Part shown: piece by piece, positions 1 to 64,000 of the stretch
How the letters are laid out: each line of letters begins with the position of its first letter
Position numbering within the stretch: position 1 is the first letter of the stretch
Source: Alloprevotella sp. oral taxon 473 str. F0040
GTDB taxonomy: Bacteria > Bacteroidota > Bacteroidia > Bacteroidales > Bacteroidaceae
Length of the DNA stretch: 64,000 nt
Direction: 5' to 3'
NCBI RefSeq assembly: GCF_000318095.2
Contig: NZ_KB290717.1
Coordinates: forward strand, 122,520 to 186,519
The notes under the pieces: generated by a model
What the model was told of the DNA's origin: nothing
The model's input: the letters and a program-made list of their open reading frames with translations, nothing else
The model's database searches: none
Translations under genes and position numbers: made by a program

Positions 1-34
1 AGGCATGTATTCTAACCAACTGAACTAACGCACC
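1..34 (-). tRNA. tRNA gene, partial (probably tRNA-Asp)
   Basis: Read on the minus strand, the first 34 bases give the 5' half of a tRNA: acceptor strand GGTGCGT, TA, a D arm with GTTC/GAAT, and the start of an anticodon arm CATGC-CT. The window ends just before the anticodon. The sequence agrees with Bacteroidales tRNA-Asp(GTC) as I remember it, so the amino acid is inferred rather than seen. Confidence 0.75.
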
Positions 35-250
35 ATTAGGGGAATTTGCTTAAGAAGAAACTCGAGTCAACTTGTTTTGTCTTCCGTTGTTTCTCGTTTG
101 CGATTGCAAAGGAAATACATTTTTCTGAATCTGCCAAATGTTATCAGAGTTTTTTTTGAGAAAAGAGCATTTTTCTTGTGTTTTGAAGCTTTTAGGACTA
201 AAAGAAGGGAAAAATACGATGAGATTAGCCCATGATAGCCTAAAAAGCAG

Positions 251-258
251 TACCTTTG
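251..258 (+). promoter_or_regulatory. possible -7 box upstream of sdaA
   Basis: TACCTTTG fits the Bacteroidetes -7 consensus TAnnTTTG and lies about 150 bases before sdaA. No clear TTG box is present at the expected distance upstream, so this is weak. The rest of 35-409 holds no recognisable gene; it would be the untranslated leader plus spacer to the divergent tRNA. Confidence 0.35.
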
Positions 259-409
259 TAGATGGATTGGCAGTTTTGCCGTTCTTGGATCAATGAAGAG
301 AAAAGAAATCCGATAAGCTTCCTATACTTTACTCCTTAAAAGAGCAGAGCAAGTTCTTGAAGTAAGGACACAAAGCCAATATGATGGTGATTAAGCACAA
401 AAACGATAA

Positions 410-1609
410 ATGAAAAGTCTCAGAGAACTCTTTCGTATAGGCTATGGGCCAAGTAGCTCCCATACTATGGGGCCACGATCAGCAGCTGAACAATATCTGC
501 AACGTCATTTAGAAGCAAAGCGTTTTAGAGTAACTCTCTATGGTAGCTTGGCAGCTACTGGTAAAGGACACTTGACTGATGAAGCTGTTCGCGAGGTATT
601 GGGAGAAGAGCGCACAGAAATTGTGTGGCATCCAGAGATTGTGCTTCCTTTTCATCCCAATGGTATGAAGTTTGAATGTCTTGATGCCGATGGACATGGT
701 CAAGATGCGTGGACTGTTTATTCTGTGGGTGGTGGAGCTTTAGCGGAAGAAGGAGATGGTGCCAAAGAATCCCCCGATGTTTATGAGTTCAACCGCTTAA
801 ATGACATCATGAAATGGTGTGAAGAGCGTGGGATGGACTATTGGAGTTATGTGGAAGCTCGAGAGGGTCGCGAAATTTGGGACTTCCTTCGCGAGATTTG
901 GCAAGCAATGAAAGAAGCTGTGGAGCGGGGGATTGAGCATGAAGGTGTATTGCCAGGCGAGCTCAATCTACAACGTAAAGCCCCACGTTATTACATCAAA
1001 GCATTGGGCTATGGTAAGAACCTTCAATCTCGAGGCTTAGTTTTTGCTTATGCCTTGGCTGTCAGTGAAGAAAATGCAGGTGGTGGTCAGATAGTTACGG
1101 CGCCTACGTGTGGATCTTGTGGAGTTGTGCCAGCAGTACTTTATCATATCGCAAAGAGTCGACAGGTAAGTGAGACTCGCATACTCCATGCTTTAGCTGT
1201 GGCTGGATTGGTTGGTAACATCGCTAAAACTTTGGCTTCTATCTCTGGAGCTGAAGCAGGATGTCAAGCCGAAGTAGGGGTGGCTTGTGCTATGGCGGCT
1301 GCTGCTGCCAACTATATATTTGGAGGTAGTCTTCAATCTATAGAATACGCTGCTGAGATGGGATTAGAGCATCATCTCGGAATGACGTGCGATCCTATAT
1401 GTGGTCTAGTACAAATTCCGTGTATAGAACGTAATGCTCATGCTGCAGCTCGTGCACTTGATGCTAACATTTATGCTACGTTTGCCGAAGGTATTCATCA
1501 TATTTCTTATGATAAGGCGGTAATTGTCATGGGGAAAACAGGTCGAGACTTACCTTCTCTCTATCGTGAAACGTCGGAAGGAGGATTGGCCGAAGAATAT
1601 CACAAGTAA
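410..1609 (+). CDS. sdaA: L-serine ammonia-lyase (serine dehydratase), iron-sulfur type
   Basis: Deaminates L-serine to pyruvate and ammonia in the cytoplasm, using a [4Fe-4S] cluster as Lewis acid. The beta (N-terminal) and alpha (C-terminal) parts are in one chain of 399 residues. The N-terminus carries the family signature GPSSSHTMGP at residues 13-22. Three cysteines fall at about 285, 327 and 338; their spacing (C-x41-C-x10-C) is the same as the cluster ligands of the E. coli enzyme, and the last two lie in MTCDPICGLVQIPC. The start at ATG 410 gives the normal N-terminus and is preceded by an A-rich stretch, as usual in this phylum. The next gene, panB, follows after 118 bases, so co-transcription is possible but not certain. 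Confidence 0.95.
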   Translation: MKSLRELFRIGYGPSSSHTMGPRSAAEQYLQRHLEAKRFRVTLYGSLAATGKGHLTDEAVREVLGEERTEIVWHPEIVLPFHPNGMKFECLDADGHGQDAWTVYSVGGGALAEEGDGAKESPDVYEFNRLNDIMKWCEERGMDYWSYVEAREGREIWDFLREIWQAMKEAVERGIEHEGVLPGELNLQRKAPRYYIKALGYGKNLQSRGLVFAYALAVSEENAGGGQIVTAPTCGSCGVVPAVLYHIAKSRQVSETRILHALAVAGLVGNIAKTLASISGAEAGCQAEVGVACAMAAAAANYIFGGSLQSIEYAAEMGLEHHLGMTCDPICGLVQIPCIERNAHAAARALDANIYATFAEGIHHISYDKAVIVMGKTGRDLPSLYRETSEGGLAEEYHK

Positions 1610-1727
1610 TGACAAGGCATCAATAAAATATTTATAAGTAGTTCCCCTTACAAGTGAGGATTATCTCGATGGGAGTGCAACTTAAAAGTGAGAATCCTCA
1701 TTGATTTCAAGTGATAATAGCTATTAT

Positions 1728-2546
1728 ATGGCAGGATATTTAGTAGACGATTTACGAAAGGTGACCACACATCGCCTTTTAGAAATGAAGCAACAGGGCA
1801 AGAAGATAGCCATGCTTACTTCTTACGACTATACCACCGCCTCTATCGTAGATGGAGCTGGGGTAGATTGTATTCTCGTAGGAGATAGTGCTAGTAACGT
1901 GATGGCAGGAAATGTTACTACTCTCCCCATTACGCTTGATCAAATGATCTATCATGCCCGTTCGGTTGTACGTGGTGTACAGCGTGCACTGGTGGTGTGT
2001 GATATGCCCTTTGGTACCTACCAAGTGAATCCCACAGATGGTGTGCGCAACGCCATTCGCATCATGCAAGAGACTGGTGCTGATGCGCTCAAGCTAGAAG
2101 GTGGGGTGGAGATCCTTGACACTGTTCGTAAGATTCTAGAAGCCGGTATCCCTGTGATGGGACATCTTGGATTGACTCCTCAGAGTATCAATAAGTTTGG
2201 CACGTATGCTGTTCGTGCTAAAGAGGAAGCAGAAGCTGCTAAACTATTGAGCGATGCAAAAGCTCTACAAGAAGTTGGTTGTTTTGCCTTGGTCGTTGAG
2301 AAGGTCCCAGCTTCTCTCAACGCTAAAGTGTGTAAGTTGCTTGATATCCCCGTAATAGGTATTGGTGCTGGTGCTTCCGATGGACAAGTTCTTGTTATAG
2401 ATGATATGTTGGGCAAGAATAAGTCGTTTTCTCCCAAATTCTTACGTCGTTATGCTGACCTTCATACAATCATGACCGATGCTATAGGGAAATTTGTTGA
2501 AGATGTAAAAAGCTGCGATTTTCCGAACCAACACGAACAGTATTAA
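1728..2546 (+). CDS. panB: 3-methyl-2-oxobutanoate hydroxymethyltransferase
   Basis: First committed step of pantothenate synthesis: transfers a hydroxymethyl group from methylene-tetrahydrofolate to alpha-ketoisovalerate, giving ketopantoate. The 272-residue protein is a TIM-barrel of normal length with LTSYDYTTA near the start, the metal-binding VGDSASN, the LEGG motif and the catalytic Glu of VVEKVP. The open frame extends upstream to a TTG at 1701, but the ATG at 1728 gives the N-terminus [17 protein letters not shown] expected for Bacteroidales PanB. panC and panD are not in the window. Confidence 0.95.
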
Positions 2547-2559
2547 AACTTCATTGCCT

Positions 2560-3378
2560 ATGTGGATTTCCCATCCCTTTTCCCTCAAAGCTCTATGTCT
2601 TGTAGGGTGTTTCTCCTTTATGGGGATGTCCATTCATGCTGAGCGCAAGCATCGAGCTTCATCAACTGGTGAGCCCAGTGAGCATATCGTACCTGATATG
2701 CTTCCTAAACAGTCGAAGAAGAATGTGCAGACTTCTGTACAGATGATGCAAGTGTCGCGCGGAAATAGCCGCGTGAACACGAAGTTTCGTGAGGGAATAG
2801 ATGTAAGTCGTTATCAGGGAGTAATAGATTGGATGCGTGTAGGTACAGAGGCTAATGTGAGCTTTGTTTACATAAAAGCTACTGAAGGAAGTAGTCTTGT
2901 TGATCCAACTTATGCTTATAACTTAGCTAATGCTAGACAAGCTGGCCTGAGCGTGGGTAGTTACCACTTCTATCGTCCCAAAGTGAGTGTAGATGAGCAA
3001 GTTTCAAATATGACTTCTGTGGTGCTTAAAGCCGATCAGGATTTAGTGCCCCTCATAGATATCGAAACAACTGGAGGTGTTGCCAATGATAAGTTCGTTG
3101 CTGACTTACAAGAGTTTGTTGAGCGTATTGCAGCGTACTATGGCAAGAAGCCTCTTCTTTATACTTATCAGAATTTTTATAATCGTCATCTTGTTGGTAC
3201 TTTTAAAGGTTATCATTGGGTGATGGCGAAGTATAAAGATGAAGAGCCTATGCTCACTGACAACGTGGATTACATGATGTGGCAGTATACACAGACTGGA
3301 CGACTACCTGGCATTCGAGGTAATGTAGACAGGATTCGTCTTATGGGTAACCATAGTCTTACGATATTAGAGATGTAG
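2560..3378 (+). CDS. secreted GH25 lysozyme-type muramidase
   Basis: Predicted peptidoglycan hydrolase of glycoside hydrolase family 25, which cuts the beta-1,4 bond between N-acetylmuramic acid and N-acetylglucosamine. The first 25 or so residues are a signal peptide (hydrophobic LKALCLVGCFSFMGMSIHA); a Ser/Lys-rich linker follows to about residue 75, then the catalytic domain to the C-terminus. Family motifs are GIDVSRYQG at the start of the domain, the catalytic DIE in LIDIETTGG, and the closing WQYTQTGRLPGI. The start at ATG 2560 is 13 bases after the panB stop, so the two are probably co-transcribed, though no functional link is evident. A strong terminator follows. Confidence 0.9.
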   Translation: MWISHPFSLKALCLVGCFSFMGMSIHAERKHRASSTGEPSEHIVPDMLPKQSKKNVQTSVQMMQVSRGNSRVNTKFREGIDVSRYQGVIDWMRVGTEANVSFVYIKATEGSSLVDPTYAYNLANARQAGLSVGSYHFYRPKVSVDEQVSNMTSVVLKADQDLVPLIDIETTGGVANDKFVADLQEFVERIAAYYGKKPLLYTYQNFYNRHLVGTFKGYHWVMAKYKDEEPMLTDNVDYMMWQYTQTGRLPGIRGNVDRIRLMGNHSLTILEM

Positions 3379-3401
3379 GTTTCAAGCATTTCTTCTAATT
3401 T

Positions 3402-3432
3402 AAAAGGAGCCTTTCTTTGGAAAGGCTTTTTT
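3402..3432 (+). terminator. Rho-independent terminator after the GH25 gene
   Basis: Perfect 8-bp stem AGCCTTTC (3408-3415) with GAAAGGCT (3420-3427), TTTG loop and a run of six T on the plus strand. It ends the panB-lysozyme transcript. Nothing gene-like lies between here and the rpmE terminator. Confidence 0.9.
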
Positions 3433-3594
3433 ATTGCTCTAGTATAAGATACTCTTATTGACTAGGTTTGAGGATTAGTGGATAATTCTTGCTTTGACGT
3501 GCCCATCCAGTAAAATGGGTAAGAGGTTTATCAGTGTGAGAAAAGTCTAATCCAGATTTTAAGAGTATTTGATGGAGAGTTTGTGATGAGCCTA

Positions 3595-3631
3595 AAGAAA
3601 AAGCCCCATACTTTGGATGAAAGTATGAGGC
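3595..3631 (-). terminator. terminator of rpmE
   Basis: Twelve-position stem (3603-3614 with 3620-3631, one mismatch) and a GGATG loop, followed on the minus strand by a T-rich tail. Placed 27 bases after the rpmE stop codon. Confidence 0.8.
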
Positions 3632-3657
3632 ATTGCTATGATGTTGCGTCGTGAGTC

Positions 3658-3909
3658 TTATTTACGGCTCTTACCGTAGCGGCTCATGAACTTATCTACG
3701 CGACCAGCAGTATCGACGAGCTTGGACTTACCAGTGTAGAATGGGTGAGAAGTTGAAGAAATTTCAAGCTTCACGAGGGGGTAAGTTTCACCTTCGAATT
3801 CGATGGTGTCAGAAGTCTTGCAAGTAGAGCGAGACAAGAAAACATCGCCGTTAGACATGTCTTTGAAGACTACAGGACGATAATTTTCGGGATGCAAATC
3901 CTTTTTCAT
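3658..3909 (-). CDS. rpmE: 50S ribosomal protein L31, type B
   Basis: Component of the large ribosomal subunit at the central protuberance. The 83-residue protein starts [15 protein letters not shown] and contains the type B landmarks ([35 protein letters not shown]). It lacks the CxxC zinc ribbon of type A L31, which makes it the zinc-independent form; in many bacteria this form is used under zinc shortage, but in Bacteroidales it is commonly the only copy. The gene is monocistronic, with a promoter about 150 bases upstream and its own terminator, so the leader of about 140 nt could be regulatory. Confidence 0.97.
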
Positions 3910-4060
3910 TGTGGTTAGTTGTTTGTTGTTCGTTTATTAGTAAATAAACACAGAATTGTCCTGAATGCCACCGAGCGAACACGGCCACGATTCATTGGAT
4001 AATGGACAAATCCACGCGGCACTTTCTAATAGAGTCGTGCCTTAATTTGGTCTAAATCGC

Positions 4061-4093
4061 TGCAAAGATACGATATTTCACAGAGTTGGCCAA
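4061..4093 (-). promoter_or_regulatory. promoter of rpmE
   Basis: On the minus strand TATCTTTG (4063-4070) is a perfect -7 box and TTGG (4090-4093) lies 19 bases upstream, matching the Bacteroidetes primary sigma promoter form. Transcription would start roughly at 4055. Confidence 0.75.
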
Positions 4094-4129
4094 GCATCTG
4101 AGCGATAATTTATTGTGGTCAGGCAAAAA

Positions 4130-4255
4130 CTTTGTGATTTACAAGTTTCTCTCGGAGATTCTAGAAAAATTCTCTGAGAAGTTTGGGAGTATCTCGGACT
4201 TTTTAGATTAGTTCTCCTACTTTTTGTTGAAGTTGATAGGAGCTTTATAGATCTT
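4130..4255. repeat. degenerate 21-bp tandem repeat, non-coding copy
   Basis: Units begin at 4151 (ctcggag), 4172 (ctctgag), 4193 (ctcggac) and 4214 (ctcctac), exactly 21 bases apart; weaker units can be seen at 4130 and 4235. The same unit with the same period is found in frame inside the kinase gene near 31 kb and around 15.3 kb. Read on the minus strand in one frame, this copy gives fragments such as KVGEL and LREFF broken by stop codons, resembling the heptads of the kinase. It occupies most of the 419-base gap between rpmE and menCE. Confidence 0.7.
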
Positions 4256-4328
4256 CCTGTGATGGACTTCGTTATGCTCTTAGGATTTCGACACAACTAT
4301 CCTGTATGTTGGGGTAGAGTATGGTAAC

Positions 4329-6413
4329 TTATCGCAAAGATAGGTTTTTTCTTGCTATTTCTTTTGCAGATGCACGTGCTGGTTTTCCTGTCTCAGTGAG
4401 GGGAATTGCTTTCACACGAAGGTAGTATCGAGGTTGTTCGTATTTTGCTAGTGATTTAGCACAATGCTCTCTTAAGAATACCTCTTCTACGTCTGAAGAA
4501 TATAGGCACACTAATGCTTCACCGAGGGCAGCATCGGGAATTGAAGTGAGGAGTATACCGTATTTTTCCGCTTGCAATGTAGCTTCAATTTTTTCCAGAT
4601 GCAATTTTATTCCTCCCGAACACACTACATTATCACGTCGTCCAAGAATGCGGAATTGACCTAAGTCATTGATTTCTGCAATATCATTGGTGTCGAGTAG
4701 ACTATTATTGGTGATGGAATCTGAGACAACCAAGCACCCATTTGTATTGAGAGAAACCTTTACACCTCTTAATGGGGAATACCAATCAGTACGACCATCT
4801 CCATTGAGAAGTCGCAAAGCGATATGAGAGAAGGTCTCAGTCATACCATATGTGCTATATACCCGTCCGCGACAGGATTGAAGATTATCTTCTAGCGTAT
4901 GGCTGACATTGCCTCCTCCAAGAATGATGCAGTCGGTAGCCTCTAGGAGAGCTTTTTCCTTTGCTACTTCGAGAGATGCTGCTGCTTGTAGTGGAGTTAA
5001 GGCTACAAATTGCGGAGCTACTGATAGATGTTCATAAGGGTGCAGACTAGGAGCAGCTGTAATCAGTCGTAAGTCGCCTATCAGTGCGCGAACGACCATC
5101 ATTTTCCCCGCTACGTATTGCAGAGGAAGGCAGAGGAGGGTGGTAGATCCAGGAGTGATGTGTAAAGTTTCAAGGCTGCGTTGGGCACTGGCACGCATGG
5201 CACTTTTAGTGGCTTGCATCACTTTGGGCTTGCCCGTGCTGCCACTCGTTTGTAATTCTACGACATCTTTGGTGCTATCATTCCATTCTTCGGTGAAGGT
5301 GCGGAGTTCTTGCTTAAAAGAACGCTCTTTCTCTGTACCATTCCACAGCTCATCTCCCTTGATTTCTAAAGAAATAGCCGTATAATTATCTGCAAATAGT
5401 TGACCAGTACCCAGTCCTTGTGGCATCAATTCTCCATCTTGCTTAGTTTGGTCTTGCTGTCTGCGTGCCGTCCAATGCGCAATAGCATTCAAGCCTACGT
5501 TGCTCTCAAGTGCTGAGGTAGCCCAGTGAGCAATTCCCCGTGCATCAGCAAGTTCTTCCCATTCCTCTGCTCCTGAGAATCCTCCATGTAAAGAAGGTTT
5601 CAATATGACATAGTGTGGACGAATTGTATCCAGCAGACGTTCCTTCTCTTCCCTTGTATGAATCCCGATAAGTTCTTCGTCTAAGGCTATGGGAATTGGG
5701 CTTTTGCGGCAGAGCTCAGCCATAGCCTCCCATTGCCCAGCACGAATAGGTTGCTCAATGCTATGAATATCGAATGCTGCAAGTTGTAGTAGTTTCTCCA
5801 TGGCTTCGGTAGGAGAAAAGGCTCCATTGGCATCGAGTCGAAGTTCAACCTCGGCTTTTGAATATTTTTGTCGCAAGATACGCAAAAGATTCAGTTCTGC
5901 AGCAAAGTCAATAGCACCGATTTTGATTTTAACGCAACGATAACCTGCTGATAACTTCGTTTCCATGCGTTCTAGCATCTCTTCTGCATTGCCCATCCAC
6001 ACAAGACCATTGATAGAAATACCTTTTTCTCCACGTGAAAATGGGGTAGAGGACAGTTGAAAAGGATTACCATTTTGGGCGTAAGAGCGAAGTGAGAGCT
6101 CTGCAGTCTCAAATCCCATCAAAATAGAGGGATAGACTTGTAAGAACTCGCGAGGTAGTTGTCCTGACTTTTCCCATAATTGACAGGCTTCTGCAAGAAT
6201 CTCAACATAATTAGGGACATCATCGCAGCTCAGTTGAGGAAGTGGAGCACACTCACCAATGCCATAAACAGGGCGTCCGCAATAATATGCGCGCGCTTCT
6301 ACATACCAAACTTTGCGCTCGTGATAAACACCGCGAGAAGTCCCTGCAGGTTGGAGGAAATGCAGAGACTTCTCGGAATAAGTTATTGTAAGTTGCTCGA
6401 AATCGTGCGACAT
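4329..6413 (-). CDS. menCE: fused o-succinylbenzoate synthase / o-succinylbenzoate-CoA ligase
   Basis: Two consecutive steps of menaquinone synthesis in one 694-residue chain. Residues 1 to about 350 are MenC, an enolase-superfamily enzyme that dehydrates SHCHC to o-succinylbenzoate: the KxK of CVKIKIG, the metal ligands in LRLDANGAF, SIEQP and ALDEE, and ILKPSLHGG are all present. From about residue 375 the chain is MenE, an acyl-adenylate ligase that makes the CoA ester: phosphate loop TSGSTGKPK near 388, YGMTET near 522, and the hinge LGRRDNVVCSGGIK near 590. All key residues of both halves are kept, so both activities are expected. The two genes are separate in most bacteria I know. It is the last gene of the men run, 45 bases after menB. 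Confidence 0.93.
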   Translation of the reverse strand: MSHDFEQLTITYSEKSLHFLQPAGTSRGVYHERKVWYVEARAYYCGRPVYGIGECAPLPQLSCDDVPNYVEILAEACQLWEKSGQLPREFLQVYPSILMGFETAELSLRSYAQNGNPFQLSSTPFSRGEKGISINGLVWMGNAEEMLERMETKLSAGYRCVKIKIGAIDFAAELNLLRILRQKYSKAEVELRLDANGAFSPTEAMEKLLQLAAFDIHSIEQPIRAGQWEAMAELCRKSPIPIALDEELIGIHTREEKERLLDTIRPHYVILKPSLHGGFSGAEEWEELADARGIAHWATSALESNVGLNAIAHWTARRQQDQTKQDGELMPQGLGTGQLFADNYTAISLEIKGDELWNGTEKERSFKQELRTFTEEWNDSTKDVVELQTSGSTGKPKVMQATKSAMRASAQRSLETLHITPGSTTLLCLPLQYVAGKMMVVRALIGDLRLITAAPSLHPYEHLSVAPQFVALTPLQAAASLEVAKEKALLEATDCIILGGGNVSHTLEDNLQSCRGRVYSTYGMTETFSHIALRLLNGDGRTDWYSPLRGVKVSLNTNGCLVVSDSITNNSLLDTNDIAEINDLGQFRILGRRDNVVCSGGIKLHLEKIEATLQAEKYGILLTSIPDAALGEALVCLYSSDVEEVFLREHCAKSLAKYEQPRYYLRVKAIPLTETGKPARASAKEIARKNLSLR

Positions 6414-6458
6414 AAGATGACGATTTACAAAAGTGTTTCGGTAGAAGAGGGAGAAAAC

Positions 6459-7316
6459 TTAGGGAAGTTTGGGGAACTTGCTCCAGTCAGGCTTTCGCTT
6501 TTCAAGAAAAGCTTGACCACCTTCGTGTGCTTCATCGAGAAGGTAGTAGAGCATCGTGGCATCACCCGCCAACTCTTGGATACCAGCTTGACCATCGAGC
6601 TCAGCATTCAAGCCTGCTTTAATCATGCGCAGGGCAAGAGGAGAGTGTTCCATCATGCGTTTTGCCCATGCCACCACTTCATCTTCGAGTTGTTCAAAAG
6701 GAACGACCTTATTGACCATGCCCATACGCTCTGCTTCTTCGGCAGAATAAAGGTTGCAAAGGAACCAAATCTCACGTGCTTTCTTTTGTCCTACGATGCG
6801 TGCCATGTAGCTTGCTCCAAATCCAGCATCAAACGAACCAACTTTAGGTCCTGTTTGTCCAAATTTTGCATTTTCGGAGGCAATAGTGAGGTCGCACATA
6901 AGATGTAATACGTGGCCACCGCCCACAGCAAAACCATTGACCATGGCAATAACGGGCTTAGGTAGTGAGCGGATTTGCTTCTGTACCTCCAAAACATTCA
7001 AACGTGGCACGCCGTCTCCTCCCACGTAACCGCCACGTCCTTTCACGTGCATATCGCCACCAGCACAAAAAGCTTCGGTATGTAAACGCTCTTCTTCTGT
7101 TTGTCCTTCTTGCAAAGGCGAGTGGGCACCAGTTAAAACAACCACATTAATGTCTGGATTCTCGCGGCAAGTGCGTAGTGCATCAGAGATTTCCATGATG
7201 GTTGTTGGCGTAAACGCGTTGCGGTATCGGGGGCGATTGATGGTGATACGAGCGATGCCTTCGAAGAAGTCGAAGAGAATTTCTTGATAGGTGTGGAGGG
7301 AAGTCCAAGTTCTCAT
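6459..7316 (-). CDS. menB: 1,4-dihydroxy-2-naphthoyl-CoA synthase
   Basis: Crotonase-fold enzyme that closes the second ring of the menaquinone head group, converting o-succinylbenzoyl-CoA to DHNA-CoA. The 285-residue length is normal. The crotonase core is visible: [17 protein letters not shown], the oxyanion-hole segment [19 protein letters not shown], and [14 protein letters not shown], which is diagnostic for MenB. Lies between menD (34 bases upstream) and menCE in the same direction. Confidence 0.97.
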
Positions 7317-7350
7317 AAGAAGGAGTGAATTATAGGGATGTATATGCTGA

Positions 7351-8880
7351 TTAAATGGGAGTAAACACTTCTAGTATAACGGGACGTGTACTCTCAATGT
7401 TCAATAGTTTGATGAGGAGATGATGAGCATCTTCCTCTACACACGAACTTTCTGCAGAAAGGTACGTGCAATGGTAGCTTTCGGCTATACCTTTTGCGGA
7501 ATTATGGTGGGCTGCTGCCACAAGATGAGGGAGAGCAGGAGTTTCTTTCAAGCCTGGAAGATGGTGGAAGATAGCACCGCACTGGTTATTAATCAATAAA
7601 ATGCGCAGTTTACCATCAAGGTGCTGATTCCAAAGTCCATTGGCATCATAGAAAAACGAGAGATCTCCGATGATACAGAGAATTTTTTCTTCTGCTACAA
7701 GGGAGTATCCTGCAGCTGTGGACAATGAACCTTCAATACCGTTCGTACCTCGATTACAATATATCGGTACATTTAAGACAGGCCATTGTCGATTTGTCCA
7801 ACGAACAGCTGTGCTATTCCCTACAAACATAGCTTCGATAGGGTAGTCGAAGGTATGTTCTGGAGGGCGGAGTTGAGAATAAGCCGCAGCTACTTCGTTT
7901 TTTGTGGGAAGGGTATCTACAAGCTGTTGCAAAATTTCCGCAGGATTGCAGGTGAGTTTCTCTGCCTTTTGAAAAAAGGTGTCGGGGCACTCATCTGTTT
8001 CATCGATACGGAGTACCGGAAGTTGGGAAATTGTGCGCAAATGCTGCTTGAAAAACTTATTAACTAAACAGCCGCCTATGTGAATCACTGAGTCCGGTGA
8101 CAGTTTTTGCTCATCAAGCCACAATGCCATGCGCGCATCCTGCTGATTGCTGATGTTTTCAGCGTAAACTAGCAACTGATTGTTGGCGCGTAATTGCTGA
8201 ATGGCAGGTATAAATGATTCTTCATATTGTCCGACAATCAGGAGGGGAAGATGCGCATTGTAAAGAAGCTCTTGCCAATGTTTAGGGAGTTTGGCTACAG
8301 GTTTGTTTACTTTTGTGGAAACTTCCACTTTGGGCAACTCCTTAGTCGTAAACTCAAAGAGGGGTTCGCTGATGGGGATATTCAAATGTATCGGTTGTCC
8401 ACCATTATCTGACAAAGCAGCGAATGCCGTTTGCAAGTCGTGGTTTACTTCCCAGGCTTGAGCATCCTCTTCTATTTCATCTATTTGCCAGCATCTTGCA
8501 TAGGGGAGGCATGCACCTTGCTGAGGAATTGTCTGTCCGTCTAATTGTCCTTGCAAGGACAAAGGGCGGTCGGCAGAAATCATCACAAGAGGAATATGGC
8601 GAAAAGCCGCCTCTGCTATACCTGGCAGGCAGTTTAATAAGGCGCTACCAGAGGTGACACAGATGGCAATAGGTCTTTTTCTCTTAATCCACAGACCAAT
8701 GGCTACGAAAGCTGCACTGCGCTCGTCGGTGATGGGATGTAGCTGAAATTTACTCCCTGCTTCGTACAAATTATGTACGATGGGGGCATTGCGCGAACCT
8801 GGACATACGACAATATCGCGAATGTCATGTGCAATCAGGCGCGCTGTGAGTAAATTTATATTAGCCTTTTTGGAATACAT
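7351..8880 (-). CDS. menD: SEPHCHC synthase
   Basis: Thiamine-diphosphate enzyme that adds the succinyl semialdehyde unit from 2-oxoglutarate to isochorismate, the committed step of classical menaquinone synthesis. The 509-residue protein has the N-terminal catalytic pyrimidine-binding domain ([24 protein letters not shown] with the activating Glu) and the C-terminal diphosphate domain ([16 protein letters not shown]). At about 510 residues it is slightly shorter than the E. coli enzyme. No separate menH-like hydrolase lies in the cluster, so that step must be encoded elsewhere or be dispensable. Confidence 0.96.
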
Positions 8881-8907
8881 ATATAGCGTTGTAGCCTAGT
8901 TTAGTCT

Positions 8908-9948
8908 TCATTTATGAGCAGAGAACAAACGTAACATCGTATTGAGCTTGCGTTCTGTCTCTTGCCATTCGCTGTTCTCGTTGCTTTCTGACAACAGTCC
9001 ACCACCTGCATAGAGAGTTGCGGTGTCATTAATCAGATTCATACAGCGTAACGTCACGAACAGGTGTGCCGAATTGGGATTAATCGGACCAGAATATCCT
9101 GAATAATAACTGCGATCGTGCGATTCTACTTTAGAAATTAGTGCTTTGGCAGTAGAAGTCTCCCAACCACAGACAGCAGGAGTGGGGTGGAGTGCTTCAA
9201 TGACGCAAGCTATGCTTTTCTCCTTGGGGGGAATCACAGAGAAGTCTGTGCATAGATGCAGTAAATGCGCTGCAGGTCGCACGTAGGTTGGACTCTTCTG
9301 ATAGTCACAGCCGAGTTTTTCTAATTGTCGACTGATATAATCCACCACCCATTGTTGTTCCTTGCGATTTTTCTCTGACCAAACTTCTAGGCTGAGAGAG
9401 GAGTCTGAAGTCTTTTCCATTGTTCCTGCCAAAGCCATGGTATGCCATAAACTATCTTGTGCTGAGATGAGGATTTCTGGCGTAGCCATCAACCAGGTTC
9501 CCCAAGGAGCTGGTAATGAGATTAGGCTGACAAAGCTATTAGGATAGGCGATGCAGGCTTGTTCGAACAAGCGATAATAATCGTCTTTAGTAAGGTTTTG
9601 GTCAAAATGAACAGAGAGAGTGCGAGAAAGCACTACTTTCTGTAGTTCGCTTCGTTGAAATGCAGCTTGACATGCTTCGAAGGCACGAATATATTCCGTA
9701 CGATGGTCTTCTTCTACTTCATAAGCTAGCGAAAAACTTGGCACTTCTGTGGGTTGCGTCCAAGTGCGCTGCTCATCTGCTGGGAAGAACCATAGTGGAT
9801 GCGCGTCGTTTTCCTGAAATGGTGCAAAGAGATACCCTTTTTGAGGGGGTATCTCAGCTAATGATGTGCATCTTTTAGGAGGATGCTTTGTGCCAATTTC
9901 ATGCACTAGGGTTTCCCCTGGAAGACGATAGCGTACGGATGCAAGCAT
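8908..9948 (-). CDS. menF: isochorismate synthase
   Basis: Chorismate-utilising enzyme, 346 residues, expected to isomerise chorismate to isochorismate and so feed MenD. The C-terminal chorismate-binding fold shows LSRTLSV, HPTPAVCGWE, SHDRSYYSGYSGPI and LYAGGGLLSESNENSEW, with the metal-binding Glu residues in place. The context (start 7 bases after the mazG stop, immediately before menD) supports the menaquinone rather than a siderophore role. The N-terminus is short compared with E. coli MenF. Confidence 0.92.
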   Translation of the reverse strand: MLASVRYRLPGETLVHEIGTKHPPKRCTSLAEIPPQKGYLFAPFQENDAHPLWFFPADEQRTWTQPTEVPSFSLAYEVEEDHRTEYIRAFEACQAAFQRSELQKVVLSRTLSVHFDQNLTKDDYYRLFEQACIAYPNSFVSLISLPAPWGTWLMATPEILISAQDSLWHTMALAGTMEKTSDSSLSLEVWSEKNRKEQQWVVDYISRQLEKLGCDYQKSPTYVRPAAHLLHLCTDFSVIPPKEKSIACVIEALHPTPAVCGWETSTAKALISKVESHDRSYYSGYSGPINPNSAHLFVTLRCMNLINDTATLYAGGGLLSESNENSEWQETERKLNTMLRLFSAHK

Positions 9949-9955
9949 TACTGCG

Positions 9956-10777
9956 TTATTCTTGTTCTAGACGTTTGGCTTCTTCCCAGTATTTGTCCAT
10001 TTCTTCTAGGGACATCTCGGTGAGCTTGCGTCCTTTCTTGAGGGTTTGAGATTCTAAATAGTTGAATCGGCGGATAAACTTCTGATTGGTGCGCTCTAAT
10101 GCGTTGTCTGGATTGATTTTATACAGACGGGCTGCGTTGATTAAGGAGAACATGAGGTCGCCAAATTCGGCTTCTGCTTTGTCCTTGTCCATATTTTCCG
10201 CCTCAGCCTCGAATTCCGCCAGTTCTTCTTTGACTTTCTCCCACACTTGTGAGCGTTCTTCCCAATCAAAACCGACATTGCGCGCTTTATCCTGCACACG
10301 ATAGGCTTTAATCAAGGCTGGAAGAGAATTTGGAACGCCACTTAATACTGTTTCATTGCCATCTTTTTCGAGTTGCTTCAGTTGTTCCCATTGCATACTC
10401 ACATCAGATGCGGTCTCTATTTTGATACCTTGGCGCAAACCTGCTGCAGCGATGTCCGAAGGTGGGTAAACATGAGGATGACGGAATATCAATTTATCAC
10501 ATAGTCGGTTACAAACATCGGCTATATCAAATTGTCCTTTCTCGTCCGCCAGCTTTGCGTAGAAACAAACATGAAGAAGCACATCTCCTAATTCCTTACA
10601 AATTTCTTTTTCGTCTGACTTCATGAGGGCATCACAAAGTTCGTAGACTTCTTCAATCGTATTGGGGCGTAAACTTTCGTTAGTTTGTTTGCGATCCCAA
10701 GGACATTTCTCGCGTAGCTCGTTGAGTACATCGAGCATGCGACTAAAAGCTTCTAATTGTTCTTGTCGAGTATGCAT
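9956..10777 (-). CDS. mazG: nucleoside triphosphate pyrophosphohydrolase MazG
   Basis: House-cleaning enzyme that hydrolyses (d)NTPs to the monophosphates. The 273-residue protein has two MazG domains: residues about 10-110 with CPWDRKQTNESLRPNTIEE and the EExxE...ELGD metal site (EICKELGDVLLH), and about 150-250 with KARNVGFDW and EAEFGDLMFSLINAAR. The frame is open up to a TTG at 10783, but ATG 10777 gives the usual start MHTRQEQLEAF. It sits in the same run as the men genes, 7 bases before menF; coupling with them is positional only. Confidence 0.95.
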   Translation of the reverse strand: MHTRQEQLEAFSRMLDVLNELREKCPWDRKQTNESLRPNTIEEVYELCDALMKSDEKEICKELGDVLLHVCFYAKLADEKGQFDIADVCNRLCDKLIFRHPHVYPPSDIAAAGLRQGIKIETASDVSMQWEQLKQLEKDGNETVLSGVPNSLPALIKAYRVQDKARNVGFDWEERSQVWEKVKEELAEFEAEAENMDKDKAEAEFGDLMFSLINAARLYKINPDNALERTNQKFIRRFNYLESQTLKKGRKLTEMSLEEMDKYWEEAKRLEQE

Positions 10778-10848
10778 AAACAATGATGGAATAATCCCAC
10801 ATAAATATAAGAAAATAGGAAACTAACCCAATAGATATTGTAGTGTAC

Positions 10849-11523
10849 CTAATTTTTTTGAAGAAGAGTTTCTAGAGAGGGGATAAGGATATGCCGGCGG
10901 CGTAGTTCTATTAAACCACGATCATTGAGGTCATTGAGCATTTGTGAGACTCTCAAGCGTGTAGCTGTAAGTTCTCCAGCAAGAGCAACCATATCTATTA
11001 TGAGTTCTTTACGTCCTGCTGGTCGGGATGAACGAGAGTATAGGAAGTGTAAGAAACGTCCTTCCAAGGAATCGGGGAGTGAACGCCAAACTCTGCTATC
11101 TTGTAATTGCTGAGTAGTGCATATAAGGTTGAGATAGTTGAGATGAAAAGGCGTTAGAGTGAATAGCACGTCTCTAACTTCTCGCTTTGGTACGGAGAAA
11201 TACTGTACTTCTGTCTCAGCCAAAAAACTAGCACTATAACGTGGACGTAGTCCGAAGAGTCGTTCAGGCTGGATAACTGTGTTGGTAGTAATGAATTCAC
11301 GAAAGCTATAGTGGCGTAAGTCGCTTACTTCTTCTTTACAGACTGTGCCTGATAGCGTGCATATAAGACCTTCACAGGGATCATCTGCATGTACGATAGT
11401 ATGGCCAGGAGCTACGGTGTGGAAATCAAAAGGTACACGTTCGGCAATATGCTCAAAGTCATCAACACTCAGACCTTGAAAAAGGGGATTACCGACGAAT
11501 CGGTGAAAAATGTGGCTGCTCAT
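10849..11523 (-). CDS. Crp/Fnr-family transcriptional regulator
   Basis: 224-residue protein with an N-terminal cyclic-nucleotide-binding beta-roll (about 15-125) and a C-terminal winged helix (about 150-224; LAGELTATRLRVSQMLNDLNDRGLI). The roll lacks the conserved cAMP phosphate-binding Arg-Ser-Ala pattern, so the ligand is unknown. The first ATG after the apbE stop (11523, 2 bases after it) is preferred to an upstream start inside apbE. Position between apbE and mazG/men suggests it could answer to redox or respiratory state; this is inference. Confidence 0.88.
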   Translation of the reverse strand: MSSHIFHRFVGNPLFQGLSVDDFEHIAERVPFDFHTVAPGHTIVHADDPCEGLICTLSGTVCKEEVSDLRHYSFREFITTNTVIQPERLFGLRPRYSASFLAETEVQYFSVPKREVRDVLFTLTPFHLNYLNLICTTQQLQDSRVWRSLPDSLEGRFLHFLYSRSSRPAGRKELIIDMVALAGELTATRLRVSQMLNDLNDRGLIELRRRHILIPSLETLLQKN

Positions 11524-11525
11524 GG

Positions 11526-12527
11526 TTAGTTGTCTATCAAAGGTTTCATGCCGTCGGACATCCACACTTGGTAGTTGCCTTTTTCGTCAGCATATATAAA
11601 ATATACCTGGATGTCCTTGTGAGTTTCTACGAATGCTTTAGCTTTGTCTAAGCCCATAACCATGAAAGCTGTGGCAAGAGCATCGCTTTTTGCACAGGAT
11701 TGACTAATAACAGTAGCAGAAAGCAAGGAATGCTGTACAGGATACCCGGTTTTAGGGTCAATCGAATGGGCATATTTTTTCCCATCCTTAATATAAAAGT
11801 TGCGGTAATTACCTGAAGTTGCTATACCACAGTTGGTAAGGCTAAGGAGTGTTTGTAGATCTTCTTCTGTGGGGAGAGCATGTTGAGTGGGTTTATTGAT
11901 TCCAATTTTCCACTTTTCGCCTTTGTCGTTATTTCCTTTTACTACAACTTCTCCTCCAATCTCCACCATATAGTTTTGGCACCCCTTATCGCTGAGCAGT
12001 TTCGCTATACGATCTACTGCATACCCCTTGGCAATTGCACCACAATCTATTTGTAGGTTAGGAATGTCTTTAGTAAGCTCTTTACCATTAAAAGATAAGT
12101 GCTGGTATCCTACGAGTTTTTGTAGAGAATCTACTTGTTGGTTTGATAAGGGTTGTTTGTTCTTGAAGCCAAATCCCCAGGCATTAACCAATGGTGCTAC
12201 GGTGATGTCAAATGCCCCTTCTGTTTCGTTCGAAATTTCAAGTGATAACTTTATCACTTCTGCAAAGAGCGTGTTTCCTTTTCCCTTATCTTCACCACGA
12301 TTGAAGCGAGAAAGTAGGCTATTCTCTTTGAAGAGCGAGAAAATAGTGTCTACTCGAAAAAGTTCTTGTTCTATTTCCTTGTCAAGGTTTTGGGTAGAGT
12401 TGTAGCGTACATGGTAGGTAGTACCAAAAATCTCCCCTTGACTAGTTTGGTATTTGCTTCGGGATAGAATAAAAATAGTACCAGCTACAAGAAGGATGAG
12501 GAATATAAGGGAGATAATACGTTTCAT
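11526..12527 (-). CDS. apbE: FAD:protein FMN transferase (ApbE)
   Basis: Moves FMN from FAD onto a threonine of target proteins such as the NqrB/NqrC or RnfG/D subunits; acts outside the cytoplasmic membrane. The 333-residue protein has an N-terminal hydrophobic segment (residues 4-22) without a lipobox cysteine, so a membrane anchor is likely. Family motifs: GTTYHVRY, LSRFNRG, AFDITVAPLVNAWGFG, IDCGAIAKGYAVDRIA and GIATSGNYRNF, followed by HSIDPKTGYPV and the metal-binding SCAKSDALATA. Lies 10 bases after the DUF6048-type gene. Confidence 0.95.
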   Translation of the reverse strand: MKRIISLIFLILLVAGTIFILSRSKYQTSQGEIFGTTYHVRYNSTQNLDKEIEQELFRVDTIFSLFKENSLLSRFNRGEDKGKGNTLFAEVIKLSLEISNETEGAFDITVAPLVNAWGFGFKNKQPLSNQQVDSLQKLVGYQHLSFNGKELTKDIPNLQIDCGAIAKGYAVDRIAKLLSDKGCQNYMVEIGGEVVVKGNNDKGEKWKIGINKPTQHALPTEEDLQTLLSLTNCGIATSGNYRNFYIKDGKKYAHSIDPKTGYPVQHSLLSATVISQSCAKSDALATAFMVMGLDKAKAFVETHKDIQVYFIYADEKGNYQVWMSDGMKPLIDN

Positions 12528-12537
12528 TGGTTTGAAT

Positions 12538-13446
12538 TTACAGTTTGCTTTTCACCTTTTTGAAATAAGTAAAGTCGAAAATAAGCTGGAATGTACCTGA
12601 AAAATGGTTGTTTTCTGAGTTCCGTCCGAAGCCAGGCACGTGCCATGCTCTTCCGAGATCTGTATTATGCTCATAAATACGCACTTGATAGCGCACAGAC
12701 CAACCAAGGTGAATAAATTTCCATAATGAGGTTTCTAAGCCGAAAACTAATTCTCCCCAATGAGCATTATCGTTCACGTTGCGGAATTGGAAAGGAAATT
12801 CTGTTTTCCAATGTGTGTCCCGGACGGACTTTCCGATGAGATCATAGTTGAAGGAAGAAAACCCATAGCGAGCTCCAACAAAAACGCGATTCGTGCTACG
12901 TTTGTCACGCTTTAGATTATAGTCTAATCCAATTCTACCAAAGGGAGCTCGAGTCGTATAATGTAGTTGCGTTGTTTCACTTGTTTGATTTGCCGCTCCG
13001 ATGCCAAGCTCTAATATAGGGAAATATCTATTGCGAAAATTGAGGCGTAAAGCACCTTCGTATGTGCCTGTTGAAGTGAATGTGTTGAGAAATGCTCCCG
13101 CTAAATTTGCAGAAACACTCACACCTGCTAATAGAGGAACACTTTTATTTCCTATCAAACGATTAAGCTCGTCACGTTTGTTGTCGGTAAACTCTACACC
13201 CTGTGGTGAGCGCGTAATGGAGGTGCTATCGTCTTGATACAAAAGAGGAGAGCTCTTTAATTGTGGCGAAAGAACATTGAAGCTAGTAGATGTATGTGAA
13301 GCAACCTGTGAAGTAGGTGCTTCGATAGAAGACGAATATGGTGAACTGAGAGTTTGAGGTGTTGCAGCTCTTCCACTAAGTGATGAGCTTAGAATTGATA
13401 GGCTACTGATTAGCAGGACGAAGGAAAACTTTGAGATGCTCCACAT
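12538..13446 (-). CDS. outer-membrane-like protein, DUF6048 type
   Basis: 302 residues with a signal peptide (about 1-28, SFVLLISSLSILSSSLSG), a Ser/Thr/Pro-rich stretch to about 75, then many alternating aromatic/polar segments (LRFGARYGFSSF-like strands, WSVRYQVRIYEHN) as in a small beta-barrel of outer-membrane type. I recall that genes of this kind pair with a DUF6452 lipoprotein in Bacteroidales; the assignment is from memory. Its start overlaps the end of the upstream gene by 44 bases, which suggests translational coupling. Function unknown. Confidence 0.75.
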   Translation of the reverse strand: MWSISKFSFVLLISSLSILSSSLSGRAATPQTLSSPYSSSIEAPTSQVASHTSTSFNVLSPQLKSSPLLYQDDSTSITRSPQGVEFTDNKRDELNRLIGNKSVPLLAGVSVSANLAGAFLNTFTSTGTYEGALRLNFRNRYFPILELGIGAANQTSETTQLHYTTRAPFGRIGLDYNLKRDKRSTNRVFVGARYGFSSFNYDLIGKSVRDTHWKTEFPFQFRNVNDNAHWGELVFGLETSLWKFIHLGWSVRYQVRIYEHNTDLGRAWHVPGFGRNSENNHFSGTFQLIFDFTYFKKVKSKL

Positions 13447-13927
13447 TTTCGTAAGCTACATTGTGATTAGTGATGACAACTTCCTGCACAGAAGGGAGTT
13501 TGGTTCTATCTTGATGGGCGCGCCACTCGACATTGGTTAGGGTGTGGAAAACGGATGCTGGACAGTCCAGCGACTCGAAGTGCGACTTCCGGATGTGATG
13601 CACAAAGAGTGTATCAGCCGTTGTTTCGGTTCTAGAAGTGAAGCGGAGCAACAGCGTGTCTCGGTCAGATGCCACATTTAGGGGAACTCTAATGGTACGT
13701 TGCCCTATTGCTCGATTAAACAACAACTGTGTTGTGTCATTCTTTATCCCGTATACACTCAAGGTATCTGTGAGTGCAACTTCTTTTTTAGTCTCAAAGT
13801 GATAGAAGTTTAGTACCATTTCCACTTGATTGTCAAGCGGACAGTCTATGTTGGTACAACTTACTACTCCTATCATGGTGCTCACGATTGTAATAGCGAG
13901 GAGACTATGTCGGATAGTTCGTTCCAT
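13403..13927 (-). CDS. small lipoprotein, DUF6452 type
   Basis: 174 residues from ATG 13927, chosen because it gives a lipoprotein signal peptide (LLAITIVSTMIGVVSC) ending at the cysteine of VVSC; the longer frame to 14017 would bury it. The mature part begins with TNIDCPLDN and is predicted to be beta-rich. Resembles DUF6452 proteins that neighbour DUF6048 barrels, so the two may form an envelope pair. No function is known to me. Confidence 0.75.
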   Translation of the reverse strand: MERTIRHSLLAITIVSTMIGVVSCTNIDCPLDNQVEMVLNFYHFETKKEVALTDTLSVYGIKNDTTQLLFNRAIGQRTIRVPLNVASDRDTLLLRFTSRTETTADTLFVHHIRKSHFESLDCPASVFHTLTNVEWRAHQDRTKLPSVQEVVITNHNVAYENVEHLKVFLRPANQ

Positions 13928-13973
13928 AGTGATTGAGATATTAGGGAAAAAGGAGTACACCCCAGTAAAATCC

Positions 13974-14951
13974 TTAAATTTCTTCTTCAATGTGATAGTC
14001 GTTACGTCCTTGCGCATTACGGCTAATGAGTTCCCCTAAGAAGCCTGCTACAAAGAGTTGTGTACCAAGAATCATCATGGTGAGCGAAATGTAGAAATAG
14101 GGAGAGTTTGTGATCAATGGAGCTGGAATACCAGCAAATAGATGATAAAGTTTGATACCACCTACGGCAATGGTTGCCAGAAAACCAAAGACAAACATCA
14201 GCGTCCCTAGAAAGCCAAACACGTGCATTGGCTTGAGTCCAAAGCTATTGAGGAACCACAATGAAAGCAAGTCTAGATAGCCATTGACAAATCGATTTAA
14301 GCCCATGAATTTGGAGGATCCAAACTTACGAGCTTGGTGTTGTACGACTTTTTCTCCAATCTTTGAAAACCCTGCATTTTTAGCCAAATATGGAATGTAG
14401 CGGTGCATTTCTCCATACACCTCAATATTCTTCACCACTTCAAGGCGATAGGCCTTAAGTCCGCAGTTGAAGTCGTGTAGATTAGAGATGCCACTCACCT
14501 TGCGCGCCGTGGCGTTGAAAAGTTTTGTGGGAATGGTTTTAGATATTGGGTCATATCGTTTCTGTTTATAACCACTCACTAGGTCGTAGCCATCTTCTGT
14601 AATCATGCGATACAACTCAGGAATCTCGTCAGGGCTATCTTGTAAATCTGCATCCATAGTAACGACCACTCGACCTTTTGCGCTGCGGAAACCGCAGAAC
14701 AATGCAGGACTTTTGCCATAGTTACGACGAAATTTGATACCATGCACTATTTCTTCATCTTGAGATAGTTGTTGGATGACATTCCAAGAATTGTCTGTAG
14801 AGCCATCGTCCACAAAAATCACTTCATAGCTGAACTGATGTTCATACATCACGCGTTTGATCCACGCATAAAGTTCGGGAAGACTTTCATCTTCGTTGAA
14901 AAGGGGAACGACAACTGTGATGTCGTATGGATAAGTGGTGGGTGTATTCAT
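13974..14951 (-). CDS. polyprenyl-phosphate glycosyltransferase, GT2 family
   Basis: 325-residue membrane glycosyltransferase of the DPM1/GtrB/ArnC type, which loads a sugar onto undecaprenyl phosphate on the cytoplasmic face. GT-A domain in the first 230 residues with VVVPLFNEDESLPELY, FVDDGSTDNSW and the metal/nucleotide-binding MDADLQDSPDEIP; two C-terminal transmembrane helices at about 235-260 and 275-300. First gene after a good promoter and head of the run through apbE and men. The sugar transferred cannot be read from sequence. Confidence 0.92.
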   Translation of the reverse strand: MNTPTTYPYDITVVVPLFNEDESLPELYAWIKRVMYEHQFSYEVIFVDDGSTDNSWNVIQQLSQDEEIVHGIKFRRNYGKSPALFCGFRSAKGRVVVTMDADLQDSPDEIPELYRMITEDGYDLVSGYKQKRYDPISKTIPTKLFNATARKVSGISNLHDFNCGLKAYRLEVVKNIEVYGEMHRYIPYLAKNAGFSKIGEKVVQHQARKFGSSKFMGLNRFVNGYLDLLSLWFLNSFGLKPMHVFGFLGTLMFVFGFLATIAVGGIKLYHLFAGIPAPLITNSPYFYISLTMMILGTQLFVAGFLGELISRNAQGRNDYHIEEEI

Positions 14952-15122
14952 TGTGAAAATGCCTGTAGACTTTGGCTATCAGTGGATAGGAAAATCGTTT
15001 TCCTTAGTTCATCTTGTAGAGAAAGCATTTCTAAGCATGAAGATGCTTTACTTTCTTTTTAGACTTCCATGTTCTGCGACTGTTGCACTATTATGTGAGA
15101 TTCTTGCGCACGAACCTATATG

Positions 15123-15154
15123 CAAAGTTAGTAATTTATCTTTGCTCAGACAAA
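15123..15154 (-). promoter_or_regulatory. promoter of the glycosyltransferase run
   Basis: On the minus strand TAACTTTG (15123-15130) and TTTG (15151-15154) separated by 20 bases; a clean Bacteroidetes promoter. Leader of about 165 nt before the glycosyltransferase start. Confidence 0.75.
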
Positions 15155-15260
15155 TGATTTCTGTGTCACTTTTTAAACAAGTAGAATGAGAGTTCAGTGA
15201 GGTGCATGATACATGGACTATGTAGCATAAATAAGGAGATAAGTGTTTGCTTGAGGTTTG

Positions 15261-15407
15261 CAGGAGATAATTGTAAAGAACTAGGAGATGAGAAATGAAA
15301 ATCTCCCACATTTTCCAAAAAAACTCCGAGTTTTTAGGAATAATGTGGGAGATAATTAAAGGATTCTTAGAGATATATACTTGTATTCTCTGAAACTAAT
15401 GTCTTCA
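15261..15407. repeat. degenerate 21-bp tandem repeat with inverted repeat
   Basis: Motif cores start at 15261 (caggaga), 15282 (taggaga), 15303 (ctcccac), 15324 (ctccgag), 15345 (gtgggag) and 15366 (cttagag), each exactly 21 bases from the last. Within it a perfect 12-bp inverted repeat, ATCTCCCACATT (15301-15312) and AATGTGGGAGAT (15342-15353), could form a hairpin with a 29-base loop. It fills the downstream part of a 487-base gap that has no gene. The unit at 15324 shares its first 11 bases with a unit in the kinase gene at 31074. Confidence 0.65.
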
Positions 15408-15438
15408 TGTTTTACCAATCGCTGAATTATAGCTTTAC

Positions 15439-16032
15439 CTATTGGCTACTGGAGGAAGAAAGTCGCATTGTGCAAAGACCTATAATTAGTGCCGTGATGG
15501 GAGCAAGAGTGATGTTCATGTAGAGAATCATTTCAGCATAAAGTGAAGGAGGGATATTTTGCATTTGGTTCACCGTGGCGAGTAAGGATTGGTCTGATTG
15601 CCCTTGTGTGATTTGCCAAAGGCCATTAGCCTTAAGTAGTTCTTGCGTTTGAGGGTTAGAAATAGCTGATACCAGAGTGTTTACAAAATGCCCGTTGTCA
15701 AAGAATCTCATGTAGATATATGTCGCAATAGCCCCCCATATAGCAGCATAAAACATACTTAGAAGTGCGTGCATAAATCCTTGGAAGATGGTGAAACGTC
15801 CAATGGGAGATACAATTCTGCGAAAACTGAACGTGAGTCTTCCTACTATGATCGGATAGGCCACTACTAGAATGGTTGAAATGAGAGATGCTGTGCCGTC
15901 TGTGAGTCCCATCACTAGAGTGCCAAGTAAGATTATGAGTAGGATTCCTAAAATAATGCCATGTTGCATGGCGAAAGCATTGGTCTGAGTAAAAGGACTA
16001 ACGGTTTTTGTAGAGGATTTTTTAGTGCCCAT
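15439..16032 (-). CDS. DUF4199 family membrane protein
   Basis: 197 residues with four predicted transmembrane helices (about 25-45, 50-68, 82-105, 165-188) and a loop of about 55 residues before the last. Matches the DUF4199 type of Bacteroidetes inner-membrane protein by length and pattern. It begins 24 bases after the transporter stop and so is probably the last gene of that run. Function unknown. Confidence 0.75.
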   Translation of the reverse strand: MGTKKSSTKTVSPFTQTNAFAMQHGIILGILLIILLGTLVMGLTDGTASLISTILVVAYPIIVGRLTFSFRRIVSPIGRFTIFQGFMHALLSMFYAAIWGAIATYIYMRFFDNGHFVNTLVSAISNPQTQELLKANGLWQITQGQSDQSLLATVNQMQNIPPSLYAEMILYMNITLAPITALIIGLCTMRLSSSSSQ

Positions 16033-16056
16033 GAATAAGAGTTGTATGAATATTGC

Positions 16057-17340
16057 CTATGCTTTTTCCTTGCGGCCAAAGTCATTAGGCACTTTGATAA
16101 TAGAGGTTACCCAAAATGTAATAGGAACTAAACACATAACAACAATAAAGCTTGTGTAATATCCAAGCGTATCAGCTAGCCATCCTGCAGTAAATCCAGG
16201 GATGGTCATGCTTAATGCCATGAATCCTGTACATAGTGCGTAATGTGATGCTTTGGATTGTCCCTGGGCGAAGTATAGGAGAAATAGCATATAGAGCGTA
16301 AATCCAAAGCCATAGCCGAATTGTTCTACGGCAATAGCAAGGTTTGCCCACAAGAAGTTAGTGGGTTGATAGTACGCCAGCACACAATAGAAAATATTGG
16401 GTAGAGAGATGGCTATGACCATGGGCCATTTCCATCGTTGAAAACCATGACGCGCTACAGCCATTCCTCCTAATATCCCTCCGAGGGTGAGACCTATCAC
16501 CCCTACTGTGCCATAAGCGAAGCCAAATTGTTGAGTAGTTAGAGCTAAACCTCCATGTTCTGCTTTTGCCGTGAGGAATAGCGGGAAGATTTTTGTGAGT
16601 AGAGCTTCCGGCAACCGGTAGAATAGCATGAAGATGATGGCTGAACCAATCATGGGCTTCTGGAAGAATGTGAGAAATGTTGTTGCAAACTCTTTGGCAG
16701 CGGTCTCAAAAGTGAGGCGATGTTGGTTTTCGAGTGCTTCATGTTCGACCTTGGGCAATGCCAAAAGGTGGTAAGAAGCTGCTAAAAAAAGGAGAATCGC
16801 TATTGTGCCTAGCCCTATGCTCCAAGCCAATGGGACGTTTCTCGTGATGACTTCCCATGTGCCGATGTACATGAGCAAAAGGCCTTCCGTGAAAATGGTA
16901 GCTAGTCTGTAGAATGTGCTACGAATACCTACATATTGCGCTTGGTCATGCTCATTTAACGCTGCCATATAGAATCCGTCTGCTGCGATGTCGTGTGTTG
17001 CACTGGAGAAGGCGATAAGGAAAAACAGCGCAAATGAGGTTTGGACGTAGTATGAAGTAGGGATGGAGAAAGCGATAAGTGAAAGTGCCATACCCATAAG
17101 TGCCTGCATGGTTAGGATCCACCACCGTTTTGTCTTGAACATCTCCACAATCGGGCTCCATAGAGGTTTGATCACCCACGGTAGACTGAGCCACGCACTG
17201 TACGCAGCGCTTTCAGTATCACTAAGTCCAAATCGCTTGTACATAATTAACGATACCACCGTCACAATGATGTATGGGAGTCCTTCTACAAAGTAGAGCG
17301 ATGGAATCCAAGAAAGTGGATGGTGCTTCGAGTTATTCAT
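16057..17340 (-). CDS. MFS transporter, AmpG-like
   Basis: 427-residue major-facilitator protein with about 12 transmembrane helices; the N-terminus ([36 protein letters not shown]) and [15 protein letters not shown] resemble AmpG muropeptide permeases. AmpG brings anhydromuropeptides into the cytoplasm for recycling; here that substrate is a likely but unproven guess. The start at ATG 17340 overlaps the stop of the upstream fusion gene by 8 bases (ATGAATAA), a sign of translational coupling; the longer frame to 17409 lies inside the upstream gene. Confidence 0.85.
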
Positions 17341-20300
17341 ACTTAGTTTCGATTGTAGCGTTTTTGTAATAGTGGAGAAGGATTTCTTCGTAGTTGTAGC
17401 CTTCTGCACCCATCATAGCAGCACCTATTTGACAAAGACCAACACCATGCCCCCATCCTGCGCCATAGAGGTGGAAAGTTGCAGGAAGTCCTTCGGGAGT
17501 TTCACCAGAAGTTTCAACTACAAAGGCACTAGAGTAGAGGTGTGTGCGGGAAAGCGCACGACGTATCTCAAGTTCTTTGCCGATGGTCATTGTTTTATCA
17601 GTTCCCACTAGCTTAAGTCGAATGAGACGTCCGCTTTCTCCACGTTCAATAGGTATCATTGCGCGAATGCCACCTAGATTAAGTCCTAATTTCTCTTGAA
17701 TCAGATTAGATATCTCCTCTTGAGAATAAGAGACTTCCCAACGATAATAGTCAGTTGTTTCTTGGTCGTAGTCGTTGAGGATTTGAGCCAATATTTTCTT
17801 GTCCTGGGTATGACAGAAAGCAGCTGGTGTTGATTTTATCCAAGCTGTAGCCTGTTGCTCGCTCGTTAAGTCTACTTCAGAGGCAGTCTGTTCGTTGTAA
17901 GACTTGGGGAGTAAGTCGCGAGTTGCCACTAAATAGGGCTCATCTTGATCTTCCCAGCAGGAAGAGAAGCGTTCAGTCATTCCACCACAGCATTTAGAGA
18001 AGCGAGCGTCGCAGATGTCTCCTTCGGACATCAGTACCAAACCGCGAGTTTCGTTGATGGCTTTTTGCACTTCTGGGCGGGAAATAGTGGGTATTCCTTG
18101 GTAACGCTGGCAGTGGTCGTCGGCGCATACATCAAAGAGTGTGTGCTCTTCACGGCCATACCAGCGGATATACTCATCGTCTTTGCGTTGGAAGGTAAAG
18201 AAGTTGCCTTCTCCTTGTGCATTATTTCTGCGTTGTATCATCATGCGGAATAGCCAACTACGGCTAACAACAGCATGAGCTTTTAGTAGTTCAAGGGAAG
18301 CATTTGGGCTCATCTCTGAAGAAATCACACTTTCAAGGTATAATTCTGCGGGAATGTGGTTGATAGCAAGGATGGATTCTTCATGAACCTTGAAGTAGAG
18401 CGCACCATGGAAGGTTTGGTTAAGCTTACGTTCCCAGTGAAAGTTGATGCCAATGGGTACACCTTGAAGGGTAAATGACGCTTCGTTGAGAGGAGTGTCC
18501 GGGAGGAAGGACAATTCGCTATAAGCATTGCCATTCCATAAAATTGTACCATCCTTATATTCTACTATTTGATTACCCGAAATGATATGACCTTTAGCAG
18601 AGAAGGGAGTATTCAGCGTGAACTCTATGCGAGAGTGACTCATAATAGCCACCTCTACATTGGGTTCTCGGCGACCATTGAAGATATTAGTCTTGCGTCT
18701 GGCAGCTGAACTGGATATCGGTTTGTGAAGTTTTCGCATGATTGTTGCGATTTCACTTTCAGAGAGCGTTACTTCGGCTAAAATTTCAGCTGCTTGTTGA
18801 GAGGTGAGCGCATCAAAATCTTCATGGCGAGGAGTAATGATCAATCCAGCCATATCAATTGCTCCTGGAGAAATAAGACATTGTTTGGAATCTTCTGCTG
18901 CGTAGCACGCAGGGCGATGTTTCTTGCGAGGGAAGATAATCGTAATAGTAGTGTCAGGATGAGCCGCATGGCCTGATGAACGCCATGCAAGAAGGTTCAC
19001 GTCGGGTTCATTCATGCCCGAAGCAATAGGAAGGGCAGACAATAGTTTGGAGAGTAACAATTGGTCTCCCTCGGATTTTTCTCCGATTACCACGAAGGCA
19101 GGGCAAGCATAGTTACGTAGTAAATAGATACCTTCATGCTTGTGTGTATAACCAGCTTCTTCAACTTCTACAATTTCTTCAGTGGAAATCGGATAGATGC
19201 GTTCGAGACTTCCTTCGTATTGAGCCCAATCGCGTTCAAGAGGTACAACGCCTCTTGAACCTGCCTGAAAGTGCATGTGGTCTGGAGCAGATGCCCCACA
19301 GCGAGCCCCATTGTAAAATAAAAGGAAATCGGGCAACTCCATAGCCATCTTACAGAAATCTCCTAAACGTCCTTTGAGTGATTGTGGGGTGTGTCGACGG
19401 CTTACAATGGTGAGGTGTTGAGGAAGAATGGGGTAGGGATTGATCAATACCTGATACTTGCCTTCTACAGGAAGAGAAATCTGTATCTTGGGACGATGAT
19501 TGTCGCAGAGAAAGCAAGGACGCTTCTTTAAGAAGTCTTGGGTGATATTTGCCTTTGTAGAGTGAATACGTGTGGGATTATGCTGTGCTGCAAGAGTACA
19601 AGTGGCAGTTGGGAGAGACTTTAACTCTGTTGAGTGGTGAAGGTTCTCAAAACGTTCGCGCACTTCTTCCCACGCAAAGAGCTGTTGTCGAATGAAATCG
19701 AGTACTTCCGACTGTTGAAGATTGTGATTCCAGCGGAGATTCATTTGTTGTCTTGCCTGAATCTCAATGGTACGCAACTGGTCTTTATAAGCGTTATGGC
19801 GATTTACAGCATCAATGGCAAGAGCTGCATCAGAATTACCCTCCCATCGGCGGCAAAGATAAAGCTCGTCATAGATGCGTCCAATGCGATAGTGGCGTGA
19901 TATCGCGAGACCCAGTGCATAGTCTTCACCATAGCTTGTGTTGGGAACACCAATGCCGCGTAGTATTGTAACGTCAAACGCACGTGGAGCTCCCAAACCA
20001 TTGATACGCAGTGCATTGTTTCGACCATTGTCAGACGTCCATTCAGCATGATCAATGAGGCCAGGAGGAAGAGTGTTAAGCGAAAAGTCAACCATACGAT
20101 AGGAGCCTATCACCATAGCTGCCTTTTGCTCACGAAAGGCTGCGACTATTCGAGTCAAAACATCAGTATCGCTATATAGATCGTCTGAGTCAAGTTGTAT
20201 TGCAAAGCGGCCACAGAACTCACTGCGAATGGCCAAATCCCAGCAACCTCCTATCCCAAGGTCGGTTTGTTGAGGCGTTAGCACTTTTACTCTCGAGTCA

Positions 20301-21304
20301 GTAGCAAGTTTCTCTAGAATCTCGCTTGTACCATCGGTCGAATGATTGTCAACAACAATGACATTAAAGGCGAAGTCTGCTTTTTGTGATAGTGCAGACT
20401 GAACCGCATCAGCAATAGTGCGCACACGATTGCGCACGGGGATAATCACCGATGCTATCACTGGAAATTTCTCCGTATTGCCTTCGAGGGGAACAGTGGG
20501 TAGTGAAACTATTTCCGTTGATGTTTGAGATACGTTGTGTATATACCCTGTTGCGTTTAGTAAAGAGGGAGGAAATGGAGTGGGGATATCGTCAAATTCT
20601 TCAGGGGAAATCCAGGCACCGATCTCTTTAAGATGCTGAGTACATGCTTTTTCCATTTCTAATTGTACTTCGCGAGCTGAAGGTTTTACGTAGTCAAACT
20701 GCTTTTCACCACTTTTGCGTATGTCCGTTTCTATCATAGAATAGAGTGGCTCACGTAGGTGTACAATTCCTCCTTTACGACTTAGGTAAAGCCGTAAGGC
20801 ATAAGAAGCTGCATATTTGAAGCGTTGCTTGTGTCCTATTGCAAAGTCTCGAAGTAAATCCCCACGGATAAGCCACAAACCACCAAAGTCAAAGTCATCA
20901 CGAACAGACCCAATTTGATAGTCATTGACAGGGTGTAACGTAGGAGCTGTGAAACTTCCATCTTCATTTTCATGTTGTTCCCAGCGATCTGCATAGACCA
21001 TCGAAGCATGAGTATCTTTTGCTACTTGAAGCATGCGATCTATACAACGATAATTGGGTAAAAATCCCTTGGGCTGCAAGAATAGAAGTACAAATTCAGC
21101 AGAACTCTCCCGAGCAATAGTGCGAATGCTCTTTGAAGAAGAGGGGTAATCAATGTTTATAGTGGATATTGCTGTTGTAGGGTGCTCAACATCGTCCTGT
21201 AAAACGTGCACACTTTCCACAGCAGGGTGAGCTGCCATGGAAAGTGCGATGTCTATGTTTTGGGAAGGACGGCAATAGATGAAGAAATCAATTGATGCAG
21301 TCAT
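17333..21304 (-). CDS. large fusion: GT2-like glycosyltransferase / DUF4922 / SpoIID-LytB
   Basis: 1323 residues in one open frame. Residues 1-240 look like a degenerate GT-A half; about 280-480 is a GT2 glycosyltransferase ([33 protein letters not shown] as Dx[10 protein letters not shown]). Residues about 590-880 match the DUF4922/HIT-like nucleotidyltransferase pattern with [29 protein letters not shown] and the catalytic-type DHMHFQAG near 676. Residues about 900-1320 are a SpoIID/LytB domain ([41 protein letters not shown] near 1283), a family that includes peptidoglycan glycan hydrolases and amidase enhancers. There is no signal peptide, which is odd for the SpoIID part. Overlap with the AmpG-like gene points to wall or amino-sugar metabolism. 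Domain names are from motif recall; each half could be checked by profile search. Confidence 0.85.
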
Positions 21305-21409
21305 ATTCTAATAAAGCTGTATTCGCTCGAAGGCGAAGAGTTCCGTTGAATCACTCAACACTGCATTCTATGTTCACGAAAAAAAGCGTGCGTGAGTGTC
21401 TACCACGGG

Positions 21410-23917
21410 TTAAAGGGTATCGGAAGCGGTTAATTTCAATTTTTCACCTTGTTCATCTAAATCGATGTGAAGAATAGGCTTTTGCTCTCCATCCAAGAAG
21501 AGGTCACAGATTGGATCCTCCACATATTCTTGTAGTGTTCGGCGCAAAGAACGGGCACCATATACTGGGTCAAAAGCTTTTTTGGCAATAAACTGCTTAG
21601 CTGCAGGCGTAAGTATTAATTGGTGTCCGTTGTCTGACAGACGTTTGGCAAGAGCTTGAATTTCCAATTCGGCAATTTGGGCGATTCCTTCTGCATTGAG
21701 AGGGTCAAACATGATGATTTCATCAAGACGATTGAGGAATTCAGGTGCAAACTGGCGTTGTAGTGCTTTCCGAACAATGCTTTCTGCCGCATCTGCTGAG
21801 ATTCCATCGGAAGAACTACCAAAGCCTACACCAGCTCCAAATTCTTTTACTTGGCGACTCCCGCTATTTGAGGTCATTATAATGACCGTGTTGCGAAAAT
21901 CAACAGTAGTTCCGTTACCATCTGTCATACGCCCTTCATCCATAACTTGAAGAAGGGTGTTGAATACATCAGGGTGTGCCTTTTCTATTTCATCGAGTAG
22001 GATAATAGAGTACGGATGTCTACGCACTTGCTCAGTGAGCTGACCTCCTTCTTCATACCCGACATATCCTGGAGGGGCACCAATAAGGCGAGAGGTTGAG
22101 AACTTTTCTCCGTATTCACTCATGTCAATACGAATCAAAGAGTCTTTCGTGCCAAACATGAACTCTGCCAAAGTTTTTACTAAATGGGTTTTACCTACAC
22201 CAGTAGGCCCAACAAACATAAACGTCCCAATGGGGCGATTAGGGTCTTTAAGGCCAAGACGATTCCTCGTGATAGCGCGAGTTAGGCGGTGTATCGCACG
22301 ATTTTGTGCAATTACTTTGCTTGCTAGAGCTTGTTGCATTCCTTTAAGGCGAACAGTCTCTTCTTCTTGCATGCGTTCTACGGGAATACCACTCATCAGT
22401 GAAACTACACTGGCTATGTCCGCTTCGTCTACAGTAATACGATGTTCCTTCAGGTTTGCTTTCCATTCTGCTTTCAAGCGTTCCATTTCTCCTTCGGCTT
22501 GTCTAAGTTTGTCACGCAATTTAGCTGCTTCCTCATATTTTTGTTCAGCAGCTGCATTTTCTTTGGATAGGCGAAGTTCTTCTACAATCTTTTCTTGCGC
22601 GACAATAGGATCAGGCAATTGTACTTTTAATAAGTGCATACGGCTGCCAGCCTCATCTAAAGCGTCAATAGCTTTGTCTGGGAGAGAACGATCAGAAATA
22701 TAGCGTTCTGTCATTGTGACACACGCTCGCAGAGCTGCATCGGTGTAGCACACATTATGATGATCTTCGTAGCGCGCTTTGATGTTCTTGAGGATGATGA
22801 GAGTATCGGATGGGGTAGTAGGCTCCAGTTGTATCTTTTGGAAACGGCGTTCGAGTGCACCGTCTTTCTCGATTGTTTTTCGATACTCGCTAATGGTAGT
22901 AGCACCAATACACTGCACTTCACCACGTGCTAAAGCTGGCTTGAGTATGTTGGCTGCATCAAGTGAACCAGGGGCACTTCCTGCACCAATAATGGTGTGT
23001 ATTTCATCGATAAAGAGGATAATCTCACGATGAGCTTTGAGTTCTTCGATGAGTTTTCTCAAACGATCTTCAAATTGTCCTCGATACTGAGTACCTGCAA
23101 CAATAGAGGCCATGTCAATAGTAACAATGCGTTTGTTCATCAAAAGATGAGGTACTTGGTTTTTTACTATCAGTTGTGCCAAGCCTTCCACCAGTGCACT
23201 CTTACCCACACCAGGTTCTCCTATTAAGATGGGGTTATTCTTCTTACGACGTGTAAGAATCTGAGCTACGCGTTGTATTTCATCATGACGCCCCACAATA
23301 GGGTCTAACCATCCTTGTTCTGCTGCTTGCGTTAAATCTTGACCGAACTTATCTAAGATAGGAGTTTCGCTATTGGGGGAGCCACTAGATGGTGTGTTTT
23401 GTGGTACACTACGTTGAGCTTCTCCATTATTGCTAGGCATATCGCCAGCCATTTCCAAAGAATTGTCTGTGTTAGACTGAGAGGTTGCGGGAGTAGAGTT
23501 TTTGCTTGTGATGTCCTTATATTCTACGCCATATTGATTAATTAGCTTGCATGCCTCGTTATGACGGTCTCGAAGCAAAGCAAGAAGCATGTGTATATCG
23601 GTTGTTTCTTGTGATTTCTGTAGTCGTGCTTCTAAATGTGACAATCGGAGGATACGTTCTGTATCAGCATCGAGCTGAGGTTCTTCAGCAGTGACTTCCT
23701 TATTAGTGAGGTTGGCCATCCTTTGTTCGAGCGTATCACGTAGAAGCTCCACTGGGGCTCCCAAATTCTCAATCATTTGTCGCACCTGCCCCTCTTGATT
23801 ACGGAGCATGGCAAGCAACAACGCCAAGGAAGTCACTTTCGGATGATGAAAGCGACGAGACTCCTCCTTACTTAGGGTGAGAACTTGGGCAATTATAGGC
23901 GATAAGTTGTCAATCAT
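21410..23917 (-). CDS. clpC: ATP-dependent Clp protease ATP-binding subunit ClpC
   Basis: 835-residue AAA+ unfoldase that feeds substrates to ClpP. Order: two Clp-N repeats (about 1-150), a Gln/Ser/Asn-rich linker, first AAA module with [13 protein letters not shown] and [12 protein letters not shown], a UVR-like coiled segment ([19 protein letters not shown]) in the middle domain, second AAA module with [14 protein letters not shown] and [14 protein letters not shown], and the C-terminal D2-small domain. The UVR-type middle domain favours ClpC over ClpA or ClpB. 105 bases separate it from the following fusion gene. Confidence 0.95.
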
Positions 23918-23958
23918 TATTCTGTATCGGATATATCTTTATAAAAGAGTAATCTTTG

Positions 23959-23966
23959 CAAAGGTA
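23959..23966 (-). promoter_or_regulatory. -7 box of clpC
   Basis: TACCTTTG on the minus strand, 42 bases before the clpC start. It lies in a short palindrome (CTTTGCAAAG). A TTG box at the usual distance is not clear. Confidence 0.5.
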
Positions 23967-24038
23967 CAACTTTCTAGCTGTAAACCTTGCTCTCTTCCTA
24001 CAATAATAATGCCAAAGCATGGTTTTTCGTCGAAAAAC

Positions 24039-24069
24039 TTGGCTGTTTTATCAGAATGTTGTAATTTTG
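24039..24069 (+). promoter_or_regulatory. promoter of the rpsF-rpsR-rplI operon
   Basis: TTGG (24039-24042), 19 bases, TAATTTTG (24062-24069). Just upstream (24022-24038) is an 8-bp palindrome GTTTTTCG/CGAAAAAC, which could be part of a regulatory site shared with divergent clpC. The leader to rpsF is about 90 nt. Confidence 0.8.
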
Positions 24070-24168
24070 CAACGTCTTTTGGACTTATAGTGTGCTATCA
24101 GGTAAATGATTAGTCTAGAAGTAAGTCAGAAAGAGCATTATTTATTCACTCAATACATTCACAACATG

Positions 24169-24504
24169 ATGAATCAGTATGAGACCGTTTTCATCCTCAC
24201 TCCCGTTTTGTCTGAAGTTCAGATGAAGGAAGCGGTCGAAAAGTTCAAAGGTATCCTCACCGCTAATGGTGCTGAGGTTATCAATGAAGAGAACTGGGGC
24301 CTCAAGAAGTTGGCTTATGCCATCGATAAGAAGAGCACTGGTTTTTATCAATTGGTGGAGTTCAAGGCTGAACCCTCTGTAGTAGACAAATTGGAAGTTG
24401 GTTTCCGTCGTGATGAACGCGTAATCCGTTTCCTTACTGTTAAACTCGACAAGTTTGCTGCTGAATATGCTGCAAAGCGTCGTTCAAATAAGAAGGAGGA
24501 CTAA
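24169..24504 (+). CDS. rpsF: 30S ribosomal protein S6
   Basis: 111 residues from ATG 24169 (an adjacent ATG at 24166 is equally possible); the frame extends to 24106 but the family N-terminus [15 protein letters not shown] begins here. Binds 16S rRNA together with S18 in the platform of the small subunit; motifs [21 protein letters not shown] and [11 protein letters not shown] are as expected. First gene of the usual S6-S18-L9 operon, 3 bases from rpsR. Confidence 0.98.
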
Positions 24505-24507
24505 AAC

Positions 24508-24771
24508 ATGGCACAATCTGAAATTCGTTATTTGACTCCCCCTACCGTAGACGTTAAGAAGAAGAAGTACTGCCGTTTCAAGAAGAGCGGTATTAAGTAC
24601 ATCGACTACAAAGATCCTGAATTCCTCAAGAAGTTCCTAAACGAACAAGGTAAGATTCTACCCCGTCGTATCACTGGTACTTCTTTGAAGTTCCAACGTC
24701 GTGTGGCTCAGGCCGTGAAGCGTGCTCGTCATCTTGCACTCCTTCCCTTCGTAACTGACTTGATGAAATAA
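24508..24771 (+). CDS. rpsR: 30S ribosomal protein S18
   Basis: 87-residue ribosomal protein that pairs with S6. Basic N-terminal tail with [20 protein letters not shown] and the family core [22 protein letters not shown]. Zinc-type cysteines are reduced to one. A gap of 18 bases leads to rplI. Confidence 0.98.
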
Positions 24772-24789
24772 TAAAGAGGAGGTACACAC

Positions 24790-25239
24790 ATGGAAATTAT
24801 TCTCAAAGAAAACGTGCAAGGTCTCGGTTTCAAGAATGAAATCGTTACCGTGAAGGACGGCTACGGTCGTAACTTCCTCATTCCTACTGGTAAGGCTGTT
24901 GTTGCTACTCCTTCTGCAAAGAAGGAACTCGCTGAAGTTCTTAAGCAACAAGCTCACAAGCTCGAGAAAATCAAGAATGATGCTCTCGCACTTGCTGCCA
25001 AAATCAATGCTGTTGAAGGTATCAAGATTGCAACTAAGGTTAGCGCTACTGGTGCAATCTACGGCTCTGTAACTAGCCTTCACATTTCAGAAGAGCTTGC
25101 TAAGCTCGGTCTTGAAGTAGATCGTAAGAGCATTGTTCTGAAGGACGTTAAAGAAATTGGTTCTTACAAGGCTGCTGTAAAGCTTCACAAGGATGTAACT
25201 GCTGAAGTTGCTTTCGAAGTTGTTGCTGAAGAAGCCTAA
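24790..25239 (+). CDS. rplI: 50S ribosomal protein L9
   Basis: 149-residue protein of the large subunit at the base of the L1 stalk. The N-terminal RNA-binding domain starts MEIILKENVQGLGFKNEIV with the GYGRNFLIP signature, followed by the long connecting helix (KKELAEVLKQQAHKLEKI) and the C-terminal domain. Ends the operon; a terminator follows. Confidence 0.98.
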   Translation: MEIILKENVQGLGFKNEIVTVKDGYGRNFLIPTGKAVVATPSAKKELAEVLKQQAHKLEKIKNDALALAAKINAVEGIKIATKVSATGAIYGSVTSLHISEELAKLGLEVDRKSIVLKDVKEIGSYKAAVKLHKDVTAEVAFEVVAEEA

Positions 25240-25272
25240 ACTTCCCCTTGCAGCTGTAAGTAACTAGCATTT

Positions 25273-25310
25273 ACGCTGTACTCCTATAACAGGGGTACAG
25301 CGTTTTTCTT
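25273..25310 (+). terminator. terminator of the rpsF operon
   Basis: Stem ACGCTGTAC with GTACAGCGT (plus two further pairs around a mismatch), loop TATAACA, followed by five T. The 170 bases after it up to truA hold nothing that I recognise. Confidence 0.9.
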
Positions 25311-25481
25311 TACTTATGATTTTGCGCAAGTGATGACTTTTCTTGTATTAAGCTGCAATTCCGAGGAAGCTTGGTTGGTGGCATACTGCATCCTCTTTCA
25401 TACTAAGTCGCTAGTAAGTGCGGAGATTGATTTTTATCCGAAAATATAACTTGCATCTCTCTGCACTATAAATTATATTTT

Positions 25482-26210
25482 ATGCGTTACTTTATCACCT
25501 TTTCTTACGACGGTACCAATTATCATGGATGGCAAGTCCAACCCAATGCAAACAGTGTACAAGCCCGCCTGAATGATGCCCTAACGAAATTGTTGCCAGT
25601 TCCCACAGAATGTGTTGGAGCTGGGCGAACAGACACTGGGGTTCATGCATCTATGATGGTGGCTCATTTTGATACTGACCAAATCTTGGATGAAGAAGCT
25701 TTTGCTTTCAGATTAAATCGCATAGTTCCTGCAGATATAGCCATTGAGAAAGTGGAAAGAGTGGCGGATGATAAGCATGCGCGCTTTGACGCGAAACAAC
25801 GAACATACCATTATTATGTCTATTCTAAAAAGAATCCCTATCGTCGCCATTACGCAAACAGATTGTCTTATGTGCCAGACTATGATTTGATGAATGAAGC
25901 TGCTAAAGTGTTACTAGATGTCGATGACTTTACTAGCTTTTCTAAAGTAAACAACGATCAAAAAACCAATATTTGCACTGTAACTCATGCACAGTGGGCG
26001 CAGATAGACGGAGATTATTGGAGATTTGAAATAACTGCTAATCGTTTCCTGCGCAATATGGTGCGTGCAATAGTTGGGACTTTATTGGAGGTTGGAAGGG
26101 GACGTATGTCTGTGAAAGAATTTCGAGAAGTTATTATGGCGCAAAATAGATGCTCTGCAGGTGAAAGTGTTGCAGGTAACGCTTTATTCTTAGTTGATAT
26201 CCAGTATTAA
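25482..26210 (+). CDS. truA: tRNA pseudouridine(38-40) synthase TruA
   Basis: 242-residue pseudouridine synthase modifying positions 38-40 in the anticodon arm of many tRNAs. Start MRYFITFSYDGTNYHGWQVQ, catalytic Asp in GAGRTDTGVHA at about residue 52, RFLRNMVRAIVGTLLEVGRG near the end. An EamA permease gene follows after 20 bases and is probably co-transcribed. Confidence 0.96.
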   Translation: MRYFITFSYDGTNYHGWQVQPNANSVQARLNDALTKLLPVPTECVGAGRTDTGVHASMMVAHFDTDQILDEEAFAFRLNRIVPADIAIEKVERVADDKHARFDAKQRTYHYYVYSKKNPYRRHYANRLSYVPDYDLMNEAAKVLLDVDDFTSFSKVNNDQKTNICTVTHAQWAQIDGDYWRFEITANRFLRNMVRAIVGTLLEVGRGRMSVKEFREVIMAQNRCSAGESVAGNALFLVDIQY

Positions 26211-26230
26211 TAGCTAGTGCAAATTTAGTC

Positions 26231-27151
26231 ATGTGGTTTTTTCTTGCCGTTGTTTCTGCTATCTGCTTGGGATTTTATGATGTATTCAAAAAAATATCTT
26301 TGCGTGATAATGCAGTGCTTCCCGTGTTGCTGCTCAACACTCTTATTGGTAGTCTCTTGTTTCTCCCTCTAATTCTATTATCACATGTAGGTTTGGTATC
26401 TTCGGAGAGTCATTGGTTTGTGCCATCTTCAACCATAGAAGTACATTCTTGGGTCTTACTCAAAGCCATAATTGTATTATCTTCTTGGATTTGTGGTTAT
26501 TTTGCCATGAAGCATTTACCGATAACATTGGTGGGTCCCATTAATGCTACACGGCCAGTAATGACCTTATTGGGCGCTATGCTAATTTTTCACGAGCAGT
26601 TTAATGAGTGGCAGTGGGTTGGTGTTACTTTAGCTATTTTCTCCTTCTTCTTGATGAGTAGAAGTGGCCGGAAAGAAGGAGTTCTTTTCTTTCGCAATAA
26701 ATGGATTTTTCTCCTGATGCTAGCCGCGATACTTGGTGCATGTAGTGGACTTTACGATAAGTTTCTGCTCCGTAGTTCCGATTTAGGTGGGTTAGGTCTC
26801 AATCCAGTCTTCGTACAATCGTGGTTCAATATCTATCAGTTTGGATTGATGGGTTTGATTTATGCTTTTCTTTGGTGGCCTGTTCGTAAAAGTACTACAC
26901 CTTTTCAGTGGAGATGGTCGATTCTTGGCATTAGTATTTTTTTGGCCTTAGCAGATTTAGTCTATTTTTATGCGCTTACAGATCCTGATGTACTAATAGC
27001 TATTGTTTCGATGACGCGCAGAAGTAGTGTATTAGTTAGTTTTCTCTTTGGTGCTTTTTTATGGCACGAGAATAATATTCGTGCAAAGGCTATTGATCTT
27101 CTCTTAGTTTTTATCAGTCTATTGTTTCTTTGTATAGGAGCAATGAAGTAA
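26231..27151 (+). CDS. EamA-family (DMT) permease
   Basis: 306 residues, about ten transmembrane helices in two EamA halves (about 1-140 and 155-305), the architecture of drug/metabolite transporters. ITLVGPINATRPVMTLLGAML in the first half is the typical conserved region. No substrate can be assigned. Lies 20 bases after truA and is followed by a strong bidirectional terminator. Confidence 0.88.
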   Translation: MWFFLAVVSAICLGFYDVFKKISLRDNAVLPVLLLNTLIGSLLFLPLILLSHVGLVSSESHWFVPSSTIEVHSWVLLKAIIVLSSWICGYFAMKHLPITLVGPINATRPVMTLLGAMLIFHEQFNEWQWVGVTLAIFSFFLMSRSGRKEGVLFFRNKWIFLLMLAAILGACSGLYDKFLLRSSDLGGLGLNPVFVQSWFNIYQFGLMGLIYAFLWWPVRKSTTPFQWRWSILGISIFLALADLVYFYALTDPDVLIAIVSMTRRSSVLVSFLFGAFLWHENNIRAKAIDLLLVFISLLFLCIGAMK

Positions 27152-27220
27152 AAAGTTCAATTTAGTTGTTTAGAGAACTACTTACGACACAGTTTCTGCT
27201 TTGTTTTCAAACTATACTAC

Positions 27221-27262
27221 TTAAAAGGATGGATTGGTTGAAAGACCAATTCATCCTTTTAA
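27221..27262. terminator. bidirectional terminator
   Basis: 18-bp hairpin (27221-27238 with 27245-27262, one G-T pair) with TGAAAG loop; the stem ends are AAAA/TTTT so it serves transcripts from both sides: the EamA gene on + and the TonB receptor gene on -. Confidence 0.85.
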
Positions 27263-27354
27263 GTTATTCATTAGCATAGACTTCATTTACTATTTAGATT
27301 CTGTGAAGTGTAATATCCCTCTGCAAGGAGAGCCTATTTTATGAGATCATTGAG

Positions 27355-29757
27355 TCAGAATTGCAATGAGAACCTGAGATTTAGTTGACGTCCAGTTAAA
27401 TAATTGGGCACCGCGTGTTGTATGTTGCTAACATCAGTAATCCAATAGTAGGAACTGACGTTTCTGATGCCTAATAGATTGAAGCAGTCAAGACCAATCC
27501 AGGCGTTGCTCAGCCATCGTCCTGGACCAATGACTGGGCGACGTCCATCTTTTAACTGGACTTTGAACAGATGATAAGCTAAACCTATATCAACACGTTT
27601 GTAGGAAGGGGCACGGTAGATTAGTGAGTTTTGACTTGAGTGGGGAGGAACAAAAGGAAGTCCACCAGTTAAAGCCCCTCGCAGAGTTACAGCCCAGCGG
27701 GTACTACCTGGAAAGTAGTCTGTGAAGAAGAGAGAGAGGTTATAAATCTGATCAGTAGGTCGAGGAGTCCATGATCCATGTAACTTCTCTTTAGTTCGCA
27801 TCAGAGAAAGGGTCAGCCAAGAGTCTGTTCCTGGTACAAACTCTCCAAAGAGCTTAAAGTCAATACCTGCCGCAAAGCCATTAGTGGTTTTGTCACCCTC
27901 GTATACTATTCGTACGTTGTCTACGCTATAAGGGATGAGGCGAGAGAAGTACTTATAGTAGGCTTCTGCTGTTAGTTTAAAAGGTCTGTTCATCATGCGA
28001 AAAGCATAGTCACTGCCTATTACAAGCTGGAAAGAACGCTGACTGCGAGCTTGGGTGTTTAGCAAGACTTCAGTAACGCCATTACGCATGGTTGTTTGTC
28101 GCAATTCTTTGTAGAAAGGAGTCTGATAGTACCATCCTGTTGCTAGACGAAAAGTCCAATTGTCGCGGCGTGATGGTATAAACCCAATTGAAAAACGAGG
28201 AGAGAAGAAGGACTCAGAATTCCAATTCCTGTATGTAAATCTCAAGCCGTATGTGATATTAAACAACCCAATAGCAGCATTCTTGCGATAAGTATCTTGG
28301 AGGAATGCTTCAGTAGTATGAGCCGTCAGTCTGTTTTCTGAATGTAGCGAACGAATAAGCTGTAATGTTTCTGCTGAATGTGGCAGTGAATAACCTGAGG
28401 AGTCACGCATCTCCCATTCTCTTGATCGCTCCATAGCATATTCTTTTCTCCAGTCAATGCCAGCTGACAACTGGTGACTATATAAACGAGTACCGAAGCG
28501 AAGCCCCAATTTGAAAATTCGAGCATTTAAGAAATTACGTGCATGTTCCATGTAAGTCCCCACACCTAAATGCGTAGTTGTCGTAGCTTCACTTAGCCAG
28601 TATTGCCCTTGAATATCATAAGTTTCTCGTTCATTAGTTGAAAAATTTGAAACTTGGGCAGCTAAATAAGTAGATGAGGTTAGGTGTCGTGTGAGGGTTG
28701 CAGCTGTAAATAGGGATTGGAATCGATCCTCTTCTTTGCCATCAAAATATACTTTGAATGAACGCGCATCGAACAAGGTACCAAAACGTGTTTCACGGTC
28801 TTGAGGAACAAAGGAATAACGGTTGTCTGCGAAATTACCTAATACATCAAGTGACCATTTAGCAGAAGGCTTCCATGATGCAAAGAGTTGGTAATCCAAA
28901 AAGTTTGGATTATACTCTCCATTTGTGTCAAGAGAACCAAGTAAATAACTAGTAGTCTTATAGCGGATGCTACTCATGAGAGAGTATGTTCCCTTTTTAT
29001 TCCCCCAACCAGCATACAGGCCACCACCTAAAAGTGAAGCGTTTGCGGATGCTTCAAAGCGGTCAGGGCGTTTATAGCTAATATCTAGTACTGATGACAT
29101 TTTGTCACCATATTTAGCTTCAAAACCACCTGCAGAGAAGCGGATGCTTTCTACCATGTCGCTATTAATAATAGAAAGACCCTCTTGCTGTCCCGAACGA
29201 ACTAGTTGAGGGCGATAAAGTTCAATACCATTAAGATATACGACATTCTCGTCAAAGGAACCCCCTCGTACGTTATATTGAGATGAAAGTTCACTATGAG
29301 TCGAAACCCCTGCTTGTGCAGTAACAAGCTCTTCGACGGCATTACCAGTAGTGGAAGGGGCTTGACGATTGGAGTCGAGTGTAATTCTTTGAGTTGTGCC
29401 CAATTGTTTGCCTTGCGCTTTGACTACCGCTTCACCTACCATAACAGAATAGTCGGGAAGAATGAAGTCAATGCGTACAGAGTCTTTGGGGGCTAGTAGT
29501 GTCCGTTTACGAGTTTCGTAGCCTATCATGCCACAAACTACTATAACGCTGTCAGAAGAAGCACAATATAAGCTGTATTCTCCTCGAAGATTACTCACTG
29601 TTACTACTGCTGTGCCGGCTATGCGCACAGAGGCAAGCTCTATGGGTAAACCATGGGTATCGCGAACGGAACCAAAAATCTTGACCCGTTGGGCAGACGC
29701 CGTGGCTATCAATAGAGTGGTAAAGGTAAGAAAAAGGAGAAGACGTAAACGAAGCAT
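27355..29757 (-). CDS. TonB-dependent outer-membrane receptor
   Basis: 800 residues. Signal peptide 1-22 (LLLFLTFTTLLIATASA), a carboxypeptidase-regulatory-like beta-sandwich at about 25-105 (GSVRDTHGLPIELASVRI...GEYSLY), a plug domain at about 115-235 (YNVRGGSFDENVVYLNGIELYRP) and a C-terminal barrel ending in an aromatic residue (LNLRFSLQF). Transports an unknown ligand across the outer membrane with TonB energy. No SusD partner is adjacent, so it is not a classical polysaccharide pair. The start is 23 bases after the RapZ-domain gene, suggesting the same transcript as that gene and the kinase. Confidence 0.93.
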   Translation of the reverse strand: MLRLRLLLFLTFTTLLIATASAQRVKIFGSVRDTHGLPIELASVRIAGTAVVTVSNLRGEYSLYCASSDSVIVVCGMIGYETRKRTLLAPKDSVRIDFILPDYSVMVGEAVVKAQGKQLGTTQRITLDSNRQAPSTTGNAVEELVTAQAGVSTHSELSSQYNVRGGSFDENVVYLNGIELYRPQLVRSGQQEGLSIINSDMVESIRFSAGGFEAKYGDKMSSVLDISYKRPDRFEASANASLLGGGLYAGWGNKKGTYSLMSSIRYKTTSYLLGSLDTNGEYNPNFLDYQLFASWKPSAKWSLDVLGNFADNRYSFVPQDRETRFGTLFDARSFKVYFDGKEEDRFQSLFTAATLTRHLTSSTYLAAQVSNFSTNERETYDIQGQYWLSEATTTTHLGVGTYMEHARNFLNARIFKLGLRFGTRLYSHQLSAGIDWRKEYAMERSREWEMRDSSGYSLPHSAETLQLIRSLHSENRLTAHTTEAFLQDTYRKNAAIGLFNITYGLRFTYRNWNSESFFSPRFSIGFIPSRRDNWTFRLATGWYYQTPFYKELRQTTMRNGVTEVLLNTQARSQRSFQLVIGSDYAFRMMNRPFKLTAEAYYKYFSRLIPYSVDNVRIVYEGDKTTNGFAAGIDFKLFGEFVPGTDSWLTLSLMRTKEKLHGSWTPRPTDQIYNLSLFFTDYFPGSTRWAVTLRGALTGGLPFVPPHSSQNSLIYRAPSYKRVDIGLAYHLFKVQLKDGRRPVIGPGRWLSNAWIGLDCFNLLGIRNVSSYYWITDVSNIQHAVPNYLTGRQLNLRFSLQF

Positions 29758-29780
29758 ATAAGAATAACGATAAACAAGTC

Positions 29781-30227
29781 TTAATATTGTGCTGCAAATG
29801 TCTGGCGAATGCCTTGTTCGCGATGTTCTAGTATCACAGCTATCCCAAATTTCTTATGAAGATGCTCCGCAAGGTGTTGAGCTGAATATACGCTACGATG
29901 TTGCCCCCCTGTGCATCCAAAAGAAAACATCAAGCTGGTGAAACCGCGTTCCATATAGCGAGATACATGAACATCTGCCAGCGCAAATACGTGCTCTAAG
30001 AATATGAGTATTTCTCCATCATTCTCAAGAAAATCAATGACAGGTTGGTCTAGTCCCGTAAGTTGTTTGTAGGGTTCGTAGCGGCCAGGGTTATGTGTGC
30101 TACGACAATCAAAAATGTATCCCCCACCATTCCCGCTTTCATCACTAGGGATGCCTTTCTTATAGGAAAAACTGAATATACGTACTACAAGATTATTCTT
30201 ACTTTCTATTGTATCTTTACTATGCAT
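29781..30227 (-). CDS. stand-alone RapZ C-terminal-domain protein
   Basis: 148 residues matching only the C-terminal half of RapZ ([38 protein letters not shown]); the N-terminal kinase half is missing. In E. coli the C-domain of RapZ senses glucosamine-6-phosphate. Here it overlaps the AmgK-like kinase gene by 8 bases. In Bacteroidales such a protein often accompanies amino-sugar kinases, as far as I recall, so a role in amino-sugar sensing or processing is plausible but unproven. Confidence 0.88.
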
Positions 30228-31488
30228 GATTTGATTTATATTGTTGAAATAATGGTGATTGTGCTAGTCCTAATAGAATTTTCGAGAGTGTGGGATATTC
30301 TTTAGTTGTTCCGTTTTCTACTAATTGTACAGCTTGTTTTAATGCTAGTGGAATAGATTGTAAAAAATATGGTTTTCGTTCGTACAGACCGCGGAGACCA
30401 TAAGCTCCCAATACTTGCAAGGTGCGGAATAGAACGAATAGCTGGAGGTCTGTTTGGAACTGTGTACGATTGATACAGGTTAGTGTGGATACTTCATCTA
30501 GATACTCTTCTACCAGAGTGCTACGCAGGGCATCCGGGTATTGAGCAGAAGCTTGCCAGAGGAAAGAAGCCACATCGTAGTGTAATGGTCCTCTTCGTCC
30601 ACTTTGAAAATCTATGAGCCATGGTTGGCCATCATGAATCATTACGTTTCTAGCTTGAAAATCTCGATACAGGAACGTCTTCCCTTCTTTGTCACATTGA
30701 AGCAAACGTCTAGCAAAAGAATCAAAGTCGTCTTCTAAAGCCATTTCGTCAAACGGTAAACCTGAGGGCTTTAGAAAACAATATTTGAAATAGTTCAAAT
30801 CGAACATTATAGACCGCTGATCAAAAGAATGAGGGGGGATTAAATGGCTTGTTTCAAGCGATTCTCCCCCTTTTATTTGTATTCTTGCTAAAAGTCTAAT
30901 CGTCTTTCGAAGTAGGTCGAACCCTTCACAGGCTATTGGGGCTACAGATGTGGGACAATGGGAGGGATAGTCTTTGTCTCGCAACAACTCTCGGAGATGT
31001 TGATAGGAATCTCCGAGAGTTGTTGAAAGTTCTCCGACTTTTGCCGAAAAGTCTCCGAGATGTTTTGAGTATTCTCCGAGTTTTCTATCGGAACCTTCTA
31101 CTTTCGTGTTTCTGTTATGGCAAACTTCTTTTGGCGATAAGTCAAGTGAATATCCCACTTTCTTCCAAGAAGCAAGTTTTTCATGAAGAGAGAGGTCTCC
31201 TAGGTCAGTTTGTAAATAGCAGTGATGATCTTCTGATATAGCGTAAATCTGAGGTACTGGTAAGGAACCAGCGTAGAAATGTTGAGATAGATAGATGAAT
31301 GCATCATTCTCTTGGGGGTTGCTACCATAAGCTCCTACAACACTAGCTCCGTTTGCGCGAAAGAGTCTGATGTAAACCCGATTGGATCCAGCACTATGTA
31401 AGATTTGTGTGGAAGCTGGAGCCTCTCCAAAGTGATGTTCAAAAAGAGAGAGTAGTGCATTCTTCGTTTGTTGGAGAAAATCATCCAT
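30220..31488 (-). CDS. AmgK-like sugar kinase with a 21-bp-repeat insert
   Basis: 422-residue kinase of the aminoglycoside-phosphotransferase fold. N-lobe about 1-100 ([18 protein letters not shown]); catalytic segment [25 protein letters not shown] with the catalytic Asp and Asn, and metal-binding Asp of IDF. AmgK phosphorylates N-acetylmuramate or N-acetylglucosamine at C1 in wall recycling; the true substrate is unknown. Between the lobes an extra segment of about 70 residues (about 105-175) holds five seven-residue units (residues 137-171) of pattern [LV]-[GR]-[ED]-x4, such as LGEYSKH and LGDFSAK, encoded by exact 21-bp units. It looks like an insertion that the fold tolerates. Four bases after rsmE, overlapping the RapZ-domain gene. 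Confidence 0.85.
30976..31080. repeat. five 21-bp units inside the kinase gene
   Basis: Units begin (plus strand, core ctccgag or ctcggag) at 30990, 31011, 31032, 31053 and 31074, exactly 21 bases apart and in frame with the minus-strand kinase. Unit sequence is similar to the non-coding copies at 4.2 and 15.3 kb. Because the period is seven codons, gain or loss of units keeps the reading frame. Confidence 0.9.
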
Positions 31489-31492
31489 ATCG

Positions 31493-32233
31493 TTAATGCG
31501 CTTTTTTATGGTTCATCAATTGTACTGCCACAAGTGCTGCTGTTTCAGTACGTAAGCGACTTTGACCAAGAGAGATACTCTGAAAACCAAGTGAGCTGGC
31601 TAATCCTACTTCTTCAATGGAGAAGTCACCTTCAGGCCCAATGAGAACAAGGCTAGGGCGGTTTTTTTGTACTACATCAAAGAGGAACGGTTTTTCTGGC
31701 GTGCCATCTATGTCGTTTTGTTCGTAGCAATGGGCAATGTACTTGTCACCTTCAAAGGGTGTCGAAACAAAGGATTTGAATTTTTCCATTGAATAAATAG
31801 TTGGAAAACTGCCTTTGTGACTTTGTTTTGCAGCACTAACTACTATTTTTTCGATACGCTCTGTTTTGAGAACACGGCGTTCAGAGTTACAGCAATCAAG
31901 AAAGTGTAATCCATTGAGGCCGATTTCAGTTGCTTTTTCTGCGAACCATTCTATTCTATCCATGTTTTTAGTGGGAGCAACAGCAAGATGAATATTACTT
32001 GCCCAATGCTGTTCCCATGGATAATGACGCTCTATTACAACAAAACACTGAGGATGACGCCCCATTCCAATGGCAGAAATTGTACAATCGAAGAATGTGC
32101 CTTTGCCGTCTGTCGCCCACAAAGAGTCACCTTCTTTACGGCGCAACACACGCACCGCATGAGCAGCTTCCTCGTCTGGAAGTTGGAGTGTTTGTGCCAG
32201 ATTAGGAGCGTAAAACAAATGAGATTCCTTCAT
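31493..32233 (-). CDS. rsmE: 16S rRNA (uracil(1498)-N3)-methyltransferase
   Basis: 246-residue SPOUT methyltransferase acting on U1498 of 16S rRNA in the 30S subunit. PUA-like N-domain (HAVRVLRRKEGD), knotted SPOUT domain with LVLIGPEGDFS and ISLGQSRLRTETAALVA. ATG 32233 is preferred to the longer frame (to 32293) because it gives the standard start MKESHLFYAPN and leaves room for the promoter. First gene of the run with the kinase, RapZ-domain and TonB genes. Confidence 0.95.
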   Translation of the reverse strand: MKESHLFYAPNLAQTLQLPDEEAAHAVRVLRRKEGDSLWATDGKGTFFDCTISAIGMGRHPQCFVVIERHYPWEQHWASNIHLAVAPTKNMDRIEWFAEKATEIGLNGLHFLDCCNSERRVLKTERIEKIVVSAAKQSHKGSFPTIYSMEKFKSFVSTPFEGDKYIAHCYEQNDIDGTPEKPFLFDVVQKNRPSLVLIGPEGDFSIEEVGLASSLGFQSISLGQSRLRTETAALVAVQLMNHKKAH

Positions 32234-32250
32234 GAAGTGGTTATTTTGTC

Positions 32251-32260
32251 TGCGAAGGTA
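32251..32260 (-). promoter_or_regulatory. probable -7 box of the rsmE run
   Basis: TACCTTCGCA on the minus strand, one base off the consensus TAnnTTTG, 17 bases before rsmE. The -33 box is not clear. Confidence 0.4.
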
Positions 32261-32313
32261 CGATTTTTCTTCAGAAAAGGGATAGAAATGCACGAACTTC
32301 GGCTTTTTTTTCC

Positions 32314-32321
32314 TACTTTTG
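32314..32321 (+). promoter_or_regulatory. -7 box of hpt
   Basis: TACTTTTG, 21 bases before the hpt start. It faces the divergent rsmE promoter. A TTG box at the right distance is weak. Confidence 0.5.
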
Positions 32322-32342
32322 CAGACAAATTTTTATCACTCT

Positions 32343-32882
32343 ATGGATCTCGTTACCGTAAAAGACAAACAATTCGCCATCTCGCTCTCTGAAGAACGTA
32401 TTCGTCAGCGTGTTGCTGAGACGGCAGCTCAGATCAGTCAAGACCTCGAAGGGAAAAATCCAGTATTCTTGGCAGTATTGAATGGTTCTTTCGTATTCGC
32501 AGCTGATCTTATGCGTGGAATTTCTATTCCTTGTGAAATCAATTTCGTGCGTTTCTCTAGTTACGAAGGTATGAATAGCACGGGAAGTGTTAAAGAGCTT
32601 CTTGGACTCAATCAAAGCCTCAAAGGACGTACTGTTGTAGTGATAGAAGATATCATTGATTCTGGTCTGACTATGCAAGAGCTTTTGGTGTATCTACAGA
32701 AGTTTGAGCCTACTGACTTGAAGGTTGCTTCTCTTTTGGTTAAACCTGGTAACATGCAGGTGAAGCTAGATATAGATTACACTTGCTTTGAAATCCCCAA
32801 TGATTTTATCGTAGGATATGGTTTAGATTATGATGGCTTCGGACGTAATCTGCCTGCAATCTATACTGTCGTAGAAGGATAA
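32343..32882 (+). CDS. hpt: hypoxanthine phosphoribosyltransferase
   Basis: 179-residue purine salvage enzyme converting hypoxanthine (and usually guanine) with PRPP to IMP/GMP. The PRPP-binding loop VVVIEDIIDSGLTM and the base-binding region (ELLGLNQSLKGR, DFIVGYGLDYDG) are present. The open frame begins at 32319 with TTG, but ATG 32343 gives the natural N-terminus MDLVTVKDKQF. Head of a run with adk, obgE and pgeF, although 107 bases separate it from adk. Confidence 0.95.
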   Translation: MDLVTVKDKQFAISLSEERIRQRVAETAAQISQDLEGKNPVFLAVLNGSFVFAADLMRGISIPCEINFVRFSSYEGMNSTGSVKELLGLNQSLKGRTVVVIEDIIDSGLTMQELLVYLQKFEPTDLKVASLLVKPGNMQVKLDIDYTCFEIPNDFIVGYGLDYDGFGRNLPAIYTVVEG

Positions 32883-32989
32883 TTTTTATTTAAGAACGAT
32901 TCCTGATGCACAAGCACTACGTCCTCAGGCTAAGCAATAGAGGAATCTACTTTTTAATTGATTAGATAATACATTTTCATCCTATAATA

Positions 32990-33559
32990 ATGAAAAATCT
33001 CGTTATCTTTGGTGCGCCTGGTTCAGGTAAGGGCACGCAAAGCGATATTCTCGTAGAAAAATATGGTTTTGATCACATTTCCACTGGTGATGTGCTTCGT
33101 TCGGAAATCAAAGCTGGTAGCGATTTAGGTCGTACAGCGAAGGAATATATTGACAATGGTCAGTTGATTCCAGATTCTTTGATGATAGATATTTTGGCTG
33201 CAACTTACGATGCATTACCTAAAACCCAAGGTGTTATTTTCGATGGTTTCCCCCGTACTATCCCACAAGCAGAGGCACTAAAGGCTATGCTCGCAGAACG
33301 TGGTACACAAGTACACGCTATGCTCGAACTCAACGTTCCTGACGAAATGCTTATGGAGCGTTTGATTAATCGTGGTAAAACGAGTGGTCGTGCAGATGAT
33401 AATGAAGAGACCATCGCAAAGCGTCTTGGTGTTTATCACAACCAGACCATGCCACTCATTGAGTGGTACGAGCAAGAAGGTCTTCGCAATGCAGTGAAGG
33501 GTTATGGTTCGCTCGAAGAAATCAATGCAAACTTGTGTGCGGTTATTGATGCCCTCTAA
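32990..33559 (+). CDS. adk: adenylate kinase
   Basis: 189-residue nucleotide kinase that equilibrates ATP, ADP and AMP. P-loop GAPGSGKGTQ at residues 8-17, AMP-binding STGDVLR, FDGFPRT, and a short LID (GKTSGRADDNEETIAKR) without zinc cysteines, as in the short-type enzyme. obgE follows after 30 bases. Confidence 0.98.
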   Translation: MKNLVIFGAPGSGKGTQSDILVEKYGFDHISTGDVLRSEIKAGSDLGRTAKEYIDNGQLIPDSLMIDILAATYDALPKTQGVIFDGFPRTIPQAEALKAMLAERGTQVHAMLELNVPDEMLMERLINRGKTSGRADDNEETIAKRLGVYHNQTMPLIEWYEQEGLRNAVKGYGSLEEINANLCAVIDAL

Positions 33560-33589
33560 GCATCAGGTGTCGTGCCATAAATAATCTCG

Positions 33590-34747
33590 ATGGAATCAAA
33601 TTTCATTGACTACGTAAAGATATATTGTCGCTCAGGTAAGGGAGGTCGTGGATCGATGCACATGCATCGTGGTAAGTACCAACCTTTGGGTGGCCCCGAT
33701 GGTGGTGATGGTGGTCGCGGAGGTAATGTTTATCTTCGTGGCAACCATAACTATTGGACGTTGTTACATCTTCGTTTTGATCGACATGTATTTGCAGGGC
33801 ATGGAGGCAACGGAGGAAAATGCTGTAGCCACGGAAGTGACGGAGAAGATAAGTATATTGACGTCCCACCAGGCACAGTTGCTTATGATGCAGAGACTGG
33901 AAAATACTTGTGCGATGTTGTAGAAGATGGACAAGTTGTCATGCTTCTCAAAGGAGGACGTGGGGGATTGGGGAATTTCCAATTCCGTACGGCCACAAAT
34001 CAAGCACCTCGCTTTGCGCAACCAGGAGAACCTATGCAGGAGATGATGGTTGTGCTAGAACTCAAGCTACTTGCTGATGTAGGTTTGGTTGGCTTTCCCA
34101 ACGCAGGCAAATCTACGCTTGTGAGTGCCTTGTCAAATGCTCGACCCAAAATAGCCAATTACCCCTTTACTACGCTTGAACCTTCTTTAGGTATAGTACC
34201 TTATCGCGATGGTCGCTCTTTTGTAATGGCTGATATTCCTGGCATTATTGAAGGGGCTGCAGAAGGCCGTGGTTTAGGGCTTCGCTTTCTTCGTCATATA
34301 GAGCGTAACTCGCTTTTGCTCTTTATGGTGCCAGGAGATACAGACAATATCAGACAAGAGTATGAAGTCCTACTCAAAGAAGTAAGACAGTTTAACGAAG
34401 GTCTTCTTAATAAGCATCGTATATTAGCTGTCACTAAAAGTGATTTGCTGGATGAAGAACTGATAGAAATGCTTAAAGAGGAGCTTCCTGAAGATCTTCC
34501 TGTGGTGTTTATTAGTGCTGTCACAGGATTTCACATTCAAGAGCTCAAAGATTTACTCTGGCAAGAGTTAAATAGTGAAAGCAATAAACTTCAAAGTGTC
34601 GCAGAGGGTGGAAGTATTGTGCACCGCGACCGGGAGGTAGATCATTTTGATCGCGACTTCTCTGATTGGGCAGATGATATTGTAGAGATTGATGACGATG
34701 ATATTGAAGAGCTAGAAGACTATGAGATTGAGGATGTGGAAGATTGA
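33590..34747 (+). CDS. obgE: GTPase ObgE/CgtA
   Basis: 385-residue Obg GTPase with roles in 50S subunit assembly and stress. Glycine-rich Obg fold in the first 155 residues ([25 protein letters not shown]), G domain with [22 protein letters not shown] and TKSD, and a very acidic C-terminal tail (about 350-385). Followed after 46 bases by pgeF. Confidence 0.98.
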
Positions 34748-34793
34748 GCAGTCATTCTCATTTCAGAGTAGCGACAACTATTAGATTTAGCAA

Positions 34794-35564
34794 ATGAACT
34801 TGCTTGAATATCATTTAGGTAAAGGTGTACGCGCTTTTTCAACCCTTCGGAATAGTGGAGGAGTAGGGGAAGGAGCGTACGCCTCTTTTAATATTACGCC
34901 TTATTGTGGTGATGCTCCTAACAATGTACTTCTATGTCGTACAGAGCTAGCCCAAGAATTAGGGATAACAGAGCAGAGAGTTGTTCTCCCATTTCAAACA
35001 CACACCAACCAAGTAAAGGTTGTAGAGGAGAGTTTTTTTGATTTTCCTCTTCAAGAACAAGTAGCTTATTTGGAGGAAGTTGATGCCTTAGTAACTCGCT
35101 TGCCTGGAGTCTGTATTGGAGTTTCGACAGCTGATTGTGTTCCCATACTTCTATATGATTTCGAGCAACAAGTCGTTGCAGCTGTACATGCTGGATGGCG
35201 CGGGGTGGTGGGGCATATAGCTCGAAATACAGTAGAAGAGATGAAAAAGCTGGGGAGCAATGTCAGTGACATTAGAGTCGTCATCGGACCTAGTATAGGG
35301 CCAGCATCCTTTGAAGTCGGAGATGAAGTGGTGAGAGCTTTCTTAGCTTCAAATTTTCCTGATAGAGTCATACTTCATAATTATGTTAAACCACATATTG
35401 ATTTGTGGGCATCCGTTGCTTTTGAACTTGAAGAGATAGGTGTTAACTTGCAGAATGTGCAAATTGCTGGTGTTGATACCTTCACGCACTCTGATAGTTT
35501 TTTCTCTGCTCGTCAATTAGGACTGAACTCTGGACGAATCTTTAGTGGGATTTTGCTGCAATAA
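34794..35564 (+). CDS. pgeF: purine nucleoside phosphorylase / polyphenol-oxidase-like protein PgeF (YfiH/YlmD)
   Basis: 256-residue Cu-oxidase_4 family protein. Motifs: VVLPFQTHTNQV, STADCVPILLYD, VHAGWRGVV, GPSIGPASFEVG; the His and Cys ligands of the family are kept. Members have been shown to act as purine nucleoside phosphorylases/adenosine deaminases, and in E. coli to edit peptidoglycan precursors; which applies here is unknown. No signal peptide, so cytoplasmic. Confidence 0.92.
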   Translation: MNLLEYHLGKGVRAFSTLRNSGGVGEGAYASFNITPYCGDAPNNVLLCRTELAQELGITEQRVVLPFQTHTNQVKVVEESFFDFPLQEQVAYLEEVDALVTRLPGVCIGVSTADCVPILLYDFEQQVVAAVHAGWRGVVGHIARNTVEEMKKLGSNVSDIRVVIGPSIGPASFEVGDEVVRAFLASNFPDRVILHNYVKPHIDLWASVAFELEEIGVNLQNVQIAGVDTFTHSDSFFSARQLGLNSGRIFSGILLQ

Positions 35565-35589
35565 CTAGGCTTATATCAGCAATATTTCG

Positions 35590-35597
35590 TAAATTTG
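35590..35597 (+). promoter_or_regulatory. possible -7 box of proS
   Basis: TAAATTTG in the 157-base gap before proS, with no clear upstream TTG box at the right distance. Low certainty. Confidence 0.35.
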
Positions 35598-35721
35598 CCG
35601 AGAAATCTGCAGTTTACTCTGTCGTTTTCATCGTTAATTCTTACTTTTTACCGAAGCTCTTATGACCAGTTTGAGTCTTTCGGTTATTTCATCACGTTAA
35701 TAAGACACATTCAATATATAC

Positions 35722-37203
35722 ATGGCCAAAGAACTCAAAGACCTTACCAAACGTAGTGTCGACTACTCTCGTTGGTATAATGAATTGGTGGTAAAAGCTG
35801 ACCTCGCAGAACAGTCTCCTGTGCGTGGTTGCATGGTAATTAAGCCGTATGGCTACGCCATTTGGGAAAGCATTCAACAGAACCTTGATGCTCGCTTCAA
35901 AGCAACGGGGGTTCAAAATGCCTATTTCCCTCTGCTTATCCCTAAGAGCTATCTCTCAAAAGAAGCTGAACATGTAGAGGGCTTTGCTAAGGAATGTGCC
36001 GTAGTAACCCATTATCGTCTTAAAACCAATGATGAAGGTAATGGCGTGGTAGTAGATCCCGCTGCTAAATTAGAGGAGGAACTTATCATTCGCCCTACTT
36101 CTGAGACAACGATTTGGAATACGTTCCGTGGGTGGATTCAATCTTGGCGTGATCTTCCTTTGCTTTGTAATCAATGGTGCAATGTGATGCGTTGGGAGAT
36201 GCGTACACGTCTATTCCTTCGCACCTCAGAATTCCTTTGGCAGGAAGGTCATACTGCGCATGCTACCCGTGAGGAAGCCGAAATTCGTGCAAAACAGATG
36301 TTAGATGTCTATGCTGATTTTGCTAAGGATGTACTAGCTATTCCTATGGTTAAGGGAGTGAAGAGTGCGACTGAACGATTTGCTGGTGCGCTTGATACCT
36401 ATACCATTGAAGGCATGATGCAGGATGGAAAGGCTCTTCAAAGCGGTACTTCTCACTTTTTGGGACAAAACTTTGGTAAAGCATTTGATGTTAAGTTTGT
36501 CAACAAAGATAATCAAGAAGAATATGCTTGGGCTACTTCTTGGGGAGTCTCTACTCGTCTTATGGGGGCACTGATAATGAGTCACTCTGATGATAATGGC
36601 TTGGTGCTTCCTCCGCATGTTGCTCCTATTCAGGTGGTGATTGTTCCGATTTTCAAGAATGGAGAACAAGAGAAATTTGATGCTGTGCTTGGCGAACTTA
36701 CTAAGAAGCTCCAAACTAAGGGGATTCGAGTGAAGTACGACAACGCTGAGAACAAACGTCCAGGATTTAAGTTTGCTGATTATGAATTAAAAGGTGTCCC
36801 TGTACGTCTCGTAATGGGTGGCCGAGACTTAGAGAATGGAACCATCGAGGTAACGCGCCGTGATACTTTAGAGAAAGAGACTTTGTCTTTCGAGGGTATA
36901 GAAGAGCGCGTAGTTAGTTTGTTGGAAGAAATCCAAGAGAATATCTACCAAAAGGCATTGAAACTTCGTGAAGAGAAAACTTATACTTGCACCACTTACG
37001 ATGATTTTAAAGAGCGTATCAAAGATGGTGGTTTTTTCGTTTACGATTGGGACGGAACTCCTGAAACTGAAGCTCAGCTTAAAGCGGATACTCAAGCAAC
37101 AATTCGTTGTATCCCCAATGATGTGTCACAAGACAATTTGGGAACTGACATGATTAGCGGAAAACCAGCTGTTGCACGTGTCTATATAGCTCGAAGCTAC
37201 TAG
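35722..37203 (+). CDS. proS: prolyl-tRNA synthetase, type 3 (archaeal/eukaryotic-like)
   Basis: 493-residue class II synthetase charging tRNA-Pro. Class II motifs: [47 protein letters not shown], and the C-terminal [21 protein letters not shown]. The editing (INS) domain of the long bacterial form is absent; the C-terminal zinc-like extension of this type is present. This form is normal for Bacteroidetes. A 101-base gap separates it from the next gene. Confidence 0.97.
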
Positions 37204-37304
37204 TTATCAGTAGTGATAGCTGTGATTTACTAGAGCGCTTTAAGTGTGATTTACGTTTTTCCGCAATAAATATCTAGATAATAGCGTAAGAACACAATAT
37301 AATT

Positions 37305-37871
37305 ATGACTACGCAACAGCAGTTTGAACAGGCCATCGCTTTATGTCGTGAGGTATTTATGAAGAAAATGTATGATTACGGCACTGCATGGCGCGTTCTT
37401 CGAGTTCCTTCCATTACAGATCAGATTTACATTAAAGCAAATCGTATCCGTTCTTTACAAACCAAAGGTACTTCCAAAGTAGGCGAAGGAATCGTTCCAG
37501 AATTTATAGCCATTGTAAATTATGCCATTATGGGACTTATCCAGCTTGAAAAGGGCATAGCAGATGGAACAAATCACGAAGATTTGAACGATGTCAGTAT
37601 GGCTGAATCCTATGATATCCAGGCAGAAGCAGCACTTCAATTAATGTTACGGAAGAATCACGACTACGATGAGGCGTGGCGATTGATGCGCGTGTCTTCA
37701 TATGTAGATTTTATTCTTACGAAAGTTTTTCGCACAAAACAGATTGAAGAACACGATGGGGAAACCCTCGTGAGTGAGGGTATAGATGCCAATTACATGG
37801 ATATGCTAAATTATGCGATTTTTGCGCTTATCAAATTGGAAATAGAGAAGTCCGTAGATAATGTCGAGTAA
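37305..37871 (+). CDS. DUF1599 family protein
   Basis: 188 residues made of two related halves (about 8-85 and 100-185), each with a short motif ending YDYGTAWR or [11 protein letters not shown], then KxxRxxxL and a closing [13 protein letters not shown] segment. The pattern is that of DUF1599; function unknown. Its end overlaps the DoxX start by 11 bases (shared ATG), so the two are translated together. Confidence 0.85.
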
Positions 37872-39900
37872 TAAAGTCACCCATATTCTCCTTCGCTTCA
37901 TCACCACACTTGCTCAGTGGGTTTTGGCAGGTACCTTCCTGTTCTCTGGCTTTGTAAAAGCTTTAGATCCAATGGGAATGGAGCATAAGTTGGAGGCTTA
38001 CTTTGTGCATTGGGGGCTAAATGTACCAGCAGGTTCTCTCTATCTTGATGCAGCTGTTCTTCTATTGGCCTTAGTTGAATTCACGCTTGGCGTATACCTC
38101 TTGTTGGGAATGCGCAAGCGCGTAGCAGCCTTAGGAAGTTTTGGATTCATGTTGATAATGACACTGGTTACAGTCTACATTTATGTGTACAACCCAGTGT
38201 CTGATTGTGGATGTTTTGGCACAGCTTTTGTGTTGACAAACGGAGAAACACTTGCTAAGAATATCATATTATTAGTTTGTGCACTGATTGTTCTTACACA
38301 ACGGCGTCATTCTTTACGTATAATCTCTTTGCATACTCAATGGTTGCTATCGTTATATGCGATGGTCTATCTTATTGGAGTAACTCTTTTTTCGCTGCAC
38401 TATTTGCCCTTAATGGAATTTACTCCTTATGCCACTGGGGTATCTATTAATAAAGCTATCAAAGGGGAGCAGAAGATGACGTTCATTTACGAGAAGAATG
38501 GACAGCAACGTAGCTTTGATATAAATAATCTACCCGAAGATAGTTCATGGATCTATGTGGATACTCACACAGAGGTGTTAGAAGCACCTACCATTAAGGA
38601 CTTCTCTTTTGTTGATCGAGATGGAGATGAACTTGCTGATGAAATACTTGCGGACTCAGGTTTGGTTTATATCATAACTATGCCAAATCCATCCTTAGCT
38701 GATGCTGGATGTAGTGATCAACTCAATGATATATATGACTTCGCAAATGACAATCAGCAACATCTTTTGTGTGCTACAGCAGGAAGCAAAGAAAGCGTAA
38801 CTGCTTGGATTGATCGTACTGGTGCAGCATATCCTTTTGTTGAGAGTTCTACTGAAGCTTTAAATGCCATGGTGCGTTCTAATCCAGGAGTGATGCTTTT
38901 GAAGAACGGACGTATAATTGCTAAGTGGAGCAGAAATGATCTTCCAGACGAAGTCGAATTAAAGGCTATAACGCAGAATCCTGAGTTACAGATTCAACGT
39001 TTCGCCACTAGTCATGCTCTCTTAAAACTTTTCCTTTGGTTTATTATTCCTTTTGGATTACTCTTACTTGCAGATCGTCTTTGGATAGGCAGTCGTTATT
39101 ATCGTATCTACAAACATTATAAATCCCATAATAAAAAGAAAATGAGAAAGCACATCGTTGCCGGCAATTGGAAGATGAACAAGAATCTTCAAGAAGGTCT
39201 AGCCCTTGCCGCTGAAGTTAATGAAATTCTCAAGAATGAGAAGCCCAACTGCGAAGTAATCCTTGGCACTCCTTTTATTCACTTAGCTAAGGTGAGTGAG
39301 TTGGTAGATCACAGCCTTGTGAAGGTTTCTGCTGAGAACTGCGCAAACCACGCATCTGGAGCTTATACTGGTGAGGTATCAGCCGAGATGATTAAGTCCA
39401 CTGGAGCTGAATATGTTATTCTTGGTCACAGCGAGCGTCGTGAGTACTACAACGAAACTCCTGAGGTTCTCAAAGAAAAGGTTGACCTCGCGCTTGCAAA
39501 TGGTCTTAAGGTTGTGTTCTGTATCGGTGAAAGTCTTGCCCAACGTGAAGCTGGTGAGCATGAAGCTGTTTGCAAAGCTGAGCTTGAAGGAAGTGTGTTC
39601 CATCTTTCTGCTGAAGAATGGAAGAACATTGTAATCGCTTATGAACCCATTTGGGCAATAGGAACAGGTAAGACAGCTACTTCTGACCAAGCTCAAGAAA
39701 TTCATGCATTTATCCGTAAGTGCGTAGCTGAGAAGTATGGACAAGAAGCTGCAGACAACACTTCAATTCTATATGGTGGTTCTTGCAACGGTAAGAATGC
39801 TCCTGAGCTTTTCGCTAAGGAAGACATTGATGGTGGCTTGATCGGTGGAGCTTCTCTCAAAGCTGCTGATTTTAAGCTCATTATTGATGCTTGGAAATAA
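37861..39900 (+). CDS. DoxX/MauE-like membrane protein fused in frame to triosephosphate isomerase
   Basis: One open frame of 679 residues. Residues 1-180: five predicted helices of a DoxX/MauE-type protein, with a periplasmic DCGCFG motif at about 118-123. Residues about 195-375: a thioredoxin-like domain without CxxC, predicted periplasmic. Then a sixth helix ([22 protein letters not shown]) and a very basic tail ending in NKKK at about residue 427, after which comes complete TpiA with no intervening stop. The positive residues place the tail, and therefore the isomerase, in the cytoplasm, so the fusion would be topologically sound. Other Bacteroidales have the same two genes separate, as I recall. 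An internal start for TpiA is listed separately; which product is made cannot be told from sequence. Confidence 0.85.
39142..39900 (+). CDS. tpiA: triosephosphate isomerase (possible internal start)
   Basis: Glycolytic enzyme interconverting dihydroxyacetone phosphate and glyceraldehyde 3-phosphate. From ATG 39142, preceded by A-rich AAAAAGAAA typical of Bacteroidetes starts, the protein has the normal 252 residues. Catalytic residues are intact: Lys in NWKMNK, His in ILGHSERR and Glu in [14 protein letters not shown]. It is in frame with the preceding DoxX coding region, so a fused and a free form could both be made. Confidence 0.9.
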
Positions 39901-39937
39901 GCTTCTTAGGAAATTATTCCTTTGACTACACTATTGT

Positions 39938-39982
39938 AAGGAAGGTGAGATTCATTATGAATCTCGCCATCCTTATTCTTTA
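39938..39982 (+). terminator. probable terminator after tpiA
   Basis: Imperfect 17-bp hairpin centred on GAGATTCAT/ATGAATCTC with a short TT-rich tail. Separates tpiA from the SPOR gene. Confidence 0.7.
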
Positions 39983-40088
39983 TATAAGTTTCTTACTATC
40001 GCTGTTTTCCTTTGAAGGAAGAATGAGTCGATTTTTTCTGCTGTAGTTATGTTTTATCATGAACTATAGTTGTTTATTCTTTCCAATG

Positions 40089-40514
40089 ATGAAACTTCTT
40101 TTCTTGTCTTCGTTATTGAGTATCTTCTCTGTGGCTGCACAATCCTTGCATGCGAATGGAACCTATCATTTGAATGTAGCGGATAGTGCTGTTGTTAGCA
40201 CGAATCGTCAAGCAGGTGATCCATTGAAAGATACAAGTCGTCCTCGTTATCGTACTCAAGGATATCGTATTCAGGTATTTACAGGAGGAAATGATCGTGC
40301 TGCAAAACGTTCAGCTCAGGAGATGAAAATTAAGGTGCAACGGCATTTTCCTGAGCTTTCTGTTTACATACATTTCCAGTCTCCTAGGTGGGTTTGCCGT
40401 GTAGGAGATTTTTTGACTCGAGAAGAAGCTCAACATTATGTAAAGCTTATCAGAAAGAAGCGTCTTTCTCCTGAGGCAGCCATTGTGAAGAGTCCGATAC
40501 TACGAGCTTATTAA
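40089..40514 (+). CDS. secreted SPOR-domain protein
   Basis: 141 residues: signal peptide (KLLFLSSLLSIFSVAAQS), a spacer, and a C-terminal SPOR domain (about 65-140, GYRIQVFTGGNDR, WVCRVGDFLTREEAQ). SPOR domains bind denuded septal glycan strands. The start is either ATG 40089 or an upstream ATG (40059); the shorter start gives a clean signal peptide. A gap of 72 bases leads to folE. Role is probably in envelope or division, by domain only. Confidence 0.82.
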   Translation: MKLLFLSSLLSIFSVAAQSLHANGTYHLNVADSAVVSTNRQAGDPLKDTSRPRYRTQGYRIQVFTGGNDRAAKRSAQEMKIKVQRHFPELSVYIHFQSPRWVCRVGDFLTREEAQHYVKLIRKKRLSPEAAIVKSPILRAY

Positions 40515-40586
40515 TATTTTGTTAGAGAGGTTTTAGTAGGGCTTCTTTTCTTCTTCATTGTAATTTAATGTGTTCTCCAATTAGAT

Positions 40587-41156
40587 ATGACGGATCAAGA
40601 ACGTATTGAAAAATTGAAATATCATTATCGTGAGACTCTCGAGGTTCTTGGAGAAAATCCGGAAAGAGAGGGGCTTCTTAAGACGCCCGAGCGTGTGGCC
40701 AAAGCGATGCTAACATTAACTCGTGGTTATGCAATGGATCCAGTTGCTATTCTTAATAGTGCCAAATTCCGAGAAGAGTATAACCAAATGGTGATAGTTA
40801 AGGACATAGAGTTCTATAGTTTATGTGAGCATCATTTGTTGCCATTTTTTGGGAAAGCACATGTGGCTTATATTCCCGATGGCCATATCTGTGGTCTCTC
40901 AAAAATACCTCGGGTAATAGATATTTTTTCTCACCGTCTCCAAGTTCAAGAACGACTTACATTACAGATTATGGAGGCTATTCGTGAAGCACTTAACCCC
41001 AAAGGAGTAATGGTTGTAATGGAAGCTGAGCATATGTGTATGCAAATGAGAGGTGTTGAGAAGCAGCATTCTTGTACAACGACAAGCTCCTTCAGCGGAG
41101 CATTCGAACAAGCAAAGACACGTGAAGAGTTTTTGCAACTCATCAAAAGTTCATAG
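40587..41156 (+). CDS. folE: GTP cyclohydrolase I
   Basis: 189 residues; first step of tetrahydrofolate synthesis, GTP to dihydroneopterin triphosphate. Zinc and substrate site: [21 protein letters not shown] (Cys and His ligands), [12 protein letters not shown] (second Cys) and the homodecamer region LQVQERLT. Terminator follows. Confidence 0.97.
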
Positions 41157-41190
41157 CATCCTGGTTGCTCTTTTCTATTAAGGTAAATAT

Positions 41191-41222
41191 GTGGGAGATA
41201 GTTTTGTATCTCCCATTTTTTG
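41191..41222 (+). terminator. terminator of folE
   Basis: Perfect stem GGGAGATA/TATCTCCC with a GTTTTG loop and a run of six T after ATT. Confidence 0.88.
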
Positions 41223-41328
41223 ATGAATCATTATGATTCTCTGAGGCCATTTTATTGAGTTATCTAGTTCTAATCCTTGTTTGATAGTGCTATTATATTA
41301 GAACCAATAAAATACCTAGAAGTAGCGA

Positions 41329-41359
41329 TTGTTTGAGTTTTGTTTTCTTTGTATCTTTG
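41329..41359 (+). promoter_or_regulatory. promoter of the PepSY gene
   Basis: TTG (41329-41331), 20 bases, TATCTTTG (41352-41359). Leader about 75 nt. Confidence 0.75.
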
Positions 41360-41435
41360 CGTTTCATCCACTATCAAAGCTGATCAGATGGAATGCTCTG
41401 CTTTTTTCGTAATTAATGACATAATAGAATTCTTA

Positions 41436-42554
41436 ATGAAGAAGTCCTTTAAACGCCTCCATTTATGGCTTGCAATGCCTTTCGGTATCATTATTAGCTT
41501 GATTTGTTTTACCGGAGCAATGCAGATTTTTGAACGCGAAATCACCGAGCTAATACGCTATGATAGATATCATGTGAAAGAAGTGAAGACGCAAAAGTTA
41601 CCATTAGCTGAACTGATAGATAGGGTTGTTCCTGAACTAAAGGATAGCGTCTCTATCAGAGGAATTACAGTGTCTAAGAATCCATCACGTCCATATAGAG
41701 TAAATCTCTCTCAACCTCGAAAATCTGGTATGATGATTGATCAATACACTGGTGAGGTGCTAGGTATGGATCAGAGAATGCCTTTTTTTATGACAATGCT
41801 TAAGCTACATCGTTGGCTTCTATGTGAAAGACCAGACAATGAAACGGATGTATGGTGGGGAAAACTTATAGTAGGAATGAGCACCATAATGTTTGTCTTT
41901 GTGATTGTCAGTGGACTTATTGTTTGGTGGCCAAAGACAGTACGTGGATTAAGAAAACGTATGCGTATTCATGTTGGCCAAGGATTTAAGCGTTTCTTTT
42001 TTGATTTTCACACCATAGGTGGAGCATGTGCTTCAATGTTTCTCTTGATAATGGCTTTAACTGGACCAACTTGGTCATTTGATTGGTATCGAGATGGTTT
42101 CTATCGTATCTTTGGCGTGAAGTCAGAAGCCAAAAAAGTAGCTGCTAAAGATAATGAAAAAAACAAAGAAGAAAAGCCCTTTGCAGTAATCCCTGTGAAT
42201 TATTCAGTGTGGCAAAGAGTCTATGATGAAGTTTACCATCGTCAGCCAGATGCAACTTCTATCAGCATTGATGAAGAAGAGGCCATTGCAACTTTTGGTA
42301 GTTTAGGGAATGGCAGAGCTTCCAATACTTACAACTATGATGCTGAAACAGGAAAAGTGTTAGGTGTAGAATTCTATACAGAAGCGAAACCCAAGGTAAA
42401 GGTGAAGGGATGGGTGTATTCTGTACATACTGGAAGCTGGGGTGGTTATCTTACCAAAGTTTTGCAGTTCCTTGCTGCTTTATTGGGAGCATTACTACCT
42501 ATCACAGGTTATTATCTTTGGATTAAGCGAAGTATGAATAAATCGCGTAGATAA
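41436..42554 (+). CDS. PepSY-domain membrane protein (PiuB-like)
   Basis: 372 residues with four predicted transmembrane helices (near 10-32, 135-158, 190-215 and 340-365) and a large loop containing a second PepSY-like region (about 250-330). This is the PepSY-associated TM helix family, often linked to iron or siderophore reduction (PiuB). ATG 41436 (MKKSFKRLHLWLAMPFG) is preferred to the longer frame starting at 41340, because the promoter lies inside that longer frame. Monocistronic, with terminator downstream. Confidence 0.88.
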   Translation: MKKSFKRLHLWLAMPFGIIISLICFTGAMQIFEREITELIRYDRYHVKEVKTQKLPLAELIDRVVPELKDSVSIRGITVSKNPSRPYRVNLSQPRKSGMMIDQYTGEVLGMDQRMPFFMTMLKLHRWLLCERPDNETDVWWGKLIVGMSTIMFVFVIVSGLIVWWPKTVRGLRKRMRIHVGQGFKRFFFDFHTIGGACASMFLLIMALTGPTWSFDWYRDGFYRIFGVKSEAKKVAAKDNEKNKEEKPFAVIPVNYSVWQRVYDEVYHRQPDATSISIDEEEAIATFGSLGNGRASNTYNYDAETGKVLGVEFYTEAKPKVKVKGWVYSVHTGSWGGYLTKVLQFLAALLGALLPITGYYLWIKRSMNKSRR

Positions 42555-42575
42555 TAATGTTTCTAGGTAAGCAAA

Positions 42576-42611
42576 AAGGCTTTACCGACCTTGATTGGTG
42601 GGTAAAGCCTT
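42576..42611. terminator. bidirectional terminator between PepSY gene and nth
   Basis: Perfect 11-bp stem AAGGCTTTACC/GGTAAAGCCTT with a 14-base loop; flanked by A-run on the left and T-rich sequence on the right, so it works for both converging genes. Confidence 0.85.
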
Positions 42612-42619
42612 AATTGTAA

Positions 42620-43273
42620 TTACACTTTTACTTGAATATAGTCACCTATAGAGGGACAGAGATGAGCAAGTCCGCACTTCTGACAAAGAGGCTTTCTAGC
42701 CAAACAAGTGTAGCGTCCGTGAAGTAAAAGCCAATAGTGTCCTGCTGCAACTTTCTCTTTGGGGATGTACTTCATTAATTCCATTTCTACACTATAAGGT
42801 GTGGTGCAGCGTTTTGGGACAAGACGAAGACGATGTGATACACGGAATACGTGAGTGTCAACAGCAAGCGCAGCTTTGTGAAAAGCTACAGCCTGAACAA
42901 CATTGGCTGTTTTTCGTCCTACGCCAGGGAGGGAGGTCAGTTCTTCAAGTGTAGATGGTACTTCTCCGTTAAAGTTGGCAACTAGCTTCTGAGCAAGCCC
43001 AACCAAGTGTTTGGCCTTGTTGTTTGGATAACTCACAGATTTGATGTATTCAAAAATAGTTTCCGGAGTGGCAAGTGCCATGGCTGCGGGAGTGGGATAG
43101 TCCTTGAATAGGGATGGAGTTACTTGGTTGATGCGCTTGTCTGTACATTGGGCTGATAGAACTACAGCGACAATCAATTCAAAATTGTTGCGAAAATTAA
43201 GTTCAGTTTCTGTTGCATCCATTGTTTTCTCGAAATAATCGAGTACTTGGGTAAAGAGTTCTTTCTTTCGCAT
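42620..43273 (-). CDS. nth: endonuclease III
   Basis: 217-residue bifunctional DNA glycosylase/AP lyase for oxidised pyrimidines. Helix-hairpin-helix ELTSLPGVGRKTANVV with catalytic Lys, catalytic Asp in AVDTHVFRVS, and the iron-sulfur cluster pattern C-x6-C-x2-C-x5-C in the tail. ATG 43273 (MRKKELF) is used; the frame extends only via a GTG at 43312. Shares a run with ribE, 42 bases upstream. Confidence 0.96.
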   Translation of the reverse strand: MRKKELFTQVLDYFEKTMDATETELNFRNNFELIVAVVLSAQCTDKRINQVTPSLFKDYPTPAAMALATPETIFEYIKSVSYPNNKAKHLVGLAQKLVANFNGEVPSTLEELTSLPGVGRKTANVVQAVAFHKAALAVDTHVFRVSHRLRLVPKRCTTPYSVEMELMKYIPKEKVAAGHYWLLLHGRYTCLARKPLCQKCGLAHLCPSIGDYIQVKV

Positions 43274-43315
43274 GGGCAGTAGTAGGCTTATATCATGGAG
43301 GTTTGAGTACACATT

Positions 43316-43918
43316 CTATGAAAGCTGCTGCATACGTGCTATATACTTTCCTATGATATCGAATTCGATATTTACCTTTGTACCTACTTCTATACTATGA
43401 AAGTTAGTGTTGTCATAGGTATAAGGGATAATGCAGACTTGGAAGGTGTTTTGAGTGGGATTGCAGACTGTTAAACTGACTCCATTAATTGTTACACTAC
43501 CTTTGTCTACACAAAAATAGCCGCGCTGTGCCATTTCTTTGTTTGTTTCATATTGAAAAGTAAACCGATAGCTACCATCTTCATTCTCTTTGCCTATGCA
43601 TATAGCAACTTGATCTACGTGACCTTGTACAATATGTCCATCAAGACGACCATTCATCATCATTGACCTTTCTACATTTACTTCTGTACCAATTGTCCAA
43701 GTAGCAAGATTACTGCGTTCGAGTGTTTCATTCATGGCAGTCACTACATACTGTTTATCTGTTAGATGAACGACTGTAAGGCAAACTCCATTGTGAGCTA
43801 TACTTTGGTCTATCTTTAGTTCCTGAATAAAATCACATTCGAGGGTAAAGTGAATATTCTCTTGGTCTTTTTGAATGCTTACTACTCGTGCAGTGCTTTC
43901 TACGATTCCTGAAAACAT
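43316..43918 (-). CDS. ribE: riboflavin synthase, alpha chain
   Basis: 200 residues with two lumazine-binding repeats (about 1-95 and 98-190); starts MFSGIVESTARVV, and SIAHNGVCLTVV and GSVTINGVSLTV are the two signature loops. Dismutates two 6,7-dimethyl-8-ribityllumazine to riboflavin. Supplies flavin for ApbE and other enzymes in general; no direct link to neighbours. Confidence 0.97.
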   Translation of the reverse strand: MFSGIVESTARVVSIQKDQENIHFTLECDFIQELKIDQSIAHNGVCLTVVHLTDKQYVVTAMNETLERSNLATWTIGTEVNVERSMMMNGRLDGHIVQGHVDQVAICIGKENEDGSYRFTFQYETNKEMAQRGYFCVDKGSVTINGVSLTVCNPTQNTFQVCIIPYTYDNTNFHSIEVGTKVNIEFDIIGKYIARMQQLS

Positions 43919-43953
43919 AGTTATGTGGGATAAATGAGTTTGAAATATAAGTA

Positions 43954-43961
43954 CAAAGATA
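43954..43961 (-). promoter_or_regulatory. -7 box of ribE
   Basis: TATCTTTG on the minus strand, 36 bases before the ribE start; -33 box not clear. Confidence 0.5.
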
Positions 43962-43991
43962 CGATTTATTTGTGAGATGAGGCTGAGTTTG

Positions 43992-44102
43992 ATGATGTTC
44001 GTAAAGCTTTTGCTTCAACTCTATGTGTCGATAGTATCATTTGCTATGGTCATCGTCTTACATTCATGGATTATGACAGATGCTGATCCAAATAAGTACT
44101 AG
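43992..44102 (+). CDS. candidate small membrane protein, 36 residues
   Basis: Start ATG 43992, then KLLLQLYVSIVSFAMVIVL as one long hydrophobic helix, polar tail TDADPNKY and stop TAG at 44100-44102. One transmembrane helix and a short acidic tail is a common form for real small proteins, but there is no clear promoter and chance cannot be excluded. Lies between ribE and tRNA-Val. Confidence 0.35.
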   Translation: MMFVKLLLQLYVSIVSFAMVIVLHSWIMTDADPNKY

Positions 44103-44107
44103 AAAAA

Positions 44108-44139
44108 TTTGGATGATTACTTAGAAGTTTGTAACTTTG
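44108..44139 (+). promoter_or_regulatory. promoter of tRNA-Val
   Basis: TTTGG (44108-44112), 19 bases, TAACTTTG (44132-44139); transcription start about 10-15 bases before the tRNA. Confidence 0.85.
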
Positions 44140-44163
44140 CAATGCAAATAAGGAATCTCCTTA

Positions 44164-44238
44164 GGGCGCTTAGCTCAGCTGGTTCAGAGCGTCTGCCTTA
44201 CAAGCAGAGGGTCGGCGGTTCGAATCCGTCAGCGCCCA
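44164..44238 (+). tRNA. tRNA-Val (UAC)
   Basis: Complete cloverleaf: acceptor GGGCGCU/AGCGCCC, D stem GCUC/GAGC, anticodon stem UCUGC/GCAGA with loop CUUACAA (anticodon UAC), T stem GGCGG/CCGUC with TTCGAAT loop, discriminator A. CCA is not encoded. Own promoter and terminator. Confidence 0.97.
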
Positions 44239-44245
44239 CATTATG

Positions 44246-44283
44246 AAAATCCGTATTCAACTTAGTTTGATGCGGATTTTTTT
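44246..44283 (+). terminator. terminator of tRNA-Val
   Basis: Stem AAAATCCGTAT/ATGCGGATTTT with one G-T pair, then a T-run. Confidence 0.8.
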
Positions 44284-44351
44284 GTGGTTGAACTTTAGTT
44301 TGTTCTCTGTACTTTTTATGTCTAGTTCTTAAGATGTATTTTGTACAAGTA

Positions 44352-44388
44352 TAAAAAAGCGGATGTGTCATATTTGACACATCCGCTT
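44352..44388 (-). terminator. terminator of fba
   Basis: Perfect 14-bp stem AAGCGGATGTGTCA/TGACACATCCGCTT with a 4-base loop and T-run on the minus strand, 35 bases after the fba stop. Confidence 0.88.
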
Positions 44389-44422
44389 TAATTGCTTGTA
44401 GATATAGTCTACCATTGTGTGC

Positions 44423-45598
<1,176 letters not shown>

Positions 45599-45674
45599 CT
45601 ATACTTTACTAACTATTTATCTTCCTTATAGAGAATAATCATTAGTGCACTGAAGACAAGTAAACTTATAGTGA

Positions 45675-46007
45675 TTATTCTTCAAAGTCATCACCATAAG
45701 AGAGTTCTGCTTCTGCAAGAAGAAGTAGCTCATCAGTGGTAAATTCTCCTATATTATCTTTTCTAGCTTGTAGCAATAGGTGATTAGCGATTTCTTCTAA
45801 ATCAATATTTACATAGCCCTCAGCATCAGGCTCGCCTTCGAGAATGTCACTTTCTGCAAGGTAATCTTCTAATACATCGTGAAAATAGTAGAGTAGCTCT
45901 TCGTTGAACTTCTCCTTCATTTCTTGTGAAAGAATGCTTTTTGTATGAGCTATGACAGCAGCATCATGTTCTGCATCTGCCCAGAGTTCGTTATCAAGTA
46001 CTGCCAT
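45675..46007 (-). CDS. small acidic protein, unknown function
   Basis: 110 residues, rich in Asp and Glu, predicted mostly helical, no signal peptide. Glu/Asp content and a duplicated leucine pattern (ELLYYFHDVLEDYL, ADELLLLAEAEL-like) suggest a soluble helical protein. I recognise no family. Followed by a 10-bp inverted repeat (45632-45641 with 45672-45681) that spans its stop codon. Located between fba and trxA, in the same direction. Confidence 0.7.
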   Translation of the reverse strand: MAVLDNELWADAEHDAAVIAHTKSILSQEMKEKFNEELLYYFHDVLEDYLAESDILEGEPDAEGYVNIDLEEIANHLLLQARKDNIGEFTTDELLLLAEAELSYGDDFEE

Positions 46008-46080
46008 ATTATTTGGTAAGATGAGTATAGCCCTTGTAGGTACTAATCTGTTTCAGAATAGAAGTTCCAAGAGTCTAGTT

Positions 46081-46129
46081 AAAAGTAACCGCCATGTAGG
46101 AGGACCCAAGTCCTCCAAACATGACGGTT
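46081..46129 (-). terminator. terminator of trxA
   Basis: Imperfect hairpin AACCGcCATGT...ACATGaCGGTT with inner GGAGGAC/GTCCTCC, followed by a T-rich minus strand. Confidence 0.7.
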
Positions 46130-46142
46130 GAAGAATGAAATA

Positions 46143-46457
46143 TTAGAGTTGATTGTTGATTTTTTCTACTATTTGAGCCTTAGGGACAACACCAACAAAC
46201 TTGTCCACAATTTGCCCATTTTTGAAGAAGAGTACAGTAGGGACAGAACGAATTCCGAACTCGATTGCAAGATCTTCACTTTCATCTACGTCAATCTTTA
46301 CGACATTGGCTTTTCCTGCCATTTCCACACCTACCTCATCCAGGATAGGGGCGAGTGCCTTACAAGGGCCACACCAAGTGGCGGAAAAGTCAGCTACGAG
46401 AAGAGTGTCTTGTGCTTTGAGTTCATTGAACTGTTGAGAGTTAACTAAGTTTGCCAT
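46143..46457 (-). CDS. trxA: thioredoxin
   Basis: 104-residue cytoplasmic disulfide reductase with active site FSATWCGPCKALAP near residue 30 and cis-Pro in SVPTVLFFKNG. Length and motifs are standard. Transcribed away from the Kelch/symporter gene, 90 bases downstream of its stop. Confidence 0.97.
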   Translation of the reverse strand: MANLVNSQQFNELKAQDTLLVADFSATWCGPCKALAPILDEVGVEMAGKANVVKIDVDESEDLAIEFGIRSVPTVLFFKNGQIVDKFVGVVPKAQIVEKINNQL

Positions 46458-46547
46458 AATGATATATTGTATTTATAATGAAAAAAGTAATCTGTCCTAT
46501 ATGCTCGTCTTTTTGAGATTAAAGACAAACAGATGAAGAATGAGGCT

Positions 46548-49142
46548 TTATAGTTGTCTAGACATTCCTGCCCAAGTAAGCATGGGACTAGATCTTTCTT
46601 CTTGTAGAATGAAAGATATGATCCATGCTACTAATACACTTATGGTCATCCCTATTGCACCATACAACAAGAATGAGGTTTCAGTGAGATTCTTGGTTAG
46701 GAATACGGAAACTATGCCAGCTAAGAAACCCATAGTTGCTGATTTAGCTCCAATTCTAGGGAAGAAAATGCCCATTAAGAACAATCCTCCTAAACCTGAC
46801 GAGAGCAATCCAAGTATTTCTTGGAAAAAGTCTAATAAGGAAAGAATGTCCCATGTAGCCATAAGTAGAGCAATAAGCATGCCAAACACCCCTGAAATGA
46901 GGCTTGAATAACGTGCTGTCAGTAAGATGTGACGATCAGAAGCATTCTTTTTGAAGCGTTGGTAGAAGTCAACAGTGAAAGCCGTTGCAACAGAGTTGAT
47001 GTTACTTGAGATAGTACTCATAGTTGCTGCAAAGATTGCAGCAATAAGCAGCCCTGCAATGCCAGCAGGTAGTTGACTCATCATGAAGAAGGGAAAAATA
47101 ATATCATTTTTGGTCATGGTGTAGTCCATTTCTGCAGGATGTGTTTTGAAAAATGTAAATAGTCCCGCACCAATGGCAAAGAAAGCAATACTCACAAATA
47201 CGCTCATGACTCCGTTTAGCAAAATGGAATTCTTGGCTGCTTTCTCGTCTTTAGTCGTAAGATATCGCTGAATTACTGTCTGGTCAGAAGTGTAAGAAAT
47301 CAAGTTGTTAGCCATTCCACCTATAATGACAACCCAAAAAGTGGCACTTTTATAATCTAGTGACCAATCAAAGAGTTGAAATTTTCCATTCTCAGATGCT
47401 ATACTTAGAAACCCAGATGCGCCCCCTTCTGTAGAAGAAACTAAATATGCGATTGCTAAAAGGGCTCCTCCCACAAGGATAATGCCTTGAACAACATCTC
47501 CCCACACAACAGCCTCAACACCACCCATCGTACAATAGACTATAGTGATGAGTGCCATGAGCACTATACATATATATATGTCAATGCCTGTTACAGCTGT
47601 CAGTGCTAATGAAGGAAGGTATAGCACAAGAGCCATACGTGCCACCATAAAAATTATAAATAAAGCTGATGCCATTAGTCGAAGTGGAGCATTGAATCGA
47701 TGCTCTAAATATTCGTAGGCGGAGGTAACATTAAGTCGGCGGAAAAATGGCAGATAATAACGAATCACAGGGAGGGATACAATAAGTATTGTCACAAGCA
47801 TGGGATAATATGTCCAGTTTGTGGCGAAAGCTTTGGCTGGATAAGCCATATATGTAATAGCAGAGAGCATTGTGGCATAGATACTAATGCCTGCAGCCCA
47901 CCAAGGAATTCGACCACCTCCTTTAAAGAAATCTTCCGTACCATTTTCACGCTTCATGAAATAGTAGCCAAGTGCTATCATCATGAGAAGATAAGCAATA
48001 AGAACTGTCCAGTTAAGCCAACCAAATTCACTATGTGTTTCCATTTTTACCATGGTAACGTCAGTAGCTCGTATGCCAGGTTTGGATTCACCACTGACTA
48101 CCATCCATTGGTTATTCATTGGGATCACAGACATGCCAGCACGAGCAAGGAGAGGAGAACTTGTTTCTGTCACCCAGGCATCCGTAATCGTGTTGTATAT
48201 AAGAAGTGAAGGATTGAATCTATACCACTCAGGTGAATGTTTTAAGTAATCATCACCATATTGCCCTTGAAGAGCAGACTCAAAAATGTCTTTATTTACT
48301 CCACCGAAGCATACTACAAACATACTCCCGCTAGGTACACTAGCTGCTCCTACGACAGCAAGTGGCTTCCCATCACTGACAATAGGAGATGTTTTATGCC
48401 ATGTGGATTTCTTTATGTCATAGATTAAGCCTTGTGAAGCCACTTTCTTAGTAATATCAGAATATCCACCAATAACCAAGAAAAGAGGTCCATTTGCTCC
48501 ATTTTGTACTACAGCCGTAGATTGGATACGACTATTGTCTGGCATTGAAGGAAGTTCTTTCCATTCTTTTTCTCCTGCTTTGAGTGAAAAAGCCAATTGT
48601 GAAGCAACTCCATTGCTTTGGCCTCCGGCTACATAGATCGTTCCATCTGGAGCCGCTGCACCTGAGAAGTTATCTAGAGGAATAGGAAGAGAAGGGAGTG
48701 GGGTAGTTGTAACACTAAGCTTATCTTTTGCCTTTTTTTTAAGCAAGAAAACCCTGTCGCTGCTATTTTTCCCATCATTACCCCCAATACACACTATGCC
48801 TTCTTGGGTGGTGATGCTCACACCATAAGCTAAATTAGTTGGCAATGTTCCTATTCTAGTCCATTGATTATCAAGTAGGCTATAAATATGATTGTAGAAT
48901 ACTTTTTTACCTCCGTTTGAAGCTGGGGTATTGGGAAAGTTACACCCTCCAGCAATAACAGCTTGTCCACCAATATTTCCACTAAAAGCTCCAGAAAGAC
49001 CTTGATCTCTAGACACTTCTAGCTTCGACAAAGAAAGAAAACTAACTTTATTGAAGCGATTATCATTACCTTTAGCCGTAGCCTTGAGTACCGTTAGTGA
49101 GCAACATAAGAGAACCCACAGTATGTGAAATTTAAATTTCAT
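46548..49142 (-). CDS. Kelch beta-propeller (mutarotase-like) fused to a sodium:solute symporter
   Basis: 864 residues. Signal peptide (about 1-24), then a six-bladed Kelch propeller at about 30-370 (repeats such as VIAGGCNFPNTPA, VCIGGNDGK, YVAGGQSNGVAS, LVIGGYSD, VVSGESKPG), of the cyclically permuted mutarotase/NanM type, then 13 or so transmembrane helices of an SSS-family symporter (about 385-860; TYMAYPAKAFATNW, SSNINSVATAFTVDFYQRF). Plausible role: sialic acid or similar sugar uptake with anomer conversion in the periplasm, by analogy with NanM; no nan genes are adjacent. ATG 49142 is preferred over the longer frame. Confidence 0.9.
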   Translation of the reverse strand: MKFKFHILWVLLCCSLTVLKATAKGNDNRFNKVSFLSLSKLEVSRDQGLSGAFSGNIGGQAVIAGGCNFPNTPASNGGKKVFYNHIYSLLDNQWTRIGTLPTNLAYGVSITTQEGIVCIGGNDGKNSSDRVFLLKKKAKDKLSVTTTPLPSLPIPLDNFSGAAAPDGTIYVAGGQSNGVASQLAFSLKAGEKEWKELPSMPDNSRIQSTAVVQNGANGPLFLVIGGYSDITKKVASQGLIYDIKKSTWHKTSPIVSDGKPLAVVGAASVPSGSMFVVCFGGVNKDIFESALQGQYGDDYLKHSPEWYRFNPSLLIYNTITDAWVTETSSPLLARAGMSVIPMNNQWMVVSGESKPGIRATDVTMVKMETHSEFGWLNWTVLIAYLLMMIALGYYFMKRENGTEDFFKGGGRIPWWAAGISIYATMLSAITYMAYPAKAFATNWTYYPMLVTILIVSLPVIRYYLPFFRRLNVTSAYEYLEHRFNAPLRLMASALFIIFMVARMALVLYLPSLALTAVTGIDIYICIVLMALITIVYCTMGGVEAVVWGDVVQGIILVGGALLAIAYLVSSTEGGASGFLSIASENGKFQLFDWSLDYKSATFWVVIIGGMANNLISYTSDQTVIQRYLTTKDEKAAKNSILLNGVMSVFVSIAFFAIGAGLFTFFKTHPAEMDYTMTKNDIIFPFFMMSQLPAGIAGLLIAAIFAATMSTISSNINSVATAFTVDFYQRFKKNASDRHILLTARYSSLISGVFGMLIALLMATWDILSLLDFFQEILGLLSSGLGGLFLMGIFFPRIGAKSATMGFLAGIVSVFLTKNLTETSFLLYGAIGMTISVLVAWIISFILQEERSSPMLTWAGMSRQL

Positions 49143-49165
49143 GGTGTTATGTAATTGATTTGCTG

Positions 49166-49197
49166 CAAAAATACGCAATAAAGCTATATATAGCAAA
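49166..49197 (-). promoter_or_regulatory. promoter of the Kelch-symporter gene
   Basis: On the minus strand TATTTTTG (49166-49173) and TTTG (49194-49197), 20 bases apart. Confidence 0.72.
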
Positions 49198-49229
49198 TAT
49201 GAGTGAGACTTATATCCTATCTTCTATTA

Positions 49230-49270
49230 AAGGAAAAAGGCGACTACCCCATAATAGAGTAGCCACCTAA
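49230..49270 (-). terminator. possible terminator of the secreted-protein gene
   Basis: Imperfect hairpin (GGCTAC/GTAG...GCC on the minus strand) followed by TTTTTCC. Weak stem, so moderate certainty. Confidence 0.45.
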
Positions 49271-49345
49271 GCTATGAAAAAGCAATAATATCAATGTTTT
49301 ATGTGGAGTCGATTGTGGATGGATAGTTTCAAGGGAGAAGTTAAT

Positions 49346-50335
49346 CTATCGACGGCCTCCCACAATTATGGTGCCGTTAACTTCTCTCGTGCTTCCGTTA
49401 TTGGATTTCTCTGGCAAATCATAACCGTTGCTTCGAGAGTCTCGTTGTGGTTGAGAGAAATTACTACTACCACGCCTTCCTGAATCATACCTAGTTCCAT
49501 CATTTACAGAATTAGATTGTCTTTTGTTAGGAACTGAGTTGTTGTACCCTTGATAGTTACCATAGTTGCGATACTCGCGACCATAATCATAAGTTTCTTG
49601 GTTGTTTTCTGAAATCCCACGTCTTCCTTCGTATATTTCAACTTGTCGTTGCGGGGCACTATAGTTTCTAATGCTATTTCCATAAAAACGAGATGAAGGA
49701 GAAACATAGTATTCATTGCTATGCGAACTATACCTATGGTTGCTGAAGCCTCTGTTTACACTACCTCCATAACGACCATCTAGTATGATTAGAGGTTCAT
49801 GTTGATATGGTTGCACATTGATGGGCGTATTGTAGTATCGTACATATGAATCACGCATGCCACCTAATCTAAAGTCAAAGGAAATGCCTAAGTACGGAGA
49901 GTAATCTCTAGTCAATCGTAAAGCCCAATTGGAACCATGGTAGCTGTCATAACACGTAGGACGTCCAAAATAGTAATTATTACGGTAACTGTAGCGATTG
50001 TATATATTAACTACCCAATTACCTCTTCCCCATGATAGGGGTTGAGAAAAATAGTTGGCATTGATGTAATCCCAGAATTGACGTTCTGATAGAATATAGT
50101 GTAAGTCATCATCACGATATTCTTGATAACGTTCTAAATCATAAGGAGAATTAACTGCTAAGAAGTAGTCTAGATTAACTTCGTAAACTCGTTCGTATTG
50201 TTGCGGCGTCAGATTAAGTTCGTACGCCATTTTATCAGTCAAAAAATAGGCGTATTCACGAGCATCACGTGCGTTCATTGCAGCAGCAGAAAGACCTGCC
50301 ATAGCAAGAATTATAGAAAATAGGATTCGTCTCAT
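49346..50335 (-). CDS. secreted Tyr/Asn/Arg-rich protein, unknown function
   Basis: 329 residues. Signal peptide 1-20 (FSIILAMAGLSAAAM). Residues about 25-160 are folded-looking: DAREYAYFLTDKMAYELNLTPQQYERVYEVNLDY resembles the helical region of periplasmic CpxP/Spy-like or DUF-type proteins; then a low-complexity C-terminal half very rich in Tyr, Asn, Ser, Arg and Gly. It is probably in the periplasm or at the surface. No function can be assigned. Confidence 0.75.
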   Translation of the reverse strand: MRRILFSIILAMAGLSAAAMNARDAREYAYFLTDKMAYELNLTPQQYERVYEVNLDYFLAVNSPYDLERYQEYRDDDLHYILSERQFWDYINANYFSQPLSWGRGNWVVNIYNRYSYRNNYYFGRPTCYDSYHGSNWALRLTRDYSPYLGISFDFRLGGMRDSYVRYYNTPINVQPYQHEPLIILDGRYGGSVNRGFSNHRYSSHSNEYYVSPSSRFYGNSIRNYSAPQRQVEIYEGRRGISENNQETYDYGREYRNYGNYQGYNNSVPNKRQSNSVNDGTRYDSGRRGSSNFSQPQRDSRSNGYDLPEKSNNGSTREVNGTIIVGGRR

Positions 50336-50538
50336 ATCGCTTATTTATTAGAAGTTTGTATGATGTATGGCAAATGTCGGCATTCTCTATAAAAACAACA
50401 AATGTTTTCTTGGTATTTCGAGTATTATTTCTCTTTATTGTAGATGAACGCTATACTTAATTGTGAAAATCGCAATTTCCATCAGTACGAGCTTTGTGTG
50501 AATTGTCTTGATTCTTTGTGGTTTGCTGTTGCAAATGT

Positions 50539-52638
50539 CTATGAAATGCCAGAGAAATTACGCTGTTGTTGTTTGATTCTTCTCAATTCTCCCCATATAG
50601 AGGTGAACAAGGGGTTTTGCTGATCTGGATCTTGTTGAAGAATTTTTGCAGCTGCTTCTCTTGCTTCTGACATAAGCTCTGCATCTCCTACAAGATTAGC
50701 AATCCGCAAGTCAAAAGGTAAGCCACTTTGCGCGGTGCCCTCTAAATCTCCTGGACCACGAAGCTTCATGTCTGCTTCAGCAATTACAAAGCCATCGTTA
50801 GTTTCAACCATAATGTCCATACGTTGTCGAGTAGCTTCTGCCAGATTCTCTTTAGTCATGAGAATGCAGTAGCTCTGTTCTGCTCCTCGCCCCACGCGTC
50901 CTCGCAATTGATGTAGTTGGGCTAGACCAAAACGTTCTGCATTTTCAATAATCATCACCGAAGCATTAGGTACGTTTACTCCAACTTCTATTACGGTAGT
51001 GGCTACGAGTATTTGTGTTTCGTTATTAGCAAATGAACGCATTACTTTTTCCTTGTCTGCAGGTTTCATACGTCCGTGCACGCGTCCGACCTTCCATGGG
51101 TGAAAAGCTTCTGTCACTGCTTCATAGCCTTGTTCAAGTGCTAGGAGATCTAGCTTTTCGTTTTCATCTATTAGCGGATATACAAAGTAGATTTGCCTTC
51201 CCTTCTGTAGTTCTCGTACGATACCAGAAAAAAGTTGTTTCCGTTGTCCAGAGCGATAGTGCTGGGTCTGAATCGGTTTTCGACCAGGTGGCAACTGGTC
51301 AATAACGCTAACGTCCAAATCTCCATACACTGTCATTGCTAATGTTCGTGGAATTGGAGTGGCTGTCATGACAAGAATATGTGGAGGTCTTTTATTCTTT
51401 TCCCACAATGCTGCTCGCTGTTTCACTCCAAAACGATGTTGTTCGTCAACAACGCATAGTCCGAGATTATGAAAAATTACAGTAGGTTCTATTAGTGCGT
51501 GCGTGCCGATAAGAAGTTGAATTCCACCAGTAGCTACTTCATTTAAAATCTCTTTACGCCGTTTTCCCTTTACATTTCCTGTGAGTAGTTCTACACGAAT
51601 GCCTAATGGTACAAGTTGTTCCGCGATACCTTTATAGTGTTGTTCTGCTAGAATTTCAGTGGGTGCCATGATGGCAGCCTGAAAACCATTATCTAATGCT
51701 AGTAAGCATATGAGAGTAGCTACCATGGTTTTGCCAGAACCCACATCGCCTTGAAGAAGCCGATTCATTTGTAGGCCACTCCGCAAATCAGAATGTACTT
51801 CCTTAATTACCCGTTTCTGAGCTTCTGTGAGAGCAAAAGGAATATGTTCCTTATAGAATGTGTTAAAGTAGTTCCCTACTCTCGAAAATTGCCAACCAAT
51901 TTGATTGGTTTTTCGGGCTTGATGATATTGTAGTATCGAAAGCTGGAGAAAGAATAACTCTTCAAACTTTAATCTGCGCTTTGCATCTGCTATGTCTTGC
52001 GCTTTTTGCGAAAGGTGAATGTCACGTATGGCTCGATCGTGAGTAACCAAACAATGTTCCTCTAAAAAATCTGGTGCGAATACCTCTGGGATTGGTGCTG
52101 GCATACGTTCTAGAGCTGTAGCCACAAGTTCGCTCAAAGTTTTGGAAGAAATGTGTGCTCGTGTCAGTCGTTCCGTGAGGTGATATACAGGCTGCATGCG
52201 TAGCAGAGGACGATTTTTTACTCTTTCCAGCTCTTCTATCTCTGGGTGAGCTATAGAGAAATAGCTTCCAAAGGTTTTAGGCTCACCAAAAACTTGATAA
52301 TCAACTCCAACCTTATACATGTTTTCCAATGCTTTTGACACTCGAAACCAAACGAGTTGTATAAAACCTGTACCATCAGCAAAGTTAGCAATGAGTCTAC
52401 GTTTAGGGCCTTCACCAACTTTCTGAATCATAAGAATGCGACCACGTAGTTGAATGTTCTGCATTCCTTCTACAATGTCTGCAATTCGATGAATTTTTGT
52501 TCGATCCTCATGCCGAAAAGGATAGTTGTGCAGTAAGTCTCTCACAGTTTCTATCCCCAATTGTGATTGAAACAATTGGGCACGATGTGGTCCCACTCCC
52601 TTGAGATAGGTGATATCTTGATCTAAATAAGAAAGCAT
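50539..52638 (-). CDS. recG: ATP-dependent DNA helicase RecG
   Basis: 699-residue DExH helicase for branch migration and fork reversal. N-terminal wedge/OB region (about 1-250, LKGVGPHRAQLF), Walker A GDVGSGKTMVA, DExH box VVDEQHRFGVKQR, VMTATPIPRTLAMT, VATTVIEVGVNVPNA, and the C-terminal TRG motif region (RGPGDLEGTAQSGLP). Follows nspC by 120 bases in the same direction. Confidence 0.97.
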   Translation of the reverse strand: MLSYLDQDITYLKGVGPHRAQLFQSQLGIETVRDLLHNYPFRHEDRTKIHRIADIVEGMQNIQLRGRILMIQKVGEGPKRRLIANFADGTGFIQLVWFRVSKALENMYKVGVDYQVFGEPKTFGSYFSIAHPEIEELERVKNRPLLRMQPVYHLTERLTRAHISSKTLSELVATALERMPAPIPEVFAPDFLEEHCLVTHDRAIRDIHLSQKAQDIADAKRRLKFEELFFLQLSILQYHQARKTNQIGWQFSRVGNYFNTFYKEHIPFALTEAQKRVIKEVHSDLRSGLQMNRLLQGDVGSGKTMVATLICLLALDNGFQAAIMAPTEILAEQHYKGIAEQLVPLGIRVELLTGNVKGKRRKEILNEVATGGIQLLIGTHALIEPTVIFHNLGLCVVDEQHRFGVKQRAALWEKNKRPPHILVMTATPIPRTLAMTVYGDLDVSVIDQLPPGRKPIQTQHYRSGQRKQLFSGIVRELQKGRQIYFVYPLIDENEKLDLLALEQGYEAVTEAFHPWKVGRVHGRMKPADKEKVMRSFANNETQILVATTVIEVGVNVPNASVMIIENAERFGLAQLHQLRGRVGRGAEQSYCILMTKENLAEATRQRMDIMVETNDGFVIAEADMKLRGPGDLEGTAQSGLPFDLRIANLVGDAELMSEAREAAAKILQQDPDQQNPLFTSIWGELRRIKQQQRNFSGIS

Positions 52639-52758
52639 CGTTAAACTGCGGTAAAAGAATTAGGAAACCAATGGTTCGTAAATAGCTTTTGGTAAAATGT
52701 CATGAGGAAGAATCTATTTAGGGGGCGATATAATGGATCAAGTCGATTTCTCTGGAAA

Positions 52759-53940
52759 TCAGTCCATTCGATCACGGTAGTCCTCATACTTGAATTGACG
52801 AAGTATTTCTAGGTTTCCGTCAAGGCGTTGTAGGCATATTGCAGGGTGGTGAATGCCGTTAAACATGGTCGTTTTTACCGTAGTGTAGTGGATCATATCT
52901 TCAAAAATGATTTCATCTCCCACATTGAGCGGTCGTTCAAAACGCCAATAGCCCATATAGTCTCCGCTTAGACAACTATTTCCGCCGAGTCTATAGACAC
53001 ACTCTGCAGTTTCAAAACCTTCTTCCGCACCACCTGTAAGAGTTTCTGCTCCTCGAATACGAGGGTGGTATGGCATCTCTAAGCAATCAGGCATGTGACA
53101 CGTGAATGAGGCGTTGAAAAGCGCTGTTTTTACTCCTGCATTGCATACGATGTCTACAATCTTAGCTACTAGAGGTCCAGTTTGCCAGGCAAATGCGCTG
53201 CCAGGTTCCATTATTACACGTAGATGAGGATATCGAGCTTTGAAAGCCATTAAAGTGGCTATTAGATGTTCTGCATTATAATCGGCACGTGTCACAAGAT
53301 GTCCCCCTCCAAAGTTTATCCATTCTAGTTGGTCAAACCATTTCGCAAATTTTTGTTCTATGTGTTTTAAGGTATTCTCAAACGCATAACTACTACTTTC
53401 GCAGTGGCAATGAATATGGAAGCCTCTGATGTCTTTGGGTAATTGAGAAGGAAGTGATGTACTAAGCACACCAAAGCGAGAGCCTGGAGCACAAGGATCG
53501 TAGAGAGCTGTTTCAATCTCCGAGTATTCTGGGTTTACGCGTAATCCGCAACATACAGATTGAGACATATCATGAGTTGTATTCCATTTTTCTACAGAAG
53601 GACGGAATCGTTCATATTGACTTAGAGAATTGAAAGTAATCACAGAGGAACAGCGCAGCATTTCTTGAAAGGTCTCTTCTTCGTAGGCTGGTGTATAGGT
53701 GTGAGCACGACTACCAAATTCTTCAAAAGCAAGACGAGCTTCATAAGGTGATGAGGCAGTAGTATGTTGGATGTACTCACGAAAGATAGGAAATGTGCGC
53801 CACAGCGCATAGGCCTTGAAAGCTAGAATAAACTCTACACTAGCTCGTTTCGCAATGCTATTTATCAAAGACAGATTGTCACGTAAGCGACGTTCTTCGA
53901 GGATATATGAGGGGGATGGAGCGTTTGGATATTGAGACAT
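52759..53940 (-). CDS. nspC: carboxynorspermidine decarboxylase
   Basis: 393-residue PLP-dependent decarboxylase of the alanine-racemase fold, making norspermidine or, in Bacteroidetes, spermidine from carboxyspermidine. PLP Lys in the FILAFKAYALW segment, GLRVNPEYSEIE, HIHCHCES, GGGHLVTRADYN and EPGSAFAWQTGP are family landmarks; C-terminal SCLSGDYMG carries the catalytic Cys. The partner dehydrogenase is not in the window. Confidence 0.93.
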   Translation of the reverse strand: MSQYPNAPSPSYILEERRLRDNLSLINSIAKRASVEFILAFKAYALWRTFPIFREYIQHTTASSPYEARLAFEEFGSRAHTYTPAYEEETFQEMLRCSSVITFNSLSQYERFRPSVEKWNTTHDMSQSVCCGLRVNPEYSEIETALYDPCAPGSRFGVLSTSLPSQLPKDIRGFHIHCHCESSSYAFENTLKHIEQKFAKWFDQLEWINFGGGHLVTRADYNAEHLIATLMAFKARYPHLRVIMEPGSAFAWQTGPLVAKIVDIVCNAGVKTALFNASFTCHMPDCLEMPYHPRIRGAETLTGGAEEGFETAECVYRLGGNSCLSGDYMGYWRFERPLNVGDEIIFEDMIHYTTVKTTMFNGIHHPAICLQRLDGNLEILRQFKYEDYRDRMD

Positions 53941-54048
53941 TGTTATAGGAGAAGAGTTTTGTTGAAATTTATATGAGAAAGGGGGCTAAGATAGGGAAGA
54001 CTATATGATTAGTCCATTGATCGACTACGGGGGGAGCCATAAAGTTAA

Positions 54049-54078
54049 GCGCCCTATCCAACATCCTGGACAGGGCGC
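54049..54078 (-). terminator. probable terminator of thrS
   Basis: GC-rich 12-bp stem (GCGCCCTaTCCA/TGGAcAGGGCGC, one mismatch) about 40 bases after the thrS stop, with a short T-rich tail on the minus strand. Confidence 0.55.
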
Positions 54079-54119
54079 AAATTCTAGGGGGATAACTTCA
54101 GAAGAACTGTTTTTTTGGC

Positions 54120-56066
54120 TTAGTATTCGCCCATTTGTTCCGCCACCTCTGAACGAACACGTGCTGCGAAGTCATCAATAGACATCACCTCCTGTCCGCC
54201 ACCTTGACCTTGTACTCGTACGGCGACAGTGCCTTCCGCAGCTTCTTTTTCGCCTACTACGAGTAGGAAGGGGATGTGCTTCATCTCATTATCACGAATT
54301 TTTCGACCAATTTTCTCACTGCGATCGTCCACAAGAGTCCGTACCTCCGCTGCTTCTAAACGGTCGCGTACTTCGCGCGCGTAGTCGTTAAACTTATCAG
54401 AAATAGGAAGTACTACAGCTTGGTCAGGCATTAGCCAAAGTGGGAAGTGACCAGCAGTGTGTTCAATGAGTACTGCAACGAAGCGTTCCATTGAGCCAAA
54501 TGGAGCACGGTGAATCATTACAGGGCGATGCTTTTTGTTGTCCTCGCCTGTATACTCAAGTTGGAAACGCTCTGGTAGATTGTAGTCTACTTGAATCGTG
54601 CCTAATTGCCAACGACGACCTAAAGCATCTTTTACCATAAAGTCGAGTTTTGGTCCGTAGAAGGCAGCTTCGCCATATTCTATTTTAGCATTAAGACCTT
54701 TCTCTTCACAGGCTTCTATAATAGCCTGTTCTGCTTTTTCCCAATTGTCTTCAGAACCAATATATTTAGCGCGATCTGTTTGGTGGCGAAGTGAGATTTG
54801 CGCCTCAAAATTTTCGAACTTAAGTGCCTTAAAGATGATGAGGATAATGTCCATCACATTAAGAAACTCTTGTTTTACTTGGTCAGGACGACAGAAGATA
54901 TGGGCATCATCTTGAGTAAATCCGCGCACACGAGTCAAACCATGTAGCTCTCCACTTTGTTCGTAGCGATATACTGTTCCGAATTCTGCTAAACGCAAAG
55001 GAAGATCTTTGTAAGAGCGAGGCTTCCAAGAATAGATAGCACAGTGGTGAGGGCAGTTCATCGGTTTGAGGAAGTATTCTTCGCCCTCTTCTGGAGTTGT
55101 GATGGGTTGGTAAGAGTCCTTGCCATACTTTGCATAGTGGCCTGAAGTGACATAAAGATTCTTAGAACCAATATGTGGCGTCATCACTTGTTGGTATCCA
55201 AATCGTTTTTGGATGTTCTTCAAAATGTCTTCAAGGCGCAAACGAAGTGCTGTACCTTTGGGTAGCCACATAGGGAGACCCTTACCCACTAGTTCCGAAA
55301 ACATGAAGAGTTCCATTTCCTTACCGATTTTACGGTGGTCACGGCGTTTGGCTTCTTCTAAGAGAGCCAGATATTCATCGAGCATCTTCTTTTTCGGGAA
55401 GGTAATACCGTAAACGCGTGTGAGCATAGGTCGATTCTCATCTCCGCGCCAATAAGCAGAGCTTACAGACATGACCTTGGCTGCTTTAATGGGCGCAGTA
55501 GTCATAAGGTGAGGACCGCGACATAAATCGGTAAATGAACCTTGAGTGTAGGTGGTGATGTTGCCATCTTCTAAATCTGCTATCAATTCGTTCTTATAGA
55601 ATTGACCGCGATCACCAAAGAACTTGAGAGCCTCATTTTTGGAAATAGGACGACGAACAAGTGCTTCTTTCTTGGCAGATAATTCGAGCATCTTCTTTTC
55701 TATCTTCACGAAGTCTTCTTCACGAATCGTTACGCCTTCAGGGGGCATAACATCATAATAGAAACCATTCTCAATAGCAGGACCAATGCCAAATTGTGTA
55801 CCAGGGTAGAGTTCTTGCAGAGCTTCAGCCATCAGGTGTGCTGAAGTATGCCAGAAAGTTCGCTTACCCTCTTCATCATCCCATTTATAAAGGGAGATAG
55901 TTGCATCTTCTGTGATTGGGCGGTTGAGTTCTACGGTCTTGCCATTGACCCCACATGACACAACGTCTTGAGCCAAACGACTAGAAATGCTTTCAGCTAT
56001 CTGCAGTCCCGTAACACCATTTTCGTATTCACGAACACTGCTGTCGGGAAAAGTAATCTTTATCAT
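54120..56066 (-). CDS. thrS: threonyl-tRNA synthetase
   Basis: 648 residues. N-terminal TGS domain (about 1-60), editing domain with [12 protein letters not shown], class II catalytic core ([36 protein letters not shown] with zinc-site Cys, [14 protein letters not shown]) and anticodon-binding C-domain. In many Bacteroidetes thrS is followed by infC-rpmI-rplT; here it is followed by nspC behind a hairpin, so that linkage is absent. Confidence 0.98.
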
Positions 56067-56153
56067 CGTAACGAGATGTTATATAGTTGTATAGGTAGAT
56101 AATCATACATCAGAAAACCAGAACAATTCTGATTTCCAGTTTCTTTATTTGGG

Positions 56154-56185
56154 CAAAGTTACTTTTTATGAGTCTAACAGCCAAA
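56154..56185 (-). promoter_or_regulatory. promoter of thrS
   Basis: On the minus strand TAACTTTG (56154-56161) and TTTG (56182-56185), 20 bases apart; leader about 80 nt, long enough for regulatory structure, though none is obvious. Confidence 0.78.
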
Positions 56186-56358
56186 AAAAAACATATTTTT
56201 TTTGACAATCGTATAGCCTATAACCTCCTTTGTGAGTATCTTTCCTCTATCTATTTTGGGGAAAAAGAAATCTTAGAAAAAGATTTATGGTAGTGTGAAG
56301 TGTGTTCTGACTCGCTAGTGCTGTCTGAGAATCTCTTTCTAATGTGGTTTTATCTGAG

Positions 56359-56589
56359 TTATCGTAGTCTAGAGAATATCCATAGTATCAGAACAGCTCC
56401 AACTATAGACGAAATAAGTTCACCAACAATACTGTTGATTGAGAATCCAGCCAAAGAGAATAAAAAGTTACCTATTACTCCTCCGAGGACTCCAAGAAAA
56501 AGATTGATAAGGCATCCACTGCCTTCCCCCTTTTGTATTTTGCTAGCTATATAGCCAGCAAGAATGCCAATAATAATGCTTCCAATCAT
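56359..56589 (-). CDS. GlsB/YeaQ/YmgE-type small membrane protein
   Basis: 76-residue protein with three short glycine-rich transmembrane segments (IIIGILAGYIASKI, NLFLGVLGGVIGNFLF, IVGAVLILWIF); the family is annotated as transglycosylase-associated and general-stress related. ATG 56589 gives the usual start. A -7 box TACCTTTG lies at 56620-56627. Confidence 0.85.
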   Translation of the reverse strand: MIGSIIIGILAGYIASKIQKGEGSGCLINLFLGVLGGVIGNFLFSLAGFSINSIVGELISSIVGAVLILWIFSRLR

Positions 56590-56925
56590 GTAGTAATATT
56601 GTTTATCTTGTGATATTTGCAAAGGTACGAATTATCTATGAGTTTAAGTAAGTTTCTGAATGAATATTACTAGTTAGTGCTAATATAGCAACTACATAAA
56701 GGTGCTCAAAAGGCTGTTGTAGATGCTATATGTTTATGTGATACCTATTTTAGCTGGTAACTTCTTAGAATAGAATAAAAGATTGCTTTGAAATCTCGCT
56801 TGTCGTCTTACGTTTTTCAAATCAATAGCCATAATTTTATGTGACATTCTTCAGGCGTTTTGCTAGGTATGCGTAGCAATACTGAAGAAAAGTGTGGAAT
56901 AATTGTATTTTTTTGAGTGAAAGGG

Positions 56926-56955
56926 TTGTTGTACTTAGAAAAAACGCTACTTTTG
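56926..56955 (+). promoter_or_regulatory. promoter in the gene-free stretch
   Basis: TTG (56926-56928), 19 bases, TACTTTTG (56948-56955). No coding sequence follows for more than 500 bases. A second -7-like box TATCTTTG is at 57370-57377. Confidence 0.65.
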
Positions 56956-56964
56956 TAACAGAAA

Positions 56965-57507
56965 GGTAATAGAGTCTTCTGGTTATCTGTGAGTTTCTAC
57001 TTCTCATTTTCTCTGACGTAAAGTCGAAAGGATAAAAGTGTTTAGCCTACATTCGGAGACTATGTTGTATAGAAAGTCTTTTAATTAGAATACTGACTTA
57101 CAAGTACAGACTTAATGGTTGTATGTAGAACGCTGCATACTATGAGATGATATTTATGGTTATCCCAGCCTTGTGTTGCGTGATAGTGTTATTTGTACTA
57201 TCAAGTAGACACACCTGAATAGCTCTATTCTTTAAAACACGATTGGATCTGATAAGATCTTTAGCATTGGAAGATTCCATCCCTATGAACAACTTTTGTT
57301 GTTTCTAGGGGTGGTTTCGAGATGTTTATTCTTAGAAAATGAGTAGAAGTTTATCTCTCTGCCAATATATATCTTTGTGCTTTGGTATGTGATAGTGGAG
57401 AGTAATAGTGATTAGAAAAAGAGTTGGGCTGGGTCAGACAACTTCCAATGAGAACTTAAGCTTAAAGAATAGAGGAATACACATAGGATTGTGTATTCCT
57501 CTATTTT
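56965..57507 (+). ncRNA. candidate non-coding transcript, about 540 nt (or about 120 nt from a second start)
   Basis: Bounded by the promoter at 56926-56955 and a strong terminator. It does not contain motifs of RNase P RNA, tmRNA, SRP RNA or 6S RNA that I can recognise. From the second -7 box a transcript of about 120 nt would result. Purely inferred from the signals at both ends. Confidence 0.35.
57471..57507 (+). terminator. perfect 13-bp terminator hairpin
   Basis: AGAGGAATACACA with TGTGTATTCCTCT, 6-base loop and ATTTTATG after it. It ends transcription from the left although no gene is there. Confidence 0.8.
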
Positions 57508-58054
57508 ATGTGTATATTCGAAAGCTGTTCTTATGAATTTATATTCTTACGTTTTCTTTCTCATTCGAGGTTTATACTTCGTGTTGCTTTTTATAGATGA
57601 AAGCCATAAGTTTATTGAGTTCATTTGTGTTTGTGCTACTCGTTCAAAAAGTATGAGCCTTAAACAAAACTCTTTGTAAAAGGTAATAGTCTTCCCTTTA
57701 TAATCTTTCTGCAATATTCACGTGGTGTTTAATGGTTGTGACAGTGTCTCTAGGTGTTTCGTCACAATAACAAAGAGATATGATTTTTTAGGAAGCTTAG
57801 AAGACAAGCTACTGTTTGGTCATCCTCTTTAAAACTGTTTGATAGTTAATACACTGTTTATGGAAGATATCTTTGTAAAGACAGCTGTTAGATAGTCTAA
57901 TCACACTGGATTTAAGAAAAATCTCCTCTTTCTTGTGCCTTTTATGAGCATTTTTGTAGGATTTGCCCCCAAAAAATAAACATATTCTCGTTGATTTCCT
58001 TGTGCGAATTGAAGCACCTTGCTATCTGCTTAAAAATAGAAGCAAGGATAATCT

Positions 58055-59119
58055 TCATTGATTGATGATGTCCATCTGTTGACGTACCGATTCTTCGTGG
58101 ATAGTTTCAAATAGAGTGGCTATAAAATCTGCATTCATGCCGCATAAGGCTCCTTGTGCACCGCGTTTTACTAGAATTTCGTTGTAACGATTTGCTTGAA
58201 ATATAGTAATATTGTGATCTCGCTTGTAACGTCCTATTTGACGGCATACACGCATTCTTTTTGCTAGTAGCTCCATCATTTGATGATCATATTCGTCAAT
58301 CTGTCGTCTGAAGTCTACTATTTCGTCAATTTGTTGGTGTTCGTTGCGAATGATGAGCAATGAAAGGATATAATTTAGTACGTCAGGCGTAATTTGTTGA
58401 GCTGAATCGCTCCATGCTTTGTCGGGAGTGCAGTGGGTTTCTATTATGAGCCCATCAAATCCTAAGTCCATTGCTTGTTGACAGAGAGGAGCTATGAGTT
58501 CACGTTTGCCTCCAATATGACTTGGGTCACAAATGATTGGCAATTCGGGAACTCGTCGACGAAGTTCTAAGGGTATTTGCCATGTTGGGGTATTGCGATA
58601 TAGTTTATTATCATAGCTTGAGAATCCACGGTGTATGGCAGCTAAGCGTTTGATGCCTGCCTGGTTGAGCCGTTGCATGGCACCTATCCATAATTCTAGG
58701 TCGGGACTTATCGGATTTTTGACTAAAATAGGTAAATCTATTCCTTGTAAACTATCTGCGAGTGATTGCATTGCAAAGGGATTTGCCGTAGTGCGCGCCC
58801 CTATCCAGAGCATATCTAAGTCATATTTTAGACAGAGCTCCACATGTTCAGGAGTGGCTACTTCGGTGCCGACTAGCATCCCCGTAGAAGTCTTAACTTG
58901 TTGCAGCCATGTCAAGGCCTTTTCACCATTCCCTTCAAAACCTCCAGGTTTTGTACGAGGTTTCCATACACCTGCTCGAAAAAGATGGCAACCTTTTTGT
59001 GCCAGCGCTTGAGCGGTGCAGAGCATTTGCTCTTCTGTTTCAGCAGAGCAAGGGCCAGCTATAACTAGAGGGCGATGTGAATCGGAGGGAAGATTTAGAG
59101 GAAGAATATCGAGTTCCAT
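58055..59119 (-). CDS. 3-deoxy-7-phosphoheptulonate synthase fused to chorismate mutase (type II)
   Basis: 354 residues. Residues 1-260: DAHP synthase of the KDO8P-synthase-like type (VIAGPCSAET, FRAGVWKPRTKPGGFEG, VGTEVA, IWIGARTTANPFA-type, ICDPSHIGGKR). Residues about 265-350: a chorismate mutase of the AroQ helical type (VDFRRQIDEYDHQMMELLAKRMRVCRQIGRYK). It directs carbon into phenylalanine and tyrosine. ATG 59119 gives the normal start. In many Bacteroidales it sits in an operon with pheA, an aminotransferase and tyrA; here only a broken tail of the aminotransferase precedes it and nothing follows. Own -7 box TATCTTTG at 59167-59174. Confidence 0.94.
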   Translation of the reverse strand: MELDILPLNLPSDSHRPLVIAGPCSAETEEQMLCTAQALAQKGCHLFRAGVWKPRTKPGGFEGNGEKALTWLQQVKTSTGMLVGTEVATPEHVELCLKYDLDMLWIGARTTANPFAMQSLADSLQGIDLPILVKNPISPDLELWIGAMQRLNQAGIKRLAAIHRGFSSYDNKLYRNTPTWQIPLELRRRVPELPIICDPSHIGGKRELIAPLCQQAMDLGFDGLIIETHCTPDKAWSDSAQQITPDVLNYILSLLIIRNEHQQIDEIVDFRRQIDEYDHQMMELLAKRMRVCRQIGRYKRDHNITIFQANRYNEILVKRGAQGALCGMNADFIATLFETIHEESVRQQMDIINQ

Positions 59120-59234
59120 AAGGATATATAGAGAGAAAGAATGAGCGCATCGGTGCACTACTGTTGCAAAGATACGACAAATAACGGAGATAATATGTTC
59201 TCTACTTTCAGAGATTATAACCTACCGTATTTAA

Positions 59235-59372
59235 TTAGTTGCGTGTTAGAAAGTGTTGCAATACGAGGGTCATCATGTTTTCATCCGAGAGTGTGAAATA
59301 CGAATATACCGTTCTCCATTACTGCCGAAAATAAAGCCCGGAGCTACAAAAATATTCGTACTTTCTAAATCG
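59235..59372 (-). pseudogene. broken C-terminal remnant of a class I/II aminotransferase
   Basis: On the minus strand the frame gives NIFVAPGFIFGSNGERYIR, the diagnostic C-terminal part of a Bacteroidales aminotransferase usually encoded next to the DAHP synthase gene. After RIS the frame is lost at a CACACTCTC run; removing CA restores LSDENMMTLVLQHFLTRN and a stop at 59235-59237. The 5' part (more than 350 codons) is gone, cut at or near the IS30 left end. Thus the gene was truncated by insertion or rearrangement and then frameshifted. Confidence 0.8.
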
Positions 59373-59492
59373 AAGTGCAACAAACCATTCGTTTTTTCAT
59401 AGGTTCTAATCTATAAGAAAACGCGGGTTTGCCTCGCAGCTGGGGCGCATAGCCCCGAAGAGCGATACCGGCAATACATAAAAATGAGTCCC

Positions 59493-59525
59493 TTTTTGAG
59501 GACTCTGGGAGATTATTTATCTTTG
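59493..59525 (+). promoter_or_regulatory. promoter of the IS30 transposase
   Basis: TTTTTG (59493-59498), 19 bases, TATCTTTG (59518-59525); start of transcription only a few bases before the expected ATG 59533. A GC-rich hairpin GGGGC/GCCCC lies at 59442-59456. Confidence 0.72.
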
Positions 59526-59532
59526 TATTACT

Positions 59533-60468
59533 ATGTACTAACAACTAACCTCAGAGCAAAAATCGCAAATCTTAGCCTTACAGCAAAGAAAATGCCCAAG
59601 AAAAGAGATTGCGCGTATCGTGGGAACTAGTCAATCCACACTTTCTCGTGAATTGAAACGCAACAGCACTCAGTCGGGCAAATACATCTGGTGCAAGGCG
59701 CATGCAAAGGCTATGGAACGTCGCAAGCGTTCGGTTCACAATGCTACTCTTGCACCTGAATTGGTGTGGAGAATCAAACAACTCATAATAGAAGAACAAT
59801 GGTCTCCACGACAAATATCAGGCGTCTTGAAGAAAGAAGGAATCAGTGTGTCGTACCAAAGTATCTACAACATCATACATGCTGATGCTACTGGAACCTT
59901 GGCACAACATACGCGTCATAAGCTAAAATACAGACGTAGACCTAAGCACAAACATTTCCCTATAGCCGATAGAATCAGCATACACCAACGTCCAGAACAA
60001 GCTGACGGCAAGAGGTTTGGAGACTACGAGATGGACTTAATCGTGGACCGATTTGGTCATGCCATCCTCACCATCGTGGAACGTTCTACGAACATGCTCT
60101 TCATGACCAAACTTGCCCATGGGAAGAAGGCTGAACCATTGGCTAAGGAGGTCAGACGCCTACTTCTACCCTACAAGGAATACATCAAGACCATTACCAC
60201 CGATAATGGTCCTGAATTTGCCGCACACAAGCTCATTACGAAATATTTGGGAGCGGTCGTCTATTTCGCCGATCCCTATTCTTCATGGCAAAAAGGGGCT
60301 ATCGAGAATACGAACAAACTCATTAGACAATATATACCTAAGCAAGCAAACTTTGATGATTACACCGATAAAAAAATTGCAATGATACAGAAGAAAATCA
60401 ATTCCAGACCCAGACAGAAACTTAATTTTGTAAGCCCCAAAAAAGAGTTCTACAAAAAAGTATTGTAA
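59533..60468 (+). pseudogene. IS30-family transposase with a stop at codon 3
   Basis: From ATG 59533 the frame reads Met-Tyr-stop (TAA, 59539-59541) and continues with QLTSEQKSQILALQQRKC, the normal N-terminal helix-turn-helix of an IS30 transposase. Related copies have Lys at this place as far as I recall, so AAA to TAA is the likely change. The rest (to 60468) is intact: integrase core with EMDLIVDRFG, TTDNGPEFAAH and ENTNKLIRQYIPK (DDE residues). A GTG at 59620 could restart translation, but would lose about 29 residues of the DNA-binding region. Confidence 0.85.
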
Positions 60469-60553
60469 TTTTGCACTTGCTGGTTGACTCTACGTGTGGT
60501 CTCTTGTACTACTTATCCCCTTTGTGTTGTGTTATTTTTTACAAGATATTAAG

Positions 60554-63445
60554 ATGAAGGTTTTTCTCTTTTTCCTTGGATTAATATTCTATTTTCCGGC
60601 TTTTTCGCAAAAGGATTCTCTCAAAGTGTTTGGCCATATTGCAGACGCTTTCACTGGTGCAATTATTGAAGATGGCACCATCGATGTACTGTCTCCCGAT
60701 TCGACTGTGCTCTTTTCTGGAGAATGGGTGTACAATATCGATGATGACGTGCGAACGGCTTCGCTCTATTATTGTAAAATTCCCCAAGAAGGCAACTACA
60801 TTCTTCGTCTTCAGCACCCCAATTATTTCCCGCTCTACTTACCCATTGCCGTAAAGCTGGGCGGGCGCAACAATGGTGTTGTAAGCATTCCTCAAAAAGC
60901 CCTTATGCGCAAGCGTCCCAAGGAGCAAAAGCTGGGAGAGGCCGTGGTGAGGGCAACGAAGATAAAAATGGTGATGAAAGGCGACACCCTCGTTTACAAC
61001 GCCGACGCCTTCCAACTTTCGCAAGGCTCGATGCTCGATGCGCTGATCGAGCAACTGCCGGGGGCGCAACTCAATGTGAGCGGCGTAATCACGGTGAACG
61101 GCAAGCGGGTGAGCAGTCTGCTGGTCAATGGTAGGGACTTCTTTCGCGGCGACCCCAAAATTGCGTTGGAAAACCTTCCTGCCTACATGGTCAACAAAGT
61201 CAAGGTCTACGAGCAACAAAGCGACTTTGAGGAGATGACGGGGCTGAAGGAAATGGAGCGGCCGCTGGTGATGGACGTCAATCTCAAACGGCAATATTCC
61301 ATCGGCTGGATTGCCAATGCAGAGGCAGCACGCGGCACGAAAGACAAGTACTTGGCGCGATTGTTTGCGCTGCGATTTTCGGACTTGGCGCGCTTAGCGA
61401 TTTTCGGCAATCTCAACAACACCAACGACACGCGACGCCCGGGAGCAAAGGGCGAGTGGTCGCCGTCCTATCTGCCTCAGGGCTTGCAAACTAGCCAAAC
61501 AGCTGGAGCGGAATACAACTACGAAAATCACCCCAAGACGTTTGAATGGACGAGCAATGTGGACGTGACACACACCGACAACTACACGCTCACCACCCAC
61601 AACCATGAGAGTTTTCTACCCACTCAGCGCTCCTTCTCGCTCAGTCGTTTGGAAGCAAACAACCACACGACGTGGTTCAACACGAGCCATCGATTTTCTC
61701 TGAAAAAAGCGGTGCGACAATCTGGGCAAATCAGTTTCAACTACGACAAAAATACCAACGACGCCACGCAACGTGCCGGCGAGGTGGGCGTCAATCCGTT
61801 TGAGCTGGTGCCCAACGGAGAGGTGCTTGACGAGCTGTTTCGCCCGGGTAACACGCGTCTGCAGCAGCTGGCACGCAACCGCCGCTATTCGCTGATGCGC
61901 GGCAATGGTGAGAATTGGCGCTTGAGTGCTCCCTATCAATTACGTTGGCGTCCCTTTGAACAGTTCGGGGTGAACGACTTCTTCTCTTTTGATTTCTCCG
62001 GAGTTTACGACCGACATCGTGCTCAGACATTCGACCACTACCGTTTGGAGTATCTCGGTGTGGGAAATGGAACTAACGACTTCCGCAACCACTATCGCAA
62101 CGCTCCCTCCCATCATTGCAATTTCAATACGGAAGCATCTTATTTCATGCCCCTTGGCACGTTTTGGCCGACCTTGAGCTACAAATATTCGCAAGACTAT
62201 CGTGATGCCAACACCAACTTCTACCGCCTCGACCGGCTTGCGGGATGGGGTGCCGACACCAACTTTGCCCTAGGCATGCTCCCCTCGGCAACGGCAGACA
62301 TGATGCAGGCATTCGACGCGCCCAACAGCGGACAATCGCGTTTATGGCAACGGCATCATCAGGTGAGCCTGCGCATGGAATACCGCACGAAGCATCAAAA
62401 CCGCACCACGATAGTCCTCCAACTTCCGTTGCGTTGGGAACTGGATCATCTGTTGTTCGATAAAGTTGGGCAGCACTTCGACCGAAATCGAACGCAGGCG
62501 TTGTTTTCTCCGCAAGTCTATCTTCATCAACAGTTTCAGAAAGGAGAGACCAGCCACGTATTTACCTTCAACTACTCGCTGTCACGCGCAATGCCCGACT
62601 TTATCTATGCCCTCGAATTGGAGGATAGTGCCAATCCGCTCTACATCCAAAGGGGAAATGCCCACTTGGTGCCAAGCACTACGCAAAACCTTTCATTCAC
62701 AATGTTTACGCTGAAAAAGCACAGGAAACTCTACAACCTGAATGTATCCTATCAACGTACTTCTAACGCGCTAGCCTCAGAACGCACCTATAATCCTGCC
62801 ACGGGAGGCTATATGACGCGCCCGGTCAATGTAAACGGCAACTGGCGCACCGACGGCACTTTCAGTACCAATGGATAGTTTGGTGCGAACAAAGCTTTCG
62901 ATTGGAGCAACCAGGCCTCTTTCTCTTACGACCATAATGTCGATATGGCCAACGTGGTCGGCAGCACCACACATGAGTTGAGCACCATCGGCAGTCTTTA
63001 TCTCCGTGAACGACTTTCGGTCAACTATTCGCAACGAGGTTGGCACTTGGGAGCAAAAGTGCAAGGCAGTTACAATCATATTACTGGCCGACGCAGTGAC
63101 TTCAAGGAGATTAGCGCGTGGGACTACAGTTACGGACTGACTGCACGCCTCCCCCTGCCGGGCAAGGTGGGGTTGAACACGGATTTCACCGTATTCAGTC
63201 GGCGAGGCTACACCGACACGCAGCTCAACACCAACCACCTCATTTGGAACCTTCGCCTCGAGCGCAGCATTCTGCACGGAAATCTGACCTTTGCTCTCGA
63301 TGGCTTCGACCTGCTGCATGAACTTTCCAACGTGACACGCACGGTCAATGCGCAAGGCCGCACCGAAATCTACCACAACGTCATCCCTTCCTACTTCATG
63401 TTGCACGCCATCTATAAATTCAACCTGTCACCTAAAACACGATAA
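60554..63445 (+). pseudogene. outer-membrane beta-barrel protein, TonB-receptor-like, interrupted by an amber stop
   Basis: Signal peptide MKVFLFFLGLIFYFPAFSQ, an N-terminal region typical of the large OMP_b-brl_3 group (GDTLVYNADAFQLSQGS, PGAQLNVSGVITVNGKRV, NGRDFFRGDPKIALENLP) and a long barrel. At 62876-62878 TAG interrupts the frame (after NG), and the same frame continues to a natural end with a stop at 63443-63445 and 963 codons in all; the last 189 codons would be lost. The gene is clearly GC-richer than the core and uses GCG, CTG and CGC freely, so it was probably acquired. Only 75 bases separate it from the IS30 right end, so its natural promoter may have been lost. Confidence 0.85.
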
Positions 63446-63446
63446 A

Positions 63447-63667
63447 ATGAAGACAAGCAGATACAATCTCTACTTACAAGATTCAACAGGCATGGTTATA
63501 TATAATGCTAAGTCTGATGAAATTGTAGCACTCACCCCTGAACTTGCAGACATTTTAGAATAGAAAAATGTGATTATCAAGTGTTGCAGACCTTGCACCC
63601 TGAATTATGTTCTTGTCTACCCCAATTCGAGATAAACAAGAATTCCTTATCTCGAATTAGGGTATAG
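63447..63667 (+). pseudogene. truncated N-terminus of a radical SAM/SPASM peptide-maturase-like protein
   Basis: Starts at ATG 63447, one base after the barrel stop. Frame 1 gives 38 residues, MKTSRYNLYLQDSTGMVIYN then ALTPELADILE and a stop; the SRYN...YN..SD...AL.P pattern is the usual start of SPASM-type RiPP maturases. After the stop a shift of frame continues plausibly (LQTLHPELCSCLPQFEIN) until 63667. The catalytic CxxxCxxC part is absent. The assignment is from pattern recall and the remnant is short. Confidence 0.5.
63618..63664. repeat. 18-bp inverted repeat with 11-base loop
   Basis: TACCCCAATTCGAGATAA (63618-63635) pairs with TTATCTCGAATTAGGGTA (63647-63664) with one mismatch. No T-run follows, so not a standard terminator; it is at the junction between the maturase fragment and the transposase remnant and may be a mobile-element end or a recombination scar. 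Confidence 0.75.
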
Positions 63668-63856
63668 AGGAAAAGGTCACTAATCGAGATGGTGAGCGGT
63701 GAACCGAAGAGTATAGTTCAGATGGAACATACTAGACATAGAAGTATAGAAGGCCTTGCAATGAATCTTATGGCGGTAATTGCAGCTTATAGTTTTCTGT
63801 CTAAGAAACCCGTGCTAAATATAGAATTCATTCAGAGAGATAGAGGAATTGCTTAG
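63668..63856 (+). pseudogene. C-terminal remnant of a transposase (IS982-like)
   Basis: Frame with QMEHTRHRSIEGLAMNLMAV and AYSFLSKKPVLNIEF, ending in TAG at 63854-63856. EHTRHRS followed by a hydrophobic segment and KKPxLN is the C-terminal pattern I associate with IS982-type transposases in Bacteroidetes. No start and no catalytic Asp residues are visible; it is only the tail of the gene. Confidence 0.55.
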
Positions 63857-64000
63857 ACCGAATTCAGGTAGAATTTGTACCTTCTAACGATACCGCTCCA
63901 ATGTGGTCAAGAGAGTTTAAACCAAAGTTATAGCACAGGAACCATCAATATTATTTTAAGTATAATCATATGTTACTTACCGAATTACCTACATATCTCT
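63857..64000. other. window edge
   Basis: An ATG at 63970 opens a frame (MLLTELPTYL) that runs off the window; this may be the next gene, but there is too little to tell. Confidence 0.3.

What the first reader, a model, noticed from the sequence alone, without database searches (positions are those of the whole stretch)
59235..60478. IS30 sits at the break of the aromatic amino-acid operon
The aminotransferase that normally precedes the DAHP synthase/chorismate mutase gene is reduced to a frameshifted C-terminal tail that ends at the IS30 left end. On the other side of IS30 the sequence is unrelated and GC-rich. So IS30 marks a deletion or rearrangement joint, and the loss of pheA/aminotransferase/tyrA neighbours may mean changed phenylalanine/tyrosine synthesis.
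Basis: partly seen in the sequence, partly recalled or inferred. Interest (0 to 1): 0.55.

Follow-up and report, generated by a model that had tools for sequence, protein, structure and literature searches.

The report
Decayed phenylalanine/tyrosine operon beside an IS30
A gut-type Prevotella relative has lost its genes for making phenylalanine and tyrosine, with an IS30 element sitting exactly on one broken gene; this is ordinary gene decay, but the two-domain enzyme left behind keeps a chorismate-mutase half whose known partners are all gone.

Summary
A frameshifted C-terminal scrap of the aromatic-operon aminotransferase (59235-59356, minus) ends exactly at the left end of an IS30 element (59357-60494). 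IS30 is not a chromosomal joint: 5.2 kb beyond it the gene order of the nearest named relative (Prevotellaceae bacterium Marseille-P2826) resumes. The gap now holds IS30, a horizontally acquired outer-membrane-protein gene (the GC-rich part) and a DUF2971 gene, in place of pheA and most of the aminotransferase. tyrA, on the far side from IS30, decayed in place, so IS30 alone did not cause the loss. No prephenate dehydratase or dehydrogenase family match exists in the assembly (96.7% complete), so Phe/Tyr auxotrophy is predicted. The DAHP synthase/chorismate mutase fusion gene is intact and is the only DAHP synthase. Twelve genomes including this one keep the fusion with both prephenate-using families undetected. 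Of 13 fusions classed as orphans (the 13th genome has a sub-cut-off dehydrogenase match), 13 keep every invariant mutase residue. Published splitting experiments on a related fusion suggest why: the synthase needs the mutase domain. An unknown prephenate use is not excluded.

The parts
54120..56066 (-). thrS (threonyl-tRNA synthetase), left syntenic anchor shared with relative L008
   Evidence: ORF of 648 aa; L008 10316-13062 aligns to 56190-53445 at 81%. The name thrS is my reading of the sequence; no family search was run on it.
57325..58054 (-). decayed tyrA (prephenate dehydrogenase) region; best remnant 57587-57739
   Evidence: tblastn of L008 TyrA: 47% over 51 aa with two in-frame stops, E = 7.3e-7; global alignment score 625.5 vs 349.8 +/- 8.7 for 20 mononucleotide shuffles; syntenic place
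58055..59119 (-). intact DAHP synthase/chorismate mutase fusion gene (354 aa)
   Evidence: PF00793 131.8 bits and PF01817 83.4 bits; 90% identical to L008 protein; only DAHP synthase in the genome, the second hit at C17:276172 being a weak 26% match, probably KdsA (name inferred)
59235..59356 (-). frameshifted C-terminal scrap of the operon aminotransferase, ending at the IS30 left end
   Evidence: ends at the IS boundary set
59357..60494 (+). IS30-family insertion sequence
   Evidence: ends by homologous copies L163, L187, L164; terminal repeat 16/28
59533..60468 (+). IS30 transposase; the usual ATG frame has TAA as third codon, open from 59620 (GTG) on
   Evidence: NF033563 transpos_IS30 241.7 bits vs cut-off 80 (residues from 59620); TAA seen
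60537..63507 (+). horizontally acquired segment: outer-membrane beta-barrel protein gene interrupted by an in-frame TAG at 62876-62878, plus the first codons of a following gene
   Evidence: 92% nt identity to G006:C2 and 91% to G009:C3 at unrelated loci; OMP_b-brl_3 on the piece after the stop; G003 has only a 36% relative
63447..63563 (+). 38-aa truncated ORF (MKTSRYNLYLQD...) behind the outer-membrane gene
   Evidence: no Pfam/NCBIfam match; same start present behind the G006 copy
63970..64000 (+). start of a DUF2971 gene (288 aa) that runs beyond the window (L118 5990-6853)
   Evidence: PF11185 49.5 bits

Best explanation
This is a phenylalanine/tyrosine branch operon that decayed piecemeal after the lineage no longer needed to make these amino acids. 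Shown: pheA is gone; the aminotransferase is a frameshifted scrap capped by an IS30 copy; tyrA is a remnant in place; a horizontally acquired outer-membrane gene and a DUF2971 gene occupy the gap; chromosomal order on both sides is otherwise that of the relative; no PDT or PDH family match exists elsewhere in the assembly. Inferred: the organism takes Phe and Tyr from its surroundings. The DAHP synthase/chorismate mutase fusion is kept because chorismate is still made (chorismate synthase present) for other products, and because the synthase domain works poorly without its mutase domain, so the mutase cannot be shed.
For: Synteny on both sides with L008; remnants of aminotransferase and tyrA in the expected order. 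PF00800 absent from G000 while 50 of 58 genus genomes have it, and PF02153 absent while 50 of 58 have it; in both searches 17 of 19 genomes that are at least 90% complete have it, the two misses being G000 and G056. The operon aminotransferase is found in G000 only as the scrap plus 3 remote homologues of 22-25% identity. Fusion intact; chorismate synthase in 10 of 10 genomes tested. P. gingivalis fusion: splitting the domains lowers DAHP synthase kcat from 6.3 to 0.58 per s and raises both Km about 5- to 6-fold (PMC12202928, section 3.1 read). Phe/Tyr double auxotrophy is common: 380 genomes in a table of predicted phenotypes (PMC9026213, table passage).
Against: The assembly is 24 contigs and 96.68% complete, so a gene in a gap is possible. 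Mutase residues needed for catalysis, not only for folding, are perfectly kept, which is more than a pure scaffold requires. The order of events (IS30 first, or decay first) is not resolved: no target-site duplication is visible, and the transposase itself is damaged. Chorismate users (trpE, pabB, menF) were not searched.
Confidence: 0.8

Rival explanations
1. IS30-mediated rearrangement: the element marks a joint where a chromosomal deletion or inversion removed pheA, the aminotransferase and tyrA in one event.
For: The aminotransferase scrap stops exactly at the IS30 left end, and about 2.4 kb present in L008 (3334-5777) is missing to its right.
Against: Gene order resumes with the S41 peptidase 5.2 kb away; tyrA decayed on the opposite side of an intact gene; the flank is an acquired gene and not a distant native region. 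A small IS-adjacent deletion of pheA itself stays possible.
Confidence: 0.12
2. The branch is still used: prephenate made by the retained mutase feeds an unrecognised enzyme (a non-homologous dehydratase/dehydrogenase or another prephenate user), so these bacteria are not auxotrophs.
For: 13 of 13 orphan fusions keep all 10 mutase positions invariant elsewhere, six of them catalytic; terminal branches are not longer in the mutase domain of orphans than of operon-borne fusions (median ratio 0.79 of 13 vs 0.76 of 47, p = 0.29).
Against: No candidate prephenate enzyme among shared neighbours of the orphan fusions: HerA, MurI, LpxD, LpxC and the like. Phe/Tyr auxotrophy is common in gut bacteria. 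G000 itself has a higher mutase/synthase branch ratio (1.66) than L008 (0.80) and 5 vs 2 polarised mutase-domain changes.
Confidence: 0.1
3. Phe and Tyr come from arylacetate salvage by an indolepyruvate-type ferredoxin oxidoreductase, which made pheA/tyrA dispensable.
For: All 10 genomes tested have 2-oxoacid:ferredoxin oxidoreductase-like subunits that match TIGR03336 weakly.
Against: 0 of 10 genomes reach the IOR alpha cut-off (650.9 bits; best 86.3), and operon-bearing genomes carry the same weak matches.
Confidence: 0.05
4. Assembly or sequencing artefact: the genes exist but the locus was misassembled or missed.
For: Draft assembly of 24 contigs.
Against: The locus lies inside a 673,420-base contig with synteny on both sides, and the remnants carry many independent lesions.
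Confidence: 0.03

Closest known systems
pheA - aminotransferase - DAHP synthase/chorismate mutase - tyrA operon of Prevotella and other Bacteroidales (here L008, Prevotellaceae bacterium Marseille-P2826)
   Same: Same gene order, same flanking genes, 90% identical fusion protein
   Different: In the window only the fusion gene is intact; pheA is absent, the aminotransferase and tyrA are remnants
DAH7PS-CM bifunctional enzymes of Prevotella nigrescens and Porphyromonas gingivalis (PMC12202928 and work cited there)
   Same: N-terminal type I DAHP synthase plus C-terminal type II chorismate mutase in one chain of similar length (354 vs 366 aa)
   Different: Here the enzyme is encoded without any recognised prephenate-consuming enzyme in the genome
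IS30-family insertion sequences of the same genus
   Same: 90% nt identity over 1,141 bases to a copy in G003, 87% to one in G009, similar ends
   Different: This copy has a stop as third codon of the usual transposase frame and is the only near-complete copy in its genome

Membership tests
IS30 family | IS30-type transposase (NCBIfam NF033563 over its cut-off) | tested here: met
   241.7 bits vs 80
IS30 family | Terminal inverted repeats and ends shared with other copies | tested here: met
   Ends shared with three copies; repeat imperfect, 16 of 28
IS30 family | Short target-site duplication (2-3 bp, recalled) | tested here: inconclusive
   ATT before 59357, TGT after 60494: no duplication seen; expected if one flank was later lost, so this lowers only the claim of a simple intact insertion
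DAHP synthase/chorismate mutase fusion | PF00793 and PF01817 domains in that order in one chain | tested here: met
   residues 15-254 and 271-348
DAHP synthase/chorismate mutase fusion | Catalytic mutase residues (E. coli R11, R28, K39, R51, Q88; numbering recalled) | tested here: met
   all present in G000
DAHP synthase/chorismate mutase fusion | Both enzyme activities, and dependence of the synthase on the mutase domain | not testable with these tools
   shown by others for P. gingivalis (PMC12202928); not for this protein
Predicted Phe/Tyr auxotroph | No prephenate dehydratase (PF00800) in the genome | tested here: met
   0 matches in G000; 50 of 58 genus genomes match
Predicted Phe/Tyr auxotroph | No prephenate dehydrogenase (PF02153) in the genome | tested here: met
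   0 matches in G000; 50 of 58 genus genomes match; remnant at 57587-57739
Predicted Phe/Tyr auxotroph | Growth requirement for Phe and Tyr | not testable with these tools
   no growth data

The most novel reading that the evidence does not exclude
In many Bacteroidota lineages the chorismate mutase of the DAHP synthase fusion outlives every known prephenate-using enzyme, yet its active site stays perfectly conserved. Either the mutase active site is an obligatory sensor and scaffold that sets DAHP synthase activity (a fusion that cannot be undone), or these bacteria have an undiscovered prephenate-using enzyme.
Probability: 0.35. Interest if true: 0.55.

Novelty: new member of a known kind. 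Interest (0 to 1): 0.35.

Why it matters
The locus is a clear worked example of amino-acid pathway loss in a gut-type bacterium, caught with remnants still readable. Its wider interest is the fusion gene that remains. If the synthase cannot work without the mutase, pathway loss leaves an enzyme making a dead-end product, which would explain a recurrent pattern and can be tested with one purified protein. If prephenate is still used, a missing enzyme waits to be found.

Tried and rejected
Chromosomal rearrangement at IS30: rejected by resumed synteny. A full operon elsewhere in the genome: rejected by family searches. Arylacetate salvage through IOR: not supported. A structured RNA near the S41 promoter or in the locus: no Rfam match at gathering score in L118 or L008. 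A prephenate enzyme beside orphan fusions: neighbours in 16 loci (15 others plus L118) were clustered; the fusion itself apart, the widest shared neighbour is HerA in 6 loci, and the ones I put to Pfam are housekeeping genes. Relaxed selection on orphan mutase domains: no significant difference. That test used 47 of the 48 loci with all three operon genes (L075 left out by oversight) and dropped G032, L066 and L086. Solved-structure search at E <= 1e-10 gave 10 distinct sequences, matching over the synthase domain; none was matched over the whole fusion. Taxonomy look-up of Marseille-P2826 found no entry.

Literature on orphan fusions: searches found no paper describing them in the held library. 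One search (Prevotella, prephenate dehydratase, auxotroph) gave no paper; one search gave GapMind, of which I saw passages; one search listed 10 of 1,390 loosely matching papers, of which I saw the listing. This is a limited search.

Full report
What was checked. The window is G000:C17:122520-186519 of an assembly of 2,553,017 bases in 24 contigs, 96.68% complete. The nearest named relative found with the DAHP synthase/chorismate mutase protein is L008, Prevotellaceae bacterium Marseille-P2826, 90% identical in that protein.

The aminotransferase scrap. L008 has the order S41 peptidase (minus), pheA 3881-4726, aminotransferase 4704-5891, synthase/mutase 6001-7065, tyrA, then thrS (pheA and tyrA are supported by the family hits at the G003 places, the other names are read from sequence). 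In the window the synthase/mutase gene is intact at 58055-59119. Upstream of it the minus strand reads NIFVAPGFIFGSNGERYIRIS in one frame and TLSDENMMTLVLQHFLTRN-stop in another, ending at 59235. This is the last ~40 residues of the aminotransferase with one frameshift. tblastn of L008's protein finds it at E = 5.5e-8.

IS30. Copies from G003 (90% over 1,141 bases) and G009 (87% and 81%) align from 59356/59357 to 60493/60494 and then stop. The best terminal repeat fit gives 59357-60494 (16 of 28). The scrap therefore ends exactly at the element. No 2-3 base duplication is seen. The usual transposase start is followed by TAA as third codon. It is the only near-complete copy in this genome; the other matches are fragments.

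Right of IS30. From 60537 to 63507 the DNA is 92% identical to a stretch of G006 and 91% (60566-63444) to one of G009, at unrelated places in those genomes. Their synthase/mutase proteins are only 65-66% identical to the window's, while the close relative G003 has only a 36% relative of this gene. This points to horizontal transfer. The gene encodes an outer-membrane beta-barrel protein (PF14905 on the piece after the stop) and carries an in-frame TAG at 62876-62878, where the ORFs of G006 and G009 run on. GC is 0.513, the same as in G006. A DUF2971 gene follows.

Synteny resumes. The S41 peptidase of L008 is found at G000:C17:188198, about 5.2 kb right of IS30, 83% identical, and L008 3-3100 aligns through L118 at 76%. 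Of L008, positions 3334-5777 (pheA and most of the aminotransferase) have no counterpart: tblastn of PheA gives no hit better than E = 0.74 in the window or 4.0 in L118. On the left, tyrA is a remnant: 47% over 51 residues with two stops, and an aligned region 63% identical over 513 positions with many gaps. IS30 is therefore one lesion among several and not a chromosomal joint.

Genome-wide. PF00800 (prephenate dehydratase) has a match in 50 of 58 genus genomes and none in G000. PF02153 (prephenate dehydrogenase) has a match in 50 of 58 (49 over the cut-off) and none in G000. In both, 17 of 19 genomes that are at least 90% complete have it; the misses are G000 and G056 (99% complete, 6 contigs). 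Of 10 genomes tested, all 10 have the fusion and all 10 have chorismate synthase.

Recurrence. Among 80 named loci around the fusion gene, 55 have more than 3 kb upstream and 1.5 kb downstream. Of these 55, 38 hold all three partner genes, 5 lack tyrA, 1 has the aminotransferase alone, and 11 have none. I took the genomes of those 11, of three partial loci (L020, L021, L034) and of four operon-bearing controls (L010, L012, L013, L026): 18 of the 80. PF00800 matched in 9 of 18 and PF02153 in 9 of 18 (8 over the cut-off). Eight genomes had neither: G058-G064 and G068. G065 (Capnocytophaga) lacked PF00800 and had a PF02153 match under the cut-off. The two Riemerella genomes have both, elsewhere. 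With G000, G001, G017 and G056 this gives 12 genomes with the fusion and neither family. Completeness is not told for the eight, G001 is 85% and G017 77% complete, so some absences may be gaps; G000 and G056 are the strongest cases. In the genus, G019, G020 and G032 also lack both but are 55-82% complete, and G032's fusion lies near a contig end; I did not count them.

State of the orphan fusions. In an alignment of 88 fusions (13 orphans, namely the 12 above plus G065's; 75 others), 10 mutase positions are invariant among the others, leaving out L066 and L086. The 13 orphans break none of them; the positions of E. coli residues R11, R28, K39, D48 (Q here), R51 and Q88 are among them (numbering recalled). 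The 75 others include a few loci whose operon status is unknown because of contig ends. On a fixed tree of 86 sequences the ratio of mutase to synthase terminal branch length has a median of 0.79 in 13 orphans and 0.76 in 47 operon-borne fusions (p = 0.29). G000 itself stands somewhat higher (1.66, against 0.80 for L008), and polarised changes in its mutase domain are 5 against 2 in L008. That is weak evidence for mild relaxation in this lineage and goes against a strictly unchanged mutase.

Why keep the fusion. In the P. gingivalis fusion, splitting the domains lowers DAHP synthase kcat from 6.3 to 0.58 per second and raises Km for PEP from 96 to 515 uM and for E4P from 115 to 718 uM; the introduction reports the same dependence for P. 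nigrescens, citing Bai et al. 2019, which I did not read (PMC12202928, passages and section 3.1). So a bacterium that still needs chorismate cannot easily drop the mutase domain. This explains retention of the domain; whether it explains retention of every catalytic residue is open.

Known ground. Phe/Tyr auxotrophy is common in gut bacteria: a published table lists 380 genomes predicted to need both (PMC9026213, passages), and Phe auxotrophy has a median frequency above 20% in human gut microbiomes (PMC10689445, passages). The finding is therefore a new case of a known kind. The recurrent orphan fusion with an intact mutase active site is the part worth following.

Noticed in passing
60537-63507 and L198 5683-8653, L199 5078-7956: An outer-membrane beta-barrel gene 91-92% identical in three genus members lies at three unrelated places, with no mobile element seen beside the G006 and G009 copies in the ORF lists. 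In G006 and the window it is followed by the same first codons of a truncated ORF (MKTSRYNLYLQDSTGMVIYN).
   Followed up: partly
L118 7470-7543 (G000:C17, just upstream of the S41 peptidase gene) and L008 3260-3333: A 74-base non-coding stretch is 92% identical between two genomes whose adjacent coding DNA is 76% identical. No Rfam match; found in no other species' fetched locus. Possibly a promoter or leader.
   Followed up: partly
L068, L071, L087 (orphans); L070, L072, L074: A clade of fusions with HerA upstream (6 of 6 loci) and no aromatic operon beside them shares A at S84 and F at E52 of the mutase active site (E. coli numbering, recalled), which may mark an old loss of the branch.
   Followed up: partly
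L008 9254-10144: A 296-aa gene between tyrA and thrS in the relative is absent from the window, another local indel in the same interval.
   Followed up: no
57001-58000: The tyrA remnant interval is the most AT-rich 1-kb bin of the window (GC 0.337), as expected of decaying DNA.
   Followed up: yes
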